Origin: Pyrobaculum sp. 3827-6
GTDB taxonomy: Archaea; Thermoproteota; Thermoprotei; Thermoproteales; Thermoproteaceae
Length of the DNA: 64,000 nucleotides
Direction of reading: 5' to 3'
NCBI RefSeq assembly: GCF_025641885.1
Contig: NZ_JAOTQN010000001.1
Span: forward strand, 1,116,001-1,180,000
This document shows, in pieces, positions 1 through 64,000 of the stretch (positions within the stretch are counted from its first letter, which is position 1; each line of letters begins with the position of its first letter). The notes under the pieces are model-generated. The model had not been told where the DNA came from. It saw only the letters and a list, made by a program, of their open reading frames with translations, and did no database searches. The position numbers were made by a program, and so were the translations under genes.

Positions 1-204
1 TACCACTTGCTAATCTACCCACAGATAGCCTTTATCCAGAGTTATCTTGGAGAGGCCGGCCACGTCCACTATGCGCCTACAGAGTTTGAGATGATGATGT
101 TCACCGGGTCGGTGTTGGTGTACATAGCATTGTTAATACTCGGCGTATTGCTTCTACCTCTAAAGCCAGGCGAGAAACCTAAAACTTTATATATTTTTAA
201 GTAA
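1..204 (+). CDS. C-terminal end of an NrfD/DsrP-like membrane subunit (partial)
   Basis: The reading frame is open from the first base of the window, so the gene starts outside it. The visible 67 residues hold one membrane helix (about residues 33-52) preceded by HYAPTEFE, a pattern like the last helix of NrfD/PsrC-type quinone-interacting subunits, and end in a short basic tail. In those complexes the subunit passes electrons between quinones and a periplasmic oxidoreductase. The partner subunits are not in view. A sulfur-respiration role would fit the SQR and DsrK/DsrM genes in the window, but that is inference from a short fragment. Confidence 0.4.
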   Translation, partial: YHLLIYPQIAFIQSYLGEAGHVHYAPTEFEMMMFTGSVLVYIALLILGVLLLPLKPGEKPKTLYIFK

Positions 205-398
205 ACTGCCTCAAAAACTAAATAAAAATTATATTTTTTGTATATAGAGCAGTATCTTAAATTTTATTAGTAATATGACTTATTAAAAGCCTTTAAGGAA
301 AGTCTTCATATTGATTTCTCACAAGAAGTGTAGAAGAGGTTGTTTTTCCGAACTCTGTTCTTTATCGGTGTACAACTCTGTACAAATTTTTTACCAAT

Positions 399-408
399 AC
401 TTAAATAG
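399..408 (+). promoter_or_regulatory. TATA box for the SQR-like gene
   Basis: ACTTAAATAG lies about 24 nt before the ATG at 427. This spacing leaves no room for a leader and implies a leaderless transcript. Confidence 0.5.
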
Positions 409-426
409 ACCCATGAAATACTTTGT

Positions 427-1587
427 ATGCCTAAAAAACTGCTGGTTCTGGGCGGCGGCACCGGCGGCTTGGTGATTTCTAAAGAGGTTAGGGAGTTGTT
501 TAAGCCGGAGGAGGTGGAGATCACGGTGGTTGACATGAGGGATAGGACCGAGTTCCGCCCCTCGTATCTATACGTGGCGTTTGGCTACAGAAAGCCGGAG
601 CAGATAAGCGCGCCGCTGGAGTACTTAAAGCGCCGTGGTATAAACTTCGTAAAGGCAAGAGTGACGAAAATAGACGCCGCGAATAGAAGGGTTTCGACAA
701 CAGCGGGTGACTTCACCTACGACAACCTCGTCGTTGCGCTGGGGGCGGAGACTGTGGACACGGGCTTTCCCCATACATGGGAGCTGGAGCCCTCGCTTAA
801 GGTGGCCGAGGCGCTGAGCAACGTAAAACAGGGCCACGTGGTGATCGGAGCCTACTCACTGCCTTATAGATGCCCACCTGCGCCGATTGAGCTGGCGATG
901 CTAACCCACTTCTACTACCTCACCAGGGGGCGGAGGGACAAGGTGAAGATCACAGTGGTTCACCCGTCGAAGCGGCCTTTTGAGAGCTTCGGCCCCATGG
1001 CGGCTAAGTGGATGTCTGGCTTCCTACAGCAGTTAGGCATTGAGTACATTGGGGTGGGTCAGGGGCAGGCGATTAAGAGTCTTGGGAAGAACGAGCTGGA
1101 GACCACGACTGGCGAGAGGGTGAAGTTCGACGCGGCGTTTATTGTGCCGCCGCATAAGGCGCCCGACCCCGTGCTGGGGAGCGATCTGGTTAAGAACGGC
1201 TGGGCCGCGCCGAGGAGCCCGCCAGACGGCGATTTTAGAAGTGAGAAGTACGATGACGTGTACGTTGTCGGCGACGTCGCGGCGCCTAACGTCCCCGTGG
1301 GGATGGCTGGGACAATTCTACACAGCTACGCGCCGTGGGTTGTGAGCAACATCGCAGCCGACCTCGCCGGCGTTTCCATCGGCAAGCCGCCGTTTAGGAT
1401 CGTGGGGACCTGCGCCCTTGACGTGGGGGCATACGGCATGGCCGCCGCCTGCGACTTCACGCCGTTTGTCAAGAAGCAGAAGCCCTACCCAGACTGCATG
1501 TTCCTCCCGCCGTCGCCAGTCACCAGAATCTTCAAAGAGATGTTTGAAAAGGTCTACTTCAACTGGCTTCTGGGGGTGGTGCCATGA
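427..1587 (+). CDS. Sulfide:quinone oxidoreductase-like FAD flavoprotein
   Basis: 386 residues, the usual length for SQR/FCSD-type flavoproteins. The N-terminus is a dinucleotide fold with GGGTGG at residues 9-14, and a second FAD contact GDVAAPN starts near residue 282. A cysteine at residue 149 in YRCPPAPIE lies where SQR-family enzymes have a redox cysteine. The C-terminus (FNWLLGVVP) looks amphipathic, as expected for monotopic membrane binding. The family oxidises sulfide and reduces quinone. The stop overlaps the DUF1641 gene by 4 nt (ATGA), so the two are probably translated together. Other flavoproteins of the family, such as an NDH-2-like enzyme, cannot be excluded. Confidence 0.75.
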   Translation: MPKKLLVLGGGTGGLVISKEVRELFKPEEVEITVVDMRDRTEFRPSYLYVAFGYRKPEQISAPLEYLKRRGINFVKARVTKIDAANRRVSTTAGDFTYDNLVVALGAETVDTGFPHTWELEPSLKVAEALSNVKQGHVVIGAYSLPYRCPPAPIELAMLTHFYYLTRGRRDKVKITVVHPSKRPFESFGPMAAKWMSGFLQQLGIEYIGVGQGQAIKSLGKNELETTTGERVKFDAAFIVPPHKAPDPVLGSDLVKNGWAAPRSPPDGDFRSEKYDDVYVVGDVAAPNVPVGMAGTILHSYAPWVVSNIAADLAGVSIGKPPFRIVGTCALDVGAYGMAAACDFTPFVKKQKPYPDCMFLPPSPVTRIFKEMFEKVYFNWLLGVVP

Positions 1588-2015
1588 GCGAGGTGGTTAC
1601 CATATCCAAGGCCGACTACCAGCGCCTGCTCGCCGAGGTGGAGGCGCTGAGGAAAGAGGTGGAGGAGCTCAGCTCCCTGTTGTTGCCGGTGAAGATCGTG
1701 CTGGAGAAGCTACCGCACTTAATGGCCGACATACAAGTCTTTAAAGTGGCGGCTCCGCTGATCTCCATGCTGTCCATCATGGACGCCGCCGACCTAAACG
1801 CCTTAGGCGCCGCGATGCAGGGAGGTGTGACGTGTACAAGCAAGGCGCTGAGGCAAATAGCGGAAAACGGCGCCCCCAAGGTGGAGCTCATGGACCTCCT
1901 CAACGCCATGCGCGACCCAGAGGTGCAGAAGGCCATGGGCATAATGCTGACGATACTAAAGGCAATGGGTAGCTGCATGGAGGAGAACCTAAAACAGGTC
2001 AGCGAAAAGGCCTAA
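1584..2015 (+). CDS. DUF1641 protein, SQR partner
   Basis: 143 residues. Residues 10-35 are a probable coiled coil rich in E, K and L. The C-terminal part has the DUF1641 pattern (LLNAMRDPEVQKAMG, then a hydrophobic ILTILKAMGS). DUF1641 proteins occur next to SQR-type flavoproteins in archaea and bacteria and may dock them to the membrane; the molecular role is not established. It overlaps the upstream flavoprotein by 4 nt, strong evidence for a two-gene operon. There is no signal peptide. Confidence 0.7.
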   Translation: MSEVVTISKADYQRLLAEVEALRKEVEELSSLLLPVKIVLEKLPHLMADIQVFKVAAPLISMLSIMDAADLNALGAAMQGGVTCTSKALRQIAENGAPKVELMDLLNAMRDPEVQKAMGIMLTILKAMGSCMEENLKQVSEKA

Positions 2016-2016
2016 C

Positions 2017-2121
2017 CTAGTACCAAGCCGACCTAACCCCGCAAACCTGGTTTTTTACATGTCTTTCTGAGCCGTCAAAAGACTCTAATACCAATGCCTC
2101 TGTGTCAACTAACAGCTTCAT
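2017..2121 (-). pseudogene. 5' remnant of a vapC (PIN toxin) gene
   Basis: An ATG at 2121 overlaps the 3' end of the AbrB-type gene by 17 nt, the usual vapB-vapC arrangement. It opens a 34-codon frame beginning MKLLVDTEALVLESF, the start of a PIN domain including the first catalytic Asp (residue 6), and then hits TAG at 2017-2019. About 100 residues of a normal VapC are missing. The frame stops 1 nt from the end of the convergent DUF1641 gene, so the deletion probably occurred there. The antitoxin therefore appears orphaned. Confidence 0.65.
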
Positions 2122-2332
2122 CTAGCGCCTTCTCCACAGCCCTTTCCAACTCCTCAACGTTGACAGTACGGCCGGCCTTGAAGGTAATTCTGCGCCTCTT
2201 CGCAGGTACTAGCACTAGTCTGTCCCCCTCCATGTATATCGTGACCACGTCGCCTATTTTAATACCTAGCTTCTTCCTATACCCAGCCGGTATGGTAATT
2301 TGATAGTTACGCGTCACCTTGACCGTGGCCAT
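2105..2332 (-). CDS. AbrB/SpoVT-type antitoxin (VapB-like)
   Basis: 75 residues. The N-terminal half is a swapped-hairpin AbrB DNA-binding domain (VTRNYQITIPAGYRKKLG, then GDVVTIYMEGDRLVL). The C-terminal 25 residues form an acidic helix that in VapB proteins embraces the toxin. The 3' end overlaps the start of a truncated PIN gene, so this is the antitoxin of a broken vapBC pair. Such proteins normally repress their own promoter through palindromes near the start. Confidence 0.8.
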   Translation of the reverse strand: MATVKVTRNYQITIPAGYRKKLGIKIGDVVTIYMEGDRLVLVPAKRRRITFKAGRTVNVEELERAVEKALDEAVS

Positions 2333-2433
2333 AGTAGAAGATGCGTAGTAGATTAAAAAGCTTGCTACTATGACGTGCGCCCTGCCGTCTGGGCACGGCT
2401 AGTAATATCTGGCGCATGGCAGGCAGATGTATA

Positions 2434-2440
2434 TTATATA
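2434..2440 (+). promoter_or_regulatory. TATA-like element for the SDR gene
   Basis: TTATATA lies about 18 nt before the ATG at 2455. It supports the inner start over the upstream in-frame ATG at 2416. Confidence 0.35.
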
Positions 2441-2454
2441 GAGGTTGTTTATAC

Positions 2455-3195
2455 ATGCCCACTGCGGTTGTGACTGGCTCCGGTAGGGGGATAGGTAGAG
2501 CCGTCGCTGTGAGGTTCGCGAGGGAGGGGTGGAATGTGGTGGTAAACGCGAAGAGGGGGAGGGGGGAGGCTGAGGAGACTTTGAGATTAGTAAAAGAGGC
2601 TGGGGGCGACGGCGTGTTAGTTATGGCGGACGTGGCCACGAGGGAGGGTTGCAGGTCCGTGGTCCAGTCGGCGGTTGAGAAATTCGGCGGCGTCGATGTT
2701 TTGGTTAACAACGCGGGGCTGGGGCTCTACTCCCCATTCCTAGCCGCTGACGACAAGTTGATCGATAAGCAACTGGAGGTTACCCTAAGATCGGTGATCT
2801 ACTGCTCACAGGAGGCGGCTAGGGCGATGAGGGAGGGCGTCATCATAAACATAGCGTCCATCGCCGGCATACGGCCCCTTGTGGGCCTCTCTATCTACAG
2901 CGCGGCGAAGGCCGCGGTTATAAACCTCACCCAGGCGCTGGCTCTGGAGCTGGCGCCGCGCATAAGAGTGAACGCCGTGGCGCCAGGCGTCGTGAAAACT
3001 AAGATGGGCGACAGCCTCCTCCAACTGCTGGGGATGTCTGAGGAGGAATTTGCCAAGCGATACACGTTGCTGGGGAGGCTGGTCGCTCCGGAAGACGTGG
3101 CTGAGGTAGTGTGGATGCTGGTGAAAATACCGACAATTACTGGACAGGTGGTGGTTATAGACTCCGGCGGCTTGCTAAAAGCGGGGCCCCCTTAA
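2455..3195 (+). CDS. Short-chain dehydrogenase/reductase
   Basis: 246 residues from the ATG at 2455, a normal classical SDR length. It has the cofactor motif TGSGRGIG near the N-terminus, the NNAG structural motif, the catalytic serine in NIASIAG, and the YSAAK Tyr-Lys pair. An in-frame ATG at 2416 would add 13 residues before the beta1 strand that SDRs normally lack, and it lies upstream of the TATA element, so it was not chosen. The substrate cannot be told from sequence; 3-oxoacyl reductase-like or sugar/alcohol dehydrogenases share this architecture. Monocistronic by appearance. Confidence 0.85.
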   Translation: MPTAVVTGSGRGIGRAVAVRFAREGWNVVVNAKRGRGEAEETLRLVKEAGGDGVLVMADVATREGCRSVVQSAVEKFGGVDVLVNNAGLGLYSPFLAADDKLIDKQLEVTLRSVIYCSQEAARAMREGVIINIASIAGIRPLVGLSIYSAAKAAVINLTQALALELAPRIRVNAVAPGVVKTKMGDSLLQLLGMSEEEFAKRYTLLGRLVAPEDVAEVVWMLVKIPTITGQVVVIDSGGLLKAGPP

Positions 3196-3384
3196 CCCAC
3201 CAGCAACGCCGCCTCGTCACTAGATCCCGTCAGAAACAAGACACCTACTCTATGGAAGCGGCAACCCACGGCGACCTGACTGTCGACGCGATGCCGACAT
3301 CGATGTCTAATAGCTACTACCGTTGCTCAGCATATAGAACCTACATTTGTTTTTTGCATTTTTGCCGAGGCTGAAAAACCTCGT

Positions 3385-4953
3385 TTATAGCATCCACTGT
3401 AATCCCTCGCCTCCTTTTCTCACTAGGTTTGAGTCGATCTCCTTGTCTATGACTTCTGTATAGAGGTAAATCTTGCTTAGGGCGGTTGCCCACTGCTCTC
3501 CTGAGTCCTCTGCCCACCCCTGGTAGTGGGTAGCGGCCGCCGCTTTCCCCAGCATGGCGAGTAGTTTTTTCGAGTGTAGCTCTACGCCGTCTTTCAATGC
3601 CTCTGTCGCAAAGTCTTTGATATTTTGTAGGGCGGCTGTGAGTTTGTGTCTCGCCTCTTCGTCGCGTAGCTTGTTTATCCTAGTTGCTAGGTCCTCAAGT
3701 AGGGCTTTTCCAGCGTCTTTGCGGTAGAAGGCCTCAGCCATGTCGAGAGACTGAATGTTGCTTGTGCCTTCCCAAATCGCCGTGACCAGCGCGTCTCTGT
3801 GGATCTTCGCCATGGGGAACTCCTCTAAGAAGCCTATCCCGCCCATAAGCTCCATGGAATACCTAGTTATGTCTATCGAGGTCCATGCGGCGAGGTTTTT
3901 CACTATGTGTGTATGGAGCCTTGCGTAGTGGTAGGCGGGGCCGTAGGGGGGCCTCTCTGCATACGCCACGTCGCTGAAGGTTTTCGCGGCGGTGAGCGTG
4001 TATAAAAGCGTTGCCTGTAGCTTGGCCTCCATCTCCACCAAGTCGCGGAGGTAAAGCGGGTGCTCCACCAGTCTTTTTCTGAAGGCTCTTCTCTCGTTTC
4101 CGTAGAGATACGCCTCCCACAGAGCCTTCCTCGCCAGGCCGAGGCCGGCTGTGGAGTTGTCGATCCTGGCTATTGTCAAAATTTCCAACGCGATGTAGAT
4201 GCCTATGTCGAGGGTCCCCAGTAGGTGGGCTTCGGTATCTCTAAGCTCTACTTCTCCAGTTGGGACGGTGACCGTGCCCAGTTTGTCTTTTAGCCTGAGT
4301 ATTTTCCAGTTGGGCCTGCCGTCTGGTAGGTAGGCTGGGGCGAAGAATGTGGCGACTCCCTTCGCGCCGGGCCTGGGCGGCGTTGGCTTAGCGGTTATTA
4401 TGGCGGCGTCTGCCTGCCCGATGTTGGAGGTGAAGTACTTAATTCCTCTAAGTCTCCACTTTCCCTCCCCGCTCTGTTGAGCAACCGTCTCCAATCCGCT
4501 TAGGTCGCTGCCGGCTTGTACTTCTGTGTAGAAGGTGGCGCCCATCCAAGGCTTTTCTCTTTTCAAGAAGTTGGGGAGATACAGGGCCTTAGCCTCGTCG
4601 CTTCCGTATTTGGCGAGGCCGTACGCCGTCTGCTCGGTGAGTGTGATCGTGCAGAAGAAGCCTGCGTCGGATATGACGTAGCCAGAAATGAAGTGGTACA
4701 ATAGGTCTCTTTCACTTGTGATCGTCTTCGAAACGACGCCGTGTCTCAACAAGTCGTATAGAGTCTGGAGATGGCTGGGCGACACCTCTACGTAGTTTAT
4801 CTCCTCGCCGCGGACGCTCCACATCTTTAAGACCGGTTTCGCGTAGTGGTCCACGTAGTACGCCTCTTCTATCATTTTCGTAGAGACGTAGTGACCCAAG
4901 GCGTTTAGGTCTGCATCGGGTTTAAAATTGAGGTTGTTGAGAAAGTATTGCAA
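3385..4953 (-). CDS. Acyl-CoA dehydrogenase, AidB-like subgroup
   Basis: 522 residues, longer than ordinary acyl-CoA dehydrogenases (about 380) and in the range of the AidB/long subgroup. Motifs in order: TLTEQTAYGLAKYGS in the N-terminal helical domain, GATFYTEVQAGSDL and YFTSN for flavin and substrate binding in the middle beta domain, and MELMGGIGFLEEFP followed by AIWEGTSNIQSLD in the C-terminal helical domain, where AidB-like members keep this WEGTSNIQ signature. A C-terminal helical extension of about 100 residues follows. The likely reaction is FAD-dependent desaturation of an acyl-CoA; the substrate is unknown. No electron-transfer flavoprotein genes are adjacent. Confidence 0.8.
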   Translation of the reverse strand: MQYFLNNLNFKPDADLNALGHYVSTKMIEEAYYVDHYAKPVLKMWSVRGEEINYVEVSPSHLQTLYDLLRHGVVSKTITSERDLLYHFISGYVISDAGFFCTITLTEQTAYGLAKYGSDEAKALYLPNFLKREKPWMGATFYTEVQAGSDLSGLETVAQQSGEGKWRLRGIKYFTSNIGQADAAIITAKPTPPRPGAKGVATFFAPAYLPDGRPNWKILRLKDKLGTVTVPTGEVELRDTEAHLLGTLDIGIYIALEILTIARIDNSTAGLGLARKALWEAYLYGNERRAFRKRLVEHPLYLRDLVEMEAKLQATLLYTLTAAKTFSDVAYAERPPYGPAYHYARLHTHIVKNLAAWTSIDITRYSMELMGGIGFLEEFPMAKIHRDALVTAIWEGTSNIQSLDMAEAFYRKDAGKALLEDLATRINKLRDEEARHKLTAALQNIKDFATEALKDGVELHSKKLLAMLGKAAAATHYQGWAEDSGEQWATALSKIYLYTEVIDKEIDSNLVRKGGEGLQWML

Positions 4954-5195
4954 AGGCTTGTCATGGCTGTAGTAGTTCTTGCCAGTGGTGAGCTAAAGTT
5001 TTTGAAACATGGTATACCTCAAGGCTGTATTTTAATATGTTATATAGAGAAGATGCACTTAGACCGCAAAAATAAAGCAGAAATAGATTTTAAACCTATT
5101 GTAATTTACCGAATCGAAAACCATAGAGGATGAAGATTTTGATGAAAACGAATTCTGTATTATAATCTGTCGATATTTAGTATTAAAATTATTAC

Positions 5196-6842
5196 GTGTG
5201 TCTAGACGTGATACGGAAGTTTGTTTCGGGGGCTGAGGCTGTTTCTAAAATTCCAGATGAGGCCGTGGTGGCTATTTCAGGCTTCAACGCGGCCACGGCG
5301 CCCTTTTACCTAATTGACGAGCTGATAGAGAGGTACAGGAAGACGGGGCACCCGAGGAGGCTTTTCATAATTTCAGACGCCATCCCCTCAATCCCCGGCT
5401 TTGGCCTCGACAAGGTTGGGAAGCTGATTCTGGAAGATCCAAATCAAGACTTTGTGAGGGGCTTTCTGCTACCGTTCTACGGCTGGGCGCCAGAGTTGCA
5501 GAAGGCCGTCATGAAGAACTTGGTGGAGGCCTACACCTGGCCCATTGGCATCGTCACCAGGTGGCTCCGCGCCGTTGCCGTCGGGGCGCCGGGGATCTTC
5601 AGCCGGGTGGGCCTCGGCACTTTTATAGATCCGCGGCAGGACGGCGGCTTTCTAAACGAGTTGGCTAGGGAGAGGAGGACCGCCACGGTTGAGCTCTACG
5701 AGGTGCATGGAAGGGAGTACCTGCTGTATAGAGGCCCCAAGCCGAACGTGGCTCTGGTGAGGGCGACGACGGCCGACGAAATTGGTAATCTGAGTATGGA
5801 GCAGGAGGCGATATACGGCTCCGTCCTCTCCATTGTGGAGGCCGTCAAGGCCCAACCCGGCGGCCTCGTCATCGCACAAGTGCTGAGGACGGTGACGCTG
5901 GGGGAGATCCACCCCAAGCACGTGGTGGTGCCGGGGCCCTTGGTGGATTACGTCGTCGTGGCTAGGCGGGGCACGGAGGTGGAGAAGTACCACTGGCAGA
6001 CCGCCTCCTTCGACCTCAACCCGGTCATAAGCGGCGACGCCCCTTACAGAGTGGCGTACGAGCCGGTGAAGCTAACTGCCGAGAAGGTGGTGGCCCGGAG
6101 GGTTGTCCTAGAGCTGGTGAACTTAGTGGGGAGGCTGGGGCGACCCGTGATTGTCAACCTCGGCATCGGCATACCTGCGGTGGCCGCAGACGTCATTAGA
6201 GAGGAGAGGCTAGACGACTTCATCCACCTAACCGTCGAGTCGGGGCCCTGGGGAGGAATCGCCCTCATGGACGCCGACTTCGGAGCCGCCATGGGGCACT
6301 ACGCCGTTATCCCAATGCCCGACCAATTCGTCTTGTACGAAGGCGGTGCCATCGACGCCACCTCGCTGGGGTTTCTACAAATTGACAAGGAGGGCAACGT
6401 CAACCCGGCGTTTCTGCCCGGGAGGCTTCCCGGGCCCGGCGGGTTCCCCGTCATCGCGATAGGCTCCCCAAGGGTGTACTTCGCCGGGGGGTTCACCGCT
6501 GGCCGGAGGGACATAGCGGTGAAAGACTGCAGGCTGGTAGTCGCCGAAGACGGCCCCATTGTCAAATTCGTGGAGCGTGTCTACAAGATTGTTTTCAGCG
6601 GCAAATATGCGGTGGACGAGGGGAAGGAGGTGCTGTACATCACAGAGCGCGCGGTGTTTAGACTGACGCCAAGCGGCCTGGAGCTTGTGGAGGTTGCCCC
6701 GGGAGCCGACCTTGAGAGAGACGTTTTGGCTAAGATGGAGTTCAAGCCAGCGGTGAGGCGCGTCGAGGAGATGGACAGGAGACTTTTCTGTGAAGAAAGG
6801 CTAAGGCTGAGGGAGGTTGCTCTCGAAATTGTAAAAAGATAA
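5196..6842 (+). CDS. Type I CoA-transferase (acetate/propionate CoA-transferase-like, fused alpha-beta)
   Basis: 548 residues containing both halves of a family I CoA-transferase in one chain, like propionate CoA-transferase/YdiF. The N-terminal half has the glycine-rich start (VVAISGFNAATAPF). The C-terminal half has NLGIGIPAVAAD and the catalytic glutamate E348 in TVESGPWGG, which forms the glutamyl-CoA intermediate in this family. The GTG at 5196 is used; a second GTG at 5208 is equally possible. An AT-rich TATA-like stretch (5177-5190) lies just upstream. The polyferredoxin gene follows after 28 nt, suggesting an operon. Acceptor and donor acids cannot be assigned. Confidence 0.82.
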   Translation: MCLDVIRKFVSGAEAVSKIPDEAVVAISGFNAATAPFYLIDELIERYRKTGHPRRLFIISDAIPSIPGFGLDKVGKLILEDPNQDFVRGFLLPFYGWAPELQKAVMKNLVEAYTWPIGIVTRWLRAVAVGAPGIFSRVGLGTFIDPRQDGGFLNELARERRTATVELYEVHGREYLLYRGPKPNVALVRATTADEIGNLSMEQEAIYGSVLSIVEAVKAQPGGLVIAQVLRTVTLGEIHPKHVVVPGPLVDYVVVARRGTEVEKYHWQTASFDLNPVISGDAPYRVAYEPVKLTAEKVVARRVVLELVNLVGRLGRPVIVNLGIGIPAVAADVIREERLDDFIHLTVESGPWGGIALMDADFGAAMGHYAVIPMPDQFVLYEGGAIDATSLGFLQIDKEGNVNPAFLPGRLPGPGGFPVIAIGSPRVYFAGGFTAGRRDIAVKDCRLVVAEDGPIVKFVERVYKIVFSGKYAVDEGKEVLYITERAVFRLTPSGLELVEVAPGADLERDVLAKMEFKPAVRRVEEMDRRLFCEERLRLREVALEIVKR

Positions 6843-6870
6843 ATTTAAAAGGCGAAGTGTACAGGATAAG

Positions 6871-7986
6871 GTGATTAGAAGAGATAAGCCCTCTGTCCTC
6901 GTTGTCAGCGGCAGATCCGACTTGACGAAGTACCTTTCGCAGACTCCTCTCTACTTCGCATACCGCGGCCCCCACGGCGACTGGTTCAAGTCGGTGGCCG
7001 AGAGGCATGTGGACTCCGCAGACTGGCGCCTCCTCCCGCCGGCGGAGGCGAAGGCGGCGACTCGCAGAGATCTGCTGACGGGCGGCTTCCTGAGGCTGAG
7101 GGACACGGTGGCGGTGAGGCAGGACAGGTGTATATGGTGCGGCCTCTGCGCCTCGCTCTGCCCAGCCTCCGCCTTTGAGTACGTGGAGAGGCGCGTCGTG
7201 AGGGTGAGGTACGAGTCGTGCATCGACTGCGGGCTCTGCAACGCCGTGTGCCCCGTTGATGCCGTGCAGATGCCCTCCCTCCCGGACGCCTACCTCGCGG
7301 ACTTGGTAAAGACCGCCCCGGCGCCGCTTAGGTTTATCTGTGACTACGCCTTCCAAGACGGCGACGAGGAGGGGATACGCGTTAAGTGCGTCGCCGCAAT
7401 TCCAAAACAGTACCTCTACCTCGCCGCCGCGAAACACGGCGAAGCCCGGGCCCACTGCTCAAGAGGCGAGAGCTGTCCCCTGTGGCCAGCGGCGGCCAGG
7501 TGGGCAGAGGGCTTGGATAGAGAGGGGAGAGATTTCGTGGTGAAGACGGCGAGAGCCCACCTGGAGCCGGGGGATAGGTGGCAGACGAGGATGCTGGCCG
7601 CGGCCCTGGGAATGCCCGTCGGCCAGCTAGAGGTAGCCCAAGGTTGCACCTTGTGCGGGGCGTGCGTCAACGTCTGTCCAACAAACGCCCTGGCTCTGAA
7701 AGGCTACGAGCTGAGGATAGTACCGGCTTTGTGTATAGCATGCGGCGTATGCGCCGACAAGTGCCCAGAGCGGGTCATCAAGGTGTTGAGAAGAGCCGTG
7801 GAGAAGCCGTACGAGACGCAGACGCTGTACCGCGACGCCCCGGCTAGGTGTGTCTCATGCGGCAGGCCCCTACCCTACACGGAGACCATGGCGAGGAAGA
7901 TAGCAGAGCGCCTTAAGTCTAGGGGGTTGCCCCACGACCACGTATACCTGTGTGAAGAATGCCGCTTCAAGACCTCGCCCGCCTAG
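6871..7986 (+). CDS. Polyferredoxin with four [4Fe-4S] motifs
   Basis: 371 residues from a GTG start 28 nt after the CoA-transferase. Two classic ferredoxin motifs lie in the first half (CIWCGLCASLCPAS, CIDCGLCNAVCPVD) and two in the second (CTLCGACVNVCPTN, CIACGVCADKCPE), so two 2[4Fe-4S] domains are separated by a helical insert of about 130 residues that has three further cysteines. The C-terminus has two CxxC pairs (CVSCG, CEEC) like a zinc ribbon. No membrane helix or signal peptide is seen. It probably carries electrons in the cytoplasm; the partner enzyme is unknown. The end overlaps a convergent small gene by 20 nt. Confidence 0.75.
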   Translation: MIRRDKPSVLVVSGRSDLTKYLSQTPLYFAYRGPHGDWFKSVAERHVDSADWRLLPPAEAKAATRRDLLTGGFLRLRDTVAVRQDRCIWCGLCASLCPASAFEYVERRVVRVRYESCIDCGLCNAVCPVDAVQMPSLPDAYLADLVKTAPAPLRFICDYAFQDGDEEGIRVKCVAAIPKQYLYLAAAKHGEARAHCSRGESCPLWPAAARWAEGLDREGRDFVVKTARAHLEPGDRWQTRMLAAALGMPVGQLEVAQGCTLCGACVNVCPTNALALKGYELRIVPALCIACGVCADKCPERVIKVLRRAVEKPYETQTLYRDAPARCVSCGRPLPYTETMARKIAERLKSRGLPHDHVYLCEECRFKTSPA

Positions 7987-8182
7987 CTCTGACGGCGTGT
8001 TTGTCCCCCTCCCGCCAGACGTCTACAACTACGTAGTGGAAGAGGGGGAGGATGAGTCTAAGGACCTTTACGCAGTCCTCGTCGCTTGTCTTGACAACCA
8101 GCTCCTCAGGCCCCCTCTCCTTAATATATTTCACAGCCTCAATAGAGCCTTGGGGGCAACCAGGAACCTCAAGAACATCCAT
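7967..8182 (-). CDS. Small protein, weakly TusA-like
   Basis: 71 residues. A Cys-Pro at residues 9-10 after a short hydrophobic strand, then a helix and beta strands (ELVVKTSDED, HYVVVDVW), recalls the TusA/SirA fold in which a Cys-Pro near the N-terminus carries sulfur. The match is by eye and weak. The AT-rich TTTTTAAAAAT at 8201-8211 sits about 24 nt before the ATG, supporting a real leaderless gene rather than a shadow of the convergent polyferredoxin, which it overlaps by 20 nt. Confidence 0.45.
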   Translation of the reverse strand: MDVLEVPGCPQGSIEAVKYIKERGPEELVVKTSDEDCVKVLRLILPLFHYVVVDVWREGDKHAVRARRARS

Positions 8183-8200
8183 AGGGAGGAAATACTAAAT

Positions 8201-8211
8201 TTTTAAAAATA
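8201..8211 (-). promoter_or_regulatory. TATA box for the TusA-like gene
   Basis: Run of T then A (TTTTTAAAAAT) centred about 24 nt upstream of the minus-strand ATG at 8182. Confidence 0.45.
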
Positions 8212-8232
8212 ACCAAAACTAGCGTAGCTATT

Positions 8233-9105
8233 CTACGCAGGGTTGCCGGCGTACCAGCCGCACATTTTGCAATACCTCCCGTCGGTTTCTGCGCCGCATA
8301 CAGGACACGGCATTGCACCTCCACGCGCGTAGGACAAGCCCATGTTGCGGAATAGGTGGTAGAGATACCTCGCGGCGCCTTTTACCGGGATATCTACATG
8401 AACCTCTCTGCCCCGCGCGGCGAGTACGTCGTAGAGTTTCCTGAAGCCGCTACCCACCTCAATTGGGTCTTTCCTCCGGCGCCCCACCCCGCCCAGCGCC
8501 TTCTCGAGCTCAAGGCGCAGTAGGCACTTCCCCACCCCGCATTTTACCTTCTCCTCAAGGGGGATTGACATGAGGAACTCCTCTATCTCGAGAAACGGGG
8601 CTTTTACAGAGACGCCTAGGGCCTTTCCGATGTCAAAACTACAGAAGTACCACCGGCCCCGCATTTGGCGTAGATAGCTGGCCAGCTCGTCAACTTCCTT
8701 TCTCAACATAAAGTCGTAGCCGATGCAGAGCTCGTCCCCGCCGTCCCCCGTACAGACTCTAGAAAAGCCGCGCATCTTGGCCTCCAAGAGGCCGATGTAA
8801 ACAGCGGCGCAGTTCACCACCTCCATGGGGTTAAACACCCGGAGAATTTTCACAACCTCGGCAACTGCCCCCAGCGCCTCCTCCACAGTTACGTATCTCA
8901 CCACTAGAGGCATGCCGAGCGCCTCGGCGGCGGCGACTGCGTACTGGACGTCGCTACCCCCTCCGCCGAGGAGCTGGACGTTTATAAGCAACGGCCTCCC
9001 CGGGGCGTGTACATACGCCACGGCGGTGGAGTCGACGCCCCCGGAGAAGAGAACAGCCTCACACGGCTCCTTCAGTACCACATCCCTCAACCTAGCCAGT
9101 ATCAC
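8233..9105 (-). CDS. Stand-alone asparagine-synthase-type ATP pyrophosphatase with zinc ribbon
   Basis: 290 residues. It has the PP-loop SGGVDST near residue 20 and the asparagine-synthetase signature GDGGDELCIGYD in the middle, but the N-terminal glutaminase domain of AsnB is absent. The C-terminus carries CPVCG and YCKMCG, a probable zinc ribbon. The enzyme would adenylate a carboxylate or carbonyl and use ammonia, or a sulfur or nitrogen donor bound elsewhere. The GTG start lies about 21 nt below a TATATATAAA element. It is divergent from another PP-loop ATPase gene starting at 9175. True substrate unknown; not a canonical asparagine synthetase. Confidence 0.7.
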   Translation of the reverse strand: MILARLRDVVLKEPCEAVLFSGGVDSTAVAYVHAPGRPLLINVQLLGGGGSDVQYAVAAAEALGMPLVVRYVTVEEALGAVAEVVKILRVFNPMEVVNCAAVYIGLLEAKMRGFSRVCTGDGGDELCIGYDFMLRKEVDELASYLRQMRGRWYFCSFDIGKALGVSVKAPFLEIEEFLMSIPLEEKVKCGVGKCLLRLELEKALGGVGRRRKDPIEVGSGFRKLYDVLAARGREVHVDIPVKGAARYLYHLFRNMGLSYARGGAMPCPVCGAETDGRYCKMCGWYAGNPA

Positions 9106-9120
9106 ATCCTGAAAAACTCC

Positions 9121-9130
9121 TATATATAAA
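9121..9130 (-). promoter_or_regulatory. TATA box for the asparagine-synthase-like gene
   Basis: TATATATAAA (reads TTTATATATA on the minus strand) centred about 21 nt upstream of the GTG at 9105. Confidence 0.45.
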
Positions 9131-9143
9131 GGATGTTAAGCCA

Positions 9144-9153
9144 ATATTTAAAA
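9144..9153 (+). promoter_or_regulatory. TATA box for the DPH6-like/cbiS operon
   Basis: ATATTTAAAA centred about 27 nt before the ATG at 9175. It decides the start against the in-frame upstream start at 9133, which lies before this box. Confidence 0.5.
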
Positions 9154-9174
9154 AAGTCTGAAGATCTCGACACG

Positions 9175-9780
9175 ATGAAAATAGCATTCTATTCAGGCGG
9201 CAAGGACAGCGTCTACGCGTATCTTCTGGAAAAGCCGGTGGACCTCCTCTTCTTCTCCATATACAGCTTTCCGCGGCCTTCGCCGCATATCATAAACATA
9301 GGCAAGGCGCTGGAGCTGGCGGCGGCGTTGGGCGTTCCCGTAATAGCGGCGCCGTTGCCCAAGGGCCGGGAATTTAACTACAAGGCGGATTTGCTCAAGA
9401 GGCTGGGCGCCTCCGTCCTGGTAGCCGGCGACCAAGCCGTGGAGGACCACCTGGCCTACATGAAGAAGCTGGCTGACTCCGTTGGGGCGGAGCTCAAGGA
9501 ACCCCTCTGGGGAAGGGACCCGCGGGAGGTTCTCATGGAAGAGGTCAGGCGTATGGATTTCGTAGTGACCGGCGCCTTCCACAGGGAGTTGATATGTAAA
9601 GAGGTCAATGGAGAAAACGTGTTGGAATTCCTAGGGTTGCTGGAGAGGCTTGGGGTTGACCCCATCGGAGAGAGGGGCGAATACCACAGCCAAGTTGTGC
9701 GAGTTGGGGACGTGAGGGTGGAGTACCGTTGCGGCGGTGTGATGGACTTCGGCGGCTACTACATCGCCAAGCTGTTATGA
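9175..9780 (+). CDS. DPH6-like ATP pyrophosphatase (diphthine-ammonia ligase family)
   Basis: 201 residues from the ATG at 9175. PP-loop SGGKDS lies at about residues 7-12, and GERGEYHS near residue 164 matches the conserved GE(N/R)GE(F/Y)H motif of the DPH6/MJ0570 family. DPH6 amidates diphthine on elongation factor 2, the last step of diphthamide formation. Family members also exist with unknown substrates. The stop overlaps the cbiS start by 4 nt (ATGA), so it is first in an operon with cobamide salvage, which is odd for a translation-factor modification enzyme and leaves a corrinoid-related role open. Confidence 0.75.
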   Translation: MKIAFYSGGKDSVYAYLLEKPVDLLFFSIYSFPRPSPHIINIGKALELAAALGVPVIAAPLPKGREFNYKADLLKRLGASVLVAGDQAVEDHLAYMKKLADSVGAELKEPLWGRDPREVLMEEVRRMDFVVTGAFHRELICKEVNGENVLEFLGLLERLGVDPIGERGEYHSQVVRVGDVRVEYRCGGVMDFGGYYIAKLL

Positions 9781-10763
9781 CCGGGGTGAGGGTGGAGGAG
9801 GGCGGGCTCTGGGTCGAGGCGCCGGGTCTCGCCCTGTCCTCGACCGTAGACGGCGGGCTTAGGCGAGTCAAGGGCGCCGTTTTTAGGCAGGTCCGGGGGC
9901 GCGCGACGTGCGGCGAAATGGAGGCCGGGGCTTATCCAGATTACCTAAATTTCTACACAGCGGTTGACGTGGAGAGGCGCCACGCTGTGGTTAGTGGGGG
10001 CTGGGTGGACGTGGTGGCCACAGCTGGTTTAGGCAACACCATCAACGTCTTGGCTGTTCTACGCATCGAGCCCGACGCCAGGGCTTTGGCAGACGCCTTT
10101 AGACTCGCCGCCGAGGCCAAGGCCGTGGCCGCGTGCGACTTGGGGATTAGGCGCGGGGGCCGTAGGGTGGGAGGCGACGTCTCAGACGCCGTGGCTGTCG
10201 TGGCGACGGGCGGGGCGGCCCAGCGCTACGTCGGGCTGGGCACCGATGTGGGGGAGGAGCTATATAGGCTTGTCCGGGAGGCGGTGGTGAAGGCGCTCAG
10301 CGACTTGGGGGTCGACTGGGAGCTTAGGCAGAACCTCGGCGTGGGCTACGGCGACTTGCTAAACGCGGCTATGGAGATATACTCCAGGGCCCCCGTCCCA
10401 GGAGCCGGGGAGGTGGGCAAGGCGGTGAAGGAGATTCTAGACGCCTACCTGGCCGATCCCAATGTCTGGGCTTTTATATACGCCGCGGGGGAGCTAGACG
10501 CCAAGGCCGCGGCTGGTTGCCACCGGGGGCTCACGGCGGAGGAGCACGCGGGGGACAGCAAGAAGATTATTGCCGACGAGGCGCTGGGGGTGGCCCTGGC
10601 CCAGTACATAAACGGGTTTAAGGCTGTGGAGATGATGTACTGGATAGATAGAGAGAAGCCGGGGCCCCTGGCCAGCCTTCCGATGTACGCCGACGACATC
10701 GCCGCCGCCCTCCTCGCCGGGATCCTGTCGAGGCTGTACGACAAGTTGATATACGGAGTTTAG
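9777..10763 (+). CDS. cbiS: CbiS: adenosylcobinamide amidohydrolase fused to alpha-ribazole phosphatase
   Basis: 328 residues. The N-terminal part (to about residue 190) is CbiZ-like, with GNTINVLAVL and GGDVSDAVAVVATG around residues 130-142. The C-terminal part (about 215-328) is CobZ-like, with KIIADEALGVALAQYINGF, then a conserved DREKPG and YADD. In other archaea the same fusion, CbiS, cleaves the side chain of pseudo-cobamides to cobyric acid and removes the 5'-phosphate of alpha-ribazole phosphate or cobalamin phosphate. The start is the ATG at 9777 overlapping the previous stop. It acts with the cobamide cluster at 13.1-18.6 kb. Confidence 0.88.
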   Translation: MTGVRVEEGGLWVEAPGLALSSTVDGGLRRVKGAVFRQVRGRATCGEMEAGAYPDYLNFYTAVDVERRHAVVSGGWVDVVATAGLGNTINVLAVLRIEPDARALADAFRLAAEAKAVAACDLGIRRGGRRVGGDVSDAVAVVATGGAAQRYVGLGTDVGEELYRLVREAVVKALSDLGVDWELRQNLGVGYGDLLNAAMEIYSRAPVPGAGEVGKAVKEILDAYLADPNVWAFIYAAGELDAKAAAGCHRGLTAEEHAGDSKKIIADEALGVALAQYINGFKAVEMMYWIDREKPGPLASLPMYADDIAAALLAGILSRLYDKLIYGV

Positions 10764-10769
10764 TAGAGC

Positions 10770-11216
10770 GTGGATATACCCAGGTCTGTTAAGATACGGG
10801 ACGTTATAAAAGGCGAGATCGCAGACCCGGTCAACGTCGTGTTTGAAATCCCCCTCGAGGAGGTGAAGGCGGTTCTGCAGAGAGACGGCTGGGTAGAAGG
10901 CGTGTTTGAGCACAGAGCGGAGCTTGAGGGGAGGGAGCCGATATACACGGCGGCGAGGGACGTCGTGTGGATTTTTGTGAGGTTTCATATACGCCTCTGG
11001 CCCCACGGCGGCGTCTACCTCGGCAACGTCCACCTAGACGTCACGGAGGCCCTGGGCCACGTCGGTGAGCACAACGTGGGCCGTACCTACGTCGCTGGTC
11101 TCTACGCCCTTGCTGGCTACTGTGTAGAGGTCGTGCAACTAGGCCCCACGGAGAAGTTCGACGGCGCCGCCGTGAAGGTATTTAAATGTGGAAAGGAGGA
11201 GAGGCGTGAAGTTTAG
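10770..11216 (+). CDS. LssY_C-like domain protein
   Basis: 148 residues from a GTG 6 nt after cbiS. The pattern DPVNVVFEIPLEEVKAVL, then DGW, VRFHIRLWPHGG and VYLGNVHLD resembles the LssY C-terminal domain, which in other proteins follows a PAP2/DedA membrane part; no membrane helix is present here. Function unknown. It is third in the DPH6-like/cbiS operon and overlaps the next gene. The assignment is by motif order only. Confidence 0.5.
   Translation: MDIPRSVKIRDVIKGEIADPVNVVFEIPLEEVKAVLQRDGWVEGVFEHRAELEGREPIYTAARDVVWIFVRFHIRLWPHGGVYLGNVHLDVTEALGHVGEHNVGRTYVAGLYALAGYCVEVVQLGPTEKFDGAAVKVFKCGKEERREV
11192..11200 (+). promoter_or_regulatory. Shine-Dalgarno deciding the start at 11206
   Basis: AAGGAGGAG, five nt before the GTG. 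It is internal to the operon, where leadered translation is expected. Confidence 0.55.
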
Positions 11217-11508
11217 AATTCTCCTCGCGAGGAACATCCTCGAGGACGCGGGGGAGAAGGCGGTTTCAATAAAGATGCCCAACGGCGACGTGGTTATCAT
11301 CACCGAATACGGCGACTTGATCAAAGTGACGAGAGACGGCGTCTACAAGCCCCGGTGGGAGAGGATACAGGCAGATCCAGCCTTCTACAAACCCCTCTTC
11401 CCAGAGGAGGAGGTGGAGAAAGACCGCGCGAAGATACGGAGAGGCGACAAGCTAATAGCGAAGACTGGCCCGCTGGAAATAGAACTGGGGCAACTAGTCG
11501 AGTATTAA
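11206..11508 (+). CDS. Small conserved-looking protein, fourth gene of the cbiS operon
   Basis: 100 residues from the GTG at 11206, chosen because a strong Shine-Dalgarno (AAGGAGGAG, 11192-11200) lies 5 nt before it. A GTG at 11188 would place that motif inside the gene. The sequence is basic and mixed alpha/beta, with no recognised motif (KMPNGDVVIITEYGDLIKV, later EEEVEKDRAKIRRGDKLI). It overlaps the LssY-like gene by 11 nt. I do not recognise the family. Confidence 0.6.
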   Translation: MKFRILLARNILEDAGEKAVSIKMPNGDVVIITEYGDLIKVTRDGVYKPRWERIQADPAFYKPLFPEEEVEKDRAKIRRGDKLIAKTGPLEIELGQLVEY

Positions 11509-11581
11509 CCCCGCGCTTCACTTAGAACAATTTTGGCAGATAAGCGACATAAAAGACGAAGGTTTCATAGGTATGATTCTT

Positions 11582-12079
11582 TTATTCCGCTGGGCCAGAG
11601 ATCCGTGGATTTGTAGCAGTGTCTGCGGTTACCACAATAACTTCTCCGTATCTAGAGGCTTTGAGAGCTATTGAAAAAATCTCCAAATCGTCGCCAGTTA
11701 CCCCTCTAGTAATCTCTGTCAACGTCCTATCATCTTCGCCGATTATACTGGCGGCGCTTCTAGCCAGTATGTGCAGTTTTAACCCAACCCCACTCGTCAA
11801 CGGCATGTCTCTACATATCCACGATTTTGCCCGCGCGATGTTTAGAATAACGTCTATAGTCCTCACGAGTGATGATTGGAGCTTGGGTAGAGGGTGGCGA
11901 TGACTACGGAGCAGAGGTATGACTTTTGTTCTCAACGTCTTGAGATACTTCGCGGAAACAAACCACGTGGACTCGAGGGATGGTAGCTTGTTCCCTATCA
12001 GCTCTATGGCCCGTTTCTCCTCCCTAGGCTTGTCTCCGCAGGGGATAAGCGCCGAGTGATCTAGAACCAGGTGAAACAT
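11582..12079 (-). CDS. PIN-like nuclease paired with AAA ATPase
   Basis: 165 residues. The start LVLDHSALIP gives the first PIN aspartate (D7). Near the C-terminus GDDLEIFSIALKA (D130, D131) and VVTADT (D153) match the third and fourth acidic positions of PIN domains. The middle is longer than in VapC toxins. The gene begins at the very next base after the ATPase gene ends (12080), so the two are almost certainly co-translated. This suggests an ATPase-controlled RNA or DNA nuclease, possibly defence. No antitoxin-like gene is next to it. Confidence 0.6.
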   Translation of the reverse strand: MFHLVLDHSALIPCGDKPREEKRAIELIGNKLPSLESTWFVSAKYLKTLRTKVIPLLRSHRHPLPKLQSSLVRTIDVILNIARAKSWICRDMPLTSGVGLKLHILARSAASIIGEDDRTLTEITRGVTGDDLEIFSIALKASRYGEVIVVTADTATNPRISGPAE

Positions 12080-13111
12080 TTAGAATATCTGTGACACTAC
12101 CTCCAGGGCGCCTGGCAATTCTTCAAAAGTCCCATCTTCATAAACTTCAATTTTCTTAACTCTTGTCCATGGCGCCTCTTGGCTCCTTTCCAGATAGTAG
12201 AGAGCTATATCACCTGTACTGAGCCTACCTGTTTCGACCTCCTTAGCGATGGCGTTTAGAATGACGTCGCTATGTGTAGTTATGACTAGAGTTATTCTCT
12301 TCTCTACGGCCTTTTCTAGATCTTTTACCATCTCTATTAGGAGGAGGGGGTTTTTGTGGGCCTCAGGCTCCTCGATAACTAGAAGGCTGTCTTTCCGCGC
12401 CTTTTCTATATACATTTTAACAAGTGACAAATCTACTGCGCCGTCAGGAGCCCGCTCTATTGGCAACCTATGCTCTACAAAAGGATCCCGATATTTAAGG
12501 TCTGCAAGAAGGGGGAATAGAAGCGATATGTTTTCAGTTAGTACCCCCGCCTCTCTTCCCAAGTCGTAGTGATGGGGAGATGTACCGACGCCGTAGAGGC
12601 TAAAGAAATCCTCAATGAAAAAGTAGGTGGGCGGTATCCCAGCTAATAAATCTCGATAATTTTCAAGAAGAATCAGCGCCATGATCTGACGACTCGCACT
12701 ACCAACTCTATGCGCCGTTAATACGCGCCTACTTAATATTTTTGTGAGAAAGTATAAACTCTTTATCAATGCTATTCTCTGCGAGGGTAGCAGGTAGGCG
12801 CGGCTCCAGGGGCTCCTCTGCGGCATCTTAACGCCGTCTACTGTGGCTACAAATCTCGACTCGCCGACCACTATCTCGACAGGGTAAAACTTCTCACCTG
12901 ATACCTGCCTTACCAATTCTTTGAATGGAGCGCCGTAGAGCCGCCGCGCCACCTTGTTAACGTCTCTCCACTCTGATATCTTGGCAAGGAAGTAAGCGGC
13001 ATACGCCAGGCTAGACTTCCCGCTGGCGTTTTTCCCAATGAAGATGGTAATGGGCCTTAGGTCGAGCCTCGCCTCTTCTATACACCGCCAGTTCCTCACA
13101 TACAACTCCAC
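12080..13111 (-). CDS. AAA/SMC-like ATPase (AAA_21/OLD-type)
   Basis: 343 residues. Walker A GKNASGKSS at residues 26-34 directly follows an ABC/SMC-like N-terminal strand (MELYVRNWRCIEEARLDL). Walker B LLVIEEPEAH sits near residues 243-252 and a histidine switch ITTHSDVI about 28 residues later. This is the compact OLD/AAA_21 type found in many defence and DNA-repair modules, without the TOPRIM nuclease of OLD. The downstream PIN gene abuts it, so nuclease activity is probably supplied in trans. There is no sign of a DNA methylase or reverse transcriptase nearby. Confidence 0.75.
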   Translation of the reverse strand: MELYVRNWRCIEEARLDLRPITIFIGKNASGKSSLAYAAYFLAKISEWRDVNKVARRLYGAPFKELVRQVSGEKFYPVEIVVGESRFVATVDGVKMPQRSPWSRAYLLPSQRIALIKSLYFLTKILSRRVLTAHRVGSASRQIMALILLENYRDLLAGIPPTYFFIEDFFSLYGVGTSPHHYDLGREAGVLTENISLLFPLLADLKYRDPFVEHRLPIERAPDGAVDLSLVKMYIEKARKDSLLVIEEPEAHKNPLLLIEMVKDLEKAVEKRITLVITTHSDVILNAIAKEVETGRLSTGDIALYYLERSQEAPWTRVKKIEVYEDGTFEELPGALEVVSQIF

Positions 13112-13146
13112 GTCTATGACGCAGGTGTGGTATATATGTCTTTGAA

Positions 13147-13608
13147 CTACCAGTCCAGCCCCTTTACGGCTACCCGGCGGTTGTAGTAGTGCTTTGTGGG
13201 CTGAATCGTGGATATCAAGTCGGCGGCCTCCTCAGCCTCGGGCCAGAGGTAGTTCCCGGTTATGACGACGTGGGGCTTAAGCGTTGCCAGCTTCTTGACG
13301 TAGCTAGGCTCTATGAAGCCCTGCCTCACGGCGTAGTTAAACTCGTCTAGTATGACCAAGTCGTAGCTGTCGGCCACTTCAAGCACGCTCTCCACCAAGG
13401 CGAGGGGCGATCCGAAGTCGCTGAGGTACGCCACGTCCACGCCCAGCCTCCGCAAAGCCTTGTACTCCCCCACCTCCTCCCCCATGTAATAGGGAGTCTT
13501 CATAACAAAAGCCGCGAGAACCCTCATGCCGTGGCCCCAAGCCCTCAGCAACGTCCCAAGCGCAGCCGTGGTCTTGCCCTTTCCGCCCCCCGTATACACC
13601 AGCAACAC
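13147..13608 (-). CDS. cobA: Cob(I)yrinic acid a,c-diamide adenosyltransferase, CobA/BtuR type
   Basis: 153 residues from the GTG at 13608. P-loop GGGKGKTTA is at residues 7-15, VILDEFNYAV (Walker B region of CobA) near the middle, and VVITGN follows. CobA adenosylates the cobalt of corrinoids and is needed before side-chain attachment. A longer in-frame extension reaches 13797, but it would overlap most of the upstream gene's end and shows no family motif; the GTG lies 31 nt after that gene. Same strand and order as the CobY fusion, so probably one operon. Confidence 0.85.
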   Translation of the reverse strand: MLLVYTGGGKGKTTAALGTLLRAWGHGMRVLAAFVMKTPYYMGEEVGEYKALRRLGVDVAYLSDFGSPLALVESVLEVADSYDLVILDEFNYAVRQGFIEPSYVKKLATLKPHVVITGNYLWPEAEEAADLISTIQPTKHYYNRRVAVKGLDW

Positions 13609-13639
13609 AGAAATGCCCCGATCCGTAAATAAAATAACA

Positions 13640-14485
13640 TTACGTAATTTGCGCCGCCCGCCTGCGGAGCTCGGCCACCGGCACCTCAATGGTGGGTATT
13701 TCCGAGATGTGCCTCCCGCGGTATGTGTGCCAGGTGGTCTTGGGCGGGTACACCGCACCCCTGGCCGCTCTGTCCAACACCTCACCCTTGTCCACATTTA
13801 CGTCAACGACCGCATAGTCGAAGAGTAGAACGGGGGCCGGGAGGCGGGCCCTCTTAAGGAAGCGGTGGCGGTGGTGGCCGTCCAGTATCACGCCAGATCG
13901 GTAGTCCACGGCGATGGGCCTAACGACCTCGTAGACCCTATCCTCAAGCACGTCTTCATGCGGCCTCAGCCGCTCCGGGTCGATGTAGAGGGGATAGGCC
14001 GCTGGACACAGCTCCTCGGCCTCGGCCAGGTCCTCGGCGGTATCCACATCAACAAGGCGGCCGACCTCCACGGAGGTCCACCTCTCCAAGTCTGTGTTGG
14101 GTATGTAGGACAGGCCTACGGGCTCCCCCCGCGACAGCGCTGTGGTGAATATCTTCTCCCGCAGGAGCGCCTCGACGTGGGCTGGGGTCAGATTGGCGAT
14201 GTCGCACGCCGCGACCACTACGGGGGCTAGCTGGACAACGTGGAGCACGTCCCTCTCGTAGCCAAGCCCCGGGGTGGCAATTACTTGGAGCCCCCATTTC
14301 TCAGCCGCTTCTATAACCTCGCTGTGTCTCGTCGTCGTCGCGACATAGATCTTGTCCGCGACCTGCGCCAGCGCCCCCGCCACTCGAAATAACAGGGGGA
14401 CGCCGCAGACGGGCGCCAGACACTTCTGAGGGTTTCCGAAGCGGCTCCCCCTCCCCCCTGCCATAATCACTGCTGAAATGTTCAT
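13640..14485 (-). CDS. cobY: CobY-like guanylyltransferase fused to a ParB/SerK-like domain
   Basis: 281 residues from the ATG at 14485. The N-terminal part (about 1-160) is a nucleotidyltransferase with MAGGRGSRFG and a distal VDVDTAEDL, as in archaeal CobY, which transfers GMP to adenosylcobinamide phosphate. CobY proteins are about 200 residues. The extra C-terminal part has RPHEDVLEDRVYEV, VILDGHHRHRFLK (DGHHR at 202-206) and LFDYAVVDV, the pattern of ParB/sulfiredoxin-fold amino-acid kinases such as archaeal SerK. Because the divergent neighbour is CobD, which needs L-threonine phosphate, I infer this domain is an L-threonine kinase. Starts further upstream (to 14539) would run into the cobD gene. 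Confidence 0.72.
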   Translation of the reverse strand: MNISAVIMAGGRGSRFGNPQKCLAPVCGVPLLFRVAGALAQVADKIYVATTTRHSEVIEAAEKWGLQVIATPGLGYERDVLHVVQLAPVVVAACDIANLTPAHVEALLREKIFTTALSRGEPVGLSYIPNTDLERWTSVEVGRLVDVDTAEDLAEAEELCPAAYPLYIDPERLRPHEDVLEDRVYEVVRPIAVDYRSGVILDGHHRHRFLKRARLPAPVLLFDYAVVDVNVDKGEVLDRAARGAVYPPKTTWHTYRGRHISEIPTIEVPVAELRRRAAQIT

Positions 14486-14533
14486 AATAGGGAGAAAGGT
14501 CCAATAGATAAAAATAGAGACAAACCGCTTGAC

Positions 14534-15439
14534 GTGCACGGCGGCTCCACATGGGCTGAGGAGGCGCCTCTGGACTTCTCCGACAACTCAAACCCCATCG
14601 GGCCGCCTGCGGGGTTTTGGGAGGCGCTGAGGGAAGCAGTGGAGAGGGGTGTTCACCGGAGGTTTCCGGCCCACCTCGCCGAGGAGACCCTGTCGCAGTA
14701 CGAGGGACTTCCTGTGATCCTCTTCAACGGGGCTACCGAGGCGCTTCTCTACGCCCTGCTGGAGCTGAGGCCTAGGAGGGTGCTCACGGTCTGGCCCACA
14801 TACGGCGACTACCAAAGAGTTGCAGAGTTGCTGGGGGTGCCCCTCCGCCAGGTGCCGCCCTGGGGCCTCAAGTCGGCGGGGGGCGGCGATGTGGTGATAC
14901 TCTGCAACCCCAACAACCCAACCGGCGCCTACCTCCCGCGGGACTGGGTGGTGGACACGGCTAGGAGGCTTGAGGCGAGGGGGGCGCGCCTCCTTGTAGA
15001 CGAGTCGTTTATCGACTTCGCCAGAGGCGAGTCCGCCGCGCCTGACGTCGCCGTGGTTAAGTCATACGGCAAATTCCTAGCGGCGCCGGGGCTGAGGGTG
15101 GGGGCGCTGTTGTTTAAGCCGTCCCGTCCCCCGCCGTGGCGAATAAACAGCTTTGCTGACTACGCCCTCTGGAGGCTGGGCCCAGAGGCTCTGCGCAGAC
15201 ATAGAGAAAAGACGCTGGAGTACCTAGCCGAGGAGAAGCCGAGAATTGTAGAGAAGCTGAGGAGGTGCGCCCCGGTGGCCCCGAGCTGGGTGCACTTCCA
15301 CATAGTGTTCTCCGACCCCCCGCCTGGCGTAAAAGTGAGGCCCCTCTGGGACAAGGGGGTGAGGGGCTTCCGCTTCTCTCTAAGAACGCCCGCTGAAAAC
15401 AACGTGTTGGTACACGCCGTCTGCCGCCATGTGCGTTAG
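14534..15439 (+). CDS. cobD: L-threonine-O-3-phosphate decarboxylase (CobD)
   Basis: 301 residues from a GTG. The N-terminus HGGSTW, then LDFSDNSNPIGPP, is the CobD/histidinol-phosphate-aminotransferase-like signature. CNPNNPTGAYLP and LVDESFIDF are fold-type I PLP motifs, and the PLP lysine is K180 in SYGKFLAAPGLR. It makes (R)-1-amino-2-propanol phosphate, the linker of the nucleotide loop. It is shorter than bacterial CobD (about 360). It is divergent from the CobY fusion with 48 nt between starts, and overlaps cobS by 11 nt. Confidence 0.87.
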   Translation: MHGGSTWAEEAPLDFSDNSNPIGPPAGFWEALREAVERGVHRRFPAHLAEETLSQYEGLPVILFNGATEALLYALLELRPRRVLTVWPTYGDYQRVAELLGVPLRQVPPWGLKSAGGGDVVILCNPNNPTGAYLPRDWVVDTARRLEARGARLLVDESFIDFARGESAAPDVAVVKSYGKFLAAPGLRVGALLFKPSRPPPWRINSFADYALWRLGPEALRRHREKTLEYLAEEKPRIVEKLRRCAPVAPSWVHFHIVFSDPPPGVKVRPLWDKGVRGFRFSLRTPAENNVLVHAVCRHVR

Positions 15440-16073
15440 AGATCTGCTCAGCTTCTTTACAATACTCCCCCTCGGCGGGCGGGGCCTCGGCTTCTCCTGC
15501 CTCTGGGCTCTGCCCTACCTAGGGGCGGCTGTGGTGGGCGGCGCGGGGGCCTTTGTGTACTACCTCACGGGCGACGGGAGGGTTGCCTACTTCGCCTTGT
15601 TGGCGGCGACGGGGCTGAACCACGTAGACGGCCTCGCAGACGTTGCAGACGCCTTGATGGTGAGGGACCGCGGAAGGGCGCGTGCCGTGTTGGAGGATCC
15701 CCACAGAGGCGCCGCCGCCGTCTTTGCCGTGTCGGCGGCGGTCTTGCTGGGCGCCTCGGCGCATGTAGACGGCTGGTGGGACTACATACTGGCGGATTCC
15801 TACTCCAAGGCGCTGACCGTAGTAGCCGCAACCTTCTCCAAGCCGTTTAAGCCGGGGCTCGGGGCGGAGTTCATAACTCACGCCAGGCGGCAGTGGCCCG
15901 CGGCGCTACCCGCGCTAGCCCTCGCCGCCTGGCTAAACCCCCGGGCATTCGCAGTTGCCACCGCCGCGGCTCTGCTTCTATACGCCGCGGCCTATAGACA
16001 CCTCGGCGGGGCGAACGGCGACATCTTCGGCTTTCTCCTGGAGATATCCAGGGTGGCGTATCTATACCCGTGA
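15429..16073 (+). CDS. cobS: Adenosylcobalamin-5'-phosphate synthase (CobS)
   Basis: 214 residues, polytopic with about six hydrophobic segments. GLNHVDGLADVADALM holds the conserved Asp-rich motif of CobS, and GGANGDIFG near the C-terminus is the second signature. The enzyme joins adenosyl-GDP-cobinamide to alpha-ribazole (phosphate) in the membrane. It overlaps cobD upstream (11 nt) and cbiB downstream (4 nt), so translation is coupled. Confidence 0.9.
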   Translation: MCVRDLLSFFTILPLGGRGLGFSCLWALPYLGAAVVGGAGAFVYYLTGDGRVAYFALLAATGLNHVDGLADVADALMVRDRGRARAVLEDPHRGAAAVFAVSAAVLLGASAHVDGWWDYILADSYSKALTVVAATFSKPFKPGLGAEFITHARRQWPAALPALALAAWLNPRAFAVATAAALLLYAAAYRHLGGANGDIFGFLLEISRVAYLYP

Positions 16074-16960
16074 TAGAGCCTCTGCTGGTAGCCCTGTTGC
16101 TGGAAATTCTCGACGTGCCTAGGTGGTGGCGCGGCCACTTGGTGAGCAGGCTGATCCCCCCGCAGATCCACCCGGTTTCCCTCTACTACCGCCTCATAGC
16201 GCCTCTAGCCCGGGGCGGGGGCCTGCGGCGCGGCCTCCTCATAGCTTCGACGGCGCCGGCCGTTGCGGCGGCGGTGGCCGTATTTATGTGGCTTGTCAAC
16301 AAACACGTCGGGGGTCTCGCCGCTGTTCTCATAGAGGGGTACATGCTGAAGCTTACGTTCTCCATAACCCACATCATCTACCCATGCCTCTGGCGCCTCT
16401 CCAAGCCCGACTTCCCAAGAGTCGTCCAGGAGTTCGTCAGGAGGGATTTGTCCAACGCCAGCAGGGGTCATGTAAACTCTGCATGTATAGAGACCGCGGC
16501 GGAGTCGCTGGTGGACTCCTTCATATCTCCCCTGTTTTGGTACGCCATCCTTGGGTTGCCGGGGGCGTGGCTCCAGCGCCTTGTAAATACCCTAGACGGC
16601 CTCGTGGGCTCCCCCGAGAGGGGGAGGCTGGGCGCCCCATCCGCCTATCTAGACACGGCTATGAACTACATCCCAGCGAGGGTAGCGGCTCTCCTAATCT
16701 TGGCCGTCGGCGGCTTTAGGAACGCCCAGTGGCTCTCACAGAGGAGGGCTGTTCCGAGCATAAACGCTGGGTGGCCCATCGCCGCCATGGCCGCGGCCCT
16801 GGGGGTGATGCTGGAGAAGCCGGGCGCCTACAGCCTAGGCGGCGGTAGTCTACCGGACGAGGGAGCAGTCCGCAGGGGACTGGCCGCTACGGCTTTAGCC
16901 GCGGCGGCGTGGTCAGCCGTGATAATGCTTATAATATGGATAAAGTGCCAATATTTTTAA
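16070..16960 (+). CDS. cbiB: Adenosylcobinamide-phosphate synthase (CbiB)
   Basis: 296 residues from a GTG that overlaps the cobS stop. The CbiB signatures are present: NASRGHVNSACIETAAESL, DSFISPLFWYAILGLPGAW, NTLDGLVG and NYIPARVAALL. Several membrane helices are visible. The enzyme attaches aminopropanol phosphate to adenosylcobyric acid. The C-terminus overlaps the cobT start by 25 nt. Confidence 0.9.
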   Translation: MIEPLLVALLLEILDVPRWWRGHLVSRLIPPQIHPVSLYYRLIAPLARGGGLRRGLLIASTAPAVAAAVAVFMWLVNKHVGGLAAVLIEGYMLKLTFSITHIIYPCLWRLSKPDFPRVVQEFVRRDLSNASRGHVNSACIETAAESLVDSFISPLFWYAILGLPGAWLQRLVNTLDGLVGSPERGRLGAPSAYLDTAMNYIPARVAALLILAVGGFRNAQWLSQRRAVPSINAGWPIAAMAAALGVMLEKPGAYSLGGGSLPDEGAVRRGLAATALAAAAWSAVIMLIIWIKCQYF

Positions 16961-17976
16961 ATGAGTGGGATCTAGGCGCTGTGGACGAGCTCCTGCTCGT
17001 CGTGGTGGGCACCACCGATGTCTCGACGATCCCCGGCGTCTCCATAGCGGGGCCTACGCCTGAGGCTACGCTCTACACCCCGACGCTAGACGTGGAATAT
17101 TTAGTAACGGGGAGGCCCCTCACCCTAGACGTCATCCCCGTCACGCCTACCGGCATACCCACGCCGGTGCTGGTCACGCGTGCGCTGGCCAAGGGGTTGC
17201 CTAAGTTAGTGGTAGACGCAGGTTGTAAATATCCTCCCAAAATCCCGGTGGTGCATTTGGGAGGGATCCACGGCGGCGACATTAGGCGGGGGGCTCTGCC
17301 GCGGGAGGTGGTGGAGAGGCTTGTGGAGAGGGGGCGGACCCTCGGCAGAGGTCTAGCCCCCCTCAGGCTGGCAATTGGCGAGTCTATTCCGGGGGGCACC
17401 ACCACGGCTATGGCCCAGCTGGTGGCTCTCGGATACGACGCTTGGGGTAGGACGAGCAGCGCCTCGCCCAACAACCCCAAGGGGTTGAAAATTGCTATTG
17501 TAAAAGAGGCGGTGTCCCGCCTCAAGATACCCGCCGACGCCGTGACCGCGGCGGCCGAGGTGGGCGACCCCGTCCACATCTCGGTGGCAGCCATAGCGCT
17601 GGGCGCGGTGGAGGAGGGCGCCGAGGTAATCCTCGCCGGGGGGACCCAGATGGCGGCCGCCGCGGCGCTCTATAAGGCGCTGGGCGGCGATCCCGGCCGG
17701 CTTACGGTGGCCACCACGCGGTGGATAGTGGAGGATAGAAGCGCCGACTTTATGGGACTTATGAAAGAGGTGGGGGTAAGCCGCGTGGTGTATTCCAACG
17801 CCTCCTTCGCCGCGTCGAGATTCGAGGGGCTGAGGGCGTACGAAGCCGGCTACGTGAAGGAGGGGGTCGCCATGGGGTACGCCCTCTGGAGGGCCGAGAG
17901 GCGCGGGCTAGACGTCCTCCGGCTGGTGGAGGAGGAGTATATGAGAATTACGAAGGCCGGAGGCGCGGGGCGGTGA
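16936..17976 (+). CDS. cobT: Archaeal CobT-like nicotinate-nucleotide phosphoribosyltransferase (UPF0284)
   Basis: 346 residues from the ATG at 16936. It follows the archaeal CobT/UPF0284 type: VGTTDVSTIPGVSIAGPTPE, then HLGGIHGGD, SIPGGTTTAMAQL and VILAGGTQMAAAAAL. It would activate the lower-ligand base as an alpha-ribotide. It is embedded between cbiB and cbiE with overlaps on both sides. An upstream in-frame start at 16909 would add nine residues without family support. Confidence 0.83.
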   Translation: MDKVPIFLNEWDLGAVDELLLVVVGTTDVSTIPGVSIAGPTPEATLYTPTLDVEYLVTGRPLTLDVIPVTPTGIPTPVLVTRALAKGLPKLVVDAGCKYPPKIPVVHLGGIHGGDIRRGALPREVVERLVERGRTLGRGLAPLRLAIGESIPGGTTTAMAQLVALGYDAWGRTSSASPNNPKGLKIAIVKEAVSRLKIPADAVTAAAEVGDPVHISVAAIALGAVEEGAEVILAGGTQMAAAAALYKALGGDPGRLTVATTRWIVEDRSADFMGLMKEVGVSRVVYSNASFAASRFEGLRAYEAGYVKEGVAMGYALWRAERRGLDVLRLVEEEYMRITKAGGAGR

Positions 17977-18635
17977 TGCTATACGTCGTAGGGGTGGGGC
18001 CCGGCGATCCGGAGTACATAACCCTAAAGGCGTTGAAGACTTTGGAGAGGTGCGCCGTGGTGGCGGGGTGGCGGAGCGTGGTCGAGCGGTTGTCTCTCGA
18101 TGGGAAGGAGGTCGTGTATCTCACCTATCAAAACCAAGAGGCTGAGCTGAGGAGGCTGGCCGAGGCCTCCCTAGGCAGAGATGTGTGTATCGCTGTACAC
18201 GGCGACCCCGCTGTTTCCGACTGGGAGCTTATGAGGAGGATGAGAGGCTTGGGAGTCCCCTACGAGGTGGTCAGCGGCGTCTCTTTCCTAAACGTGGCCC
18301 TGGCCAGGGCGGGTCTCGACGCGGCGCATGTAGTGCTAATTTCACAACACGCCTCCGAGCCCCAGGAAATTGCAGAATGTGGAGACAGGGCGCTCGTGAT
18401 CGTAACGCCTCCAGATCCCCAAGGCCGGCGCCGACTGGCGGAGCGGTTGAGAGAGTACGCAGAGAGGGGATGCGCCATATACCTCATGGAGGACCTCACC
18501 CTCCCCACGGAGCGGGTATTTTTGGCGGTTCCCGACGACGTCACCAAGGCAGGGGCGCTCTCCGCCGTGGTGGTCAACTGTAGCCATGGAATTCCCAAGT
18601 CACCCACATCAGAAACCCGCGGCGCCGTCCACTAA
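17976..18635 (+). CDS. cbiE: Cobalt-precorrin-7 C5-methyltransferase (CbiE)
   Basis: 219 residues from the ATG at 17976, which overlaps the cobT stop (TGATG). The tetrapyrrole methylase motifs are present: VVGVGPGDPEYITLKA at the N-terminus, IAVHGDPAVSD, and YEVVSGVSFLNVALARAGL. It has only the CbiE domain; CbiT, which is fused in CobL, is absent. It is the only corrin-ring methyltransferase in the window, so the remaining ring genes must lie elsewhere if de novo synthesis occurs. Last gene of the cluster. Confidence 0.83.
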   Translation: MLYVVGVGPGDPEYITLKALKTLERCAVVAGWRSVVERLSLDGKEVVYLTYQNQEAELRRLAEASLGRDVCIAVHGDPAVSDWELMRRMRGLGVPYEVVSGVSFLNVALARAGLDAAHVVLISQHASEPQEIAECGDRALVIVTPPDPQGRRRLAERLREYAERGCAIYLMEDLTLPTERVFLAVPDDVTKAGALSAVVVNCSHGIPKSPTSETRGAVH

Positions 18636-18967
18636 CCTTCTAAGTTCTTTAAATGCAGTCTCTCCATTCTCGAGTTTGACTAAGAGCTAGCAGATCTTCT
18701 CATCTGTGGTTTACACTTTACGGCGAGTTTAATGAGACTTCTCCAAGACCGTATATCTATTAACAACCTCTAACTACCCGCACCTCCCCCCGCCAGCCAA
18801 GAAATTAATACCCTGTTTAGAACACATTACGCAACCAATACAGAGCTAATGTGACGAGCCGCTGACGCCTCACTCTAACTAGGGACTTTACAAGCGCGGT
18901 GTGATATACACTCTAAAGGCCCCAAACGCGAAGTCTAAGCAACGTCGTGTCTAAAGTAGATGGCGAT
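18636..18967. other. 332-nt stretch without a recognised gene
   Basis: It lies between the convergent ends of cbiE and the frameshifted partner gene. I see no open frame with coding-like codon use, no tRNA arms and no long hairpin. A T-rich stretch follows cbiE within about 30 nt and could terminate transcription. Confidence 0.4.
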
Positions 18968-19325
18968 TTACTCTACTATGGTGCCGGTGGCCTTGCAGAA
19001 GGCGTAGATTACCCTATCCGCGCCCAGCGCCTCGATCTCCGGCACCTTCTCTCCCTCCACTTTTATAAAGTCTAGCCTTCTCTTGGCGATTTCGCAAGGC
19101 GCCGCCAGCCGCTGGGGTAGGGAGCTACAGTTGGCTGTAGACACGAGGTGTTTAACGCCGGCCGCCAGCCTCCGGGCTGTGGGCGGAAGCTTTTCGACAG
19201 GCGTTATGAGGATTAGGTTGAGTACGTGTTCTAGAAAGGCGCCGCTCCGCAGAGCCTCCCCCGCGGCCTTTTCGAGAAATGCGGGGTCCCCCCGTTTCGA
19301 CGTATTTTACGATTAAGTCATACAT
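18968..19325 (-). pseudogene. Partner of nucleotidyltransferase, frameshifted in a G6 run
   Basis: The ATG at 19325 overlaps the end of the nucleotidyltransferase gene by 8 nt and begins MYDLIVKYVETG. At a run of six G (plus-strand C 19288-19293) the frame breaks. Removing one G restores a continuous protein of about 118 residues reading on through DPAFLEKAAGEALRSG, HLVSTANCSSLPQRL and EIAKRRLDFIKVEG to a stop at 18968. Both parts show coding-like composition. Family not recognised; it has three cysteines in the C-terminal half. It is either a real mutation or a homopolymer sequencing error. The context suggests the second component of a toxin-antitoxin-like module. Confidence 0.6.
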
Positions 19326-19875
19326 ATACAAGTCTGTAAAAGGCTTCAAATTTATCTCTAACCCCCAGCCCCGAAGCGATTCCCCTGGCCCTTTCCCAGT
19401 CGACTCTATCTCTTACCAGCCTGAATCTAGCCACGTCTACGTCCCTAGGGCCGTCTGGCCTGGTGGCTTGGAGTACCGCGTAGGCCTCTAGGCTAAGCGT
19501 CCAGTACTCGACGCAGTCGCGCTTCACTAACACCACCTCGTTAAAGAGAGGTGTTTCTGATATCCTGCCGAGGTGGGTCCTCGACGTAACTCCTATAGAG
19601 ACGACGCCCGCCTCTACCGGGGCGAAGAAATGGAAAATTACATTATCGCCTCTTCTAAAGACTTCATACCTCTCCTCGCCGAGGCCAAGCGCCTCTGCAA
19701 TTACGCGGGATAGAAACATCGGGTTAAATTCCTCTATGAATATGTCGATGTCTTTCGAGGGGGGCGCCAGGCCGAGGGTTATGTAGAAAACTTGAGAACC
19801 TCCAACCACTGCGTTGTAATACTTAGCCAAGGCGGGGTAGATCTTCTTCAATACCTCCACCCAGATTGGAACCAC
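19318..19875 (-). CDS. Nucleotidyltransferase-fold protein (AbiEii/DUF-like)
   Basis: 185 residues. GGS at 25-27, followed by KDIDIFIEEF with D42 and D44, is the polymerase-beta-type nucleotidyltransferase signature. The rest (FNEVVLVKRD, LSLEAYAVLQATRPDGPRDVDV) resembles the helical part of AbiEii-like proteins that act on tRNA or partner proteins. The 3' end overlaps the next gene by 8 nt. The same type of gene with an overlapping small partner recurs twice more in this window. Confidence 0.65.
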   Translation of the reverse strand: MVPIWVEVLKKIYPALAKYYNAVVGGSQVFYITLGLAPPSKDIDIFIEEFNPMFLSRVIAEALGLGEERYEVFRRGDNVIFHFFAPVEAGVVSIGVTSRTHLGRISETPLFNEVVLVKRDCVEYWTLSLEAYAVLQATRPDGPRDVDVARFRLVRDRVDWERARGIASGLGVRDKFEAFYRLVYV

Positions 19876-20189
19876 GGGTATGCCCCACCTCTTTTAAACA
19901 TAATTCAATGTGTGGAGCGTCTTTATCCACATCTCTTAATTGGGCGGTGGTCATTTATCGACGTTAGTAGAACCACTTGTTCCACACGTAAAGCTCTGCG
20001 GGGGTGTTACCGTCACTGCTACTGGCTAGTTGAAGTACAGGTACCCGATATATAGATAACTGCCTCATATAGGCGCCTAGCCGAGCCTCTACCGGTGGCC
20101 GCTCTAAGTTCTAGTTCACCACACCGCCGAATTGCCTACCCGCGCTCTGAGGTTTTAAAAAGATTAATATAGGAGATCCGTATTGATCT

Positions 20190-20804
20190 GTGGTGAGCGA
20201 TGTAGTGCTGTCTATCATCGGACTTGCTGTGACTGTCGTAGGTATGCTCGGCGGCGCTCTCTACTGGCTGGGGAAAAAATTCCAGGAAATAGAAATGAGG
20301 TTTAGAGAGATTGAGATAAGGTTCAGAGAGATAGATAGAAGGTTTGAAGAAATTAACAAGCGGTTTGAAAGCATTGAGAAGAGGTTTGAAGCCGTGGATG
20401 CTAGATTTGCCGAGATGGATAAGAAGTTTGCTACGTTTGCCAACTCCATTAGATCGGCGGTGGTGGCTATGAACTCCGCCGTTGTGGAGTTCCTCGGCGT
20501 CAAGGGCTTGATCAGCCCGCGGGAGGCCTCATTTCTAGTCAGCGAGATTTCTAGACTCTCGCTGGCCATAAAGGCCAACCCCATCTCGAAGGAGGAGGTT
20601 GAGTACATCCGGCAAGTCTTCGCCAAGGGCGACGTAGATAAGATCAGCGTCGAGGAGCTGGAGAGAGTCGCCGAGATAGCCAAGCGCTGGTGGTACGAGG
20701 ACGGCTCCGAGGTGGCCTACAAGCTGTTTCTCTACACCTGGATGCTGAGGGCATACAAGCTATACGGCAAGGAGAGCCAGGAGAGCGGCACGGAGCGTAG
20801 CTGA
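20190..20804 (+). CDS. Membrane-anchored coiled-coil protein (paralogue of 34756-35325)
   Basis: 204 residues. One N-terminal membrane helix (VVLSIIGLAVTVVGMLGGAL) is followed by YWLGKKFQEIE and an uninterrupted heptad/septad region in which RFxEI(D/E) repeats about eight times (residues 30-85). A C-terminal helical domain of about 110 residues follows. The helix and the YWLG(A/K)KF(K/Q)EIE join are shared with a second gene in this window, so it is a family. It begins with GTG and has a TATA-like TTAAAAAGATTAATATA 15-35 nt upstream. Function unknown. Confidence 0.7.
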   Translation: MVSDVVLSIIGLAVTVVGMLGGALYWLGKKFQEIEMRFREIEIRFREIDRRFEEINKRFESIEKRFEAVDARFAEMDKKFATFANSIRSAVVAMNSAVVEFLGVKGLISPREASFLVSEISRLSLAIKANPISKEEVEYIRQVFAKGDVDKISVEELERVAEIAKRWWYEDGSEVAYKLFLYTWMLRAYKLYGKESQESGTERS

Positions 20805-20846
20805 CGTTGAGGCGTCTAGCTTTTATTTCGACCCCCAGTACTACCC

Positions 20847-21197
20847 ATGGGCCATGTATTTACTAGAGCTGTGTTCAGGGGAAGGGGTGAGGTGGTTTTT
20901 GACGAAATCCTAGTAGACACGGGCGCCACCTTCACCGTGCTTCCACTAGAGGTGGCTGAGAAACTTATAGAGACTCCCTTCACCGTGGAGCTTAAGCTGG
21001 GAGACGGCCGTAGGGTAGCGGCGAGGGTCTACGTGGCGGAGGTGGAGATCGAGGGGAGGCGCGGCCCCGTCAGAGTCTTGGCCTTTCAAGGCGCGGTGCC
21101 TGTAATAGGGGTGGACACGCTGGAGACCCTGGGACTGCGTGTAGATCCCACCACTGGCAGGCTGGAGAAAACCGAGTACTACATGCTTTACGTCTAG
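20847..21197 (+). CDS. Retropepsin-like aspartic protease
   Basis: 116 residues. DEILVDTGATFTVLP contains the DTGA active-site loop of clan AA proteases, and VPVIGVDTLETLGLRVDP has the usual C-terminal strand pattern. One active site per chain, so it should act as a dimer. No membrane segment or signal peptide. It starts 42 nt after the coiled-coil gene, on the same strand. Target unknown. Confidence 0.8.
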   Translation: MGHVFTRAVFRGRGEVVFDEILVDTGATFTVLPLEVAEKLIETPFTVELKLGDGRRVAARVYVAEVEIEGRRGPVRVLAFQGAVPVIGVDTLETLGLRVDPTTGRLEKTEYYMLYV

Positions 21198-21229
21198 CCG
21201 CGGCCCACGCCCCCTGCCCCCGTAAAGGC

Positions 21230-21480
21230 CTACTTTACGCCTCTCACAAGGTCGAATCTCTGACAATTGCAGGAGTCCGACATAAGTAATGCCACTTTCT
21301 GCTCTCCAGGCGCTCCGAAGGCGCGGGAACTTGTGCACGCGGACCCCCGTCTAGAGGGCTTGCGCCCCCCTAAGCGGGCTCTGTCTCCCAGAGTAGCTCC
21401 CTCCGCCTTAGGCTTGCACTTAGGTGTCTCCACACGGCCCTATGCGGAGCGGCGGCAGATACATCACGGCTTGAAGCCGG
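21230..21480 (-). pseudogene. Possible TnpB (IS605-family) 3' remnant
   Basis: The minus strand reads RDVSAAAPHRAV near 21440-21475, like the RuvC-III motif RDVxAA of TnpB. After a shift of frame it continues KCKPKAEGATLGDRARLGG and RRGSACTSSRAFGAPGEQK, the Gly/Arg/Ser-rich tail typical of thermophile TnpB proteins. No other part of a transposase is visible. It is judged by eye, with stop codons in between. Confidence 0.35.
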
Positions 21481-21871
21481 TGGGATGATCTAAGCTTGAT
21501 CTTCAGACACTGGGCAGTCACATAACACAAAAATCCCAACCCTACCCTCATCCCAGACGCCGTACAATCTCCCCTCCCTCCAACTCGTTATATCGTATAT
21601 AGAGACGTTGCACACCCTCATTGCCTATAAGGAGCTGTGATCCTCACAGCGTTAAAAAGGCTGATGGATATCTCGAAGGAGACTCGGCAGCTTTGCCCTG
21701 TTACCTAGAGATGTCTCTAATTTATCGAAGAGATCTCTGACCCTAGCCGAGCGCGCGCGGGCCATGTGCCCCCGGACGCCTAGAGAGTAGAAGGAGGGCG
21801 TGTGGCAGAGACGTTTTGGTCACATCAATTCTTTTCCAAAAAATATATAAATTGGCAAATATGATGAACTT
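21481..21871. other. 391-nt stretch without a recognised gene
   Basis: It lies between the TnpB-like relic and the vapBC promoter. I see no coding-like frame. It holds a short inverted repeat (AGCTGTGATCCTCACAGC, 21632-21649), and the vapB TATA box lies at its right end. Confidence 0.4.
21841..21851 (+). promoter_or_regulatory. TATA box for vapBC
   Basis: AAATATATAAA centred 26 nt before the ATG at 21872. Confidence 0.55.
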
Positions 21872-22099
21872 ATGGAAATTGTGGAAGTTGACGGTTCTGG
21901 GAGAATTTATCTGCCAGCCAAAATTAGAAGGCGGTTTGGAGTTAGGCGTTTTAGAGTGAAGATTGTAGAACAGGGTATTTTGCTAGAACCTCTAGACGAC
22001 GTGGATAAGTACTACGGGAAGTTTGGCCCGCCTAGGTATCAAACTCTGGAGGAGATAGAGGAGGCTTTGAAAGATGTCTCGCAAATGGATTTACATTGA
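21872..22099 (+). CDS. vapB: VapB antitoxin, AbrB type
   Basis: 75 residues. VDGSGRIYLPAKIRRRFG and FRVKIVEQGILLEPL form the swapped-hairpin DNA-binding domain. The C-terminal RYQTLEEIEEALKDV is a helix that should bind the toxin. It overlaps vapC by 26 nt, and the promoter is a clear TATA box 26 nt upstream. Autorepression is expected for the family. Confidence 0.85.
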   Translation: MEIVEVDGSGRIYLPAKIRRRFGVRRFRVKIVEQGILLEPLDDVDKYYGKFGPPRYQTLEEIEEALKDVSQMDLH

Positions 22100-22448
22100 T
22101 GTAAATGTTCTTTATTATTTTTTTACAGCTCATCCAAAATACGGAGAGGGCTCTCGTGAGCTGATAAAAAACTACGCGGGGAGGCTTGCCACCTCGGCTC
22201 TTACCGCCTGGCTACTCTACGTATTAACACGAAACGAAGAGGTCGTAGAGGCGGTAAGAGATTTAACAACGTTGCTACCGCTTGACGCAGAGGTTTTAAA
22301 CAGAGCCAGGAGTCTGGCTAAGCCAAGAGATTTTGAAGACAAGATCCACCTCGCCACTATGCAGATCTACGGCATAGACACCATACTATCCAACGACGGC
22401 GACTTCGACAATGCAGGCGTGCATAGAATTCCCCCTAGAGCAAAGTAG
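22074..22448 (+). CDS. vapC: VapC toxin, PIN domain
   Basis: 124 residues. IYIDVNVLYYFF gives the first aspartate, FEDKIHLATMQIYG the third acidic cluster, and ILSNDGDFDNAGVHRI the last. This is an intact PIN ribonuclease toxin, expected to be inhibited by the VapB encoded 26 nt before it in an overlapping frame. Confidence 0.85.
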   Translation: MSRKWIYIDVNVLYYFFTAHPKYGEGSRELIKNYAGRLATSALTAWLLYVLTRNEEVVEAVRDLTTLLPLDAEVLNRARSLAKPRDFEDKIHLATMQIYGIDTILSNDGDFDNAGVHRIPPRAK

Positions 22449-22610
22449 CATGGCCCCTTCTAGGCCAAGCGCTGGCGACGAACGGCGCCCATTCAGACCC
22501 CCGGCCGTCGCCACATCCGCAGATCACTGGGCGACCTCTTCCTCCAGCCGCCGCTAACCTGTCGTAGAGGGCCACGGCCAGCGACGCCGCACGTGGTGTC
22601 TGCAATAATA

Positions 22611-22619
22611 CTTTAATTT
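22611..22619 (+). promoter_or_regulatory. TATA box for thiC
   Basis: CTTTAATTT, about 23 nt before the ATG at 22638. No TPP riboswitch pattern was recognised between 22449 and 22637. Confidence 0.45.
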
Positions 22620-22637
22620 GGAATTAATCAGTAATTT

Positions 22638-23930
22638 ATGGCAAGGACAGTGATGGAGGAGGCCCGCCAGGGCCGGGTCACTGACGAAATAAGGGCGTAT
22701 GCAAAGGCTGAGGGGGTGGCGCCGGAGAAGTTAAGAAGGAGGATAGCAGAGGGGAGAGCGGTTTTAATTAGGAACGTGTCTCACCCCTCTGAGAAACTCG
22801 TGGCGATTGGGGCCGGGCTAGCCACCAAGGTTAATGTGAATCTGGGGACTTCTGGCGAGGTTGTGGATCTCGACGCGGAGTTGAAGAAGGTGGAGGTGGC
22901 TAACCGCTGGGGGGACACCCTCATGGATCTGAGCGTGGGGGGTGATCTGGACTCCATTAGGAGAGAGGTTGTAAGGGCGTCTAAACTGCCGGTGGGCACC
23001 GTGCCGATCTATCAAGTGTTTATAGAGTCTTTTGCGAAGAGGGGAGGCGGCGCCTACTTTACCGAAGAGGATTTGTTGAAGACTGTGGAGAAGCATTTAA
23101 AAGACGGCGTGGCGTTTATGACTATACACGCCGCGGTGACGAGGGACTTGGCGTTGAAGGTTCTCCGGAGCGAGAGGGTTATCCCCGTGGTGTCGAGAGG
23201 AGGCGACATGGTTATCGGCTGGATGCTCCACAACAAGTCGGAGAACCCCTACCTCAAGAACTGGGACTACCTCCTGGAGCTCTTCGCCCAGTACGACGCC
23301 GTGATTTCCATCGGCGACGCCCTGAGGCCCGGCGCCATAGCTGACGCCCACGACGAGTTTCACGTGGCGGAGCTGGTGGAGGCGGCGCGGCTGGCGAAGA
23401 GGGCGGTTAAGAAAGGCGTCCAGGTGATGATAGAGGGCCCCGGCCACGTGCCGCTGAACGACATAATCTGGAGTATAAAGCTGGAGAAGAGGCTGACGGG
23501 CGGCGTGCCCTACTACGTGCTTGGCCCGCTCCCCACAGACGTGGCGGCTCCCTACGACCACATAGCCTCCGCCGTGGGGGCGGCGCTGGCGGCGGCCGCG
23601 GGCGCGGATCTGCTGTGCTACATCACGCCGGCGGAGCACCTCGCCATTCCCACCGTCGAGCAGGTGGAGGAGGGGGTAAAGGCCTACAGAGTGGCGGCCC
23701 ACATAGGGGACATCGTCAAGCTCGGGAAGAGGGCCTCCAGGTGGGACCGGGAGGTCAGCACCTATCGGGGGAAGCTCCAGTGGCGGGAAATGATATCGCG
23801 GTTGATAGATCCAGAGGCGGCGTGGCGGGTATACACACAGTACGGCACCCCCAAGACGAACGCCTGCACCATGTGCGGCGGCTACTGCCCAATGATGTGG
23901 GCAATGCAACAAGCAAAGGCTGTGGAGTAG
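22638..23930 (+). CDS. thiC: Phosphomethylpyrimidine synthase ThiC
   Basis: 430 residues. Full-length archaeal ThiC with [54 protein letters not shown] and [17 protein letters not shown]. Near the C-terminus CTMCGGYC supplies the CxxCxxxxC-type cluster ligands that bind the radical-SAM [4Fe-4S] centre. It converts aminoimidazole ribotide to HMP phosphate for thiamine. Monocistronic. Confidence 0.93.
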
Positions 23931-23980
23931 CAGACGCCGCCTCACCTCTTTGCAAACTCTGTAAACCACCGGTTTTTAAA

Positions 23981-24382
23981 CTACAGTTCAATATAGCTAA
24001 TGGCCTGCCCGCCGAGTCTTTCCGCCAGCGATCTGTCAGTAGTGGCGAGCTTGGCGCCTAGCTTCACGGCAAGTGTGAGATACAGGGCGTCGTAGACAGC
24101 CACGCCGTGTGTAACCGCTGTCTCGACAGCCTCCTCCAAGAGATCTATGCTTCTGTAAACCTTGGCAGATGATATGATCTTGTTGGCGAGGCGGACCCGG
24201 TAAGCCGCCTCGCTGGCCGGTACGCGCCCCATCTTCACGTGTTTCTACACAACATTAGCCACCTCGGCATATGCGATGTCTACCGTGGCCTTGTCGCCCC
24301 GAGCCACGTAGGATCTGCAGCGATCGTAAAACTCGTCTTTTACCACGACGCTGGCGAAAACGCTGGAGTCAATTACTATCAC
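23981..24382 (-). pseudogene. vapC: vapC toxin interrupted by an in-frame TAG
   Basis: From the GTG at 24382 the frame reads VIVIDSSVFASVVVKDEF (first PIN aspartate), then TVDIAYAEVANVV, and then TAG at 24245-24247. The same frame continues without a shift as KHVKMGRV, VYDALYLTLAVKLGAKL and TTDRSLAER to 23981, giving the remaining acidic positions. VapC homologues commonly have Trp at this place, so a single G-to-A change explains the stop. A shorter product could start downstream (24238) but would lack the first active-site Asp. It overlaps the RHH antitoxin gene by 14 nt. Confidence 0.75.
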
Positions 24383-24590
24383 GATCCTCCCTAATCAGCC
24401 TCCAGCTGGGCGTCGGTGCCGGCGGGATGCCCTCGTTCAGCTTGTCCAGCTCTCTAAGGGCCTCCTCCGCCTCAAGCTGTCTAAGCTTCTCCTCGATGGC
24501 CTCTGTAATGACTCTCTTCCAGTCAATTTTATACCTCTCCATCCTCTCCTTCAACTCCTTGGGAATTCGTATACTCAACACAACCTGCAC
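24369..24590 (-). CDS. vapB: RHH (CopG-type) antitoxin, VapB-like
   Basis: 73 residues. VVLSIRIPKELKERMERY is a ribbon-helix-helix strand and helix, followed by DWKRVITEAIEEKL. The C-terminal tail (LDKLNEGIPPAPTPSW) is the toxin-binding part in this class. Downstream lies the amber-interrupted PIN gene. Antitoxin intact, toxin apparently not. Confidence 0.8.
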   Translation of the reverse strand: MQVVLSIRIPKELKERMERYKIDWKRVITEAIEEKLRQLEAEEALRELDKLNEGIPPAPTPSWRLIREDRDSN

Positions 24591-24704
24591 GTCTATAGAC
24601 AGTGTACGTAAATAAATACTTTATGTATACAGAGGCGTAGACACCTCTCGGCTACCACTGCTGGGAGTAGACAGGGGGTAAATCCCCTTCGCGTCCTTTG
24701 GGGC

Positions 24705-25358
24705 TTAAACCCTCGCCGAGCTTTCTATCTGGACTATTTCGCCACGCTCAATGTGGTATACCCTGTCTACCAACCCCTTTATGTAAGCCGCGGTGGATTC
24801 TGCTAGTAGAAAGGAGACGCCGGCGCTAGCCACCGACTTGATTACCTGCCTTATGTCATCCGCCGCCTTTGGGGACAGGCCTTCAAAAATTTCGTCAAGC
24901 ACAGCGGCCCTCCACCCCACGATGAGGGCCCTGGCGAGGGCCACGAACTTCCTCTGCCCGCCTGAGAGGGCATACGCCTTCCGGTCCAGCAAGCCCTTGA
25001 CCACGGGGATTATCTCCAGCACCTCCTGCATTCTCCCCTCGTCTAGCTTTAGGGTTTTTACAGGTAGCAACAGGTTTTCGTAAACTGTCAGAGAGGGGAA
25101 TAGGCCGCCGTCCTCGGGGCTGTAGCCCAGCCCCAGCTTAGCTCTCTCCTGCGGCGGCAGGTGTGACACGTCTTCGCCTCCCAGCAACACTCTCCCTCCG
25201 TGTCTGTAGAGGCCGACGACCGCCCTCAGCGTGGTGGTCTTCCCCGCGCCGTTGGGGCCGAACAGCGCGGCCACCTCGCCTCTATTCACCCGGAACGAGA
25301 GGCCTCTGACGATAGTGGCGCCGCCGATCTGCACCCACAAACCCTCTGCGGCGATCAT
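24705..25358 (-). CDS. livF: LivF-type ABC transporter ATPase
   Basis: 217 residues. Walker A GPNGAGKTT, Q-loop region YSPEDGGLFPSLTVYENL, signature LSGGQRK and Walker B AAVLDEIFEGL are all present, with TVYENL and EGLSP typical of the LivF subgroup of branched-chain amino acid or amide importers. The start overlaps the livG end by 4 nt. It works with LivG, LivH, LivM and LivK encoded divergently. Confidence 0.85.
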   Translation of the reverse strand: MIAAEGLWVQIGGATIVRGLSFRVNRGEVAALFGPNGAGKTTTLRAVVGLYRHGGRVLLGGEDVSHLPPQERAKLGLGYSPEDGGLFPSLTVYENLLLPVKTLKLDEGRMQEVLEIIPVVKGLLDRKAYALSGGQRKFVALARALIVGWRAAVLDEIFEGLSPKAADDIRQVIKSVASAGVSFLLAESTAAYIKGLVDRVYHIERGEIVQIESSARV

Positions 25359-26032
25359 GCCACCTCCCCGGGCCTATACACGGCGGCCACCCTGCCGTTG
25401 TTCATCTCCACCACCCTATCCATGTAGGACTTCACCACTTCTAAATCGTGCTCAACAACTAAGGCGGCAACCCGCCTCTCTCTTAAGATCTCCACTACCC
25501 TATCCATTACGGCGAATTTCTCTCTAGAACTCACCGAGCTGGTGGGCTCGTCCAGCAACACCACCCTCGGCTTGTGCACCATAGCCATCGCCACGTCTAG
25601 CAACTTCCTATGCCCCTCAGAGATCTTCCCCACTTTTACATCCGCCACCTCCCTCAGTCCAAAAAGGTCGAGGATGTCCTCAACAGCCCTACCGTCGATA
25701 GGTCTTAGGGAGTAGCCGTGGAGGGCAGCTACGGCGATTTTCACATTTTCCCTCACAGTGAGGTTGTTAGAGATGAGGGGGAACTGAAAACTCCTCACAA
25801 TGCCAAGCCTAGCCCTCTGATGCGGCTTTAGGCTTGTGATATCCCTCCCGTCGAAGAATACCCTCCCCCTGTCTGGCTTAACGTACCCCGAGATCACGTT
25901 TATTAGTGTGGTCTTGCCAGAGCCGTTGGGGCCGATTACCCCCACCAACTCCCCGGCGCCGAGGGATAGGCTCACCCCATCCAGCGCCACCACGCCCCCG
26001 AACTTCTTGTGTAGATTCTCGACGAGAAGCAC
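25355..26032 (-). CDS. livG: LivG-type ABC transporter ATPase
   Basis: 225 residues from a GTG. Walker A GPNGSGKTT, a LivG-type Q-loop (GIVRSFQFPLISNNLTVREN), signature ISEGHRK and Walker B VVLLDEPTSSV. The signature GH rather than GQ and the missing first-domain details are within LivG variation. An AT-rich TATA-like run at 26051-26060 lies about 23 nt upstream. First gene of the livGF operon, divergent from livKHM. Confidence 0.85.
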   Translation of the reverse strand: MLLVENLHKKFGGVVALDGVSLSLGAGELVGVIGPNGSGKTTLINVISGYVKPDRGRVFFDGRDITSLKPHQRARLGIVRSFQFPLISNNLTVRENVKIAVAALHGYSLRPIDGRAVEDILDLFGLREVADVKVGKISEGHRKLLDVAMAMVHKPRVVLLDEPTSSVSSREKFAVMDRVVEILRERRVAALVVEHDLEVVKSYMDRVVEMNNGRVAAVYRPGEVA

Positions 26033-26112
26033 AGAACTGGAGAAGTAGGATATTTAAAAATTTAAAAAGACGAATATTATAAATATTTATAATCAACATT
26101 ACTATTAGACAA

Positions 26113-26124
26113 AGTATATTAAAG
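26113..26124 (+). promoter_or_regulatory. TATA box for livKHM
   Basis: AGTATATTAAAG centred 25 nt before the ATG at 26142. It overlaps the alternative GTG start at 26124 and so argues against that start. Confidence 0.5.
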
Positions 26125-26141
26125 TGGAGTTGTTGGCCTTT

Positions 26142-27509
26142 ATGGCTGAGGGATCTGTCTTACGTAGAGATCTCTTAAAAATCGGCGGGGGGTTCCTAGT
26201 CGGCCTAGCCGCGGGGTACGGCCTAGCCTCGCTCACAGCCCCTAGGCAGGTGGAGGTGGTGAAGCCCTCGGGCGCCTCCGAGACTATAACCACCGCCACT
26301 AGCCGCACACAGGCGGCTCCAGCCAAGAAGCAGAAGATGAAGATCGCCGTGGTGGCTTTCCAGACCGGGGCGGCTTCTGTCTTCGGCGTCCCCGCAATCA
26401 ATATGGCTAAGATGCTTGTGGAGAAGATAAACGCCTCCGGCGGCATAAACGGGGCTCAGGTGGAGCTTGTGGTAAAGGACGAGGCGGGAGGGGCCGACCA
26501 AATGGTGTCGCTGTACAGGCAATTGGTGCAACAGGAGGGCGTCGACGCCTACATTGGCCTCATATCCAGCGCGGACTGCCTCGCCGTGGCCCCGGTGGCC
26601 GAGGAGCTTGGCTCCACCTTGACTGTGTTTTTCGACTGTGCAACCAAGAGGCTGGTGGACGACAGAATGATGAAGAAGGTGACGTTTAGGACGGCCAGCA
26701 CTACTTTTATGGACAACCTAGCTGTTGTGAGGTACCTACTATCCACCAAGCCCGATTTCAAGAGGGTGGTGGGGATCAACCAGGACTATGCCTACGGGCG
26801 CGACAACTGGCAGGACTTCACGACGCTTTTAAAGAAGCTGAAGCCGGATGTGGAAATCGCCGGGGAGCTGTGGACGCCGCTGTACACCACAGACTACTCG
26901 GCCCAGATTTCAAAAATCCTCGACTTGAAGCCAGACGTCGTCTACACCTCCTTCTGGGGCCCGGACCTCGCCAACTTCGTACAGCAGGCCTACACCAGGG
27001 GGGTGTTTAAAAACAGCGTCGGCGTCTTCACCCGGGGCGAGTCTATGCTACAGGACCTGAAAGACTACATGCCGGAGGGCCAGATAGTCCAGGGGCCCCA
27101 CTACTTCGAGTACCCCGACCCCGCCATAAATACCCTCAACAGAGAGGTCGTCGAGGAGTACAAGAGGAGGTACGGTAGCTACCCCAACTACCCCGCCTAC
27201 CACATGGCCAACGCAATCCTCGGGGTGAAGTACGCCATAGAAACCGCCTCGGCTGTCTACGGCGTCGACTGGCCTGACCTCAGCCAGGTTGTCAAGGTGT
27301 TTGAGAGAATCGCCTACCCGGCCCCCGGCGACTACATCATCATGACGCCTACCCACAACGCGGCCCGGGGCATGGTGGTGGGGATCACAGCAAGCGTTGG
27401 GGGCTACGGCTTCAAGTTGCTGAGGCCCTTCCGCTACTTCTCGCCAATGGAGACCACTCCGCCGCCTGGGGTCACCAGCGCCCAGTTCGTGGAGCAGATA
27501 AAGGCGTAA
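26142..27509 (+). CDS. livK: LivK-type substrate-binding protein with twin-arginine-like signal
   Basis: 455 residues from the ATG at 26142. The N-terminus has RRDLLK (Arg-Arg at 8-9), then a glycine-rich hydrophobic core (IGGGFLVGLAAGYGLA), which looks like a Tat signal, and a Ser/Thr-rich linker. The mature part is a type I periplasmic binding protein of the branched-chain amino acid/urea/amide group (KIAVVAFQTG, INASGGINGAQVELVVKDE, NQDYAYGRDNW, DVVYTSFWGPDL). The ligand cannot be told. Stop and livH start overlap by 1 nt. Confidence 0.83.
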   Translation: MAEGSVLRRDLLKIGGGFLVGLAAGYGLASLTAPRQVEVVKPSGASETITTATSRTQAAPAKKQKMKIAVVAFQTGAASVFGVPAINMAKMLVEKINASGGINGAQVELVVKDEAGGADQMVSLYRQLVQQEGVDAYIGLISSADCLAVAPVAEELGSTLTVFFDCATKRLVDDRMMKKVTFRTASTTFMDNLAVVRYLLSTKPDFKRVVGINQDYAYGRDNWQDFTTLLKKLKPDVEIAGELWTPLYTTDYSAQISKILDLKPDVVYTSFWGPDLANFVQQAYTRGVFKNSVGVFTRGESMLQDLKDYMPEGQIVQGPHYFEYPDPAINTLNREVVEEYKRRYGSYPNYPAYHMANAILGVKYAIETASAVYGVDWPDLSQVVKVFERIAYPAPGDYIIMTPTHNAARGMVVGITASVGGYGFKLLRPFRYFSPMETTPPPGVTSAQFVEQIKA

Positions 27510-28363
27510 TGTACGAACTCATCTTGGCGATACTCGCCTTCTGGATTTACCTATCCCTCCTCTCGATAGGGCTCCAGTTTATATACGGAGTGGCCAGGGT
27601 GCTCAACCTAGCCCACGGCGCTTTTTTCGTCCTCGGCGGCTACCTCGCCAGCGTCTTTGTACACTGGGGGCTGTGGTACTGGCCCGCCGTCGCCGCCGCG
27701 GCGGCCGTGGGTCTGGCGCTGGGCGCCGCGTTCTACGCCGCGGTGTCGAGGCTACTGGGCAACGAGCTGTACCAGCTCTTCTTCACCTTCTCCCTCTTCT
27801 GGATAGCAGAGGGGTTGTTTAAGCTGTTTTTCGGCTTCGGCCTCTACAACACCTACGACGTGGCCAAGGCCATGGGGCAGGTGCGGATAGGCGGGGCGGA
27901 GATGCCCGCCGCCTACCTAGCCGGCGCCGGGGTCCTCGCCCTAGCAGTCGTGGGGATATACTTCCTCCTCTACCGCACCCCCCTGGGGCTCTACATCAGG
28001 TCGACGGTGGACCGCCCGGAGATGGCGGCGGTTCTGGGGGTGAACACCAGGCTGGTCTACACCGTTGCGGTCGCCCTGGGCGTCTCCACTGCGCTTCTGG
28101 GGGGAGCGGTGTCATCTCTCTGGCAGAACTTCACCATAGGCCTCGCCGGAGTGCTTCTCGTATACGCCTTCGCCGTTGTGACCGTGGCGGGGCTGGGGAA
28201 CGTGACGGGGGCGGTGGTGGCGGCGTTATTAATAAGCGCGTTGAGGACCCTGGCTGTGTTCTACTTCCCCGAGCTCGAGCTCTTGGTGATATACATCGCG
28301 GTGATAGCGGTCCTCCTCTTAAAGCCGTCGGGGCTCTTTACTAGACATGAGAGGCGGGTATAG
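27509..28363 (+). CDS. livH: LivH-type permease
   Basis: 284 residues with about eight membrane helices. SIGLQFIYGVARVLNLAHGAF is the LivH entry motif (cut here to its key part, NLAHGAFF), with TPLGLYIRSTVDRPEMA as the cytoplasmic coupling loop and GLGNVTGAVVAALL near the end. It overlaps livM by 17 nt. Confidence 0.85.
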   Translation: MYELILAILAFWIYLSLLSIGLQFIYGVARVLNLAHGAFFVLGGYLASVFVHWGLWYWPAVAAAAAVGLALGAAFYAAVSRLLGNELYQLFFTFSLFWIAEGLFKLFFGFGLYNTYDVAKAMGQVRIGGAEMPAAYLAGAGVLALAVVGIYFLLYRTPLGLYIRSTVDRPEMAAVLGVNTRLVYTVAVALGVSTALLGGAVSSLWQNFTIGLAGVLLVYAFAVVTVAGLGNVTGAVVAALLISALRTLAVFYFPELELLVIYIAVIAVLLLKPSGLFTRHERRV

Positions 28364-29255
28364 AGCACTGGCAGTAGCCGCGGCGCTGGCGCTGGCGTAC
28401 CTCCTCTCCCCCAACTACTACATCAGATACGAGGTGGCCTACATCGCCGCGGCCAGCCTCGCCGTGCTGGGGGTGGTGACGTTGCTAGACGCCGGGCTTG
28501 TGAACTTCGGCTACGGGATGTACGTAGCCGTGGGCGCCTACACGGCGGCGCTCCTCTATAAATACGCCGGGATCAAGGAGCTGGCGGTGACGCTCCCCCT
28601 ATCCGTCGCCTTGGGAGCCGCCGTGGGGCTGGGCGCGGGGGCCCTCACAGGCAGATTTAGGGGGATTTTCTACGCCCTACTCAACCTATCCCTCGCCATG
28701 GTTCTATACGGGGCGCTGGTCAAGTTCTACAACTTAACCGGGGGCTCAGACGGCGTCTCCGTCCCGACCTACACCATCCTTGGGATGAGGCCCGGCCTAG
28801 ACGGGCTCTTCGCCTTGTCGCTCGCCGCCGCGGCCGCCGCGGCGGCCCTGAGATACTTCTACGTCGAGACGGCTCTGTACTGGAGCGCCGTGGGGATAAG
28901 GGAGAATGAGCAACGCCTCCCCTCCATGGGCGTGGCGCCGGAGGGCGTCGTCACTAGGATAACGGTAATCTCGGCTATGCTTGGTAGCGCCTCGGGTTGC
29001 CTACTGGCGTATCTCATTGGCCACGTAACTCCAGAACTGGCCTTCTGGTCCTACTCCACCCTGCTGGTCATCAGCGGCGTCGTGGGCTTCTACGCATCTA
29101 CGACGCTGGGCTTTTTAATAGGGACGGCGGCGATGCGCGTTATAAACCTCGCCGCGTACTACGCCACCTACGAGCTGGTTATCGGAGCCGGGTTGCTCGC
29201 AGTTATGGCGGGGTTGCTCGCCAAGGACAGGCTGGCCTCTGGAAAAACCCGCTAG
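28347..29255 (+). CDS. livM: LivM-type permease
   Basis: 302 residues, polytopic. [17 protein letters not shown] and the coupling segment [17 protein letters not shown] match LivM, and [12 protein letters not shown] aligns with the late conserved glycine-rich region. The 3' end overlaps the convergent pdxT gene by 4 nt. Confidence 0.82.
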
Positions 29256-29866
29256 GCCCTCCCCAGGGCCATCTCCAGCACCCTCCTGTGGAAGGCGGTG
29301 GTGGTGAGCTCGGGGTGGAACGCCGTGGCCAATATATTGCCCTCCACCGCCGCCGTGTAGATAAGGCCGAGGCTTGCGTGCCTCACAGGTGCGAGAGGCT
29401 TCGCCGAGCCCCACGCCTTCACCACAGCGGGCGCCCTTATAAACACGGCACGGATTTTCCCAAAACCCTCCACCTCGAGCTCCGCCTCGAAAGACTCTCT
29501 CTGTCTGCCAAACGCATTTCTAACAACGGCGATGTCCATCACGCCGATGGTCGGCTGCCCCGTCTCGCCCACTACGGCGTCTCTCACCTCCCTAGCCAGC
29601 AGGACCGCGCCGGCGCATGTCCCGAGCGTCGGCAGGCCCCCCTCCGCCGCCTTCCTAACCGGCTCTATTAAACCCGCCCTCTTCGCCAGAATCCCAATGG
29701 TGGTGGATTCGCCCCCCGTGAGCGCCAGGGCTCTGACCTCCTCCAACTGCCGGGGCTTCTTCACCTCGACGACCTCAACCGCGATCCCCAGCTCCGCCGC
29801 GGCTTTTCTAAAAGCCTCGGCGTGCTCCTCCACGTCGCCTTGCAGAGCCACGATCCCCACTTTCAT
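29252..29866 (-). CDS. pdxT: Glutaminase subunit of PLP synthase (PdxT)
   Basis: 204 residues. [12 protein letters not shown] at the N-terminus, GGESTTIG, the nucleophile C84 in [23 protein letters not shown] and the His-Glu pair in FHPELT are all PdxT motifs. It releases ammonia from glutamine for PdxS. The start overlaps the pdxS stop by 4 nt, so the pair is translationally coupled. Confidence 0.93.
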
Positions 29867-30882
29867 ACCCCCCTCGTCTGCAGAAGCTCCTCAGGCTTTA
29901 GGGTTCTTACATCTATACCCAGCATCGCGGATTTCTCACTAACCATTTTCTGCGCCTCCACCACAGTCTCTGGATCGTCCCAGTGCGCAGTGGCCAAAAC
30001 AATGGCCTCCGCCCTCTGCCTCGGGTCCTGGGACTTGAAAATGCCGCTACCGACGAAGACCCCGTCTGCCCCCAGCCACATCATCAAGGCGGCGTCCGCC
30101 GGCGTAGCTATGCCCCCCGCGGCGAAGGTGACGACGGGGAGGCGGCCCATCCTCGCCGTGAGGGCCACTAGCTCAATAGGCACCTGGCACCTCCTCGCGT
30201 AGTCTCTAAGCCTCTCCTCGTCGCCAGATCTATAAGCTGCCGCGAGCTCCTCCACGGCGCTGTAAAGGGCTTTGAAGTGCTTCACCGCCTCAGCCACGTT
30301 GCCAGTGCCCGCCTCGCCCTTCGACCTAATCATGGAGGCCCCCTCCGAAATCCTCCTCAACGCCTCGCACAGCTCTCTACACCCGTTTACAAAAGGCACC
30401 GTGAAGAGCCACTTATTGATATGGTGTTGCTCGTCTACCGGCGTGAGCACCTCCGACTCGTCTATTAAATCCACGCCGATAGCCTCCAGAAGCACAGCCT
30501 CGTAGTAGTGGCCAATCCTAACCTTGGCCGACACCGGAATTGTAATGTGCGCCATCACCTCCTCAATCATCTTCAAGTCGGCCATCCTCGCCACGCCCCC
30601 GGCCCTCCTCACGTCGTAGGGAAGCTTGTCGAGCACCATCACGCCTACGGCCCCCGCGTCTTCCGCCACCTCCGCCTGCTCCACGTTCGTCACGTCCATG
30701 ATAACCCCCCTCTTCAACATCGCGGGGAACCCCACCTTAACCCTCACAGTGCCGGTTTGGACCCCCTCCAGAGGCCTCGGCCACTTCACACCCCTCTCCC
30801 TAAGCCTATCCCTCACTTCGAGCAACCCGTAGAAGAAGTCACGCAACCGGTCCAGCGTCGAGAAGCCCCCCGCCACCGACAT
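29863..30882 (-). CDS. pdxS: Pyridoxal 5'-phosphate synthase PdxS
   Basis: 339 residues with an N-terminal extension of about 40 residues compared with bacterial PdxS. The catalytic lysine of the R5P adduct is K120 in VSAKVRIGH, and the second lysine is in [28 protein letters not shown] and [12 protein letters not shown] form the phosphate site. With PdxT it makes PLP directly from ribose 5-phosphate, glyceraldehyde 3-phosphate and glutamine, feeding enzymes such as CobD. Confidence 0.94.
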
Positions 30883-31100
30883 AACCTACTCATCTTACAG
30901 CCATATATAAATTTTTAGTTTCAAAACCTTGTCGACTTGTTAAGGATATTATTAGGAACTAAATGCTTATCTCCTGGAGTAGATATGAAGTGAGAGGAAA
31001 AGCGAGCTGGACGTCTTATTTAACGCCAAGCTTTTACGAAGGGGCGAGGCCGTAGCTCATGGGAATTGCTGTGTTCGGCCTCGCTGAGTGCAGAACCGTC

Positions 31101-31110
31101 AATATTAAAA
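31101..31110 (+). promoter_or_regulatory. TATA box deciding the carbonic anhydrase start
   Basis: AATATTAAAA centred 26 nt before the GTG at 31131. The longer in-frame start at 31059 lies upstream of this box. Confidence 0.45.
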
Positions 31111-31130
31111 CTCACGCCTGTCTAATTTAT

Positions 31131-31631
31131 GTGTGTCTTGAGGGATTTGCCAAGGTGCGGGCTGGGGTGGGGGGTCTATCCGCTGCGGAGGTTTTGAGGC
31201 AGATTAAAGAAACCGCCAAGGCGCAGAGGCCTAAATGCGCCGTGCTTACTTGTAGCGACTCCCGTCTCTCGCCTGAGCTCCTCACCCTCTCGGGGATTGG
31301 GGAGATGTTCGTCGTGCAGGTGGCTGGCAACGTGGTGGACGAGCTGGTTTACCACTCTCTGAAATTCGCCGTGGAGAAGCTGGGCGTAGATACGATATAT
31401 GTAGTTGGGCACAGGAGATGCGGCGCCGTGGCCCTCGGCATGGAGGGAGCCGCCCCGCCGCCCATACAGAAACAAATAGACGAAGCAGTCAAGCGGGCGG
31501 GCCGCCGCGAGCCGGAGGCAGTGGAGGTGGAGAATGTGAAAATATCCTGCGAGAGGCTTAGAGACATCGGGGCGAGGGTCGAGGGCTACTACTACGACAT
31601 GGACGCCGTCGAGCTGAGAAAAGTTTGTTAA
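31131..31631 (+). CDS. Beta-class carbonic anhydrase
   Basis: 166 residues from the GTG at 31131. Zinc ligands are C41 (in TCSDSR, with the D43/R45 dyad), H94 and C97 (in GHRRCGAV). This is the compact archaeal cab type. It hydrates CO2 in the cytoplasm and may supply bicarbonate for autotrophic carboxylation. A longer start at 31059 would add 24 unconserved residues and lacks a promoter at the right distance. Confidence 0.85.
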   Translation: MCLEGFAKVRAGVGGLSAAEVLRQIKETAKAQRPKCAVLTCSDSRLSPELLTLSGIGEMFVVQVAGNVVDELVYHSLKFAVEKLGVDTIYVVGHRRCGAVALGMEGAAPPPIQKQIDEAVKRAGRREPEAVEVENVKISCERLRDIGARVEGYYYDMDAVELRKVC

Positions 31632-31640
31632 CAAGTAAAG

Positions 31641-31650
31641 TATATAAAAG
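31641..31650 (+). promoter_or_regulatory. TATA box for the small membrane protein gene
   Basis: TATATAAAAG centred 24 nt before the ATG at 31669. Confidence 0.55.
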
Positions 31651-31668
31651 GCACTGTTATTGAGTCAC

Positions 31669-31998
31669 ATGAGTCATGTGGGGAGCCTCGCGGGGCTGGT
31701 TGTGGGGTGGATTGTTTCCACAATCGCCGTCTGGATTGCGCTCAAGATATACCCCGGCAAGCAGAAGAACGAGAGCCTCGCCGGCGCCGCCGTGACCGCG
31801 CTGGTGGGGGCCCTAGTCTACTGGTTTTTCCACTCGGTGTTTAGGATACCCTTCATAAGCGGCTTACTCGCCTTGGTGGTGTGGCTCTACGCCTTGAGAA
31901 AGCTCCAGGGCGTTGGGTGGCTCGGCGCCGCGGCCCTAGCCCTTCTTATATGGGTGATAAACGGCATATTTAGCCTATTCCTACCCACGATACTGTAA
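31669..31998 (+). CDS. Small four-helix membrane protein
   Basis: 109 residues from the ATG at 31669, with four hydrophobic segments (residues about 6-25, 37-53, 58-76, 82-102) separated by short basic loops such as KIYPGKQKNE. No family recognised. It directly precedes a winged-helix gene (1 nt gap), so the two may form an operon. Confidence 0.6.
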   Translation: MSHVGSLAGLVVGWIVSTIAVWIALKIYPGKQKNESLAGAAVTALVGALVYWFFHSVFRIPFISGLLALVVWLYALRKLQGVGWLGAAALALLIWVINGIFSLFLPTIL

Positions 31999-31999
31999 A

Positions 32000-32293
32000 G
32001 TGCATAGGAGGTTCCCCCCGCAGTGCGGCGTGACGTGCCGGATCGCCTATGTACTAGCCGAGATCTTCTCCACAGCCCAGGGAGTCACGGTGACGCTACG
32101 CCCCGGCGAGGTGGCTAGGGAGGCCCGCGTATCCCCGATAGTGGTGGGGCAGATATTCAGAGCCCTGGCCGAGCGAGGCTATATGACGTGTAGCCGTGTA
32201 GGGGAGAGGCGGCTGAGGTGCACAGTTAGGAGAGACTCCCCACTGTGGAGCGGAGACCACGAGGCAATCTACGCCATCCTCCAACAACTGTAA
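32000..32293 (+). CDS. Winged-helix DNA-binding protein
   Basis: 97 residues from a GTG. TLRPGEVAREARVSPIVVGQ followed by IFRALAERGYM looks like helices 2 and 3 of a winged helix-turn-helix, and CSRVGERRLRCTV fits the wing. A possible single-domain regulator of the adjacent membrane protein or PaREP1 gene. N-terminal cysteines (residues 9 and 13) could bind a metal, but this is not established. Confidence 0.55.
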   Translation: MHRRFPPQCGVTCRIAYVLAEIFSTAQGVTVTLRPGEVAREARVSPIVVGQIFRALAERGYMTCSRVGERRLRCTVRRDSPLWSGDHEAIYAILQQL

Positions 32294-32301
32294 AATTTTT
32301 A
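32292..32301 (+). promoter_or_regulatory. TATA box deciding the PaREP1 start at 32323
   Basis: AAAATTTTTA centred 26 nt before the GTG at 32323. Confidence 0.45.
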
Positions 32302-32322
32302 TCAGCGCATGTATATAGGGCT

Positions 32323-32826
32323 GTGCTTAAGGAGTTGGCGAAGCCGTGGAGGGACGAGAGAGGCTATCTAGAGGCGAGGCTTATCGAGGCGGTGTACGAA
32401 AAGGAACTCGCCGAGAGGTTTCTCTCGGAGGGGCTTATTCGGAACGCCGCGGGGAAGGCCTGGCAGGCTTGGAAGGCGGTGCTGGCGGCCCTGGCGCTGA
32501 GGGAGGGGGAAGCTGTGAGGGAGGCTTTTAGGGGGGTGAAGAAAATGCGCGGCGGAAAGGCTATAAACGAGGGCGACTGGGTAATAGCCTTCATGCCCTC
32601 CACCCGTGTGAGGCTCGTTGCCCAGCTACTGGCGCGGAGGCACGGCGACGAGGTTCTTATGTACACAGACATAGCCCTCAACCTCCACGAATATCAATAC
32701 AACGGCCCCGATCGAGAGGGTATCTTCAGTAGATACCCCAGCGACGAGGCCGCCGCCGAGGACATCAAGAGGCTGATAAGGGGGATCGGCGAGTTTACTA
32801 ACCGCCTTGCTCAGAGAGGCGGCTGA
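32323..32826 (+). CDS. PaREP1/PaREP8-type protein
   Basis: 167 residues from the GTG at 32323. The segment RLIEAVYEKELAERFLSEGL, with NAAGKAWQAWKAVLAALAL after it, has the PaREP1 pattern: two helices with ExxxAxxFL and AGKAWQAxKA. PaREP1 proteins are an expanded Thermoproteales family with a HEPN-like helical design; function is unproved. Two more PaREP1 genes lie at 44525 and 51340. The annotation could begin further upstream (32245), but that part overlaps the winged-helix gene. Confidence 0.65.
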   Translation: MLKELAKPWRDERGYLEARLIEAVYEKELAERFLSEGLIRNAAGKAWQAWKAVLAALALREGEAVREAFRGVKKMRGGKAINEGDWVIAFMPSTRVRLVAQLLARRHGDEVLMYTDIALNLHEYQYNGPDREGIFSRYPSDEAAAEDIKRLIRGIGEFTNRLAQRGG

Positions 32827-33099
32827 CGGCGCCGCCGTCCGGCGACCTCGGGGCCGGTGGCCGCGACTACCTAACCGCCTCCAGTTGTAACCCGCCGCCG
32901 TCACTCCACAGCAAGTTGCCGGCGTGCTGAGCTTCAATCATACTGGTCTGCACATGTATTGCTTCTCAATATCTCTATGGATTATTCGTATGTCTTACGT
33001 GGACGCCGGGGATATGGGTCATATTTTATCCTATATGTACATCACGCGTGCTAAATATACGTGGAATTAAGATTAATAAAGGTGGTATGTAATAGCGCT

Positions 33100-34395
33100 A
33101 TGCTGGTGGAGGGTTTAGACATGTGGAGAGTTTTGAAAGGAGCTGGGGTGAAGTACGTAAATTTTGTAATTGTGGATATATTCGGGAGGCCGAGAGTTGA
33201 TATAATGACTATTGATATTGCACGCGACGCGTTTATAGACGGCGTGCCGTACGACGGCTCTTCAATACCGGCCTACACCACGGTGAATAAAAGCGACTTA
33301 GTGGCGGTGCCAGACCCCTCCGCCGTCTACATCGATTCGTGGAACGGCGGCAAGACGGCGTACGTATTCACCAACACGCTAGACGGCGACAAGCCGTCGA
33401 TGCTCGATCCGAGGAGCGTGCTTCAGAAAGTCCTTGACGCCGTCAGCCGCCGCGGCTACCAGTTTAAAATCGGCATAGAGCTTGAGTACTTTATTGTAAG
33501 TGGAAACCCGCCGAAGCCCGTCGACGAGGCTGGCTACTTCGACGTGTTGCCCCCGCCCACGCGGAAGGTGGTGGAGGAGATAATGGAGTTCTTCGCCGCG
33601 GCGGGACTCGGCGACACGAAGACCCACCACGAGGTGGCGCACTCCCAATTCGAGGTAAATATCCCGTACGGCAACCCAGTTAAGGTAGCCGACACGATGC
33701 TGATATACAAGCTGATGGCCCGGTCGGTGGCGGCTAGACACGGATACACGGTGACCTTCATGCCGAAGCCCTTCTGGGGGGTGAACGGCAGCGGGGCGCA
33801 CACCCACGTATCCGTGTGGAGAGACGGCCGCAACCTAATGGCCTCCGTCAAGGAGCCGACGCCGGAGCTGAGATACGCAGTAGGAGGCCTGCTGGAGCAC
33901 GCCATATCCATATCCGCCTTGGTGGCGCCCACCGTGAACTCCTACAAGCGCCTCGTCCCACACCACGAGGCCCCCACCCGCGTCGTGTGGGGCCTCGGCA
34001 ACCGCTCGGTCATGGTGAGGATCCCCTACTACGCCGGCAGGATAAACAGACTTGAGTACAGACACCCAGACCCCTCCATGAACCCATACCTGGGGTTCGC
34101 CGCGATTATACTAGCCGTGATGAAAGGCCTGGAGGAGAGGATCGAGCCGCCGCCCCCCGTGTCAGAGGTGGCGTACGAACTAGAGGGGGTAAAGGAGACC
34201 CCCCGCCACCTAGGAGAGGCCCTCAAGTACTTCGCCGAAAGTAAAATAGCCAGCGAACTACCCTCCGAAATTGTGAAAGCCTACATACGGCTGAAAGAAG
34301 CCGAGTGGCAGACCTACGCCGAGAAGCACCCATGGGAAAAAACATGGAACACAATAACCGAGTGGGAGTACCAGCAGTACCTACACACTGCGTAG
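33100..34395 (+). CDS. glnA: Glutamine synthetase type I
   Basis: 431 residues from the ATG at 33100, chosen because TTAAGATTAATAAA (33067-33080) places a TATA box about 25 nt before it; the GTG at 33061 is alternative. KYVNFVIVDIFGRPR, VPYDGSSIPAY, IGIELEYF, VAHSQFEVN, NGSGAHTHVS and NSYKRLVPHHEAP are the substrate and metal sites of GlnA. It assimilates ammonia. The adenylylation tyrosine region is not obvious, as is usual in archaeal GS. Confidence 0.9.
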   Translation: MLVEGLDMWRVLKGAGVKYVNFVIVDIFGRPRVDIMTIDIARDAFIDGVPYDGSSIPAYTTVNKSDLVAVPDPSAVYIDSWNGGKTAYVFTNTLDGDKPSMLDPRSVLQKVLDAVSRRGYQFKIGIELEYFIVSGNPPKPVDEAGYFDVLPPPTRKVVEEIMEFFAAAGLGDTKTHHEVAHSQFEVNIPYGNPVKVADTMLIYKLMARSVAARHGYTVTFMPKPFWGVNGSGAHTHVSVWRDGRNLMASVKEPTPELRYAVGGLLEHAISISALVAPTVNSYKRLVPHHEAPTRVVWGLGNRSVMVRIPYYAGRINRLEYRHPDPSMNPYLGFAAIILAVMKGLEERIEPPPPVSEVAYELEGVKETPRHLGEALKYFAESKIASELPSEIVKAYIRLKEAEWQTYAEKHPWEKTWNTITEWEYQQYLHTA

Positions 34396-34517
34396 ACAAG
34401 CCCCCCGCCGCGCCCCTCCATTCCCATGGACAAACTCCAAACTCTGCTCAAAGCCATGGCTAAACGGACGCGGTAAAGGAGACCGCAGAGGCGGCGAGTA
34501 GCTGACCCCAAGGACCC

Positions 34518-34622
34518 TCACCTAAACTTCTCCATAATGAACGGAGGGTTGAGGAAGTAGCTCTCCACCCACGGGGAAAGCAAATACCTGCACTTAGTCC
34601 CGCGGCGCTCAATACGTCTCAA
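34518..34622 (-). pseudogene. Short coding-like fragment, 34 codons
   Basis: A minus-strand frame between two stops reads RRIERRGTKCRYLL, then SPWVESYFLNPPFIMEKF and stop. It has coding-like composition and looks like the C-terminal end of a small protein. No upstream part is open in this frame. The rest of 34396-34755 shows nothing I recognise. It may be a relic or a genuine small gene with a TTG start. Confidence 0.3.
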
Positions 34623-34755
34623 GCCCTAGACGAAGAAGCGGAGCGGAGAAGTCTAAAGGCGGGAAGTCTCCACCCTCAAATATTCACTTAATCTATGACG
34701 CGGACCGGATAAGCAGGTATGGCGACGCCTAATCCCCTCCCGGGGGCTCTAAATG

Positions 34756-35325
34756 CTATCCAGATACAGACTTTTGCCCCCTCTCCTCTTCCTTTCTCCT
34801 GGCGAGGGCCACCCATATCGAGGCGTAGATGTGGAGTTTCCACGTCTCTGGAGTCCCGTACTCCAGAATCAGCCGCCTAGCCACATCCCTAAGCCACACC
34901 GCCTCGTCGTATGTAAGCTCCTCCTTCTCGATAAGGGCCTTCAGCCTCTCCACCTCCTCCCTCGTAAGCGGGTTGGCCCCCGCCAGCTTCACAACCCGCC
35001 AAAGCTCCCCCCTCGCCAAGTCTGCACTCCTCTTATCAGTCACACCCTCCGCGGCTAGGAACTCCACAAAAAACTCTTGATAGCTGGCAAAGCCCTGGAG
35101 AAGACGGTCAATCCGCCGGTCGATATATCCCTTTAGATCCGCATCTCTTTTACTAACATCTTCAAAACCAAGCCGCATCTCCCGCTCTAGCCTCTCAAAT
35201 CTGCTGTCTACATCTCTAAGCCTGTTTTCAATTTCCTTAAACTTGGCGCCAAGCCAGTACAACGCCCCACTCACCATCCCAATTATAGTCAGGGAAAACC
35301 CAACCACGTAATAGACCACATCCAC
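34756..35325 (-). CDS. Membrane-anchored coiled-coil protein (paralogue of 20190-20804)
   Basis: 189 residues from a GTG. N-terminal helix VVGFSLTIIGMVSGALYWLG, then KFKEIENRLRDVDSRFERLE and further heptads to about residue 75, then a helical domain with ARGELWRVVKLAGANPLTREE. The membrane segment and the YWLGxKF(K/Q)EIE junction match the first paralogue, and ANPLTREEVERLK parallels ANPISKEEVEYIR there. The helical domain is thus conserved too. Function unknown. Confidence 0.7.
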   Translation of the reverse strand: MDVVYYVVGFSLTIIGMVSGALYWLGAKFKEIENRLRDVDSRFERLEREMRLGFEDVSKRDADLKGYIDRRIDRLLQGFASYQEFFVEFLAAEGVTDKRSADLARGELWRVVKLAGANPLTREEVERLKALIEKEELTYDEAVWLRDVARRLILEYGTPETWKLHIYASIWVALARRKEEERGQKSVSG

Positions 35326-35399
35326 AACCCAATTACCTTATCTCTATATAAATCTTGACATACGACCCAAAGTTTTGGGGGCTTCCTATTCCTGTGCAG

Positions 35400-35750
35400 A
35401 TGCGAGATTGTAAGTCGACGAGTTGTCACGCCACCTTGGCATATTCCCCGACAAATACCACGCAAGTTGCAAACAGTTCCACAATTCTAAGGCCGGAGAT
35501 CAACTGGATTGCCAAGTCTAACCCCCTCGCTTAGTAGTCACGTACACCATAGACGGTTTAGGGCAGTTTAGGAATTGGCCACTGGAAATTGTCGGCGCAG
35601 GTTGGGTTAACGGCACAGTAAGGCTAATGGGAGTGCTTGGGAATAGGACCTACGTGATGAAGATCTGCGCACTGTGGCGGACGTTTAACAGAACGATCTA
35701 CGCGGTGCCTCCTTTCTGTTCTCCGGGCGTTCCTGGGGGCATGGGGTCCC
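35400..35750 (+). pseudogene. Fragment of a secreted protein cut by the dispersed repeat
   Basis: Frame one reads HATLAYSPTNTTQVANSS and EINWIAKSNPLA, then stops at 35532. Shifted by one base, the coding-like text resumes as VVTYTIDGLGQFRNWPLEIV, GWVNGTVRLMGVLGNRT and FNRTIYAVPP. Three or more N-glycosylation sites suggest a surface protein. At about 35750 the sequence passes into the repeat, and the frame continues to a stop at 35870 without protein-like character. Neither the start nor the rest of the protein is present. Confidence 0.5.
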
Positions 35751-36167
35751 GAGGCGCCGTTTGGCCCCCGGGGCGGGCCGCCCGGAGGGTTGACGCCGCC
35801 CCTTCGGCTGAGCGTATTGAGGGCGTTATCGCCTCCCGGAGCCCTCGCGGGAGGCGGGGCGGGCCTCTATAAGCCCATGTACCTAGAAATATACCCCCTA
35901 TTTATGAATTAACGACGGCGTAAGTGCGGCCGCGCCGAGCCCACCTTAGCCAGTTCTAAATTTTTAGATTTGGAACTGGTCTTGGCGTATTTCGCCTTCA
36001 ACTGTTGCCAGTTCTAAATTTGCCACTACTTTTTAACGCCGGAGAGGTACGTCAGACGTTTTCCTGACTTGTTGTCGTATGCTTTTCCTGATTCAGGAAG
36101 TTTGTAGGGCTTCAAGTCAGGAAAAATGTAGATAGGAGGGTTGAACGCCGTAGTCGGCTTTAAAGCC
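35751..36167 (+). repeat. Dispersed repeat, copy A (about 417 nt)
   Basis: It matches 43598-44048 in inverted orientation. Shared blocks in order: GGCCCCCGGGGCGGG, CGCCCGGAGG, GGGGCGGG, CCATGT..CTAGAAA..ACCCCC, TTATGAATTA, TTTTAGATTTG, TTCGCCTTCA, CAGTTCTAAATT, CGTCAGAC, TTTTCCTGA.TCAG, AAGTTTGTA, TCAAGTCAGG and GGCTTTAAA. The left part is GC-rich with strong hairpins (CGCCTCCCGG ... GGGAGGCG, 35830-35857). The right part has AT palindromes (CCAGTTCTAAAT ... ATTTGGAACTGG, 35950-35979). There is no transposase. It sits at the broken end of a surface-protein gene. Confidence 0.75.
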
Positions 36168-36216
36168 CTCTTTTTGATGTGGCTGTAATTTACTACGTTT
36201 ATCTCGCTCTGATCAG

Positions 36217-36408
36217 GTGGCGGGTTGGCCTACGTGGGCGTGGGGAAGCGGGATCGCCGCTACGATCGCATATACATTGCACATGAGGGGGCACTTCTCC
36301 GCCGCCTACAGAGGAGGGCTGGAGGAGCTGGAGAAGTGGCTACCGAGGAGGTTGAAGAGGGTGAGGTACGTCTATGAGACTTGGAAAAAGCTTGTTGACT
36401 GGTTTTAG
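36217..36408 (+). CDS. Small basic protein of unknown function
   Basis: 63 residues from a GTG. Strong G/C preference at third codon positions supports coding. The N-terminus is Trp/Gly-rich and partly hydrophobic (GIAATIAYTLHMRG), and the C-terminus is a basic amphipathic helix (EKWLPRRLKRVRYVYETWKK). It may be a whole small protein or the 3' end of a gene cut at the repeat boundary 50 nt upstream. The stop overlaps the convergent peroxiredoxin by 4 nt. Confidence 0.4.
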   Translation: MAGWPTWAWGSGIAATIAYTLHMRGHFSAAYRGGLEELEKWLPRRLKRVRYVYETWKKLVDWF

Positions 36409-37058
36409 GCCTGGACAACTAGCTCGTACTTCTTTGTACAGAACCACCAGTATTTGCACTCAATATCCGGCTCCTTAAGCCTCTTCTCGGCGGCCTCCGT
36501 CGTCGTTGGTGGTAGCACGATGACCGGATCGCCGGGCTTCCAGTCGGCGGGGGTGGCGTAGCCGTACATGAAGGAGAATTGAACTGCGTCGATGACTCTC
36601 AGTATCTCGTCGATGTTCCTGCCATTGTTGTGGGGATAGGCGGCGAACCACGCTAGCTTCAAGTCGGGATCTATTAACGCGATGGCTCTCGTAGCGGCGC
36701 TTTGGCCAGGCGGCACGGCGTTGAAGATGCTGGCCACCTTCATATCCACGTCGGCGATTATGGGGAACGGAACCTTGACGCCGAAGGCCTGCTCTATCTG
36801 CTTCTTCCACTCTATGTGGCTGTAGGTGGTGTCGACGCTGAGGCCCAGCAACTCTACGCCCCTCTTCCTAAACTCCTCGTATTTCCTACTGAACGCAATA
36901 ATCTCAGTGGCGCACACAGGCTTGAAGTCGCCAGGATAGCTGAAGAGCAACAGCCACTTACCCTTGTATTCTCTGAAGCACTTCTTGCCGTGATCTGTGT
37001 CAAAGCACAGATCCTCCGGAATCTTCATCCCAAGGTACGGCCCCTTTATCTCTGACAT
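36405..37058 (-). CDS. Peroxiredoxin, archaeal Prx6-like
   Basis: 217 residues from the ATG at 37058. The peroxidatic cysteine is C49 in GDFKPVCATE. Two further cysteines near the C-terminus (C201, C207 in CKYWWFC) match archaeal thioredoxin peroxidases in which one acts as resolving cysteine. PFPIIADVD and TRAIALIDPD are family motifs. It reduces hydroperoxides in the cytoplasm. An in-frame ATG at 37076 would add six residues. Confidence 0.9.
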   Translation of the reverse strand: MSEIKGPYLGMKIPEDLCFDTDHGKKCFREYKGKWLLLFSYPGDFKPVCATEIIAFSRKYEEFRKRGVELLGLSVDTTYSHIEWKKQIEQAFGVKVPFPIIADVDMKVASIFNAVPPGQSAATRAIALIDPDLKLAWFAAYPHNNGRNIDEILRVIDAVQFSFMYGYATPADWKPGDPVIVLPPTTTEAAEKRLKEPDIECKYWWFCTKKYELVVQA

Positions 37059-37212
37059 GTCTCTACTGCTGAACATATATTTTTAAACTTTCTACACTCT
37101 GACAAAGAGGGGGATCTCGCCTATATTTTTTCATATTCAGCATTGATTAAGGCGGTTGCAAACCTCGCCCTTTAGGGCGGGGTAAGGCTTTTAACGGAGT
37201 CTCAATTTAAGC

Positions 37213-38580
37213 ATGGTGGTTAGGCGCCCTGTGGCAGTTCCGCTTCTGCTTGACGGCAACAAGCTTCTGGACTACCTAGAGCTAGAGAAGGCGTATAGGC
37301 GGGCGAAAAAAGCCGTGGCGGAGTATCTAGTCCAGAACTACAGAGGGAGGAGAGCCAGCTACTACAAGGCGTGGCACGAGGTAAAGGAGGCGGTGAAGCG
37401 GCTCAGCCTGCCGTTTGCATACGCCCAGCAAGCCGTCAAGGAAGCGATCGAGATCTACAACGCCTGGGCCGAGGCGGGAGGGAGGCCTCCCGCGGTTAGG
37501 CGCGCAGCGCCGTACGCAGACGAAAGGGCTTGGCGCATGGAGGGTCTGACTGCAGTTTCCCTACGCCTCATGTACGGTAGGCATGTGGTAGAGCTGTGGC
37601 CGCACAAGAGGTTCTGGCTCTTTGAGTGGCTGGTCAGAACGGGAAGGGCCAAGCGTGCAAGCACGATACGCCTTAAACGCGTCGGAGACAGGGTATACGC
37701 CGTCTTTATATACGAGGTGGAGCCCGAGACGGAGAAGGAGCCCGTTGCTGTAACTGCCTTCGATGTCAACGAGAACACTGTGGTTGTGGCTCGGATCGAT
37801 CTAAAGATCGCCGTGGAGAAAGTTACTCAGTGGAACAGGCAGTGGATCCAGCCGTCCATCTCGATAAGAGTGATCAAGACCGATTTCGGCAGATTGGCCA
37901 GGCGCTACGGCGCAATTCGGAGGAGATGGGCCGAGGAGCTGTCCATCGAGATCGGCGGCAAGAGGATATCCGGCACCGTGACGAGAGAATTCAAGAAGCG
38001 CGTCAAAAGACTTAGGGAGGGAGATAGGAAGAGGGACCGCGTTAACAAGATTGCCCATCAGCTTACGAGGGATGTGGCTATTCTCGTAACCGAGAACGTG
38101 TGCAAGAAACCGCAAGAGGAGATGGTCGAGGGCAAGAAGAGCCCCCAGCTGAGGCACCGCATTAAGCAGACGCCGATGAAGGCGGTTGTGGAGAAAGTAC
38201 AAGACAAAGCCACGGAGCGCGGCTTGAGATTTGTGCTGATGCCGGCCTACAGAAAGTCCAAGATCTGCCCCACACACGGCGTGGAGCTTTCTTTCCCGCT
38301 GGAGCCTAAGCTCGGCCTCTGCCCAAGGGGACATTGGGTTCACCGCGACGTCGCGGCCGTCCTTAACATGTTGATAAAAGCCGCGGAGAGGCTAGAGCCG
38401 GAATACGCCGAGGCCCTTAAGAGAGCCCTATCAACCGTGGACGAAAAAGCCCTAGAGGAGTGGTCCAAGGCCGTTGTGGACGCGGAGGCGCCAAGGCCCG
38501 CCGTGCTGACCCGGGCCAGCCTCATGACCCCGCCGGGCGAGGAGACAGTGAGCCCAGCCGGGGACAGAGGGCACCTATGA
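37213..38580 (+). CDS. tnpB: TnpB RNA-guided nuclease (IS605 OrfB)
   Basis: 455 residues. The RuvC-like acidic triad is intact: D184 in AFDVNEN, E294 in LVTENV and D379 in HRDVAAVLN. The zinc finger is altered: instead of four cysteines it shows C352-x2-H355 and C370-x3-H374. A C-terminal tail of about 70 residues is Ala/Pro-rich. TnpB proteins cut DNA guided by an RNA made from the 3' end of their element. The 3' hairpin lies directly after the stop. Whether the altered finger is functional is unknown. Confidence 0.82.
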   Translation: MVVRRPVAVPLLLDGNKLLDYLELEKAYRRAKKAVAEYLVQNYRGRRASYYKAWHEVKEAVKRLSLPFAYAQQAVKEAIEIYNAWAEAGGRPPAVRRAAPYADERAWRMEGLTAVSLRLMYGRHVVELWPHKRFWLFEWLVRTGRAKRASTIRLKRVGDRVYAVFIYEVEPETEKEPVAVTAFDVNENTVVVARIDLKIAVEKVTQWNRQWIQPSISIRVIKTDFGRLARRYGAIRRRWAEELSIEIGGKRISGTVTREFKKRVKRLREGDRKRDRVNKIAHQLTRDVAILVTENVCKKPQEEMVEGKKSPQLRHRIKQTPMKAVVEKVQDKATERGLRFVLMPAYRKSKICPTHGVELSFPLEPKLGLCPRGHWVHRDVAAVLNMLIKAAERLEPEYAEALKRALSTVDEKALEEWSKAVVDAEAPRPAVLTRASLMTPPGEETVSPAGDRGHL

Positions 38581-38612
38581 ACCGCCCCTTAGAGGGGCGG
38601 GGAGGAGGTCAG
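38581..38612 (+). ncRNA. Candidate 3' part of a TnpB guide (omega) RNA
   Basis: A seven-base-pair hairpin CCGCCCC/GGGGCGG with loop TTAGA, followed by GGAGGAGG, lies immediately after tnpB. In IS605 elements the guide RNA spans the gene's 3' end and this right-end structure, and the guide is read from the flanking DNA. Inference from position and structure. Confidence 0.45.
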
Positions 38613-39279
38613 TGGTGCCAGCGGCTGGGTAAGAGAGGCTATTAAATATACCATTGAGGTGTTTAAGCAAGGCGAATACCGGCCTCTACTGACTTGGTGG
38701 CTTGGCGACGGCTCAGTAAAGTGGTCATTTGTAGAGAAGAGGCGCTATAAACTACGAATAGCTTTGTCAAAGGAGTTGAAACACAAATTATCACAGATGT
38801 TGCCTAGCCACATCGAGGCTGGCGAAAACTACCTCTACATATCCGGCGGAAGGGAGCTCTTTGCAGAACTGGTAAAAGCCGCTGGGAGATGCGGCCAGCT
38901 TCTAGACGTGTTGCAACCACATAAATGGCTGTACCTAAACGCGGTGGAGAGATCGCGGAAGAAGAGAAAGCGACCAGACTACGTTGGCGGTAGACGGGTT
39001 GAGGAATACATCGACTTGGCGCCAGGTGAGGCATCTCTTTATATCATCCCCTTAGCAACTCACGAAGTAAAAATATCCAGGATTCGACTCAGAGAGAAAA
39101 GAGATAAACCAAAGGACGGTAGAAAAATTACTGTTAAAGCCGACGACGTTCAGAAATACCTCAACACAGCGTGGATCATCTATTACGGCGCAGTATACGA
39201 AGCCTCCAAAAGGATCTACCAAAAACTTGGAGTAAGAGAAGCACAGAGAACCACATATTTCAAAAAATGGATACAATAA
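38593..39279 (+). pseudogene. PaREP2b-like remnant, 5' end lost at the TnpB element
   Basis: The frame is open from the TnpB element's right-end hairpin, reading GWVREAIKYTIEVFKQGEYR, LLTWWLGDGSVK, ISGGRELFAELVKAAGRCG and VKADDVQKYLNTAWII to 39279. WLGDG recalls the LAGLIDADG-like core of PaREP2b proteins. No start codon lies before the core except an internal GTG at 38659, and the normal long N-terminal part is missing. The IS605-type element probably inserted in this gene. Confidence 0.5.
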
Positions 39280-39318
39280 AGCACCTCATTTCGCAAAACG
39301 AGAAGAGAGAAGCGAAAA

Positions 39319-39328
39319 GTTTTTAAAG
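39319..39328 (+). promoter_or_regulatory. TATA box for initiator tRNA gene
   Basis: GTTTTTAAAG preceded by an A/G-rich BRE-like GCGAAAA, 33-42 nt before the mature tRNA start. Confidence 0.45.
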
Positions 39329-39360
39329 ACACAAATTCAGTTACACTGTCCGATGAGGGG

Positions 39361-39510
39361 AGCGGGGTAGGCCAGATAAGCGCGCCGGGCCAGTCCGGCG
39401 CGCTTAGGCTAACCTGGTAGGCCGCGGGGCTCATAACGGCGATCCGTGGAGCCCCGAGGTCCCCGGTTCAAAGGCGGCAAACTGCCGAATAGATCCGGGC
39501 CCCGCTACCA
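39361..39510 (+). tRNA. Initiator tRNA-Met (CAT) with three introns, CCA encoded
   Basis: Acceptor AGCGGGG pairs with CCCCGCT (39500-39506), then A and an encoded CCA. A1-T72 and three G-C pairs in the anticodon stem (CGGGG/CCCCG) are initiator features. Removing three inserts gives a canonical cloverleaf: a D-loop intron (about 39376-39412, 37 nt), an anticodon-loop intron at 37/38 or 38/39 (about 39436-39451, 15 nt; anticodon CAT at 39432-39434), and a T-loop intron after TTCAAA (39473-39493, 21 nt). Boundaries may shift by one or two bases. Such multi-intron tRNAs are known in Thermoproteales. Confidence 0.9.
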
Positions 39511-39541
39511 TTTTTATACAAATATGTCAAAAAAGAGGGGA

Positions 39542-40025
39542 TTATAGTAGTCTTTTTATGAGTTTTTCTATATATTTTTTGATATCTGTCTTGGCATATG
39601 TTAATTTCATACTTAAAAACCGCCTTACTGTATCCCTCTCAGCAATTAGTCTTCTCAAATCTCTAGAATAATAATGTAGATGCTATAGCTACCGTTGGGC
39701 CTAGCTATTTTTGTCTCAAAACCATGTTGTCTCAGCTTTTCCGCGAAATTCATCGCAACGGCTTCGTTTGAGAAATACCTCGTAGCCCATAGGATCCGCC
39801 TTCATCGAATATTATCCTTAGTTTCATAACTAGATCCCTTGTGGTATATATTTGGGAATTGTTCTTCATGTATTTGAATTTTCCCATGAGGGTTGTGATG
39901 TCGTATCTGCAGATATATCCATTGCCTAGTATGTTGTTAAAGGGAATGTAGGTGTATTTCTGAGCGATCGTGTCAAGCAGTGAATATGGTGAGCATCCGG
40001 TATTTCTTAAGCTCCATCCTAACAT
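39542..40025 (-). pseudogene. PaREP2-like remnant with two frameshifts
   Basis: From 40025 the frame reads LLDTIAQKYTYIPFNNILG and MKLRIIFDEGG. After a shift near 39790 it resumes as ILWATRYFSNEAVAMNFAEK, LRQHGFETKIARPNGSYS. After a second shift near 39660 it ends with RDLRRLIAERDTVRRF and KKYIEKLIKRLL, stop at 39542. The order and the AEKLR..GFE pattern fit the C-terminal region of PaREP2b proteins. It is AT-rich compared with the genes to the left. Confidence 0.45.
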
Positions 40026-40144
40026 TGGTGGAGTTCGAAGTCGCTGGGAGAGAAGATCTCTTCAGCCACCACTTCGAGCTATGGATTTACATAGCGATGA
40101 CCTCAGATCTCTTGACTAGGGAAGAGGGGCATAAAGTGTTATGA
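39986..40144 (+). pseudogene. Short coding-like fragment
   Basis: A 52-codon frame reads YFLSSILTLVEFEVAGRED, then LFSHHFELWIYIAMTSDLL, and stops at 40142. It overlaps the start of the opposite-strand relic. It could be a broken gene end. No family recognised. Confidence 0.25.
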
Positions 40145-40188
40145 AAGTCCTCATCTATAGCGATTTCTCTAGCTATCCATTGCGATAA

Positions 40189-41601
40189 TTAAAGTACTAA
40201 TGCTTTATACACAAGATCCATAACGCCACCGAATGTTAAGTTTTTCCCATACATTTTATTTAAATCGCCGATTATTCCATTAAGTGTACCTTTACACTTG
40301 GAGCAAGGCCTGACAACATGCTGAGCGCCATTGTTTATAGCACATTCATACCACAAGCGCGCATATTGCAATCTAAGAGGCTTGAGTTCGTCAGCTAGCA
40401 TACCGGCTTGCCCACCACAACACCAACTCAGCTGACGATTCTGTGGACACTCAACCTGCTTTTTCACAACGTGTTTCATAATAAACCGTGGTTCTTCGTA
40501 AAGATCACCGCCACGCGAGTACTGGCAGGGATCTTGGTACATATAGACGATGTCGCCGTTTGCTTCAGGATTAAGCTTTATCCTACCCTCCTTAATTGCC
40601 TTTACTACAAGGTGATGAATGTGGTAGACCTTAATCCCCTCTTTTTCAAGTACAGGTGCTACTACGTTCTTAAAGGCCCTCCAGCCGTGTCCACATTCGC
40701 CGAAAATTGCCATCTCTACGCCGAGCTCTCTAGCAGCGTCAATATAGTGTTGTGCTTCAATTTTCATAAGTTTTTCATGAGTCCACAGCCCGAAATTCGC
40801 CACTTCGACGCACCTCGTATTAACCGCAAACGGTAACTTTATGGCGTGTAAAAAAGTTAAATAACCCTTTAAAGTCTCTGTATTTAAAAATAGGTCAGCA
40901 GATGATGGGAACAGTATAGCCTTGGGCCACTGGCTCCTCTCAACCTCTCCCACCAGCTCCCCTCCTCTAAACTTAAGCATCTTCTTCTGATCATGGCGGT
41001 ATATGTGAAACTCCACCTCTATCCCTTTTTCATTTTTAATCTCTTTGGCGAAGTATGTTATTATGTTAACCGTAGCCGCAGGAGTGATTCCCATAAGATT
41101 ACCTGTCTCAATGTGTTTATCTATTGTCACTACTGCGAATCTATTCGCCAGCCCAGCTTCAAATAATATACCTCTTACAACACGTGTAATATCAGCTTGA
41201 TCTATTCCAAAGGGACATACATAACCACATCTTCTACAAGTTAAACACTGCCAATAATAGGTATATAGTAGTTCTAATACTTTATCATCTACATTCTTAC
41301 GTCGTTTAACGATATCACGTAACATCTCGGCGCGGCCAACAGGGGAGTTTTTCAAATCTTTTGTAGTGATATATGTAGGACATGCATCAATACATGCACC
41401 ACAGTGGACACATGTATCAACAGCAATTTTAATATTTCTATTGCGCATATACTCTTCCTTAAGCCTCCTCTCTACATAGCTGTACTTATCAGCTGGAGGC
41501 ATAATCTCAGCTTTTTTTAGAAGCTTCAGCACGAGGCTCTCCGGAGCCTTGAGAGGCTTTATATTCGACGTATCACCCAGCTTAAATTCGAAGTGGTGCA
41601 T
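40189..41601 (-). CDS. dsrK: DsrK/HdrD-like iron-sulfur subunit
   Basis: 470 residues. Two ferredoxin-type clusters lie near residues 64-75 (CVHCGACIDACP) and 118-130 (CLTCRRCGYVCP). The C-terminal half has two cysteine-rich segments ending in CCGGQAG, with CGHGWRAF before it, as in HdrD/DsrK, where they hold a noncubane [4Fe-4S] centre. DsrK works with the membrane cytochrome DsrM to pass electrons between quinone and sulfite reduction through DsrC. The gene is AT-rich. It is divergent from the DsrM-like gene with 211 nt between. Confidence 0.82.
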   Translation of the reverse strand: MHHFEFKLGDTSNIKPLKAPESLVLKLLKKAEIMPPADKYSYVERRLKEEYMRNRNIKIAVDTCVHCGACIDACPTYITTKDLKNSPVGRAEMLRDIVKRRKNVDDKVLELLYTYYWQCLTCRRCGYVCPFGIDQADITRVVRGILFEAGLANRFAVVTIDKHIETGNLMGITPAATVNIITYFAKEIKNEKGIEVEFHIYRHDQKKMLKFRGGELVGEVERSQWPKAILFPSSADLFLNTETLKGYLTFLHAIKLPFAVNTRCVEVANFGLWTHEKLMKIEAQHYIDAARELGVEMAIFGECGHGWRAFKNVVAPVLEKEGIKVYHIHHLVVKAIKEGRIKLNPEANGDIVYMYQDPCQYSRGGDLYEEPRFIMKHVVKKQVECPQNRQLSWCCGGQAGMLADELKPLRLQYARLWYECAINNGAQHVVRPCSKCKGTLNGIIGDLNKMYGKNLTFGGVMDLVYKALVL

Positions 41602-41812
41602 GTAGGTGATAATATTCTTAGTTATATTGCTTATTATCCGTTTATGAGTAAATGCAAGATTTCAAATATATAATAAACTTATAATAATTAATTAATTAAA
41701 TATAGACCATAAATATAAGTTTTTATAATATAATCATAGTATTTCTATACCTATTATATATAGTACTTTAATTTGTGTAAGAAAAAATATTACCTAGTGA
41801 CATTGCCTTCAT

Positions 41813-42580
41813 ATGCTCGATTTATTTCTCTACGGAGTGCTTTCTTGGATTGCGCTGTTAATGCTATTAATAGGTGTGATTTACAGAATCATAGGTTGGA
41901 TCTCCCCCCGGGAATACACTAGCCTGGCTTCTATTTCGGTGATATCATACAGCTGGTCAACTTCAAGCAGATGGGGAGAGGTTTTAAAGCGAATTCTCAC
42001 ATTTTATACTCTTAAATATTCTGATCCTACCCTTTTCTGGGGCGCCTTAATCTTCCACTGGGGGATCTTCCTTACTCTATTTCTAGGCCACTCGGCGCTG
42101 TTCTTCACACCAGAGCAACTAGAAGCAATTGGGATAGCACCAGAGACGAGAAAACAGGTCGCAATATATCTAGGTACCCTCTTTGGCTTAATGACGTTAA
42201 TAGGACTATTAATACTGTGGGCGAGGAGAATAACAAAGAGAGAAGTAAGAACTTTTTCATATCTAGATGATTGGTTTGCACTCAGCTTGGTTACGCTAAT
42301 TGTGTTAATAGGATTAATAAACACTATAGTGATTCACCCAGACTATGTTCATACGGTAACACCGTGGCTAATTAACCTCTTGCAGTTTAATATACCAGCC
42401 GCTGTTGAATACTTAGCGAAAGCAGACGCCATGGTCAAGCTCCATGTATTGCTTGCCGAAATATTAATGATCTATGTGCCCCTAAGTAAAATGATACATC
42501 CATTTACTATATTCTTCCAACCCACTTTGTCAATGTCCCCATATAAGGTCAAGGGGTCAGAAGAGGCAGGATTGAAATAA
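41813..42580 (+). CDS. dsrM: DsrM/NarI-like membrane cytochrome b
   Basis: 255 residues with five to six membrane helices. Histidines in or near helices (FHWGIFLTLFLGHSAL, VKLHVLLAEIL) are candidates for haem b ligands as in NarI and DsrM. LLSKMIHPF near the end (PLSKMIHPFT) is a DsrM/NarI-type feature. Likely partner of DsrK. Divergent arrangement rather than the usual dsrMK order. Composition is AT-rich. Confidence 0.75.
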   Translation: MLDLFLYGVLSWIALLMLLIGVIYRIIGWISPREYTSLASISVISYSWSTSSRWGEVLKRILTFYTLKYSDPTLFWGALIFHWGIFLTLFLGHSALFFTPEQLEAIGIAPETRKQVAIYLGTLFGLMTLIGLLILWARRITKREVRTFSYLDDWFALSLVTLIVLIGLINTIVIHPDYVHTVTPWLINLLQFNIPAAVEYLAKADAMVKLHVLLAEILMIYVPLSKMIHPFTIFFQPTLSMSPYKVKGSEEAGLK

Positions 42581-42729
42581 TTTTCTCTTCGTTAATGTCA
42601 ACTGAGGCTATTTTTTCTTTTTATAGAAAGACCTCTGTCCCGCATGTTTCACCGAATTTATGCGCTTCTAGTGGTAGTACTCCCCGTCCAGCTTAAAGGC
42701 GAAAAGCATATCGTGTAGAGTATTGTATC

Positions 42730-42752
42730 CCCTCCTCACCTGTGGCGAGGAG
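42730..42752. other. Inverted repeat downstream of dsrM
   Basis: CCTCCTC and GAGGAGG form a seven-base-pair stem with a nine-base loop, between dsrM and the convergent dsr remnant. It could mark transcript ends but is not a proven archaeal terminator. Confidence 0.3.
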
Positions 42753-42813
42753 GTAGGGTATCTGGTTAAGAAAAACGGGGGTTAGGATCCGGCCCTCTTG
42801 ACGAATTCCTCCA

Positions 42814-43110
42814 TTACAAGGCGTCTCTCAGCCTCTTGTAGACATTTCCGCGGAATGTGAGGAATGTCCTGGCGAACTCAGGCGCCTTCTGGTAGTAGCC
42901 ATACACATTCTTCAGCCTGATCAACTCCAGGAACTTGGTCCAGCCCACCCTGTCTATGAAGTCTGTGAGTCTCCCGCTAGAATTGGCGTGCTGGCGCCAC
43001 ACCTCGATGACGTGTCTAACCACTGCAATGATCTCCTCGTACCGCGGCGGAATTGCCGGTAGCCACGGGATCAGCACCCTCGTCAGCCTCGCCCCGCCTC
43101 TTCCCAGAGT
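42814..43110 (-). pseudogene. 3' remnant of a dissimilatory sulfite reductase subunit (dsrB-like)
   Basis: About 99 codons are open up to a TAA at 43111. The text GRGGARLTRVLIPWLPAIPP, then IIAVVRHVIEVWR and RLTDFIDRVGWTKFLEL, matches the last part of DsrB (or DsrA), after the ferredoxin-like domain. The sirohaem and cluster cysteine motifs are absent, so it cannot work alone. A GTG at 43077 could start an 87-residue product. It may be a recombination scrap. Confidence 0.6.
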
Positions 43111-43185
43111 TTATGAGGCGGGCGGCCTCCTCCGGCTTAGGAGCGCTCGCCACGTTGGCAACCACAGCCGGTTTAAAGAGCAATA

Positions 43186-43195
43186 AATTAATATA
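43186..43195 (+). promoter_or_regulatory. TATA box for the GyrI-like gene
   Basis: AATTAATATA, about 25 nt before the ATG at 43216. Confidence 0.5.
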
Positions 43196-43215
43196 CCATG
43201 TAGAAGATCCGCGCC

Positions 43216-43596
43216 ATGTCTAAGGTAGAGGTAAAGGAAGTTCAGGAGGTTAGGGGCTTCAGCGTCGTGAAGAAGGTGCCTAACAGAGCCGCGCTGACCG
43301 GCGACTTGAAGCCCAACACCATCCTGGTGTTCCACGGCAAGGAGGGGCACGAGATGGTTGTGGAAATCTTCACCCCAAACCCCAACGGCGACAAGACCCT
43401 GCCGGCGGCTAAGATGGCCTCTACGAAATTCAGCGGAAACGCGGAGAAGGTAGACAACGCATATGCCACCCTGCTGTTCTGGGCCCTCAAGGAGGGCAAA
43501 ACCCTCGGCACCCCCACACGGGAGATCTACACAAAGGTAGACGCCAGCCAGAGCCCGCCAGAGGTGGAGGTTGAGGTACAAGCACCGCTACAGTAA
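43216..43596 (+). CDS. GyrI-like small-molecule-binding domain protein
   Basis: 126 residues. The C-terminal part NAYATLLFWALKEGKTLG, then PTREIYTK and EVEVEVQAPL, has the usual ending of GyrI/AraC effector-binding domains (helix, REIY strand, E(I/V)QxP strand). The N-terminus EVQEVRGFSVVKKV is the first strand of the fold. No DNA-binding domain, so it probably binds a small molecule alone. It ends 2 nt before repeat copy B. Confidence 0.65.
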   Translation: MSKVEVKEVQEVRGFSVVKKVPNRAALTGDLKPNTILVFHGKEGHEMVVEIFTPNPNGDKTLPAAKMASTKFSGNAEKVDNAYATLLFWALKEGKTLGTPTREIYTKVDASQSPPEVEVEVQAPLQ

Positions 43597-43597
43597 G

Positions 43598-44048
43598 GTT
43601 TAAAGCCAATCTCTCACTCGGCTCCCATCCTCTACATTCCACCTGACTTGAGATCGTACAAACTTTCTGATTCAGGAAAAACATACGGCGTTGTGTCAGG
43701 AGGAGTGTCTGACGCGCCTCCTGGCACCGTCAGACGCGTAATTTAGAACTGCCCACACGCCGCGGCGGCTGAAGGCGAAGTACAACCGAGGCCAGTCAAA
43801 TCTAAAATTTGGTTAGAGAAAGCAAGTTAGGCGAGACTTAACTCACGCCATCCGTAATTCATAATTTGGGGGTGTGTTTCTAGACACATGGACAGATAGT
43901 TGCCCCCCGCCCCGCGCCGGGCCGCGTGGGAAGGCCCTTTTGAACGGGCCGAAGGCGGGGAAGCCCCCATCGGGGGCGAAGCCGCCGAGGGGGCTTGCGA
44001 TCCTCCGGGCGAGGCCCCGCCCCGGGGGCCGTGGGCCGGAGGCGCCTC
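43598..44048 (-). repeat. Dispersed repeat, copy B (about 450 nt, inverted to copy A)
   Basis: Read on the minus strand it matches copy A at 35751-36167 block by block (see that entry). The GC-rich part is about 40 nt longer here, with hairpins such as AGCCCCC-ATC-GGGGGCT-like arms at 43957-43975. One end lies inside the NifX-like gene, whose frame runs through the GC-rich part and stops at 43827. The other end lies next to the GyrI-like gene stop. Confidence 0.75.
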
Positions 44049-44252
44049 CTCGCCTTGGAAATCTGTATTCATGACGCTGATTTCGTGGTGGTGGTGTTCG
44101 TCGTAGTCCGGCACGGAGCCCAGGGGGTTTGTCCTCTCCTCAAGAAGTTTTAGCTGGCCACCATCGTACTTGTATATACGGAATTTGGGGGCGTGGGCGA
44201 AGTGCCCTGGGAACACGACGTTTTCCTGGTTGCATGCAACTGCCATTTTCAT
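43827..44252 (-). pseudogene. NifX/NifB-domain protein truncated by repeat B
   Basis: From the ATG at 44252 the protein starts KMAVACNQENVVFPGHFAHA, with KFRIYKYDGGQL and YDEHHHHEIS, a dinitrogenase cofactor (NifX/NafY) fold family start including the His-rich loop. At about residue 65 it enters the GC-rich repeat and becomes Gly/Pro/Ser/Ala-rich text with no family match, ending at 43827. The second half of the fold is lost. A TATA box TATATATAAATT (44271-44282) lies 24 nt upstream, so it may still be transcribed. Confidence 0.65.
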
Positions 44253-44524
44253 TGTACAAGTGTCGACTCGTATATATAAATTAAATCTAGATACACACCG
44301 CCTCACCACGGCCGCCGCCGATAGAAGCCCTAGACTTAACCCCCGCTGTGGCTACCCATACTCAGCTCTTAGACATGCCGCGGGGCAACTTCCCTTTCAG
44401 CTCTCCAGAATTCACGGAGAGCGGGCCGCGGAGGCGTGTCCGGGGAACTCCCCAGCGGAGGGGGCTCCTAGTGAGCGGAGGGGGTTTCCCACGCAGAGTT
44501 AGAGATATTAACCAGATGTAGGCT

Positions 44525-44986
44525 GTGATTAGCATCCCCCAGGGGCTTTTTCAAGAGCTGAAAAAGATGGCTGAGGAGCGGGATAGTAGCGTAGAGGAGT
44601 TGGTGATCGATGCGTTGACGCGGCAACTTGGTCCTGACGTTAGGGTTAAGATCTACTTAGAGTTGCACGAGAAGTACCTAAAGGAGGCTGAGGAGCTTTA
44701 TGCAAGGGGGGATTTGGCGCAGGCCGGTGAGAAGTACTGGGGGGCCGTCGCGGCGTTGCTCAACGCAGTTGCAGAAAAGAGAGGTTGGAGACACTACAGC
44801 CACCGGGACTACGCCGAAATTATAGAGAGAGTTTCTGAAGAGTTGAGGGAGCCTCTGGGCAGACTCTTTGCAAGTTGTGAGAGACTTCATTCAAATTACC
44901 ACAGCTTTCTGACTAGAGTTAACTCCGACGCCCATAGAGATGACGCGCTTAGGCTTATGGAGATGCTCAGGAGGTTAGTTGCGTAG
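44525..44986 (+). CDS. PaREP1 family protein
   Basis: 153 residues from a GTG. The N-terminal ISIPQGLFQELKKMAEERD, then SVEELVIDALTRQL, looks like a ribbon-helix-helix-like head. ELHEKYLKEAEELYARGDL, QAGEKYWGAVAALLNAVAEK and HSNYH are the PaREP1 pattern of two antiparallel helices with a later basic segment. The architecture resembles HEPN-type proteins. Function unknown. Confidence 0.75.
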   Translation: MISIPQGLFQELKKMAEERDSSVEELVIDALTRQLGPDVRVKIYLELHEKYLKEAEELYARGDLAQAGEKYWGAVAALLNAVAEKRGWRHYSHRDYAEIIERVSEELREPLGRLFASCERLHSNYHSFLTRVNSDAHRDDALRLMEMLRRLVA

Positions 44987-45107
44987 AGAGTATAGGTGGT
45001 GTCGGCCTGGTGCTGTTTTGTCGCTTGGTGTCTATGTCGCTCAATGTCACGTGTTAGGTGTGTATCGAAGTTTCGACGCCCCGGGGAGCGCCGGATGAGA
45101 GGTGGAT

Positions 45108-45285
45108 TTAGTGGTGGTGTGGCATTCCCTGGGCGCCGTGTTTTAGGTAGTATTCTGGGTTTTTCAAACGCCTCTTTACAGGCGGGTGAGCAGAAGTAGT
45201 AGGCTTTCCCCTTGTAGAGGGTCTTGTACTTGGCGGTGGAGGGGTTTACCTCCATCCCGCAGACTGGGTCAATTTCTTTGTGCAT
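45108..45285 (-). pseudogene. YHS-domain protein with a frameshift
   Basis: The ATG at 45285 starts MHKEIDPVCGMEV, and YYFCSPACKEAFEK follows: a complete YHS/TRASH-like metal site (Cys 9, Cys 32, Cys 36). At an A5 run (plus-strand T 45160-45164) the frame breaks. One base less, or two more, gives NPEYYLKHGAQGM and a His-rich end, stop at 45108. This matches normal YHS endings, so the frame error is recent or a sequencing artefact. YHS domains bind copper or other soft metals and are often near CopA. Confidence 0.65.
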
Positions 45286-45314
45286 AGTTGTGAAAAAATA
45301 TGCATCAAAAAGGT

Positions 45315-45821
45315 TTAGTGTTCTACTTCGCCTAGGTATTTTCCATGCCAGCTGTGGAACCAGACGATGCCGCTGTAGGCGTTGACACTTAGCATCTGCA
45401 TGTCGTCTCCAATCTTAAAGTGATATGTATAGTAACCTGGGAATGCGTACACCTCTTCGATCTAAGCGCCGGGGGAGTATCGGCTCAGCCAGCTCTGCGC
45501 AATTGACCTGGTCTGCTCCTCGCTTATCCTTACCGGCGCCCCCCGCCACATCACTGACTGGGGTTCTGGGTGAACCACGCCGTTGGGGAATACCAACAGC
45601 TCGTATTGGGGAGAGCCGCCGAGACCCACCACTACGTAGTACCCATTGCTGTATTTCTCAACGGAGAGGACCTCATAGCCAGTCCTCTCCTCTACGTATC
45701 TCGCGACGTTTGTATCGTTAACCACACCGCCAGCCCTTCCCCACCTGCCCATCATGGGGCACTGCGCCTGTAGAAATGCCGCAAGCCCCGTCAGTAGTAG
45801 GCTTATACCTATTTTCCTCAT
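45315..45821 (-). pseudogene. Secreted PepSY-like protein with in-frame TAG
   Basis: The ATG at 45821 starts a signal peptide (MRKIGISLLLTGLAAFLQA). The mature part has YVEERTGYEVLSVEKYSNG and ISEEQTRSIAQSWLSRYSPG. TAG at 45462-45464 interrupts it, but the same frame continues IEEVYAFPGYYTYHFKIGD, SVNAYSGIVWFH to TAA at 45315, completing a PepSY-like repeat. Total 167 residues if the stop is read through. Either a nonsense mutation or a sequence error. Beside copper genes, so a periplasmic metal-related role is possible. Confidence 0.6.
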
Positions 45822-45950
45822 GGGCCGCCACTAGGTGGATCCTTTTATTGATTTGCTGAATTGTCTCGTGGGAGGCGGTTTCACATAGTTGAAACTTGTT
45901 GAAAATGGAGGTTTCACGCTTTACATGTATGTGTGTTTTTCAATTACACC

Positions 45951-46442
45951 ATGGCTAGAATGAGGAGGCAGAGATCTGTTGTAAAGAGTCTATTCGTGCT
46001 GATGGTGGTTTCCGTAGCTTCGCTTACGTTGGGGGTTGTTTTTAAGCATTTCTACTTCAACGGTGCGGTGTCTAGAGATACAGATTCTGTGAAGGCGGTG
46101 TTTTACTACTCTCCGCCGTGCGGCTGTTGCGGTACATATTTGCCTAAATTGGGTTCTATAATGGCTGTGGAGGTAAGGGCGGTATCTCCAGAGGAGTTTG
46201 TAGGAATTAAGAAGGGTTTAGGGGTCCCTGTGGTTTTGCAGTCGTGTCATACAGTTGTTATAAACGGCAGATATGTAGAGGGCCATGTCCCAGTCTCGGC
46301 GGTGGCCGAATTAGCGCAGGGCGGCTTCGTCGGAGTAAAAGGCTTGGCTTTACCGCATAGAGAGACGAACTTCAAAACGTGGGAGGGGCCGGGGTATTAC
46401 GTAGTGTACGAAAACGGCACCGTACGGCGCGTAGATTCGTAG
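45951..46442 (+). CDS. DUF411 copper-binding membrane-anchored protein
   Basis: 163 residues from the ATG at 45951. An N-terminal membrane anchor (residues about 12-33) is followed by FYYSPPCGCCGTYLPKL, the CxCC motif of DUF411, then VVLQSCHTVVING and YVEGHVPVSAV, its Cys-His and GHVP motifs. DUF411 proteins are linked to copper resistance in bacteria. The intact protein sits between the YHS/PepSY genes and CopA. Confidence 0.85.
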   Translation: MARMRRQRSVVKSLFVLMVVSVASLTLGVVFKHFYFNGAVSRDTDSVKAVFYYSPPCGCCGTYLPKLGSIMAVEVRAVSPEEFVGIKKGLGVPVVLQSCHTVVINGRYVEGHVPVSAVAELAQGGFVGVKGLALPHRETNFKTWEGPGYYVVYENGTVRRVDS

Positions 46443-46468
46443 ACCTGCCTATGGAGGGATGTCAAGTC

Positions 46469-46506
46469 TCCGGCGGCTCTGCCGGGGGGCGTGGTTAAGC
46501 CCCCGG
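46469..46506. other. GC-rich double hairpin upstream of copA
   Basis: CCGGC-GGCTCT-GCCGG (46470-46485) overlaps a second stem GGGG-C..-CCCC (46485-46504). It lies between the DUF411 stop and copA and could be a terminator or a regulatory RNA structure. Undecided. Confidence 0.35.
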
Positions 46507-46609
46507 GCGTTTTTAGAGGGGGTGGGTCGGTTGCTCCATCTCTTGTCGACTGGGCGAGGCTTGAGGTTGTGAGGTTTCGCATCAGGTATATATCTGCGGT
46601 TCGGTTTAG

Positions 46610-48997
46610 ATGTGTATGGAGTTTTCTAGGGGGGTTTCTGTGGGGCTTAGGGTGGAGGGCCGCGGGACTGTGTTGAAGATTTTGGGGATGCACTGCGCCA
46701 CGTGTTCGCTAACGGTGCAGAAGGCGCTTTTATCTGTCCGTGGGGTTAAGTGGGCTGAGGCGTCGCTTGCCAGCAATGAGGCGAGGCTGGTGGTGGCTCC
46801 GGAGGTTCTGGACTACGGCGAGCTTCTTAGGGCGGTGAGGAGGGCTGGGTACGACGTCTATAGGGAGTCGGCTTACGTCGTGGTGGATTTCCGGCCGGAG
46901 GAGGCAGAGGCGGTGGAGAGGCGGGCCGGGGGCTGGGGGGTTTCTACGCGAGGGCGAATCCGGCGACTGGCGTACTCTATGTCGAGTATAACCCTCTGGA
47001 GATCTCCGCAGATGTGGTTGTGAAGCGTCTTGGGGAGGCTGGGTACAAGGTGAGGGAGGTTAGGAAGGGGGGTGTGGAGATTGACGTGGATAGGCGGGTG
47101 GCTGAGCTGGAGGCGGCGGATTTGAGGCGTAGGCTCGTGCCCGCGGCGGCGGCGTCTGCGTTGCTGGTGCCCATGATGGTGGGGGTTGAGCTGGTACCGC
47201 CGCTGGTGCAAATGGCTCTGGCGGCTTTGGTGCAGTTCTACTCGGGGTGGCGATTTATCTCGGGGGCTGCCAGGGCTTTTAGAAATGGGACGGCGAATAT
47301 GGACACCCTCGTCACGCTGGGGACCCTCGGCGCTTTCCTCTACAGCGTGTATGCTGTTTTCTCCGGAGGGCCTACGTTTTTCGAGGCCTCGGCGCTTGTG
47401 ATAACGTTCGTCCTCGCTGGCAGGTATCTGGAGAGTTTGATGAAGTTGAGGACTGGCGACGTAGTTAGGAAGCTGGCCGGTCTCCAGCCTCCCAGGGGCC
47501 AGGGTGAGGCGGGGCGGCGGCTGGGTAGAGGTGGACGCCGCTGAGGTGAAGCCGGGGGAGGTGGTGGAGGTGAGGGAGGGGGAGAGGCTCCCCGTGGATG
47601 GCTATGTGGACGAGGGCGTGGGGGCGGTGGACGAGTCGGCCTTCACCGGGGAGCCTATGCCGGTGGAAAAGAGGCCGGGCGACTTGGTTCTGGCGGGGAC
47701 GGCGCTGGTTAAGGGCCGGCTTCTGGTGAGGGCTACGCGCAGTGGCAAGGCCACCTACCTGGCGGAGGTGGTTAAGCTAGTGAGGCAGGCGCAGAACGCG
47801 AGGTTGCCTATACAGAAGTTTGTAGACAGGGTATCCGGGGTCTTTACCTGGGTTGTGGTGGCTGTTGCTTTTGCTACATTTGTAGGCTGGCTTCTCGCTG
47901 GGGCTCCTGCGTGGCGCGCATTACTGTTCGCGGTGGCGGTGCTGGTGATCGCCTGTCCATGCGCCTTGGGCTTGGCGACTCCTCTGGCGGTGGTGGTGGG
48001 GGTGGGCAGGGCGGCTGAGAGGGGGCTTTTGATAAAAAACGTCGAGGCTGTGGAGCGGGCTCTGGGGGCTAGGTACGTGGCTTTTGACAAGACCGGCACC
48101 TTGACGGTGGGGGCGCCCCGGGTTGTGAAGTATGTAGGCGACGAGTGGGCGCTGTCGCTGGCGGCGTCTGCCGAGGCTAAGTCGGCGCATCCAATAGCGG
48201 CCGCCGTGGTTAAATTCGCCGCGGAGAGGGGGGTGGCTGTGGCTGAGCCTGAGATGTACGACACCTTCCCCGGCCAGGGGGTGTACGCCCAAGTGAACGG
48301 CGCGGTGGTGGGCGTGGGGAATGAGAAGCTGGTGGAGGGGCTCGGGGCGGAGTTGCCTTTGGAAATCCGCCGTGAGGCGGAGTTGTACAGGGCTGAGGGC
48401 TACACGGTGGCTTACGTCGTGGTGGACGGCGTGGTGAGGGGCTACCTAGTGGTGGGGGACGAGCTGAGGCCGGAGGCGGGGAGGATTGTGGAGAGGCTGA
48501 GGGAGATGGGGCTGGAGCCCGTGATCGTCTCTGGGGATCTCGAGGCGGCTGTGGCCAAGGTGGCGGAGAGGCTGGGCGTCAGGAGGTACTTCGGCGGCAA
48601 GACCCCGGAGGAGAAGGCCGAGGTGGTGAAGGAGCTTAGGAGGGAGGGCGGGGTTATCTTCGTAGGCGACGGTGTTAACGACGCGCCGGCACTGGCCACG
48701 GCTGATGTGGGTATCGCGGTGGCGGCAGGCACCGAGGTGGCTAAGGAGGCTGGCGACGTGGTGGTGAGGAAGGGGGACTTGGCCAAGGTGGTGGAGTTTC
48801 TAGAGCTGTCCCGCAAGATTGTGAGAAACGCCCGGTTTAACCTCTTCTGGGCTTTTGTATACAACGCCGCGCTTATACCAGTGGCGGCCGGCGTCTTCTA
48901 CCCCGCTCTCTACCTCCGCCCGGAGCTGGCGGGGCTGGCCATGGCGCTTAGTAGCATATCCGTCACGCTAAACGCCCTGCGGCTTAGGAGGGCGTAG
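46610..48997 (+). pseudogene. copA: CopA-type P1B copper ATPase, two frameshifts
   Basis: Three frames together make one full-length ATPase of about 795 residues. Frame 1 (46610-~46940) has the HMA motif GMHCATC. At G6 (46935-46940) the text shifts to GFYARANPATGVLYVEYNP, a second HMA fold without CxxC, then the first membrane helices. At G4 (47495-47498) it shifts to VRRGGGWVEVDAAEVKPGE and continues intact: FTGEPMPVEK, CPC in VIACPCALGLATP, DKTGTLTVG, GDGVNDAPAL. Each break is one base in a G run. If real, the gene is inactive; if artefact, it is a normal copper exporter. Confidence 0.75.
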
Positions 48998-49002
48998 ACG
49001 CT

Positions 49003-49673
49003 TTATCTAAGGTACTTCTCCACGGCCCTCCGTACTATTGGGTCTGCGATGGCGTAGTGCTCCCCCGTCTTTTCGAGGATTCCCATTTTGACGAGGTGGT
49101 GGATTAGCTCTGTGAAGTTCTTGTCGTCGATCTCGGCCCCCTCCTGGGCCTCCACCGCCCTCTTGATTTCCGCCCACCTCATCGGCCTTAGAGCCGCGGC
49201 CTTTAGTATGGCGCGGTATCTGGCCTCTGCTCTAGACTTTACGAGGAGTTTCTCCAGCTCGGCCGCCTCCTGCCGCGCGGCTGTGTCTGCAATCTCTTCT
49301 AGACTGCCTATGCCCGATGACCTCGCCCATCCGTAGTAGGTGAGCCCAAGGCGCGGATTAATTTTCCTTTCAGCGAATCTTCGCGTCTTAGGAGGCCTGT
49401 AAGGGCTCTGCCCAGCTCGGCGGCGAAGCCACGGGCCGTAACGCGGCCGGCGACAACCGCCGCCCTTCTAACGTCTATATAGATATGCGGCACGTTGAAG
49501 CTGTTGAGAAAGCTCTTCACCAGGCTTGATTTGCCTGTCCTCCTAAGCCCCAGCACGGCGGCTACGCGGCCCGTCTCGTATACGAGTCTCAGCATTTTAA
49601 TTTCTTCTTCAAAATTGTAAAGCTCGTCGAGAGACTCCTTTGGCTCTAGCTTGAAGAGAGCTGGTACAACCAC
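49003..49673 (-). pseudogene. Archaeal AAA-type ATPase with internal deletion
   Basis: The first 115 codons are a normal archaeal ATPase start (KESLDELYNFEEEIKML, Walker A GLRRTGKSSL at about residues 42-51, VPHIYIDVRRA). At about 49345 the frame breaks, and in another frame GLTYYGWARSSGIGS, then LRPMRWAEIKRAVEAQEG and HYAIADPIVRRAVEKYL, give the family's C-terminal winged helix, stop at 49003. Roughly 100 residues with Walker B and sensor are missing. It is therefore a decayed copy. The promoter region has palindromic operators. Confidence 0.7.
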
Positions 49674-49698
49674 CAGTTACTGGTGGTACCACCAGTTA
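49669..49698 (-). promoter_or_regulatory. Palindromic operator-like site
   Basis: ACCACCAGTTACTGGTGGT is followed without a gap by ACCACCAGTTA, giving three half-sites of ACCACCAG, two of them in CTGGTGGTACCACCAG, a perfect 16-nt palindrome. It lies at the start of the ATPase gene and overlaps its likely TATA (TTAAAAAC), so binding there should repress transcription. Confidence 0.5.
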
Positions 49699-49948
49699 AA
49701 AACATTAAGAGCCGTAGCAAAGCGGCGGCATTAAGAGCGCCCCACTCTGCCCATCGCCTTTTCCGTGATGAACATCTCTATTAAGGTGCCAGGTGGCGGT
49801 GCTGGCCGCGGGCCCTTGTTGATAGGTCTGTATCAGCGTGAATAAGGACGTTGCGATCATTAAAAGGCGACCAGCTTACTTATAATCATATTACTTGAAT
49901 CGTGATGAAGAAATGAAACAGTTGTTCTTAGTTATTGCCCGGGTTTCG

Positions 49949-51217
49949 CTAGGCGAGCTGGCGCTGGGCGGTTTCAGGTAGCCACTTAAGCGCCACTACC
50001 AACGCCACCGCCACTACGGCGTAGGTATACAGCAAGACCCCGGCCAGCGGGTTGTTAAACACGACGCCGAGGGTCTGGACGATGGAGGGGGTGAAGCCGC
50101 CGAATAGGCCAATCCCGATGTTAAACGCCAGCGACATGCCGGTGTAGCGCACCCTCGTCGGGAAGAGCTCCGCCAGGGCGGTCCCCAGTACGCTGAAGGT
50201 GAAGGCGGTGGTGAGGATAAGGACAAATATCAAGAGGGAGGCCAGCGCCACGCTTCTGACACCCGCCAGGGCGTAGTAGATTGGATAGAACACGGCGAGC
50301 CCCATGACGAGCCCCGCCATGTATATCCGCCTCCTCCCCACCTTATCCGCCATGTAGGCGTTTAATATATAGAAAGGTAGCTGGGCGATGGAGGCGGCGC
50401 CCACTGCCATGTTTGCATCCACGGGGTTCCACTTAAGGGCGTTTGTGAGGTAGGGGAATATGTAGCCGGTGGCGGTGTAGGCCATGACTGCGTGGCCGGC
50501 CGCCACGGCTATGCCCACCAACATGTAGAGAGGGTGCTTCGCAAAGGCCTCAACGATGGGTATCCTGGAGATGTTGCCCTCTGCCTTGATCTTCTCGAAT
50601 AGGGGGGTCTCGGCGAGCCTAACCCTAAGCCAGAAGCCGAAAAGGGTGAGCACGATGGAGACTAGGAAGGGCACTCTCCAGCCCCACGCCTCGAAGTCGG
50701 CCTTGGGCAGAGTAAAGGCTGTGGCCACGAGGGTGAGGGAGGAGAGGCCGAGGCCGAGCGGCGGCGTCGCAGAGAGGAAGCCGGCGTAGAAAGCCCTCCT
50801 GTCCTGCGGCGCATGTTCCAGCACGTAGGTCACGGCGCCTCCGAACTCGCCCCCAAGCGCAACGCCTTGCAATATACGTAGCGCCGCCAGGAGGATTGGG
50901 GCCAGTATACCAACCTGATCGTACGTCGGGAGGAGGCCTATGAGGAAAGTTGAGGTGCCCATGAGTAGGAGGGTGGCGAGAAACGTGGTTTTCCTCCCCA
51001 CGCGGTCGCCGAGATGTCCAAAAACAGCGGCGCCGAGGGGCCTCACGACAAATCCCGTTGCGAACACCAGCCAAGTGAGGATAATGGCGGCGGCTGGGTC
51101 CCCCTTCGGGAAAAACTTGGCCGCGATGTAGGGGGAAATCGAGGCGTAGGCAAAAAAATCATACCATTCAATCAACGTGCCGATTGTAGAGGCCGTGACT
51201 ACAAACCTTAGAGACAT
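49949..51217 (-). CDS. MFS transporter, metabolite:H+ symporter type
   Basis: 422 residues with twelve predicted helices. The start IGTLIEWYDFFAYAS, GHLGDRVGRKTTF between helices 2 and 3, and RILQGVALGGEFGGAV are the signature of the MHS subfamily (ProP, KgtP, ShiA). The substrate is probably an organic acid or osmolyte. Monocistronic. Confidence 0.85.
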   Translation of the reverse strand: MSLRFVVTASTIGTLIEWYDFFAYASISPYIAAKFFPKGDPAAAIILTWLVFATGFVVRPLGAAVFGHLGDRVGRKTTFLATLLLMGTSTFLIGLLPTYDQVGILAPILLAALRILQGVALGGEFGGAVTYVLEHAPQDRRAFYAGFLSATPPLGLGLSSLTLVATAFTLPKADFEAWGWRVPFLVSIVLTLFGFWLRVRLAETPLFEKIKAEGNISRIPIVEAFAKHPLYMLVGIAVAAGHAVMAYTATGYIFPYLTNALKWNPVDANMAVGAASIAQLPFYILNAYMADKVGRRRIYMAGLVMGLAVFYPIYYALAGVRSVALASLLIFVLILTTAFTFSVLGTALAELFPTRVRYTGMSLAFNIGIGLFGGFTPSIVQTLGVVFNNPLAGVLLYTYAVVAVALVVALKWLPETAQRQLA

Positions 51218-51339
51218 AGGAACCAGATGTAGACAAAATTAAAGTATTGCCATATATAGAAGTAAGTAGCATATTGTTAAGTTCAGCTTAAGAGAGGCGT
51301 ATAGGAGACCTCACCTAAGGTAAGAAGAGGCCTCCATAT

Positions 51340-51822
51340 TCATTCGAGGCTCTGCTTCTTCACCTGCTTAGCTAGATTGACAAGTTTCTCTATGTATGGT
51401 AGATCGCGGCTTACCTGCTGGCTACTAAGCCTCGCTTCGTGGAACCCCTCTACGTGGAGAACCCGAGCCACCCGCCACCAAAGCCTCACCTCTTCGCCCA
51501 CTACCCTAGACGCCGAGTCGACTGCTTGGAAAAGCAACTGGGCGGTCCAGCGGCCGTATTCACTCGCTCTCTCGGCCTCCCCGAGCCCCAGCGCAGTAGC
51601 CAGCGCCTTTACAGCCTCCTCAGCCGCCTTGTACAGTTTTTCGCTTGCTTGCACGGGATCTTTTTCAACGAGCCCCCTCCCCTCGTTAAGGAACCTCTCT
51701 GCTAGCTCTAGATGTGCCGCCGCGCGGCTATTTGGGTCAAGAGACAGCGCTTTTGAGATAAGGTCTACTAAATCAAGGCCTTGTCTCCTCGCTTTTTCCA
51801 GAAGAAAAAGCGGAATCTCCAC
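51340..51822 (-). CDS. PaREP1 family protein
   Basis: 160 residues from the GTG at 51822. VVEIPLFLLEKARRQG at the start, then AHLELAERFLNEGRGLVEKD, PVQASEKLYKAAEEAVKALA, and ARVLHVEGFHE. This is the classical PaREP1 form. A TATA box (CTATTTAATAACTT, 51839-51852) sits 24 nt upstream, inside the 3' end of the DUF1646 gene, and rules out longer starts up to 51918. Confidence 0.82.
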   Translation of the reverse strand: MEIPLFLLEKARRQGLDLVDLISKALSLDPNSRAAAHLELAERFLNEGRGLVEKDPVQASEKLYKAAEEAVKALATALGLGEAERASEYGRWTAQLLFQAVDSASRVVGEEVRLWWRVARVLHVEGFHEARLSSQQVSRDLPYIEKLVNLAKQVKKQSLE

Positions 51823-51838
51823 AACTTGACATATCTCA

Positions 51839-51852
51839 CTATTTAATAACTT
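51839..51852 (-). promoter_or_regulatory. TATA box for the PaREP1 gene at 51822
   Basis: Minus-strand AAGTTATTAAATAG centred 24 nt before the GTG. Confidence 0.5.
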
Positions 51853-52933
51853 AAGCGGGCTGTTGCGGCTGTTGTATAAATGGCGGGTGCGGCGCGAGAA
51901 ACAGGACGTACATGCCAACGGCGGTGAAGACGACGAGGCCTATTGGGAGGGCCAGCTTTATCCACTCCTTGAAGCCGATCTTTAACACACTTGCCAGAAC
52001 TATGTTGGGCACGTTTCCCGGCACGGTGAAGCCCCCCGCCAACACGAGCGAAATCAGGAAGCTACGGAGCGTCTCCACCGCCATGTCGGGGCTGACCAGC
52101 GCGGCCACCAGCGTGGCGTTGTCCGCCACGGCGGACAGAGTGCCGAATACGTACAGCACCTCTTTGCCGAGCCCCGCCACGGCCTCGGCCATTGGCTTAA
52201 AGAACTCCCCCAGTAGGGTGAGGGCGAATATGAAGATGAAAACCCTCGCGGCTCTGAGGAGCACCTCTCTCAGCTCAGGCTCGTAGGGCTCAATCTCGAC
52301 TCCAAACGCCCCCACCCTCTTTAGGGTTAGATATGCGTACAGCGCGAAAAACGCCACCACCACAGCCACTACGTCTAGGAGGATCTCCACTAGGTAGAAG
52401 AAGCCCTGCCTCAGCTTAGCCACGGCGATGGTGGACAGCGGCTCGCCTAGCGGCAACAACGCGGCCCCCGCGCCGATTGCGAAGGCGCCGTAGACGGCCG
52501 CCCTGGCCTTGTATGCATGCGGAGCGTTGGCGAAGCCCAGCAACTCGGCCAGCACAGCCGACGCAACAATGGCAGAGATGACGCTACTAGACATCCCGAG
52601 GAGCAGTATGAGTAGCGCAATAACAGCCGGCTTAGCTAAGGCCTCTGCCCAGGCGGCGAGCCTGTTGCGGAAGGCGTAGAAGACAAGCCCCGCGGCGAGG
52701 ACGACTTGAGTAATGCCAATTGGCAAATACCCCAAGCCCGGCTGGTAGACGGACACCGGGTGGAGAAGCGCCTCTTTCAAAAGCTCCCAGCTCCACAAAC
52801 CAGCCAGAGACACGCCGGCGGCACCCACGGCGAGAAAAAACAGCTCAATATTATGCTCCACCTTCTTCGAAACAAGAGGCGGCACCACTAGCACAACGAG
52901 GAAGACTATCTGGAGGAGATGCTCCAACGCCAC
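51851..52933 (-). CDS. DUF1646 family membrane transporter
   Basis: 360 residues from the GTG at 52933. About eleven membrane helices. LLGMSSSVISAIVASAVLAE, LPLGEPLSTIAVAKL, VADNATLVAALVSPDM and GGFTVPGNVPNIVLAS match DUF1646, distant relatives of CitM/NhaD-type ion transporters. The substrate is unknown. A TATA box CTTTTTAAAG (52954-52963) sits 25 nt upstream and selects this start over in-frame codons to 53014. Confidence 0.75.
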   Translation of the reverse strand: MALEHLLQIVFLVVLVVPPLVSKKVEHNIELFFLAVGAAGVSLAGLWSWELLKEALLHPVSVYQPGLGYLPIGITQVVLAAGLVFYAFRNRLAAWAEALAKPAVIALLILLLGMSSSVISAIVASAVLAELLGFANAPHAYKARAAVYGAFAIGAGAALLPLGEPLSTIAVAKLRQGFFYLVEILLDVVAVVVAFFALYAYLTLKRVGAFGVEIEPYEPELREVLLRAARVFIFIFALTLLGEFFKPMAEAVAGLGKEVLYVFGTLSAVADNATLVAALVSPDMAVETLRSFLISLVLAGGFTVPGNVPNIVLASVLKIGFKEWIKLALPIGLVVFTAVGMYVLFLAPHPPFIQQPQQPA

Positions 52934-52953
52934 GGAGCGGCCGCCGGGCCCCC

Positions 52954-52963
52954 CTTTAAAAAG
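52954..52963 (-). promoter_or_regulatory. TATA box for the DUF1646 gene
   Basis: CTTTTTAAAG on the minus strand, centred 25 nt before the GTG at 52933. Confidence 0.5.
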
Positions 52964-53174
52964 TTTACTCCAACCGCCACCACAAGTTCGAGACATTCGA
53001 GACAGAGCGCACACACCAGGGGGCTACACAGGCTAGACGGGGAGCTTACTACACGGGGTCGCACGATGCAGAGGAACCTCCCGCTTATGTCGGCCATCAT
53101 GGACGCTGGCTAGGGGGATGCCGGCGGATGCGCCCCGACGGCCGTCTAAGGCTTGACACGCCATGTGTCGTTAC

Positions 53175-53627
53175 CTATACAGAACGCCCTTGTTCACGTC
53201 GGCACAAGTCCTCCTCTACGTATCTCGGCAACAGCTTTAGATACTTCGAGCCGGGGCCGTGCTCAGCGATGTGTCTAAGCGCCTCGTCGCACGTCTGTAC
53301 ATACAGCCCACAGCGGAATCGCACGCCAGTGACTAATCCCTCAACTACCTCGGCCTCCTTGCCCAGCCTAGTTCCGAGGGAGGCGCGGCCCCGCCCCCTC
53401 CAGACACGTAGCGAGGTTTTCGCAACCCTCTCCACCACGGTATCGAGCGACGGGCATACGAACTGGAGATACGGGGGGTGAAATGGAAGGAGGAGCGCCG
53501 TACCTAAATGGGCGGCGAGGGCAGACCAGCCAGCCAGGGCACAGCCCTCCAAGACATATATAGCCTCGGCCGACAGCTTCACAGCTCCGAAGAGCAGACA
53601 CCCCCCTTCTCTAAAGGCGAGTACCAT
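53175..53627 (-). CDS. Hypothetical partner of a nucleotidyltransferase
   Basis: 150 residues. The N-terminal LAFREGGCLLFGAVKLSAEA, then YVLEGCALAGWSALAAHLG, looks like alternating strands and a helix. There are six cysteines in all. Not recognised. It overlaps the preceding nucleotidyltransferase gene by 17 nt, so translation is coupled. The pairing resembles two other nucleotidyltransferase plus small-gene loci in the window. Confidence 0.55.
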   Translation of the reverse strand: MVLAFREGGCLLFGAVKLSAEAIYVLEGCALAGWSALAAHLGTALLLPFHPPYLQFVCPSLDTVVERVAKTSLRVWRGRGRASLGTRLGKEAEVVEGLVTGVRFRCGLYVQTCDEALRHIAEHGPGSKYLKLLPRYVEEDLCRREQGRSV

Positions 53628-54129
53628 GCACCCTCCGCCAAATCTTCCACAGCTCCCTATCCAGACCTGCCTGGAAAGCCCTCCTCCTGAGGTAAGTCAA
53701 GTCGAGGGGTAGCCTGAGGAGTTTCTTCAAGTCTTCTACGTCTTTACGCTCGCCGCTTGCAAGCTTCAAGATAACTAGATCCTCCGGAGATGGGATAAAG
53801 ACGCCCTCTGCCTCTCTACATCTAGATATAAACTCGCTGTCTAAGATAAGGGGCGCGTAGTTTATGTCTACGTGGACGCCCGCCGCGTCGACGTATAGCC
53901 CCCACTTCCTCCACTGCACAGCGAAGCCAGCACTCCTCAACGCCTCAGTGAGCCTATCCCTCACCTCTACAGTAAACGGCTGATCTATAGCCAAGTCCCA
54001 GTCAGCCGTGTGCCGCACCACGCCGTAGAACTCCAGAGCCCGGGCCCCAATTAGAAATACTCTAAACCCCAAAGAGCGGCATATCTCCACAACCCTCCTG
54101 ACGCTGGGCGGCAACTTCAGCTTTGTCAT
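53611..54129 (-). CDS. Nucleotidyltransferase-fold protein
   Basis: 172 residues. FLIGARALEFYGVVRHTADW, with D43 and D45 in TADWDLAID, is the GxR..D-x-D nucleotidyltransferase core (GAR at 28-30 in place of GS). DINYAPLILDSEFI and EDLVILKLASGERKDVEDL are the helical C-terminal pattern of AbiEii/DUF6036-like proteins. The ATG overlaps the DUF996-like gene stop by 4 nt. Confidence 0.7.
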   Translation of the reverse strand: MTKLKLPPSVRRVVEICRSLGFRVFLIGARALEFYGVVRHTADWDLAIDQPFTVEVRDRLTEALRSAGFAVQWRKWGLYVDAAGVHVDINYAPLILDSEFISRCREAEGVFIPSPEDLVILKLASGERKDVEDLKKLLRLPLDLTYLRRRAFQAGLDRELWKIWRRVHGTRL

Positions 54130-54635
54130 CTAGGCTGGAACTTCGCCACGAGCAACCCCGCGCCCACTAGCAGATAAGCCACGAAGACCAGGATGAGCCC
54201 CACGGCGATCACGGCGAGGAAGGAGCCCCACCAGTACAGGGTATTGGCCACTGAGAACAGCCTCTCGCCAGTTGAGCCCTCAAGCGCCTTGAGCACCGGG
54301 CGGAGGCGGTAGGCCGAAGCCACTTGCAGAACCCACCCGGCTACCCACGCCGCGGCGCCAACCGCCAGAGCGAAGCCAGCCGCGGGGAGAGACCAAAGGC
54401 GGTAGAAGCGCTCAAACGAGAAGCCCAGCGCCATGTGGGCAACGCCAAAGGCGACGGCGGCTAAGATCGCATATACAAGCCACTTGGATAGATCCGCCCC
54501 GCCCGCCCGCAGCTCGGAGAGCCCGACGTACAACAGCACAGCGCCTACGATCACCGCGGGCCACCCGGCGAAGAACCCCGCCGCCGCGACGAATGCCCCC
54601 AGTCCCCCCAGCAACTTAGCCAGATCGGGATCCAT
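54126..54635 (-). CDS. DUF996-like membrane protein
   Basis: 169 residues from the ATG at 54635, with five membrane helices in an Ala/Gly-rich chain (GGLGAFVAAAGFFAGWPAVI, LYVGLSELR, RPVLKALEGSTG). This resembles archaeal DUF996. A TATA-like run ATATTTTTTAATC (54654-54666) sits 25 nt upstream. First gene of a three-gene operon with the nucleotidyltransferase and its small partner. Confidence 0.6.
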   Translation of the reverse strand: MDPDLAKLLGGLGAFVAAAGFFAGWPAVIVGAVLLYVGLSELRAGGADLSKWLVYAILAAVAFGVAHMALGFSFERFYRLWSLPAAGFALAVGAAAWVAGWVLQVASAYRLRPVLKALEGSTGERLFSVANTLYWWGSFLAVIAVGLILVFVAYLLVGAGLLVAKFQPR

Positions 54636-54774
54636 AACCAGGGATGTCCACGAGATTAAAAAATATGCGCCGTGGACGGCACGGCGACACATGCTGGACC
54701 GCCTCCAACAGCGTTGGTAATACGTAGCGCTGGTTAAGTGGGTTAACTATATATTAATCCGGCCTCTGCAGTTT

Positions 54775-55188
54775 GTGGATGCCAGGGAGTTTACCAGATG
54801 GATAGCCATGGCGGAGAGGACCTTGTCCTCTGCCGTGGGCGACGCCGAACGGGGCGACTTCAACTGGGCTTGTTTTAAGGCGCATCAAGCCGCCGAGTTC
54901 GCACTCAAGGCTCTGCTGTATGGCGTAGGGATGCCCGCCAGGGGGCATTCCCTCACCCACCTAATCGCCGGGGTCAGCCGTCTGGTGCCGGTGGGTGAAG
55001 ACGTCGTGGAGCTGTGCAGACTCCTTGATAAGTTCTACATACCAACGAGGTACGTGGATGCCTGGAGCGAGGGGTCGCCATTTGAGTACTTCTCCCGCAG
55101 AGACGCAGACGCGGCTATTAAAGCCGCCGAGGAGGTCATCAAATTCGTGAAGGGAGTATGGAGATCTTTAAGTGGAGAGAGGAGTTGA
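54775..55188 (+). CDS. HEPN-domain protein
   Basis: 137 residues from a GTG. WIAMAERTLSSAVGDAERGD, ACFKAHQAAEFALKALLYG and GHSLTHLI are the HEPN family's helix pairs with the AHQAAE helix. RYVDAWSEGSPFEYFSRRDA is the usual end before the last helix. HEPN proteins pair with MNT nucleotidyltransferases; some are RNases. The 3' end overlaps the MNT gene by 31 nt. Confidence 0.85.
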   Translation: MDAREFTRWIAMAERTLSSAVGDAERGDFNWACFKAHQAAEFALKALLYGVGMPARGHSLTHLIAGVSRLVPVGEDVVELCRLLDKFYIPTRYVDAWSEGSPFEYFSRRDADAAIKAAEEVIKFVKGVWRSLSGERS

Positions 55189-55532
55189 GGAGGCGGGCAT
55201 GGGAGGCGGCTGAGCGGGTGGCCGCGTCGGTTGAGGGCACAGTACTCCTCGTGGGCTCGTACGCCAGAGGAGACTACGGAGAGGACAGCGACATAGATGT
55301 CCTAGTAGTTGGACACTTCTCCGAGCCTCCCCACCGGAGGCTAGCCGGGCTAAAGACGCCGCCCGGTGTAGAGGTAATAGCGCTAAACCTAGAGGAGGCG
55401 CTTAAAGTCGTCGAGAAGTGCTACCCCCTAGCCCTCGACATTGCACTGGGAATAGTTATTAAAGACGACCTCGGAGTAGCCCAGCAACTCATATCCACAG
55501 CAAAGCACTGCGCCGTCCAGAGGCGCCTCTAG
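55158..55532 (+). CDS. MNT nucleotidyltransferase paired with HEPN
   Basis: 124 residues. GSYARGDYGEDSDIDVLVV has G33-S34 and the metal-binding D45 and D47. It overlaps the HEPN gene start-to-end, a typical two-gene HEPN/MNT toxin-antitoxin unit in which MNT adenylylates or otherwise neutralises the HEPN toxin. Confidence 0.85.
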   Translation: MEIFKWREELRRRAWEAAERVAASVEGTVLLVGSYARGDYGEDSDIDVLVVGHFSEPPHRRLAGLKTPPGVEVIALNLEEALKVVEKCYPLALDIALGIVIKDDLGVAQQLISTAKHCAVQRRL

Positions 55533-55733
55533 ATGCTGAACGGAGCGAATTTCAACCTCTACGTGATCGGTATGTTTAAACCACATGAGTTCTTAGCGGA
55601 TCTCCTCTTTACTGCGGCGCGCTGTCTTGCGCTGAGTGCATCACCCGTGGCATACGCCATATGACACAGTGATCGTGTCGCCAAAAATCTGTGTGAATGG
55701 CAAACGCCTTCCTAAAGCGAGGCCTAAGCGTAA

Positions 55734-56458
55734 TCAGTCAAGGTAGCTCGCGGCGTAGTCTAGATACTCTAGATACGACTCGATCTCCCACCGCCTCCGG
55801 AGAGCTTCGTCTGCCGAGTAGATAACCGCGCCGTCTCTAAGCACTGTGTAGATCAAGTCAAGCCCCGCCGCGTCCAGCGCAACCACGTCCACCTCAACCC
55901 CCAGAACCCTCGACAGCTCCGCCGCGAGCTCCGCCTCGTCGACGACCGTGACCTCTCTGCCGAAGTAGACGGCGACGTCCCAGTCGCTGTCCTCCCGCCC
56001 CAGCCCCCTAGCCCGGGAGCCGAAGAGGTAGGCGAACTTAACCCCAAACCTCCTAAACACCTCGGCCGCGGATCCCCACTCCACCACGGGATCGATCCCC
56101 CGATCCTTTATAAACGACCTGAGGGCGGTGAGGAATCGCGGGAGCTCCTCCAGCGCCCTCCTCCTCATTTCCCACAGCTCACGGGCCTCTATCTCCCTAT
56201 AGGCATGAGCCAATGCGTTCCGCATCTTAACAAAGGGGGCGAAGCCGGGCGGCAACACGCCCCCTCCTCAGCCTCTAAGACAAGGCGGGTGTACGACGGC
56301 GGCTTCCTCCAGCCCAGCTCAGAGAAGAGAACCGCCAGCGCGTCGAGCACGTACTGTACGGCGGCGTAGAGATTCCGCCGCAACACATCCTCGTCGTCGG
56401 CAGACTCAACACGCCTTATCCTCAACTCGGCGTCCTCCAAAATCCTCAAAATCTTCAC
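55734..56458 (-). pseudogene. HepT-MNT fusion with one frameshift
   Basis: From the GTG at 56458 the text VKILRILEDAELRIRRVES, LRRNLYAAVQYVLDALAVLF matches HepT. At a run of five C on the plus strand (56260-56264) the frame breaks; one extra base restores VLPPGFAPFVKMRNALAHAY, with the HepT RNase motif RNxxxH. The same chain continues into an MNT domain (GSRARGLGREDSDWDVAVYF). Fusion of toxin and antitoxin in one chain is unusual. A TATA box (56476-56487) lies 23 nt upstream. Confidence 0.7.
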
Positions 56459-56493
56459 ACCCCAAAACCCCGCCAAGTTTTAAAAATCGACCT

Positions 56494-56757
56494 CTAGGCG
56501 CCCGGCGGCTCCCTCCTAGGCCTGCGGCGCCTCATCTCCAGTATCTGAAGATACGTCTCGCGGAAGATGGGATCCTCAAGCCTCCTCCAGACATATCTAT
56601 AGAAGCTGTTTATGAAGTCTACGTAGGAGCGCCAGTAATCAGGGTCGTTTCTCGCGGCGAGCTCAGCGAAGTACGCCACAACCTTCAAGTTGTGCTTTAG
56701 GTTCCGCCTCCGCTCTCTCTCAAGCTCCTCAGCGACACCCCCATACGCCTCGCCCAC
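56494..56757 (-). CDS. Small helical protein, partner of nucleotidyltransferase
   Basis: 87 residues. Mostly helical and charged (GVAEELERERRRNLKHNLK, YVDFINSFYRYVWRRLED). No family recognised. Overlaps the preceding nucleotidyltransferase gene by 61 nt, in a different frame, the largest such overlap in the window, so the two are surely co-expressed. It may be the toxin or antitoxin of the pair. Confidence 0.55.
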   Translation of the reverse strand: MGEAYGGVAEELERERRRNLKHNLKVVAYFAELAARNDPDYWRSYVDFINSFYRYVWRRLEDPIFRETYLQILEMRRRRPRREPPGA

Positions 56758-57263
56758 GCCTCAAGCGACTCCTCACTTAATAAACCCTTCGCCTTCCCAA
56801 ATCTGTAGATGTAAACCGCGTCCTCGATATCTTTGTCAGATCCCAGCCAGAGCTTGTAGGCAATTTGAAGCTCCAGAGGCGATATGTAAAACACAGCCCC
56901 GCCAACCCGCGCCTCCACTCTATTCTCCAGGGCGTACCGCTGGTAGAAGCTACGCGGCGGCTTAACTTCGAAATTCGGCAAAAGCCGCGGAGGCTTATAA
57001 AACCTCACCGAAGCCTCTCTAAACTCTGCGTCTATATACGCCGGGATCGAAAGCGGCTTAAAACCGCACCTCTCCACACGCGCCGCAACCTCCGATCCGG
57101 ATCGCGCCTCCACTATTACATCAACATCGTCAGTCGACCGGGCACGCCCTAAGAGAATAGCCACGTACCCCGACACTATGACGTACCTGACCCCCAGACA
57201 GTTTACAAACTCCGCCACGAGACTGTCAAGCTCGTCGAGCTCTCTATCCAGCTCAATCATCAC
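56697..57263 (-). CDS. Nucleotidyltransferase-fold protein (DUF6036-like)
   Basis: 188 residues. VIVSGYVAILLGRARSTDDV gives the nucleotidyltransferase core (SGY at 31-33; D46, D48). FYISPLELQIAYKLWLGSDK and KDIEDAVYIYRFG are the helical C-terminal region with the conserved Lys and Asp of such proteins. Overlaps a small gene at its 3' end. Confidence 0.72.
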   Translation of the reverse strand: MMIELDRELDELDSLVAEFVNCLGVRYVIVSGYVAILLGRARSTDDVDVIVEARSGSEVAARVERCGFKPLSIPAYIDAEFREASVRFYKPPRLLPNFEVKPPRSFYQRYALENRVEARVGGAVFYISPLELQIAYKLWLGSDKDIEDAVYIYRFGKAKGLLSEESLEAWARRMGVSLRSLRESGGGT

Positions 57264-57281
57264 AGGCGTGTGTAGGGGGAG

Positions 57282-57290
57282 AAATTTATC
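57282..57290 (+). promoter_or_regulatory. TATA box for the 57313 gene
   Basis: AAATTTATC about 27 nt before the GTG at 57313, indicating that this GTG is a true gene start and not a truncated frame. Confidence 0.45.
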
Positions 57291-57312
57291 TGTAGTATGA
57301 ATCTGCCCCCGT

Positions 57313-58146
57313 GTGTACGCTCTACGGGAGGGATACCACGGCCTTTTCCTCCGCCCAATCGCGGAGCAACTGGGTTGCAGACTTGTGCAGATGGACTACC
57401 TGTCTCTCTACAAGCGGTACAGAGAGGGCGCCCCCGGCATCTACTATATTGAAGACGTGTGGTACATCCACGGGAGAGCCCCAAGGCCCCGGCACCAGAC
57501 GCCTCCTGCGCTGGCGGGGCTGGTGGGCAGGCTGTGGCCTGTGCTGGGGAACGTCCAGGTGTTCTACACAGACGGCACGGCGAACTACGTCTCAGAGGCG
57601 CCGTGTGGACGAGCTGGCTTGCTGGCCAAGAGAGGAGAGCCCCTCGTCACAGACCTATTGCTCCCCCTCTACCTCGAGCTGGGCGGCGCCGCTAAGGCCC
57701 TCCAGTATGCAAAACGATTGTACAAATGCGGCCTCCCGGAGTCGCTTGCCCAGCTGGCCGAGGGCATACGCTCCGGCGTGTACAGGGCGGCCTACTTCTG
57801 GCTGGGGTGGGCCCCCGACGTCAAGGCCAGGCCGAACCCGGTGCTGGGGAGGGCCGTCGCCGGCTTCTGGGGGCTAACAGCCGTCGGCGTGGTGGCGGAC
57901 TTCCCCGACTCCTATGCCTACCCCCCGCCCTATCTAGACGTGGACTGGGGGCCCTACCGCCACAACAGACACCTCGTCGAGTCCGCATACCCCCTCCGCG
58001 GCCCCCAGTGGATGAGTTACGTTGAGGCGGCGCACCCAGTGGTCGAGGCGTATCTAACCGGCGCCATATCGCTGGAGAAGGCGGCGGAGCGCCTAGAGGC
58101 GGGCTTGGCCGGCGCGCTGAATTATGAGGGGCAGGGCATACATTAA
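57313..58146 (+). CDS. Unrecognised protein coupled to a chorismate-utilising enzyme
   Basis: 277 residues from a GTG with its own promoter. No signal peptide or membrane helix. The composition is rich in Tyr, Gly and Pro. Parts such as REGYHGLFLRPIAEQLGC, NVQVFYTDGTANYV, and PLRGPQWMSYVEAAHPVVEA look weakly like solute-binding-protein fold elements, but I cannot place it in a family. It overlaps the TrpE-like gene by 23 nt, so it probably works with that enzyme. Confidence 0.6.
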   Translation: MYALREGYHGLFLRPIAEQLGCRLVQMDYLSLYKRYREGAPGIYYIEDVWYIHGRAPRPRHQTPPALAGLVGRLWPVLGNVQVFYTDGTANYVSEAPCGRAGLLAKRGEPLVTDLLLPLYLELGGAAKALQYAKRLYKCGLPESLAQLAEGIRSGVYRAAYFWLGWAPDVKARPNPVLGRAVAGFWGLTAVGVVADFPDSYAYPPPYLDVDWGPYRHNRHLVESAYPLRGPQWMSYVEAAHPVVEAYLTGAISLEKAAERLEAGLAGALNYEGQGIH

Positions 58147-59173
58147 GACGCCGCTCCTCGAGCTGTACATCGAGGGAGAAGTCGAGACAGACATCAGCCG
58201 GGTGGAGAAGGTCAGATCACCGGCGGTTGGGCTGTTCGCCTTCCACGCCGTGTCCCACTTCGACGGCGTCGAGGCTAGGCGGCGCGAGGGGTGGCCAGCC
58301 GCCGTCTTCATAGTGGGGCGCCCCACGACGCCTACACTACACAGCGGCGACGTGGCGCTGAAGGAGGAGGACGGAGTGGACTGTGAGGAGTACCGACGCG
58401 CCTTCGCCGAGGCGAAAGCCGCCCTGGAGAGGGGGGAGCTCTTCCAGCTAGTCTTGGCGAGGCACCGGAGGTTCGCCGGCGCCGCGTCCCCCGACGCCGT
58501 GCTGAAGCGGCTCGCCCGCCACATGGAGGGGAAGTACTACTTCTTCATTCAGTTCGGCGACTTCTGGGTCGCCGGGGTTTCCCCCGAGACCCTTCTGACG
58601 TCGATGGGAGGCTGGGCGGTGAGCGGGCCAATCGGCGGGACCAGGCCCAGGGGGCGCGACGCCGCGGAGGACGCGGAGCTGGAGAAGGAGCTGGTGGAGA
58701 GCGTCAAGGAGAGGGCCGAGCACCTGATGCTCGTGGACTCGGTTAGAAACGACATGGGTAGGGTATGCCGGTGGGGGACAGTGGCGGCGGACAGAGTCGC
58801 CGTCGTGGAGAAGTACAACTACGTCCAGCACCTGGTGTCGTACGTAGAGTGCCGCTTGGACAAGTCCGCCACCCCCCTCAAGGCGGTCCAGGCGCTGAAC
58901 CCGACGACCACAGTCACCGGAGTCCCCAAGCCGAGGGCCATCGAGTACATAAACAAGCTGGAGAGGGAACCCAGAGGCCCCTTCACCGGGTCTATAGGCG
59001 CCGTATGGCCGGGAGGCGCCGACTTCGCCGTAGTCATCAGATCTCTCTACGGCGAGGGAGAGGCGGTGTATGCATGGGCCGGGGCAGGCATAGTCGCAGA
59101 CTCGCGGCCAGACGCCGAGTGCCGGGAGACCGAGGTAAAAATGGCCCCCATACTACGTGCAGTACAAACTTAA
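58124..59173 (+). CDS. Chorismate-binding enzyme, TrpE-like (anthranilate/isochorismate synthase family)
   Basis: 349 residues. The C-terminal catalytic core is complete: ERGELFQLVLARHRRF, VSPETLL, GPIGGTRPRG, EHLMLVDSVRNDMGRV, YNYVQHLVSYVE, TTTVTGVPKPRAIE, FTGSIGAVWPGGADFA and AGAGIVADSRPDAE. The N-terminal domain is only about 70 residues, much shorter than in TrpE or PabB (150-200), and the usual SGAPK is TGVPK. No TrpG glutaminase gene is adjacent. Anthranilate, aminodeoxychorismate, isochorismate or salicylate synthase are all possible. Confidence 0.72.
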   Translation: MRGRAYIKTPLLELYIEGEVETDISRVEKVRSPAVGLFAFHAVSHFDGVEARRREGWPAAVFIVGRPTTPTLHSGDVALKEEDGVDCEEYRRAFAEAKAALERGELFQLVLARHRRFAGAASPDAVLKRLARHMEGKYYFFIQFGDFWVAGVSPETLLTSMGGWAVSGPIGGTRPRGRDAAEDAELEKELVESVKERAEHLMLVDSVRNDMGRVCRWGTVAADRVAVVEKYNYVQHLVSYVECRLDKSATPLKAVQALNPTTTVTGVPKPRAIEYINKLEREPRGPFTGSIGAVWPGGADFAVVIRSLYGEGEAVYAWAGAGIVADSRPDAECRETEVKMAPILRAVQT

Positions 59174-59194
59174 ATTTCCACATTCAGCGGTTTG

Positions 59195-59461
59195 GTGTGG
59201 TTTTCAAATACACTTGGGGTTACGTATAGCAACGGTCCGGCCGCTGCGCCGCCAGCCGTCAAGGCTTACTACGACATGAGAGCTGAGGTGGTAGCCGTGA
59301 GAATTAGAGAAGGGGAGCCGAAATACGTCGCGGTGGGCCGCGGGAATTTCGTCATATACGGCGACGACCGCGGCGTCTGGGCCGTGGAGCTGGAGGTCAA
59401 GGAGTGGGAGGGCGTTGATGCAGTTGATAAGTTGAAAAAAGCTGGGGTAGAGCTGTGGTAA
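59195..59461 (+). CDS. Hypothetical protein, first of a three-gene set
   Basis: 88 residues from the GTG at 59195, chosen because ACTTAAATTT (59168-59177) is about 23 nt upstream. Mostly beta (AEVVAVRIREG, PKYVAVGRGNFVIYG) with a C-terminal helix. Not recognised. It overlaps the next gene by 7 nt. Confidence 0.55.
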   Translation: MWFSNTLGVTYSNGPAAAPPAVKAYYDMRAEVVAVRIREGEPKYVAVGRGNFVIYGDDRGVWAVELEVKEWEGVDAVDKLKKAGVELW

Positions 59462-59838
59462 CCCAGCTAACAGCTAACCTCCTCAAGAGCGAACCTGGGG
59501 AAATAGTTGTTGAAGACAGCATCATAGTCACATACAGAATCGTAGATGTAAAAGTTGTCAAAGTAGTCGAGGGATACCACGTCGCAGTTGGCATAAGCAT
59601 ATCGGCGCGCTACATCAAGCCGCCCACCGCACCAGCTGGGATATGTGCAACGGGCACCCCATACAGACCGGCCTCTTTTCGCACAGTTAAACCAGCGGAG
59701 GCGGTCATAAACGCCGGCGGCAGAGAGATCGAAATCTACACAGAGCCCCTCGCAGTCCTCATAGCTGAGGGATACGTGACTCCAGAAGGCGAGCCATGTG
59801 TAGCAATCCAGACAGTGACAGGTTGGACTGTGAAGTAG
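59455..59838 (+). CDS. Hypothetical beta-rich protein
   Basis: 127 residues from a GTG. Beta-rich (IVVEDSIIVTYRIVDV, YHVAVGISISARYI, EIEIYTEPLAVLI). Two cysteines. Family not recognised. Overlaps the first gene by 7 nt and the third by 16 nt, so the three genes form one operon. Confidence 0.5.
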   Translation: MVTQLTANLLKSEPGEIVVEDSIIVTYRIVDVKVVKVVEGYHVAVGISISARYIKPPTAPAGICATGTPYRPASFRTVKPAEAVINAGGREIEIYTEPLAVLIAEGYVTPEGEPCVAIQTVTGWTVK

Positions 59839-60119
59839 ACCTCACACCACATGCAAAGCACAACAGATACGAAATAGCGAGGTATATAGGCATAGAGGCG
59901 GTTGAAGTCATTATGAAAAACATCCACAGAGTTCATGCCGCGGGAACTCCAGAGGAGGTGCCCGCCAAGTGGCGCGCCGCTGAGATAGAAAGAAGAAAGA
60001 CAGTTGTAAAATACCGCTGTAAAACACTACGCGTAGTAACAGCCAAGACGCCGAGGTGCCTCCTAGTAATAACAATACACCCCTACCCCGGCGGGTTGCC
60101 GGACATTCAGCCGGAGTGA
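59823..60119 (+). CDS. DUF4258/BrnT-like small protein
   Basis: 98 residues from a TTG at 59823, as other in-frame starts lie deep in the previous gene. DLTPHAKHNRYEIARY followed by VEVIMKNIHRV, then KTVVKYRCKTLRVVTAK and CLLVITIHPY, follows the DUF4258 order (TxHAxxR, strand pairs, final (V/I)TVxP). DUF4258 and BrnT proteins are RelE-like and often toxins. The two genes before it are the candidates for its antidote. Confidence 0.5.
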   Translation: MDCEVDLTPHAKHNRYEIARYIGIEAVEVIMKNIHRVHAAGTPEEVPAKWRAAEIERRKTVVKYRCKTLRVVTAKTPRCLLVITIHPYPGGLPDIQPE

Positions 60120-60137
60120 ACGCCGGCGGTGAGCAAC

Positions 60138-60584
60138 CTACCGACAGCCCCGCGACCTCGCGTAGCCAGCCACGACGTCGGCCAGCTGGAGCCCCGGCAC
60201 CCGCCTAGAATCCCTCTCGATAACCCGGGCCCCGACCCTCGGCCTCCGGGGCAGAAGCTGGTTGTCGAGCACCACCAACACGGCGCCCCTCGACAGCTCT
60301 GCCACAGCCTCCTCGACGTCGCCATGCGACGTGAAGTGCACCACCCTGAACCTCACCTCGGCCACCTCGGAGATAAGCCTCACAACTGCCTCCACGTCGG
60401 CCCTGCGCCGGACGTCGCTGTACTTAACCTCGCCCCCCACCCTCGCCATCCGGCGGATACGCTCAAGGACGTGCCTCCCCAGCTCCATATACGGCACCCC
60501 GTACCTCGCCTCGAAAGCCACAGCCCCAACCGCCACGCAGTTACAGAAAGACTTCACCCCACTCTCGTCGACAAACACAATCAC
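60138..60584 (-). CDS. DUF3800-like (RNase H-fold) protein
   Basis: 148 residues from the GTG at 60584. IVFVDESGVKSF at the start and IERDSRRVPGLQLADVVAGY at the end are the DUF3800 acidic motifs (DESG; D-S..GLQ(L/I)AD). These belong to an RNase H-like fold seen in many mobile and defence loci. A TATA box TTTAAAGG (60604-60611, read on the minus strand) is about 22 nt upstream. Nuclease activity has not been proved. Confidence 0.65.
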   Translation of the reverse strand: MIVFVDESGVKSFCNCVAVGAVAFEARYGVPYMELGRHVLERIRRMARVGGEVKYSDVRRRADVEAVVRLISEVAEVRFRVVHFTSHGDVEEAVAELSRGAVLVVLDNQLLPRRPRVGARVIERDSRRVPGLQLADVVAGYARSRGCR

Positions 60585-60620
60585 AAAGAATATATACACC
60601 CACCTTTAAACTAAGTGGTG

Positions 60621-60666
60621 GGGGGGCGGACATGTCCCCCCAGGCAGGGGAGGGAATCCGCCCCCG
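60621..60666. other. Long GC-rich imperfect hairpin
   Basis: GGGGGCGGA (60622-60630) pairs with TCCGCCCCC (60657-60665), with an inner C6/G-rich pair. It lies between a small membrane protein gene end and the DUF3800-like gene start. It could be a transcript-end structure or an IS605-type relic. Confidence 0.35.
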
Positions 60667-60671
60667 AGGCC

Positions 60672-60896
60672 TCACGCACCTACCCTCACCAACAGAAAAG
60701 ACGCGTAGACGAGGACAAATACGAGGAAGCCAAAAACCGACAAGCCGTATATCAAATAGCCTACGAAAGACCCCCAATCAGCCCCCTCATACACCAGCCT
60801 CTCCACAAGCCACTCCCCCAGCCGCGAAGACAACCTAGACAAGAAGCGCCTCATTAGATACGACGCACCAGCGAGGGAGGCCCCAATCACCCCCAC
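60672..60896 (-). CDS. Small two-helix membrane protein
   Basis: 74 residues. A basic amphipathic middle (YLMRRFLSRLSSRLGEWL) separates a short N-terminal hydrophobic start from a C-terminal pair of helices (GSFVGYLIYGLSVFGFLVFV). Overlaps the end of the large surface-protein gene by 10 nt, so it is probably translated after it and may anchor or export it. Confidence 0.55.
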   Translation of the reverse strand: MGVIGASLAGASYLMRRFLSRLSSRLGEWLVERLVYEGADWGSFVGYLIYGLSVFGFLVFVLVYASFLLVRVGA

Positions 60897-63800
60897 GCCT
60901 CCAGCGTGTACAGCTTTATGGCTTCTCCGGCTCCGGCCTTTACGCCTATGTATGTGGGTGTAGTTGTGTATCTACAGCCGTATCTCGCCAGTATGTTGCC
61001 GTTGGCGTCTCTTATTATAACGTCGCCGAGGCCGCCCAGCGGCCTAAGCTCCACGTATCTGGCGGCTGGAAAGGCGCCAAGCGCGTACAGCGTAGAGCCG
61101 CACACCGCGCTGAAGCCAGAGGCCCCCCTATACACGCCAAAGACCACGTTTAGAGCCGAGTCAAACACGGCGTATGTACCAACGCCGGTGAAGTTGGCGA
61201 TGTAGGTAAGGGCGTTTGGAACAAGCGACGTGTAGCCCACGCCACCCGCCGTCGCCAGCAGATAGCTGTAAGACTGCCAGACGTAGCCCAGCGAGCTCCA
61301 GCCGGCAGGCGGAGGACACGCGCTGTACGTCACAGTCAAGTCATCCCAATACACCCAGAAGTCGTCTACGGTGCCGTCTTGGTAGCCGCTGGCGTCTACT
61401 GCGGCTAGGGCTATTTTCACCAATGCACCTGGCCCGTCTAGGGTGATTGTGGTGGTGTTGAAGTTGGACACTCTATACGCGGCGAAGAGAGTAGAGTTAG
61501 TCACGGCGCAGTTTCCGGCTGTGTCTACGGTGCAGACAATAAGCGGGTTGCCCAACGCGTCTCTAAAGTACATGGAGACGATGACGCCAGCGCCCCCGGA
61601 CGTATCTGGCGTGTAGTATACAACTTCTCTATCAACAACTCCATCACCGTTTAAATCTATCCCTAGAGAGATGTAGTACACGTTATTCCTAACATCTTGA
61701 ACATCTCTTTGGTACAAGACCTTAACTGAAATAGAGGTGCCCGCAACTGGCAAGACGCTTCCAACCCAGCCAGCCACGTCGTAGATAAGCGCCGCCACGC
61801 CGTAGTCATCCACGGGACTTCCTGTGGAGTTTGAGGCATCAACCTCAAGCTGAAGAGAGGGGGGAGAAGTAGGTGAATACTGAGTGTTTATTGAAACTCC
61901 GGTGGAGCTCCAGCCATCGGCTATGACCGAGACATACGGGGCATTTGTAAAGTAGCTACTCTTGCATATAGTCATCTCGTCCCACCACACATCGGCGTCT
62001 GCCTTGCCGAAGGAAACCAAGGCAACTCCCACAATCCTACCGGTTGAGTAAATCGTGGCAAGCGAGAACTGCCTCCACTTATCGGCCTTGACGGTGAATG
62101 TACCGCCTATCAGAGTCTTGGTGTTGTATCCCAGGTAGGTGGATACAGCCCTGTAGCTACCCCCTCTGGCGTAGTAGATCAGCTCTATGTCTGGGACGCC
62201 GTCGTTATTCACATCGATAAAAAAGCTGACCTGGTAGCTGTGGGCGTTATCAGGTTTTTTGTCGGGGTTTACATATATCGAGAAGGCGCCGGTGGACGGC
62301 ACGTAGCCAAGCCACCTAGCCACGTCTATGTAAAACACCGCGTAGCCGCCGTCATTAGTAATATCTAGCTTTAGAGAGTAAGACCCAGCGTATTTCCTTT
62401 TAGTATCTAGATATACGGAGGCTTGGCTTACCACCGTCCGGTTGTATGGCAAGCTCTTCTCAAAACCCCACGTCGTGCAACCGCTCACCGAGCCGTAACT
62501 AGAGTAGTCGTCGACTTTCTGAGAGACGCCGCAGGTAAATGACCAGCCGAGGAGCTTGGCCATTGGCAGGGCTGTGAAGATCAGCAAAGGATATGTACAC
62601 TTTGCCGCGCCGAAAACCGTGGCGTTGGCGGTAGCCGACCATGTAGTGGAGGTCTTCATGTACCAAGCCAGCGCCGCGGGGAGAGGCGCCGGGGAGCCGC
62701 TCTCCTGGCTAGGAGACAGCTGGAGGCGGCCGCCGAGGTAGATCCCGTAATCGCCTTGACCAGCTTCCTCAGTCTTGTTGAGAGAAGCAGACCAGCCGCC
62801 TGAGGGCGTAGACAACACAGCCACATTGTACAACTCGGGCCAGCCCGGCATCACCTTCATAAAGAGCGTGGTGACGTTGAACAGTAAAAAGGTGCTCAGA
62901 GCCCATACGAGCGGCGACAGACTCTTATTGAGATAGACGTAGACGGGGGGACAGACAGGCGGCGGAGGCGCTGTAGGGCGCCACCTCACCGTGAATAGGC
63001 TCTTTCTGTACTGGAGCTGGACGGCGCCGTACCCCGCGACGCTGTACGAGGTGCTGTTGCCCCAGACTACGGTTAAGACGACCCAGTTGGGGGCGGCGAA
63101 TGTTGTGGCCGTGCCCACCACGCCGCTGTACAACACCACGGTCTGCCCGCCGCCGGTGTACGCGGCGGTGATGGACACAGCGATGTTAGTCTCGTTGAAC
63201 TTGCCGTTCACAGTGCAAGTATAGGTCCCGGCGTACAGAGCCCTTGTCTCGCCCGGGAGCAACACCAGCGAGCCGGAGCCCCCGCCCGGGGTACAGCTGA
63301 GAAGCGCCGTGTTGTAGACTAGGGAGAAGCTGTAGTTCACCGGGACGTAGCCGGGGTTTGGATTAGAGAAGCGGAGATAGAGGTCGAAAGACACGGTCTG
63401 CCCCGTGGCGTTGACATAGGCCACTGTTCTATTCGACTCCGCCCACGCCCTGATGGAGTTCGCCCTTACAACCACAGGCACGCTGTATATAACCCCGTCG
63501 CCCCCCAGCGCCCTATATTCGTAGATCCCCTCGCCGGCGGGGCATGGCACCGACCCGCCGTAGCTCCCGCCGCCCCAAACCGCGCCGTTTTTAAAAACTG
63601 CGTAGAACAGGAGAGCCGACGGGGAGGCCACGTTGCAGAGGCCGCCGCTGTATGTAAACGACGCCTGTCCCCACCTGTCTGCCACGGAGCCTACCACCAG
63701 CCTCGTAGTCGACAGCGCGGCGCCGCCGTAGGAAAGCGTCACCGTGGCGTTGACAAGCCTCGCGGAGGTGGCGAGGTATGTGTAGTCCATCACTCTACAG

Positions 63801-64000
63801 CTGGCCGCGCCTAGGTTAACCTCAAGCACCCCGTTCGGCGGCACGGTGAGGTATGACTGGCCAGGCGGGGGGGTACAAGACACGCCGGGGGGCGCGGCGA
63901 GAGAAATCGACAGGTTTGAGATGGGGATGTAGGCAGACCGGTTGCTGGCCATCCTGATGACTATAGGTATTGTGAAGGTGCCCCCCGGCCCCAAGTACGC
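60887..64000 (-). CDS. Large secreted surface protein (C-terminal 1037 residues; start outside window)
   Basis: The frame is open through the window edge, so the N-terminus is missing. Many N-x-S/T sites (SNRSAY, NKTEEAG, YNRTVV) show an extracellular glycoprotein. Two related modules of about 170 residues repeat: one with DVNNDGVPDIELIYYARG and WDEMTICKSS, the other with DLNGDGVVDREVVYYTPD and WDDLTVTYSA. The D-x-N-x-D-G cores look like calcium sites, as in dockerin-like loops or carbohydrate-binding jelly rolls. No catalytic motif was recognised. Before them are Pro/Gly-rich beta domains and one membrane-like stretch (VWALSTFLLFNV). Confidence 0.75.
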   Translation of the reverse strand, partial: AYLGPGGTFTIPIVIRMASNRSAYIPISNLSISLAAPPGVSCTPPPGQSYLTVPPNGVLEVNLGAASCRVMDYTYLATSARLVNATVTLSYGGAALSTTRLVVGSVADRWGQASFTYSGGLCNVASPSALLFYAVFKNGAVWGGGSYGGSVPCPAGEGIYEYRALGGDGVIYSVPVVVRANSIRAWAESNRTVAYVNATGQTVSFDLYLRFSNPNPGYVPVNYSFSLVYNTALLSCTPGGGSGSLVLLPGETRALYAGTYTCTVNGKFNETNIAVSITAAYTGGGQTVVLYSGVVGTATTFAAPNWVVLTVVWGNSTSYSVAGYGAVQLQYRKSLFTVRWRPTAPPPPVCPPVYVYLNKSLSPLVWALSTFLLFNVTTLFMKVMPGWPELYNVAVLSTPSGGWSASLNKTEEAGQGDYGIYLGGRLQLSPSQESGSPAPLPAALAWYMKTSTTWSATANATVFGAAKCTYPLLIFTALPMAKLLGWSFTCGVSQKVDDYSSYGSVSGCTTWGFEKSLPYNRTVVSQASVYLDTKRKYAGSYSLKLDITNDGGYAVFYIDVARWLGYVPSTGAFSIYVNPDKKPDNAHSYQVSFFIDVNNDGVPDIELIYYARGGSYRAVSTYLGYNTKTLIGGTFTVKADKWRQFSLATIYSTGRIVGVALVSFGKADADVWWDEMTICKSSYFTNAPYVSVIADGWSSTGVSINTQYSPTSPPSLQLEVDASNSTGSPVDDYGVAALIYDVAGWVGSVLPVAGTSISVKVLYQRDVQDVRNNVYYISLGIDLNGDGVVDREVVYYTPDTSGGAGVIVSMYFRDALGNPLIVCTVDTAGNCAVTNSTLFAAYRVSNFNTTTITLDGPGALVKIALAAVDASGYQDGTVDDFWVYWDDLTVTYSACPPPAGWSSLGYVWQSYSYLLATAGGVGYTSLVPNALTYIANFTGVGTYAVFDSALNVVFGVYRGASGFSAVCGSTLYALGAFPAARYVELRPLGGLGDVIIRDANGNILARYGCRYTTTPTYIGVKAGAGEAIKLYTLEAWG

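Follow-up and report, generated by a model that had tools for sequence, protein, structure and literature searches.

The question raised by this locus is whether two abutting genes, one for an ATPase and one for a small PIN-like protein, form a defence module, and whether the copy found here still works. A reading made from the sequence alone had proposed the pair, at 11582-13111 of the window (the whole 64,000-nucleotide stretch analysed here), as a candidate for such a module. To our knowledge, immunity other than CRISPR is poorly charted in hyperthermophilic archaea. The ATPase/PIN unit is compact and has intact copies in other archaea, which makes it easy to test.

The two-gene unit and its ATPase

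Both predicted genes were recovered as described, on the minus strand and with zero intergenic bases, the stop codon of the ATPase gene lying directly 5′ of the ATG of the PIN gene. This junction suggests translational coupling. The features of the locus are as follows.

12080..13111, minus strand: gene for an OLD/ABC-type ATPase of 343 aa, with a GTG start (from the ORF, Pfam matches and a reading of the motifs)
11582..12079, minus strand: gene for a PIN-fold protein, 165 aa in its present form (ORF call; fold taken from a homologue)
12077..12085, minus strand: zero-base junction at which the ATG of the PIN gene comes immediately after the ATPase stop TAA
13131..13138, minus strand: TATA-box-like stretch, about 20-27 bases 5′ of the ATPase start (by eye)
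11518..11619, minus strand: remainder of the PIN gene in the next frame, where the C-terminal end known from homologues can be read (about 11521-11619), with a stop

Other ORFs of at least 60 aa within 11508-13147 run only antisense to the two genes. The TATA-box-like stretch falls within the 35-base gap that separates a CobA-type gene from the ATPase start.

The ATPase carries a Walker A motif (GKNASGKS, at 26), a Walker B motif (LLVIEEPE, at 243) and an H-loop (TTHS, at 278), and matches the Pfam models AAA_15 (5.7e-19) and AAA_21 (3.8e-13, over residues 21-286). All features by which we recognise an OLD/ABC-type defence ATPase are present, namely Walker A, Walker B with EEPE, the H-loop and a profile match above cut-off. 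Domain profile searches matched no nuclease model, TOPRIM included, within its 343 residues, in agreement with the earlier description of an OLD/AAA_21-type ATPase lacking a nuclease of its own. OLD families with a fused nuclease (classes 1-3 and 5) were ruled out on the same grounds of length and absence of a TOPRIM match. Among PADLOC profiles the best match was NsnB (1.3e-25), followed by AriA (1.5e-21), and both profiles matched all six ATPase members. Because as many as 119 PADLOC profiles match the window ATPase at E <= 10, we assign it to the OLD/ABC group and not to any single system. Its relatives of solved structure include OLD, retron/Septu PtuA and GajA.

Fold, active site and length of the small protein

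The small protein of the window had no match in Pfam, PADLOC or NCBIfam. Pfam PIN models were likewise unmatched by five of the six family members, and neither a TOPRIM nor an AriB profile matched the family. Two PADLOC hits (LmuB, 0.0042; Cas4, 0.029), each seen in a single one of the six members, were dismissed as chance, as was the only match (0.31) returned when solved structures were searched by sequence with the PIN profile. The fold was therefore approached through L010, a full-length homologue of 189 aa, whose structure was predicted from four sequences with a pLDDT of 88.4 and a pTM of 0.86. VIA-align of this model placed Nmd4 (Z 10.6), HARP RNase P (9.7) and archaeal VapC4 (9.4) at the top, over 144-151 residues; a cyclodehydratase also scored Z 8.0. 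Foldseek of the same model against the PDB gave nothing at E <= 0.001, its top rows being a cyclodehydratase and pantothenate synthetases. A PIN fold is thus supported for the family, by the predicted structure of a full-length homologue and not of the window product. The absence of such a fold, which had been named as a reason to abandon the proposal, is not what we found, as the model is confidently predicted and PIN proteins head the VIA-align results. Five weak profile matches elsewhere in the phylum also display PIN-like motifs and adjoin a NAD-kinase-like gene. By eye, we take them to be Nob1-type PIN proteins with a NAD kinase as neighbour, and this resemblance lends sequence support to the PIN fold.

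D7, D131, E133 and D153 are invariant in the six aligned members, as are DHSALIPCGDKP, E21, K22, H60, P63-L64-P65, H103 and R107. The acids D7, D131 and D153 singled out beforehand are thus conserved; D130, which had been listed together with D131, is variable. On the L010 model, D7 ends strand 1, D131 (with E133) lies where the helix preceding the next-to-last strand begins, and D153 just after that strand; the three-acid placement of the PIN superfamily was found in all six members. For the motif-2 acid, we inspected by eye the helix that follows strand 2; in none of the six is there a D or E within its first ten residues. The family therefore resembles the HARP and VapC PIN ribonucleases in its fold and in conserving the first, third and fourth acids, but differs from them by the missing motif-2 acid and by its family-specific DHSALIPCGDKP and PLP stretches. 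Membership of VapBC was rejected, the upstream gene encoding a 343-aa ATPase and not a small DNA-binding antitoxin.

The three invariant acids together with E133 argue for catalysis, and nuclease activity seems likely from these residues. The absent motif-2 acid and the top match to Nmd4, a PIN protein not known to have a complete active site, leave room for a non-catalytic PIN. On this rests an alternative in which the pair would be a housekeeping or regulatory unit of RNA processing or chromatin, with the PIN protein as a non-catalytic binding module comparable to Nmd4 and the ATPase as a regulator comparable to Cran1. An archaeal precedent exists, since PMC12796447 describes Cran1, an archaeal OLD ATPase, as having a role in the cell cycle and not in defence; in its authors' words no OLD protein of an archaeon had been characterised before. 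However, invariance of D7, D131, D153 and E133 is not needed in a mere binding module.

Intact homologues of the small protein have 184-196 residues, against 165 in the window. A profile of five homologues covers the in-frame window product at positions 1-154 of 188, and the next frame resumes at profile positions 155-184, exactly where the in-frame match ends; the frame changes just past D153. Alone, the next-frame segment scores -2.3 bits. When it is joined to the in-frame part, the score goes up to 175.1 bits from 165.2, the actual in-frame end reaching 166.3. A score as high as that of the joined product was reached by 4 of 2000 shuffled tails. Among 2000 random translations from the window 10 did so, some of which perhaps come from the same place. 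When the shortened product was aligned with the same four sequences, its structure was poorly predicted (pLDDT 42.4). The PIN reading made from the sequence alone therefore holds, by way of the homologue model, but the length of 165 residues is apparently the result of a frame disruption. This disruption may be due to decay or to an assembly error, and the window copy may be inactive.

Pairing, spread and surroundings of the pair

The same ATPase subfamily is encoded directly upstream of the PIN gene in all eight loci with a strong PIN match (the window, G003, G009, G019, L009, L010, L011 and L012). Homologues that always occur apart, which would have spoken against a functional pair, were thus not observed in the loci searched. 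The PIN gene was found in 4 of 61 genomes, that of the window counted. A search of genome contigs gave four loci, with the L009 protein identical to that of G358. Across the phylum, a strong PIN-profile match (E < 1e-25) occurred in 5 of 398 genomes, and the five weak matches mentioned above reached only 6e-5 to 7e-4. Conversely, the ATPase profile matched at E <= 1e-20 in 6 of 397 phylum genomes, that is, the five paired ones of that sample and G371. As these 397-398 genomes are a sample of a larger group, with no more than five ATPase candidates scored in each, distant unpaired homologues may be missed. No relative of the PIN protein was found in viral, plasmid and phage collections.

Copies are disrupted at four of the eight loci: in the PIN gene in the window and L012, in the ATPase gene in L009 and in both genes in G009. 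The L009 and L012 disruptions come from metagenome-derived genomes, where errors are common. The copies of G003, G019, L010 and L011 are intact. These observations bear on whether the window copy is a relic, with a frameshifted PIN gene from which no working effector is made in this genome. The out-of-frame C-terminal end is a precise continuation of the in-frame match, the shortened product is predicted to fold poorly and further copies are also broken; every conserved acid is nevertheless still in frame, the ATPase is intact and one sequencing or assembly error would look identical. For the window copy only, we put the relic at just short of an even chance, and it is compatible with a sensor-effector explanation for the family.

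The distribution of the pair within Thermoproteota is patchy. Its G+C content is 48.4%, whereas the window as a whole has 56.6% and the flanks have 59-62%; an equally low value was found in 16 of 250 stretches of the same size. The ATPase of G003, a congener, is 64% identical to that of L010, a Desulfurococcales MAG, and 51% identical to that of the window. The patchy presence, the low G+C here and similarities at odds with kinship indicate, at the level of sequence, that the pair moves horizontally. Such movement, and a presence in so few of the 61 genomes, would ill suit an essential task, and we consider the housekeeping or regulatory role set out above quite improbable.

According to Pfam, the neighbours of the pair are a CobA-type gene, an NTP transferase gene, a CbiZ-type gene and two genes without a match. 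The CobA-type and NTP transferase genes precede the pair on the same strand; the CbiZ-type and other genes face it. A defence island at the window locus was ruled out by these cobalamin genes. A search of 21 genomes, that of the window included, found a CobA-type gene in 16. Seven other CobA loci belong to the genus of the window (L039-L042, L044-L046), and none of them has the pair next to the CobA-type gene. A link between cobalamin and the pair was ruled out in turn, as other copies lie elsewhere and the CobA-type gene stands without the pair at all seven of these loci. A search for the pair in defence islands, as recommended with the original proposal, thus gave a divided answer, with the window copy beside cobalamin genes and some other copies near OLD/TOPRIM or HEPN/nucleotidyltransferase pairs. 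Near the G009 copy, an OLD-like ATPase gene and a TOPRIM gene lie within a few kilobases, and the same genes were recognised by eye as fragments near that of G003. L009 and L010 carry a second AAA_21 ATPase near the pair. HEPN and nucleotidyltransferase pairs lie near the pair of G019; HEPN pairs are common in the genomes of archaeal thermophiles, so that as neighbours they are weak evidence for defence.

Several further observations concern these surroundings. The cobalamin-related cluster extends over 13147-17976, with its CobA/CobO/BtuR-type and NTP transferase genes identified by Pfam and those at 14534-17976 resembling cobalamin genes by eye. On the other side, a single ORF at 9774-10763 encodes a CbiZ domain and, after it, a PgpA domain, and looks like a fusion. 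The two genes without a Pfam match are ORFs of 148 and 106 aa at 10770-11508, and the 106-aa gene had one weak match among 20 other genomes searched. From the ORF list, a VapC-like PIN ORF (22074-22448) and a HEPN/nucleotidyltransferase-like gene pair (54775-55532) were noticed by eye. Repeats around the pair and tRNA genes within the window were uninformative. At 3905-5526 of L010, a 154-aa gene without a Pfam match overlaps the end of the second AAA_21 ATPase gene, a candidate for another ATPase/effector pair adjoining the ATPase/PIN pair.

Known systems and possible function

NsnB, the defence profile nearest to the window ATPase, is presumably a component of Menshen. Menshen is described in PMC10952713 as a DUF262 gene with a predicted OLD nuclease. 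From the Pfam matches of the neighbours, neither of these genes adjoins the window pair, and membership of Menshen was rejected. PARIS has a similar two-gene layout, in which an OLD-type ABC ATPase that lacks a nuclease of its own stands next to a small nuclease-like effector, and its AriA profile matches our ATPases. In PARIS (split 'class 4' OLD), however, the effector AriB is a TOPRIM tRNase, whereas the effector here would have a PIN fold. Membership was rejected, as no AriB-type TOPRIM gene lies beside the ATPase and the partner family is PIN-fold. According to PMC12409363, AriA sequesters AriB, and a phage protein frees AriB to cut tRNA.

The same general plan has been reported near BREX loci, where OLD-ABC ATPases are also paired with HNH, PD-(D/E)XK and PIN nucleases, pairings that PMC12839542 credits to an earlier ABC-ATPase survey. 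The OLD-ABC and PIN endoRNase pairs of that report are comparable to ours by description only, and no BREX gene is present among the window neighbours scanned. An ATPase with a PIN protein is thus already known as a plan. The earlier impression that no named system has exactly this pair agrees with the searches made, with this plan as a qualification. A literature search outside subscription papers and preprints found no paper attributable to this PIN family. What is new, judging from the sequences compared, is a PIN family with an unusual active site, five of six members of which escape the Pfam PIN models, and which is always paired with one ATPase subfamily.

We hold it to be slightly on the probable side that the pair is a module that moves horizontally and works as sensor and effector, or as antitoxin and toxin, in which the ATPase restrains a PIN RNase and releases it on insult. 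The OLD/ABC-type ATPase would bind ATP, form an oligomer and keep the small PIN-fold protein inactive in a physical complex. Infection or another insult would cause it to free or activate the PIN protein, which would then cleave RNA (tRNA, rRNA or mRNA), halting translation and virus growth. Observed in its support are the abutting genes, the motifs of the ATPase, the pairing at every locus with a strong PIN match, the conserved acids and the patchy, shuffled distribution, with the PIN fold by prediction. Further evidence for it comes from the ATPase, which is nearest to defence ATPases (NsnB and AriA, with PtuA and GajA among its solved relatives), from the neighbourhoods of some other copies and from the precedents of PARIS and of AAA antitoxins. 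A defence role is plausible by analogy; the missing motif-2 acid, the cobalamin neighbours, the lack of a mobile-element or viral copy in the collections searched and the Cran1 precedent count against it. The candidate defence module first proposed therefore remains plausible, but this copy stands outside a defence island, its PIN gene looks broken and the family had no viral, plasmid or phage copy.

Part of the same evidence would also fit a plain toxin-antitoxin pair serving addiction or stress, with the ATPase as antitoxin, the PIN protein as toxin and no antiviral task. PIN toxins with diverse antitoxins are common, and loss of integrity at half of the eight loci is as expected for costly or readily lost genes. 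The 'D29' AAA antitoxins of NetFlax neutralise several toxins, RNase-like and TOPRIM ones, and in AarT and the other D29 pairs an AAA ATPase is antitoxin to a small nuclease-like toxin, as in the proposed module; the partners named in the accessible text are TOPRIM, HNH, HEPN and mRNA-interferase-like, and PIN is not among them (PMC10440598). On the other hand, the nearest relatives of the ATPase belong to defence systems, and PARIS, of the same two-gene plan, senses phage according to PMC12409363. The toxin-antitoxin and defence readings overlap, and we regard a plain toxin-antitoxin role as unlikely. The unit would tell whether the PARIS principle, in which an ATPase holds back an RNase that stops translation, extends to archaea and to nucleases of other folds, and its OLD ATPase would contrast with the cell-cycle role given for Cran1 in the source above (PMC12796447).

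More distant ATPases also have small downstream partners. In G371 and its relative G447, a small gene lies 1 base downstream of the ATPase gene, with weak PIN_3 matches (0.008 and 3.4e-4, respectively) below the Pfam cut-off. An hhalign comparison of the G371 ATPase with the window subfamily gave an alignment along the length of the protein (probability 99.2%), and the G371 small protein has no sequence similarity to the window PIN family. The phylum profile search yielded 13 further, more distant ATPase loci (L057-L069, E between 1e-12 and 3e-18), 11 of which have a same-strand ORF overlapping or at most 2 bases downstream when longest-ORF starts are used. Ten partners were scanned with Pfam, nine from these loci and that of L055 (the G447 partner); a clear PIN was found in L062 only (3.1e-15), and the L061 partner is PIN-like by eye. 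Tentatively, and with somewhat less than even confidence, we propose that the pair represents an archaeal family, as yet without a name, of immune systems or toxins. In it, an OLD-type ATPase would control an atypical PIN ribonuclease with a rebuilt active site, the invariant DHSALIPCGDKP loop taking the place of the motif-2 acid, and related Thermoproteota ATPases would have swapped downstream effectors among unrelated small nucleases, including more than one PIN lineage.

At seven of the distant loci (L057, L059, L060, L064, L067, L068 and L069), an OLD-type ATPase is followed by a protein of about 120-180 aa. Pfam scans of five such partners gave no match for four and a weak HSDR_N match (0.049) for the fifth. 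By eye, several of the small partners at these seven loci share a motif resembling HAD-L-C-N-VVIVIEET, and proteins with this motif are possibly another nuclease partner.

Follow-up and report, generated by a model that had tools for sequence, protein, structure and literature searches.

The locus described here raises the question of why a CobY-type guanylyltransferase should carry a second, kinase-like domain, and whether this domain could be the L-threonine kinase (EC 2.7.1.177) of the cobamide pathway. This activity is listed as still missing from the cobalamin pathway of haloarchaea (PMC8305020); a recent review names no sources of L-threonine kinase other than PduX and BluE (PMC7242693), and PMC6461909 cites the bifunctional kinase/decarboxylase MM2060 of Methanosarcina mazei. 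The reaction and the pathway step proposed below are the same as for these three proteins. The gene lies in a stretch of 64,000 nucleotides from Pyrobaculum sp. 3827-6 (the window). We consider it fairly probable that its product is a bifunctional L-threonine kinase/CobY, where kinase activity, threonine as substrate and the phosphate donor are what we infer.

An earlier note, made from the sequence alone, had described a fusion of CobY with a SerK-fold domain in one reading frame, placed in a cobamide-linker cluster with CobD as divergent neighbour. All three statements were confirmed; its further reading of the second domain as a candidate L-threonine kinase is supported in part. The fusion was recovered by profile comparison, AlphaFold and Foldseek, the starts of the fusion gene and of CobD are separated by 48 nt, and CobD, CobS, CbiB, CobT, CobA and CbiS lie alongside (Table 1); CbiE was also found among the genes that follow CobD. 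With the ATG at 14485 as the chosen start, the protein begins with MNISAVIMAGGRG, which is the usual start of CobY; an alternative GTG upstream would give 299 residues. For the protein of 281 residues, AlphaFold (family alignment) gave a model with a pLDDT of 94.2 and a pTM of 0.92, whose top Foldseek match is M. jannaschii CobY (E 1.7e-8). A chance joining is excluded, because 14 genomes of the family share the two-domain frame at 41-68% identity with invariant motif residues. Both domains are intact.

Table 1. Features of the fusion gene and of the surrounding cobamide cluster (window coordinates).
Feature	Position	Strand	Remarks
Fusion gene	13640..14485	-	281 aa; CobY-type guanylyltransferase + SerK-fold kinase domain
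N-domain	13991..14485	-	aa 1-165; CobY / MobA-like NTP transferase; K21 and D95 invariant
C-domain	13640..13981	-	aa 169-281; short SerK-type ParB-fold kinase domain
PHE motif	13955..13963	-	aa 175-177; E177 = Tk-SerK Glu30
DGHHR motif	13868..13882	-	aa 202-206 = Tk-SerK D69-R73
KTTWH motif	13727..13741	-	aa 249-253 = Tk-SerK K221-H225
CobA/BtuR corrinoid adenosyltransferase	13147..13698	-	next gene downstream of the fusion, its frame overlapping the end of the fusion gene; real start probably near 13640
CobD, L-threonine-O-3-phosphate decarboxylase	14534..15439	+	divergent neighbour; TIGR01140 E 2e-38 (132 bits, under the 290-bit cut-off)
CobS	15429..16073	+	
CbiB	16070..16960	+	
CobT, archaeal NaMN phosphoribosyltransferase	16909..17976	+	
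CbiS = CbiZ amidohydrolase + CobZ alpha-ribazole phosphatase	9729..10763	+	309.7 bits (cut-off 250)

The N-domain matches the Pfam family NTP_transf_3 (E 1.2e-17), and the closest PDB sequences are those of M. jannaschii CobY (2mzb, 3rsb; E 5e-7), which it resembles throughout in sequence and fold and with which it shares the pathway neighbours. The NTP-binding motif GGxGxR, Lys 21 and the acidic metal ligand Asp 95 are retained, so that sequence, fold and these residues are those of a CobY. Against the NCBIfam CobY equivalog, a methanogen model, the domain scores 36.5 bits (cut-off 250). Based on its fold, its neighbours and the related single-domain CobY proteins, it was assigned as a divergent member of CobY. 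Elsewhere, the sister family included (177-185 aa), CobY consists of a single domain, whereas the CobY of the window carries the kinase domain. A different, second CobY fusion was noticed at L150:8058-9677 (-), where CobY is joined to an AsnB-like PP-loop/zinc-ribbon protein (540 aa) and the gene adjoins CobS, CobT and CobZ.

As a single sequence, the C-domain gave a weak match to the NCBIfam SerK model (E 4e-4), its 19.5 bits lying below the strict cut-off of 380 bits. A profile of 14 C-domains, in turn, found SerK of Thermococcus kodakarensis (Tk-SerK, 5x0b) with E 1.1e-15 and SbnI with E 2.8e-5. The AlphaFold comparison of the C-terminal part with SerK, suggested by the earlier note, agreed: the model (pLDDT 96.4, pTM 0.87) has SerK as its top Foldseek match (prob 1.00, TMq 0.69, E 2e-3) and SbnI as the second (TMq 0.66-0.68); true ParB is remote (TMq 0.37). 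This distance and a Pfam scan of the fusion protein, which gave neither a ParB nor an HTH match, rule out a ParB chromosome-partitioning protein; likewise, the SerK/ParB fold, which is not that of a GHMP kinase, rules out PduX.

The motifs read from the sequence beforehand (RPHE, PIAVDY, VILDGHHRH and FDY) are all present, and the kinase-type catalytic residues turned out to be invariant across the fused proteins. We additionally found a C-terminal block, YPPKTTWH, which is absent from the earlier note and matches SPKTTRH of SerK; Thr 251 and His 253 within it are invariant among the fused proteins. By its fold, its PHE, DGHHR and KTTxH motifs and its catalytic glutamate, the C-domain thus belongs to the SerK-type superfamily. 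In an alignment with other SerK-like domains, the positions E30, D69, G70, H71, H72, R73, Y92, T223 and H225 of SerK are invariant in 12 fused proteins. Mutants E30A and E30Q of Tk-SerK are deposited in the PDB as SerK complexes, and going by these titles we take Glu 30 to be the catalytic residue. The invariance of the catalytic positions argues for a kinase, since a module that only binds its ligand would not need them.

The closest known system is Tk-SerK itself (TK0378; PDB 5x0b, 5x0e-k), an ADP-dependent free serine kinase with relatives in Thermoproteota of the same family. Fold, PHE/DGHHR/KTTxH motifs and the Glu 30 position are common to both. In contrast to Tk-SerK, the window domain is about half as long, lacks the inserted lobe, and is fused to CobY among cobamide genes. 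It also lacks the position of Trp 102, a column which is deleted in 12/12 fused domains and holds W in most other SerK-like domains; Arg 224 is replaced by W in the Pyrobaculum rows, the window domain among them. The loss of the Trp 102 position suggests an altered pocket in the fused domains and is a lead only with respect to a change of specificity. SbnI, an O-phospho-L-serine synthase of staphyloferrin B synthesis, shares the SerK-type fold, but is larger, bacterial and placed in a siderophore context.

The fusion occurs in 14 of the 19 genomes of the family (Pyrobaculum and Thermoproteus), among them Pyrobaculum sp. WP30, P. oguniense and Thermoproteus species. All 14 contain CobS, and 13 contain CobD and CbiZ; the only fused genome without the latter two, G034, is a fragmented bin. 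None of the five fusion-less genomes has CobS, and in four of them searches gave no SerK-like domain, the exception being G044 with a separate SerK-like gene of 175 aa. The co-occurrence of fusion and CobS (14/14 versus 0/5) was rejected as separate support for the kinase half, as one and the same protein includes CobY. The distribution is nevertheless informative, because the members without cob genes, G044 excepted, kept no stand-alone C-domain. G029 and G036 are near-complete genomes which lack both the cobamide genes and the SerK-like domain; this pattern argues that the domain serves the cobamide pathway and not general serine/cysteine metabolism. In a tree, one branch (support 93/95) separates the fused C-domains from the rest, which is consistent with one fusion event for all fused proteins.

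Since genes for all steps beyond L-threonine phosphate lie in the cluster or close to it, the phosphorylation of threonine is the visible gap in the pathway. We propose that the C-domain would phosphorylate free L-threonine at the expense of ADP or ATP, with Glu 177 as the putative general base. CobD would decarboxylate L-threonine-3-phosphate to (R)-1-amino-2-propanol phosphate, which CbiB would join to adenosylcobyric acid; the resulting AdoCbi-P would then receive GMP from the CobY part of the fusion protein, its N-domain. Unlike the bifunctional MM2060, CobD of the window (301 aa) has no extra kinase domain.

An HMM search of the whole window genome (G000) found no second SerK-like domain. 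PduX is a GHMP-fold kinase, and five GHMP proteins exceed the Pfam cut-off in this genome. Their best NCBIfam models are galactokinase, mevalonate, homoserine, shikimate and pantoate kinase, several of these assignments scoring under the curated cut-offs of the models. The initial impression that the cluster holds no PduX-type kinase could thus be extended to the genome, where all five GHMP kinases fit other functions and none is left unassigned. As an argument for a threonine kinase this absence is not decisive, because sister-family genomes of the same order (Vulcanisaeta/Caldivirga type) contain CobD and mostly lack a SerK-like gene. With five clear GHMP matches per genome, as in the window genome, the count gives no extra PduX candidate there. 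Another threonine kinase must exist in the sister family, and one might exist in the window genome too. Within the same order, G015, G002 and G013 contain CobD/CobS, no SerK-like gene and only the usual five clear GHMP matches.

In the phylum, SerK-like matches were found in 233 and CobS in 228 of 397 genomes. The SerK-like family at large was rejected as cobamide-specific, since among the listed coordinates CobS is usually distant or on another contig. Where neighbours were read, the SerK-like genes are fused to cysteine synthase, located beside it or stand-alone, and the parent family probably consists of serine kinases. Two SerK-like repeats are fused to cysteine synthase at L141:8609-10369, L180:9926-11689 and L181:9247-11220, likely a one-protein route from serine to cysteine through O-phosphoserine; in L138, L142 and L144 the two parts are adjacent genes. 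Judged by this association with cysteine synthase elsewhere, the small domain behaves as an amino-acid kinase which feeds a phospho-amino-acid to a PLP enzyme.

Outside the family of the window, two SerK-like genes near cob genes were found. In the distant archaeon G163 (L182), a stand-alone SerK-like gene, whose frame overlaps those of its neighbours, is part of the row BtuF-BtuC-BtuD-radical SAM-SerK-PP-loop-PP-loop-PduO, facing CobT-CbiS-CobY-CobD-CobS-CbiB; an ordinary SerK is encoded on another contig of this genome. The gene of G227 (L228:9632-10171 (-)) adjoins BtuF and a complete cob cluster, but also lies about 4 kb from a cysteine synthase, so that its role is ambiguous.

Taken together, a threonine kinase is favoured because only threonine phosphorylation is missing while the later linker steps are present in the cluster, because the window genome has neither PduX nor a second SerK-like gene, and because the G163 gene is an independent linkage. 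Threonine as the putative substrate derives from just two things, the pathway gap and the fusion. Several points argue against it: Tk-SerK is specific for serine and does not accept threonine (PMC5120207), so that a change of specificity is required; the fusion joins steps that are not consecutive; the sister family possesses CobD and mostly lacks both a SerK-like gene and a PduX candidate; and one of the only two cob-associated SerK-like genes outside the family is ambiguous.

That the C-domain has remained a serine kinase, whose product would be used by CobD (yielding ethanolamine phosphate and a norcobamide) or in cysteine synthesis, appears unlikely. The only characterised close relatives, SerK (PMC5120207) and SbnI (by its PDB name), do act on serine, and several of the SerK-like genes with known neighbours adjoin or are fused to cysteine synthase; the fusion to CobY and the absence of the domain where cobamide genes are absent make a general cysteine role improbable, and the deletion of the Trp 102 column may reflect a changed pocket.

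Still less probable is an adenosylcobinamide kinase, with which the fusion would be an archaeal analogue of bacterial CobU and would join consecutive steps, the commoner logic of fusions. The earlier note considered neither serine nor adenosylcobinamide as the substrate. The target hydroxyl is a secondary alcohol derived from threonine, CobU (Pfam PF02283) was not found in the window genome, and the order has no homologue over the cut-off. Such an enzyme would, however, be redundant, as 13 of the 14 fused genomes have CbiZ, the amidohydrolase of AdoCbi salvage in archaea; it would leave threonine phosphate without a known source, and the substrate over which SerK-fold kinases close is a small amino acid. 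CobU/CobP likewise combines a kinase and a GMP transferase of this branch in one protein; in CobU, a single P-loop domain performs both reactions, whereas the window protein joins two unrelated folds. Of similarly low probability is a nucleotide-binding sensor or scaffold that regulates CobY without kinase activity: binding of ATP, CTP or GTP by ParB-fold domains need not lead to catalysis, and CTP binding was seen for one archaeal SerK-like protein (PMC12704722), but in the fused clade neither the catalytic Glu base nor the T-x-H residues vary.

Returning to the L-threonine kinase, we hold with a shade less confidence than for the protein itself that it represents a further class of this enzyme in cobamide synthesis, which has the SerK/ParB instead of the PduX fold, arose from serine kinases via pocket remodelling and, being fused to CobY, combines the first and a late step in one protein. 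A CobY/SerK-type fusion was not described in the literature searched, most subscription papers lying outside its scope, and the main text of a survey of ParB-fold fusions mentions neither CobY nor nucleotidyltransferase nor threonine (PMC12704722). Surveys based on PF02195 would miss the domain, because Pfam finds no ParB domain in the fusion protein; in archaeal genomes, a metabolic kinase can be hidden behind a ParB-like label. For this step several archaea lack a known enzyme, and the fusion is a concrete, expressible candidate from hyperthermophiles, which also makes it possible to study how a kinase shifts from serine to threonine. A second arrangement, open to independent testing, is the SerK in the cob cluster of G163.

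Two further observations concern the surroundings of the fusion gene. An AAA_15-type ATPase gene with a small partner ORF (11582-13111 (-)) is inserted between CbiS and CobA. An AsnB-like PP-loop ATPase that has a zinc ribbon at its C-terminus but no glutaminase domain (8233-9105 (-)) adjoins a DPH6-like PP-loop ATPase (9133-9780 (+)); this pair was found again in the cob clusters of L159, where it is located between CobD and CbiB, L182 and L228.
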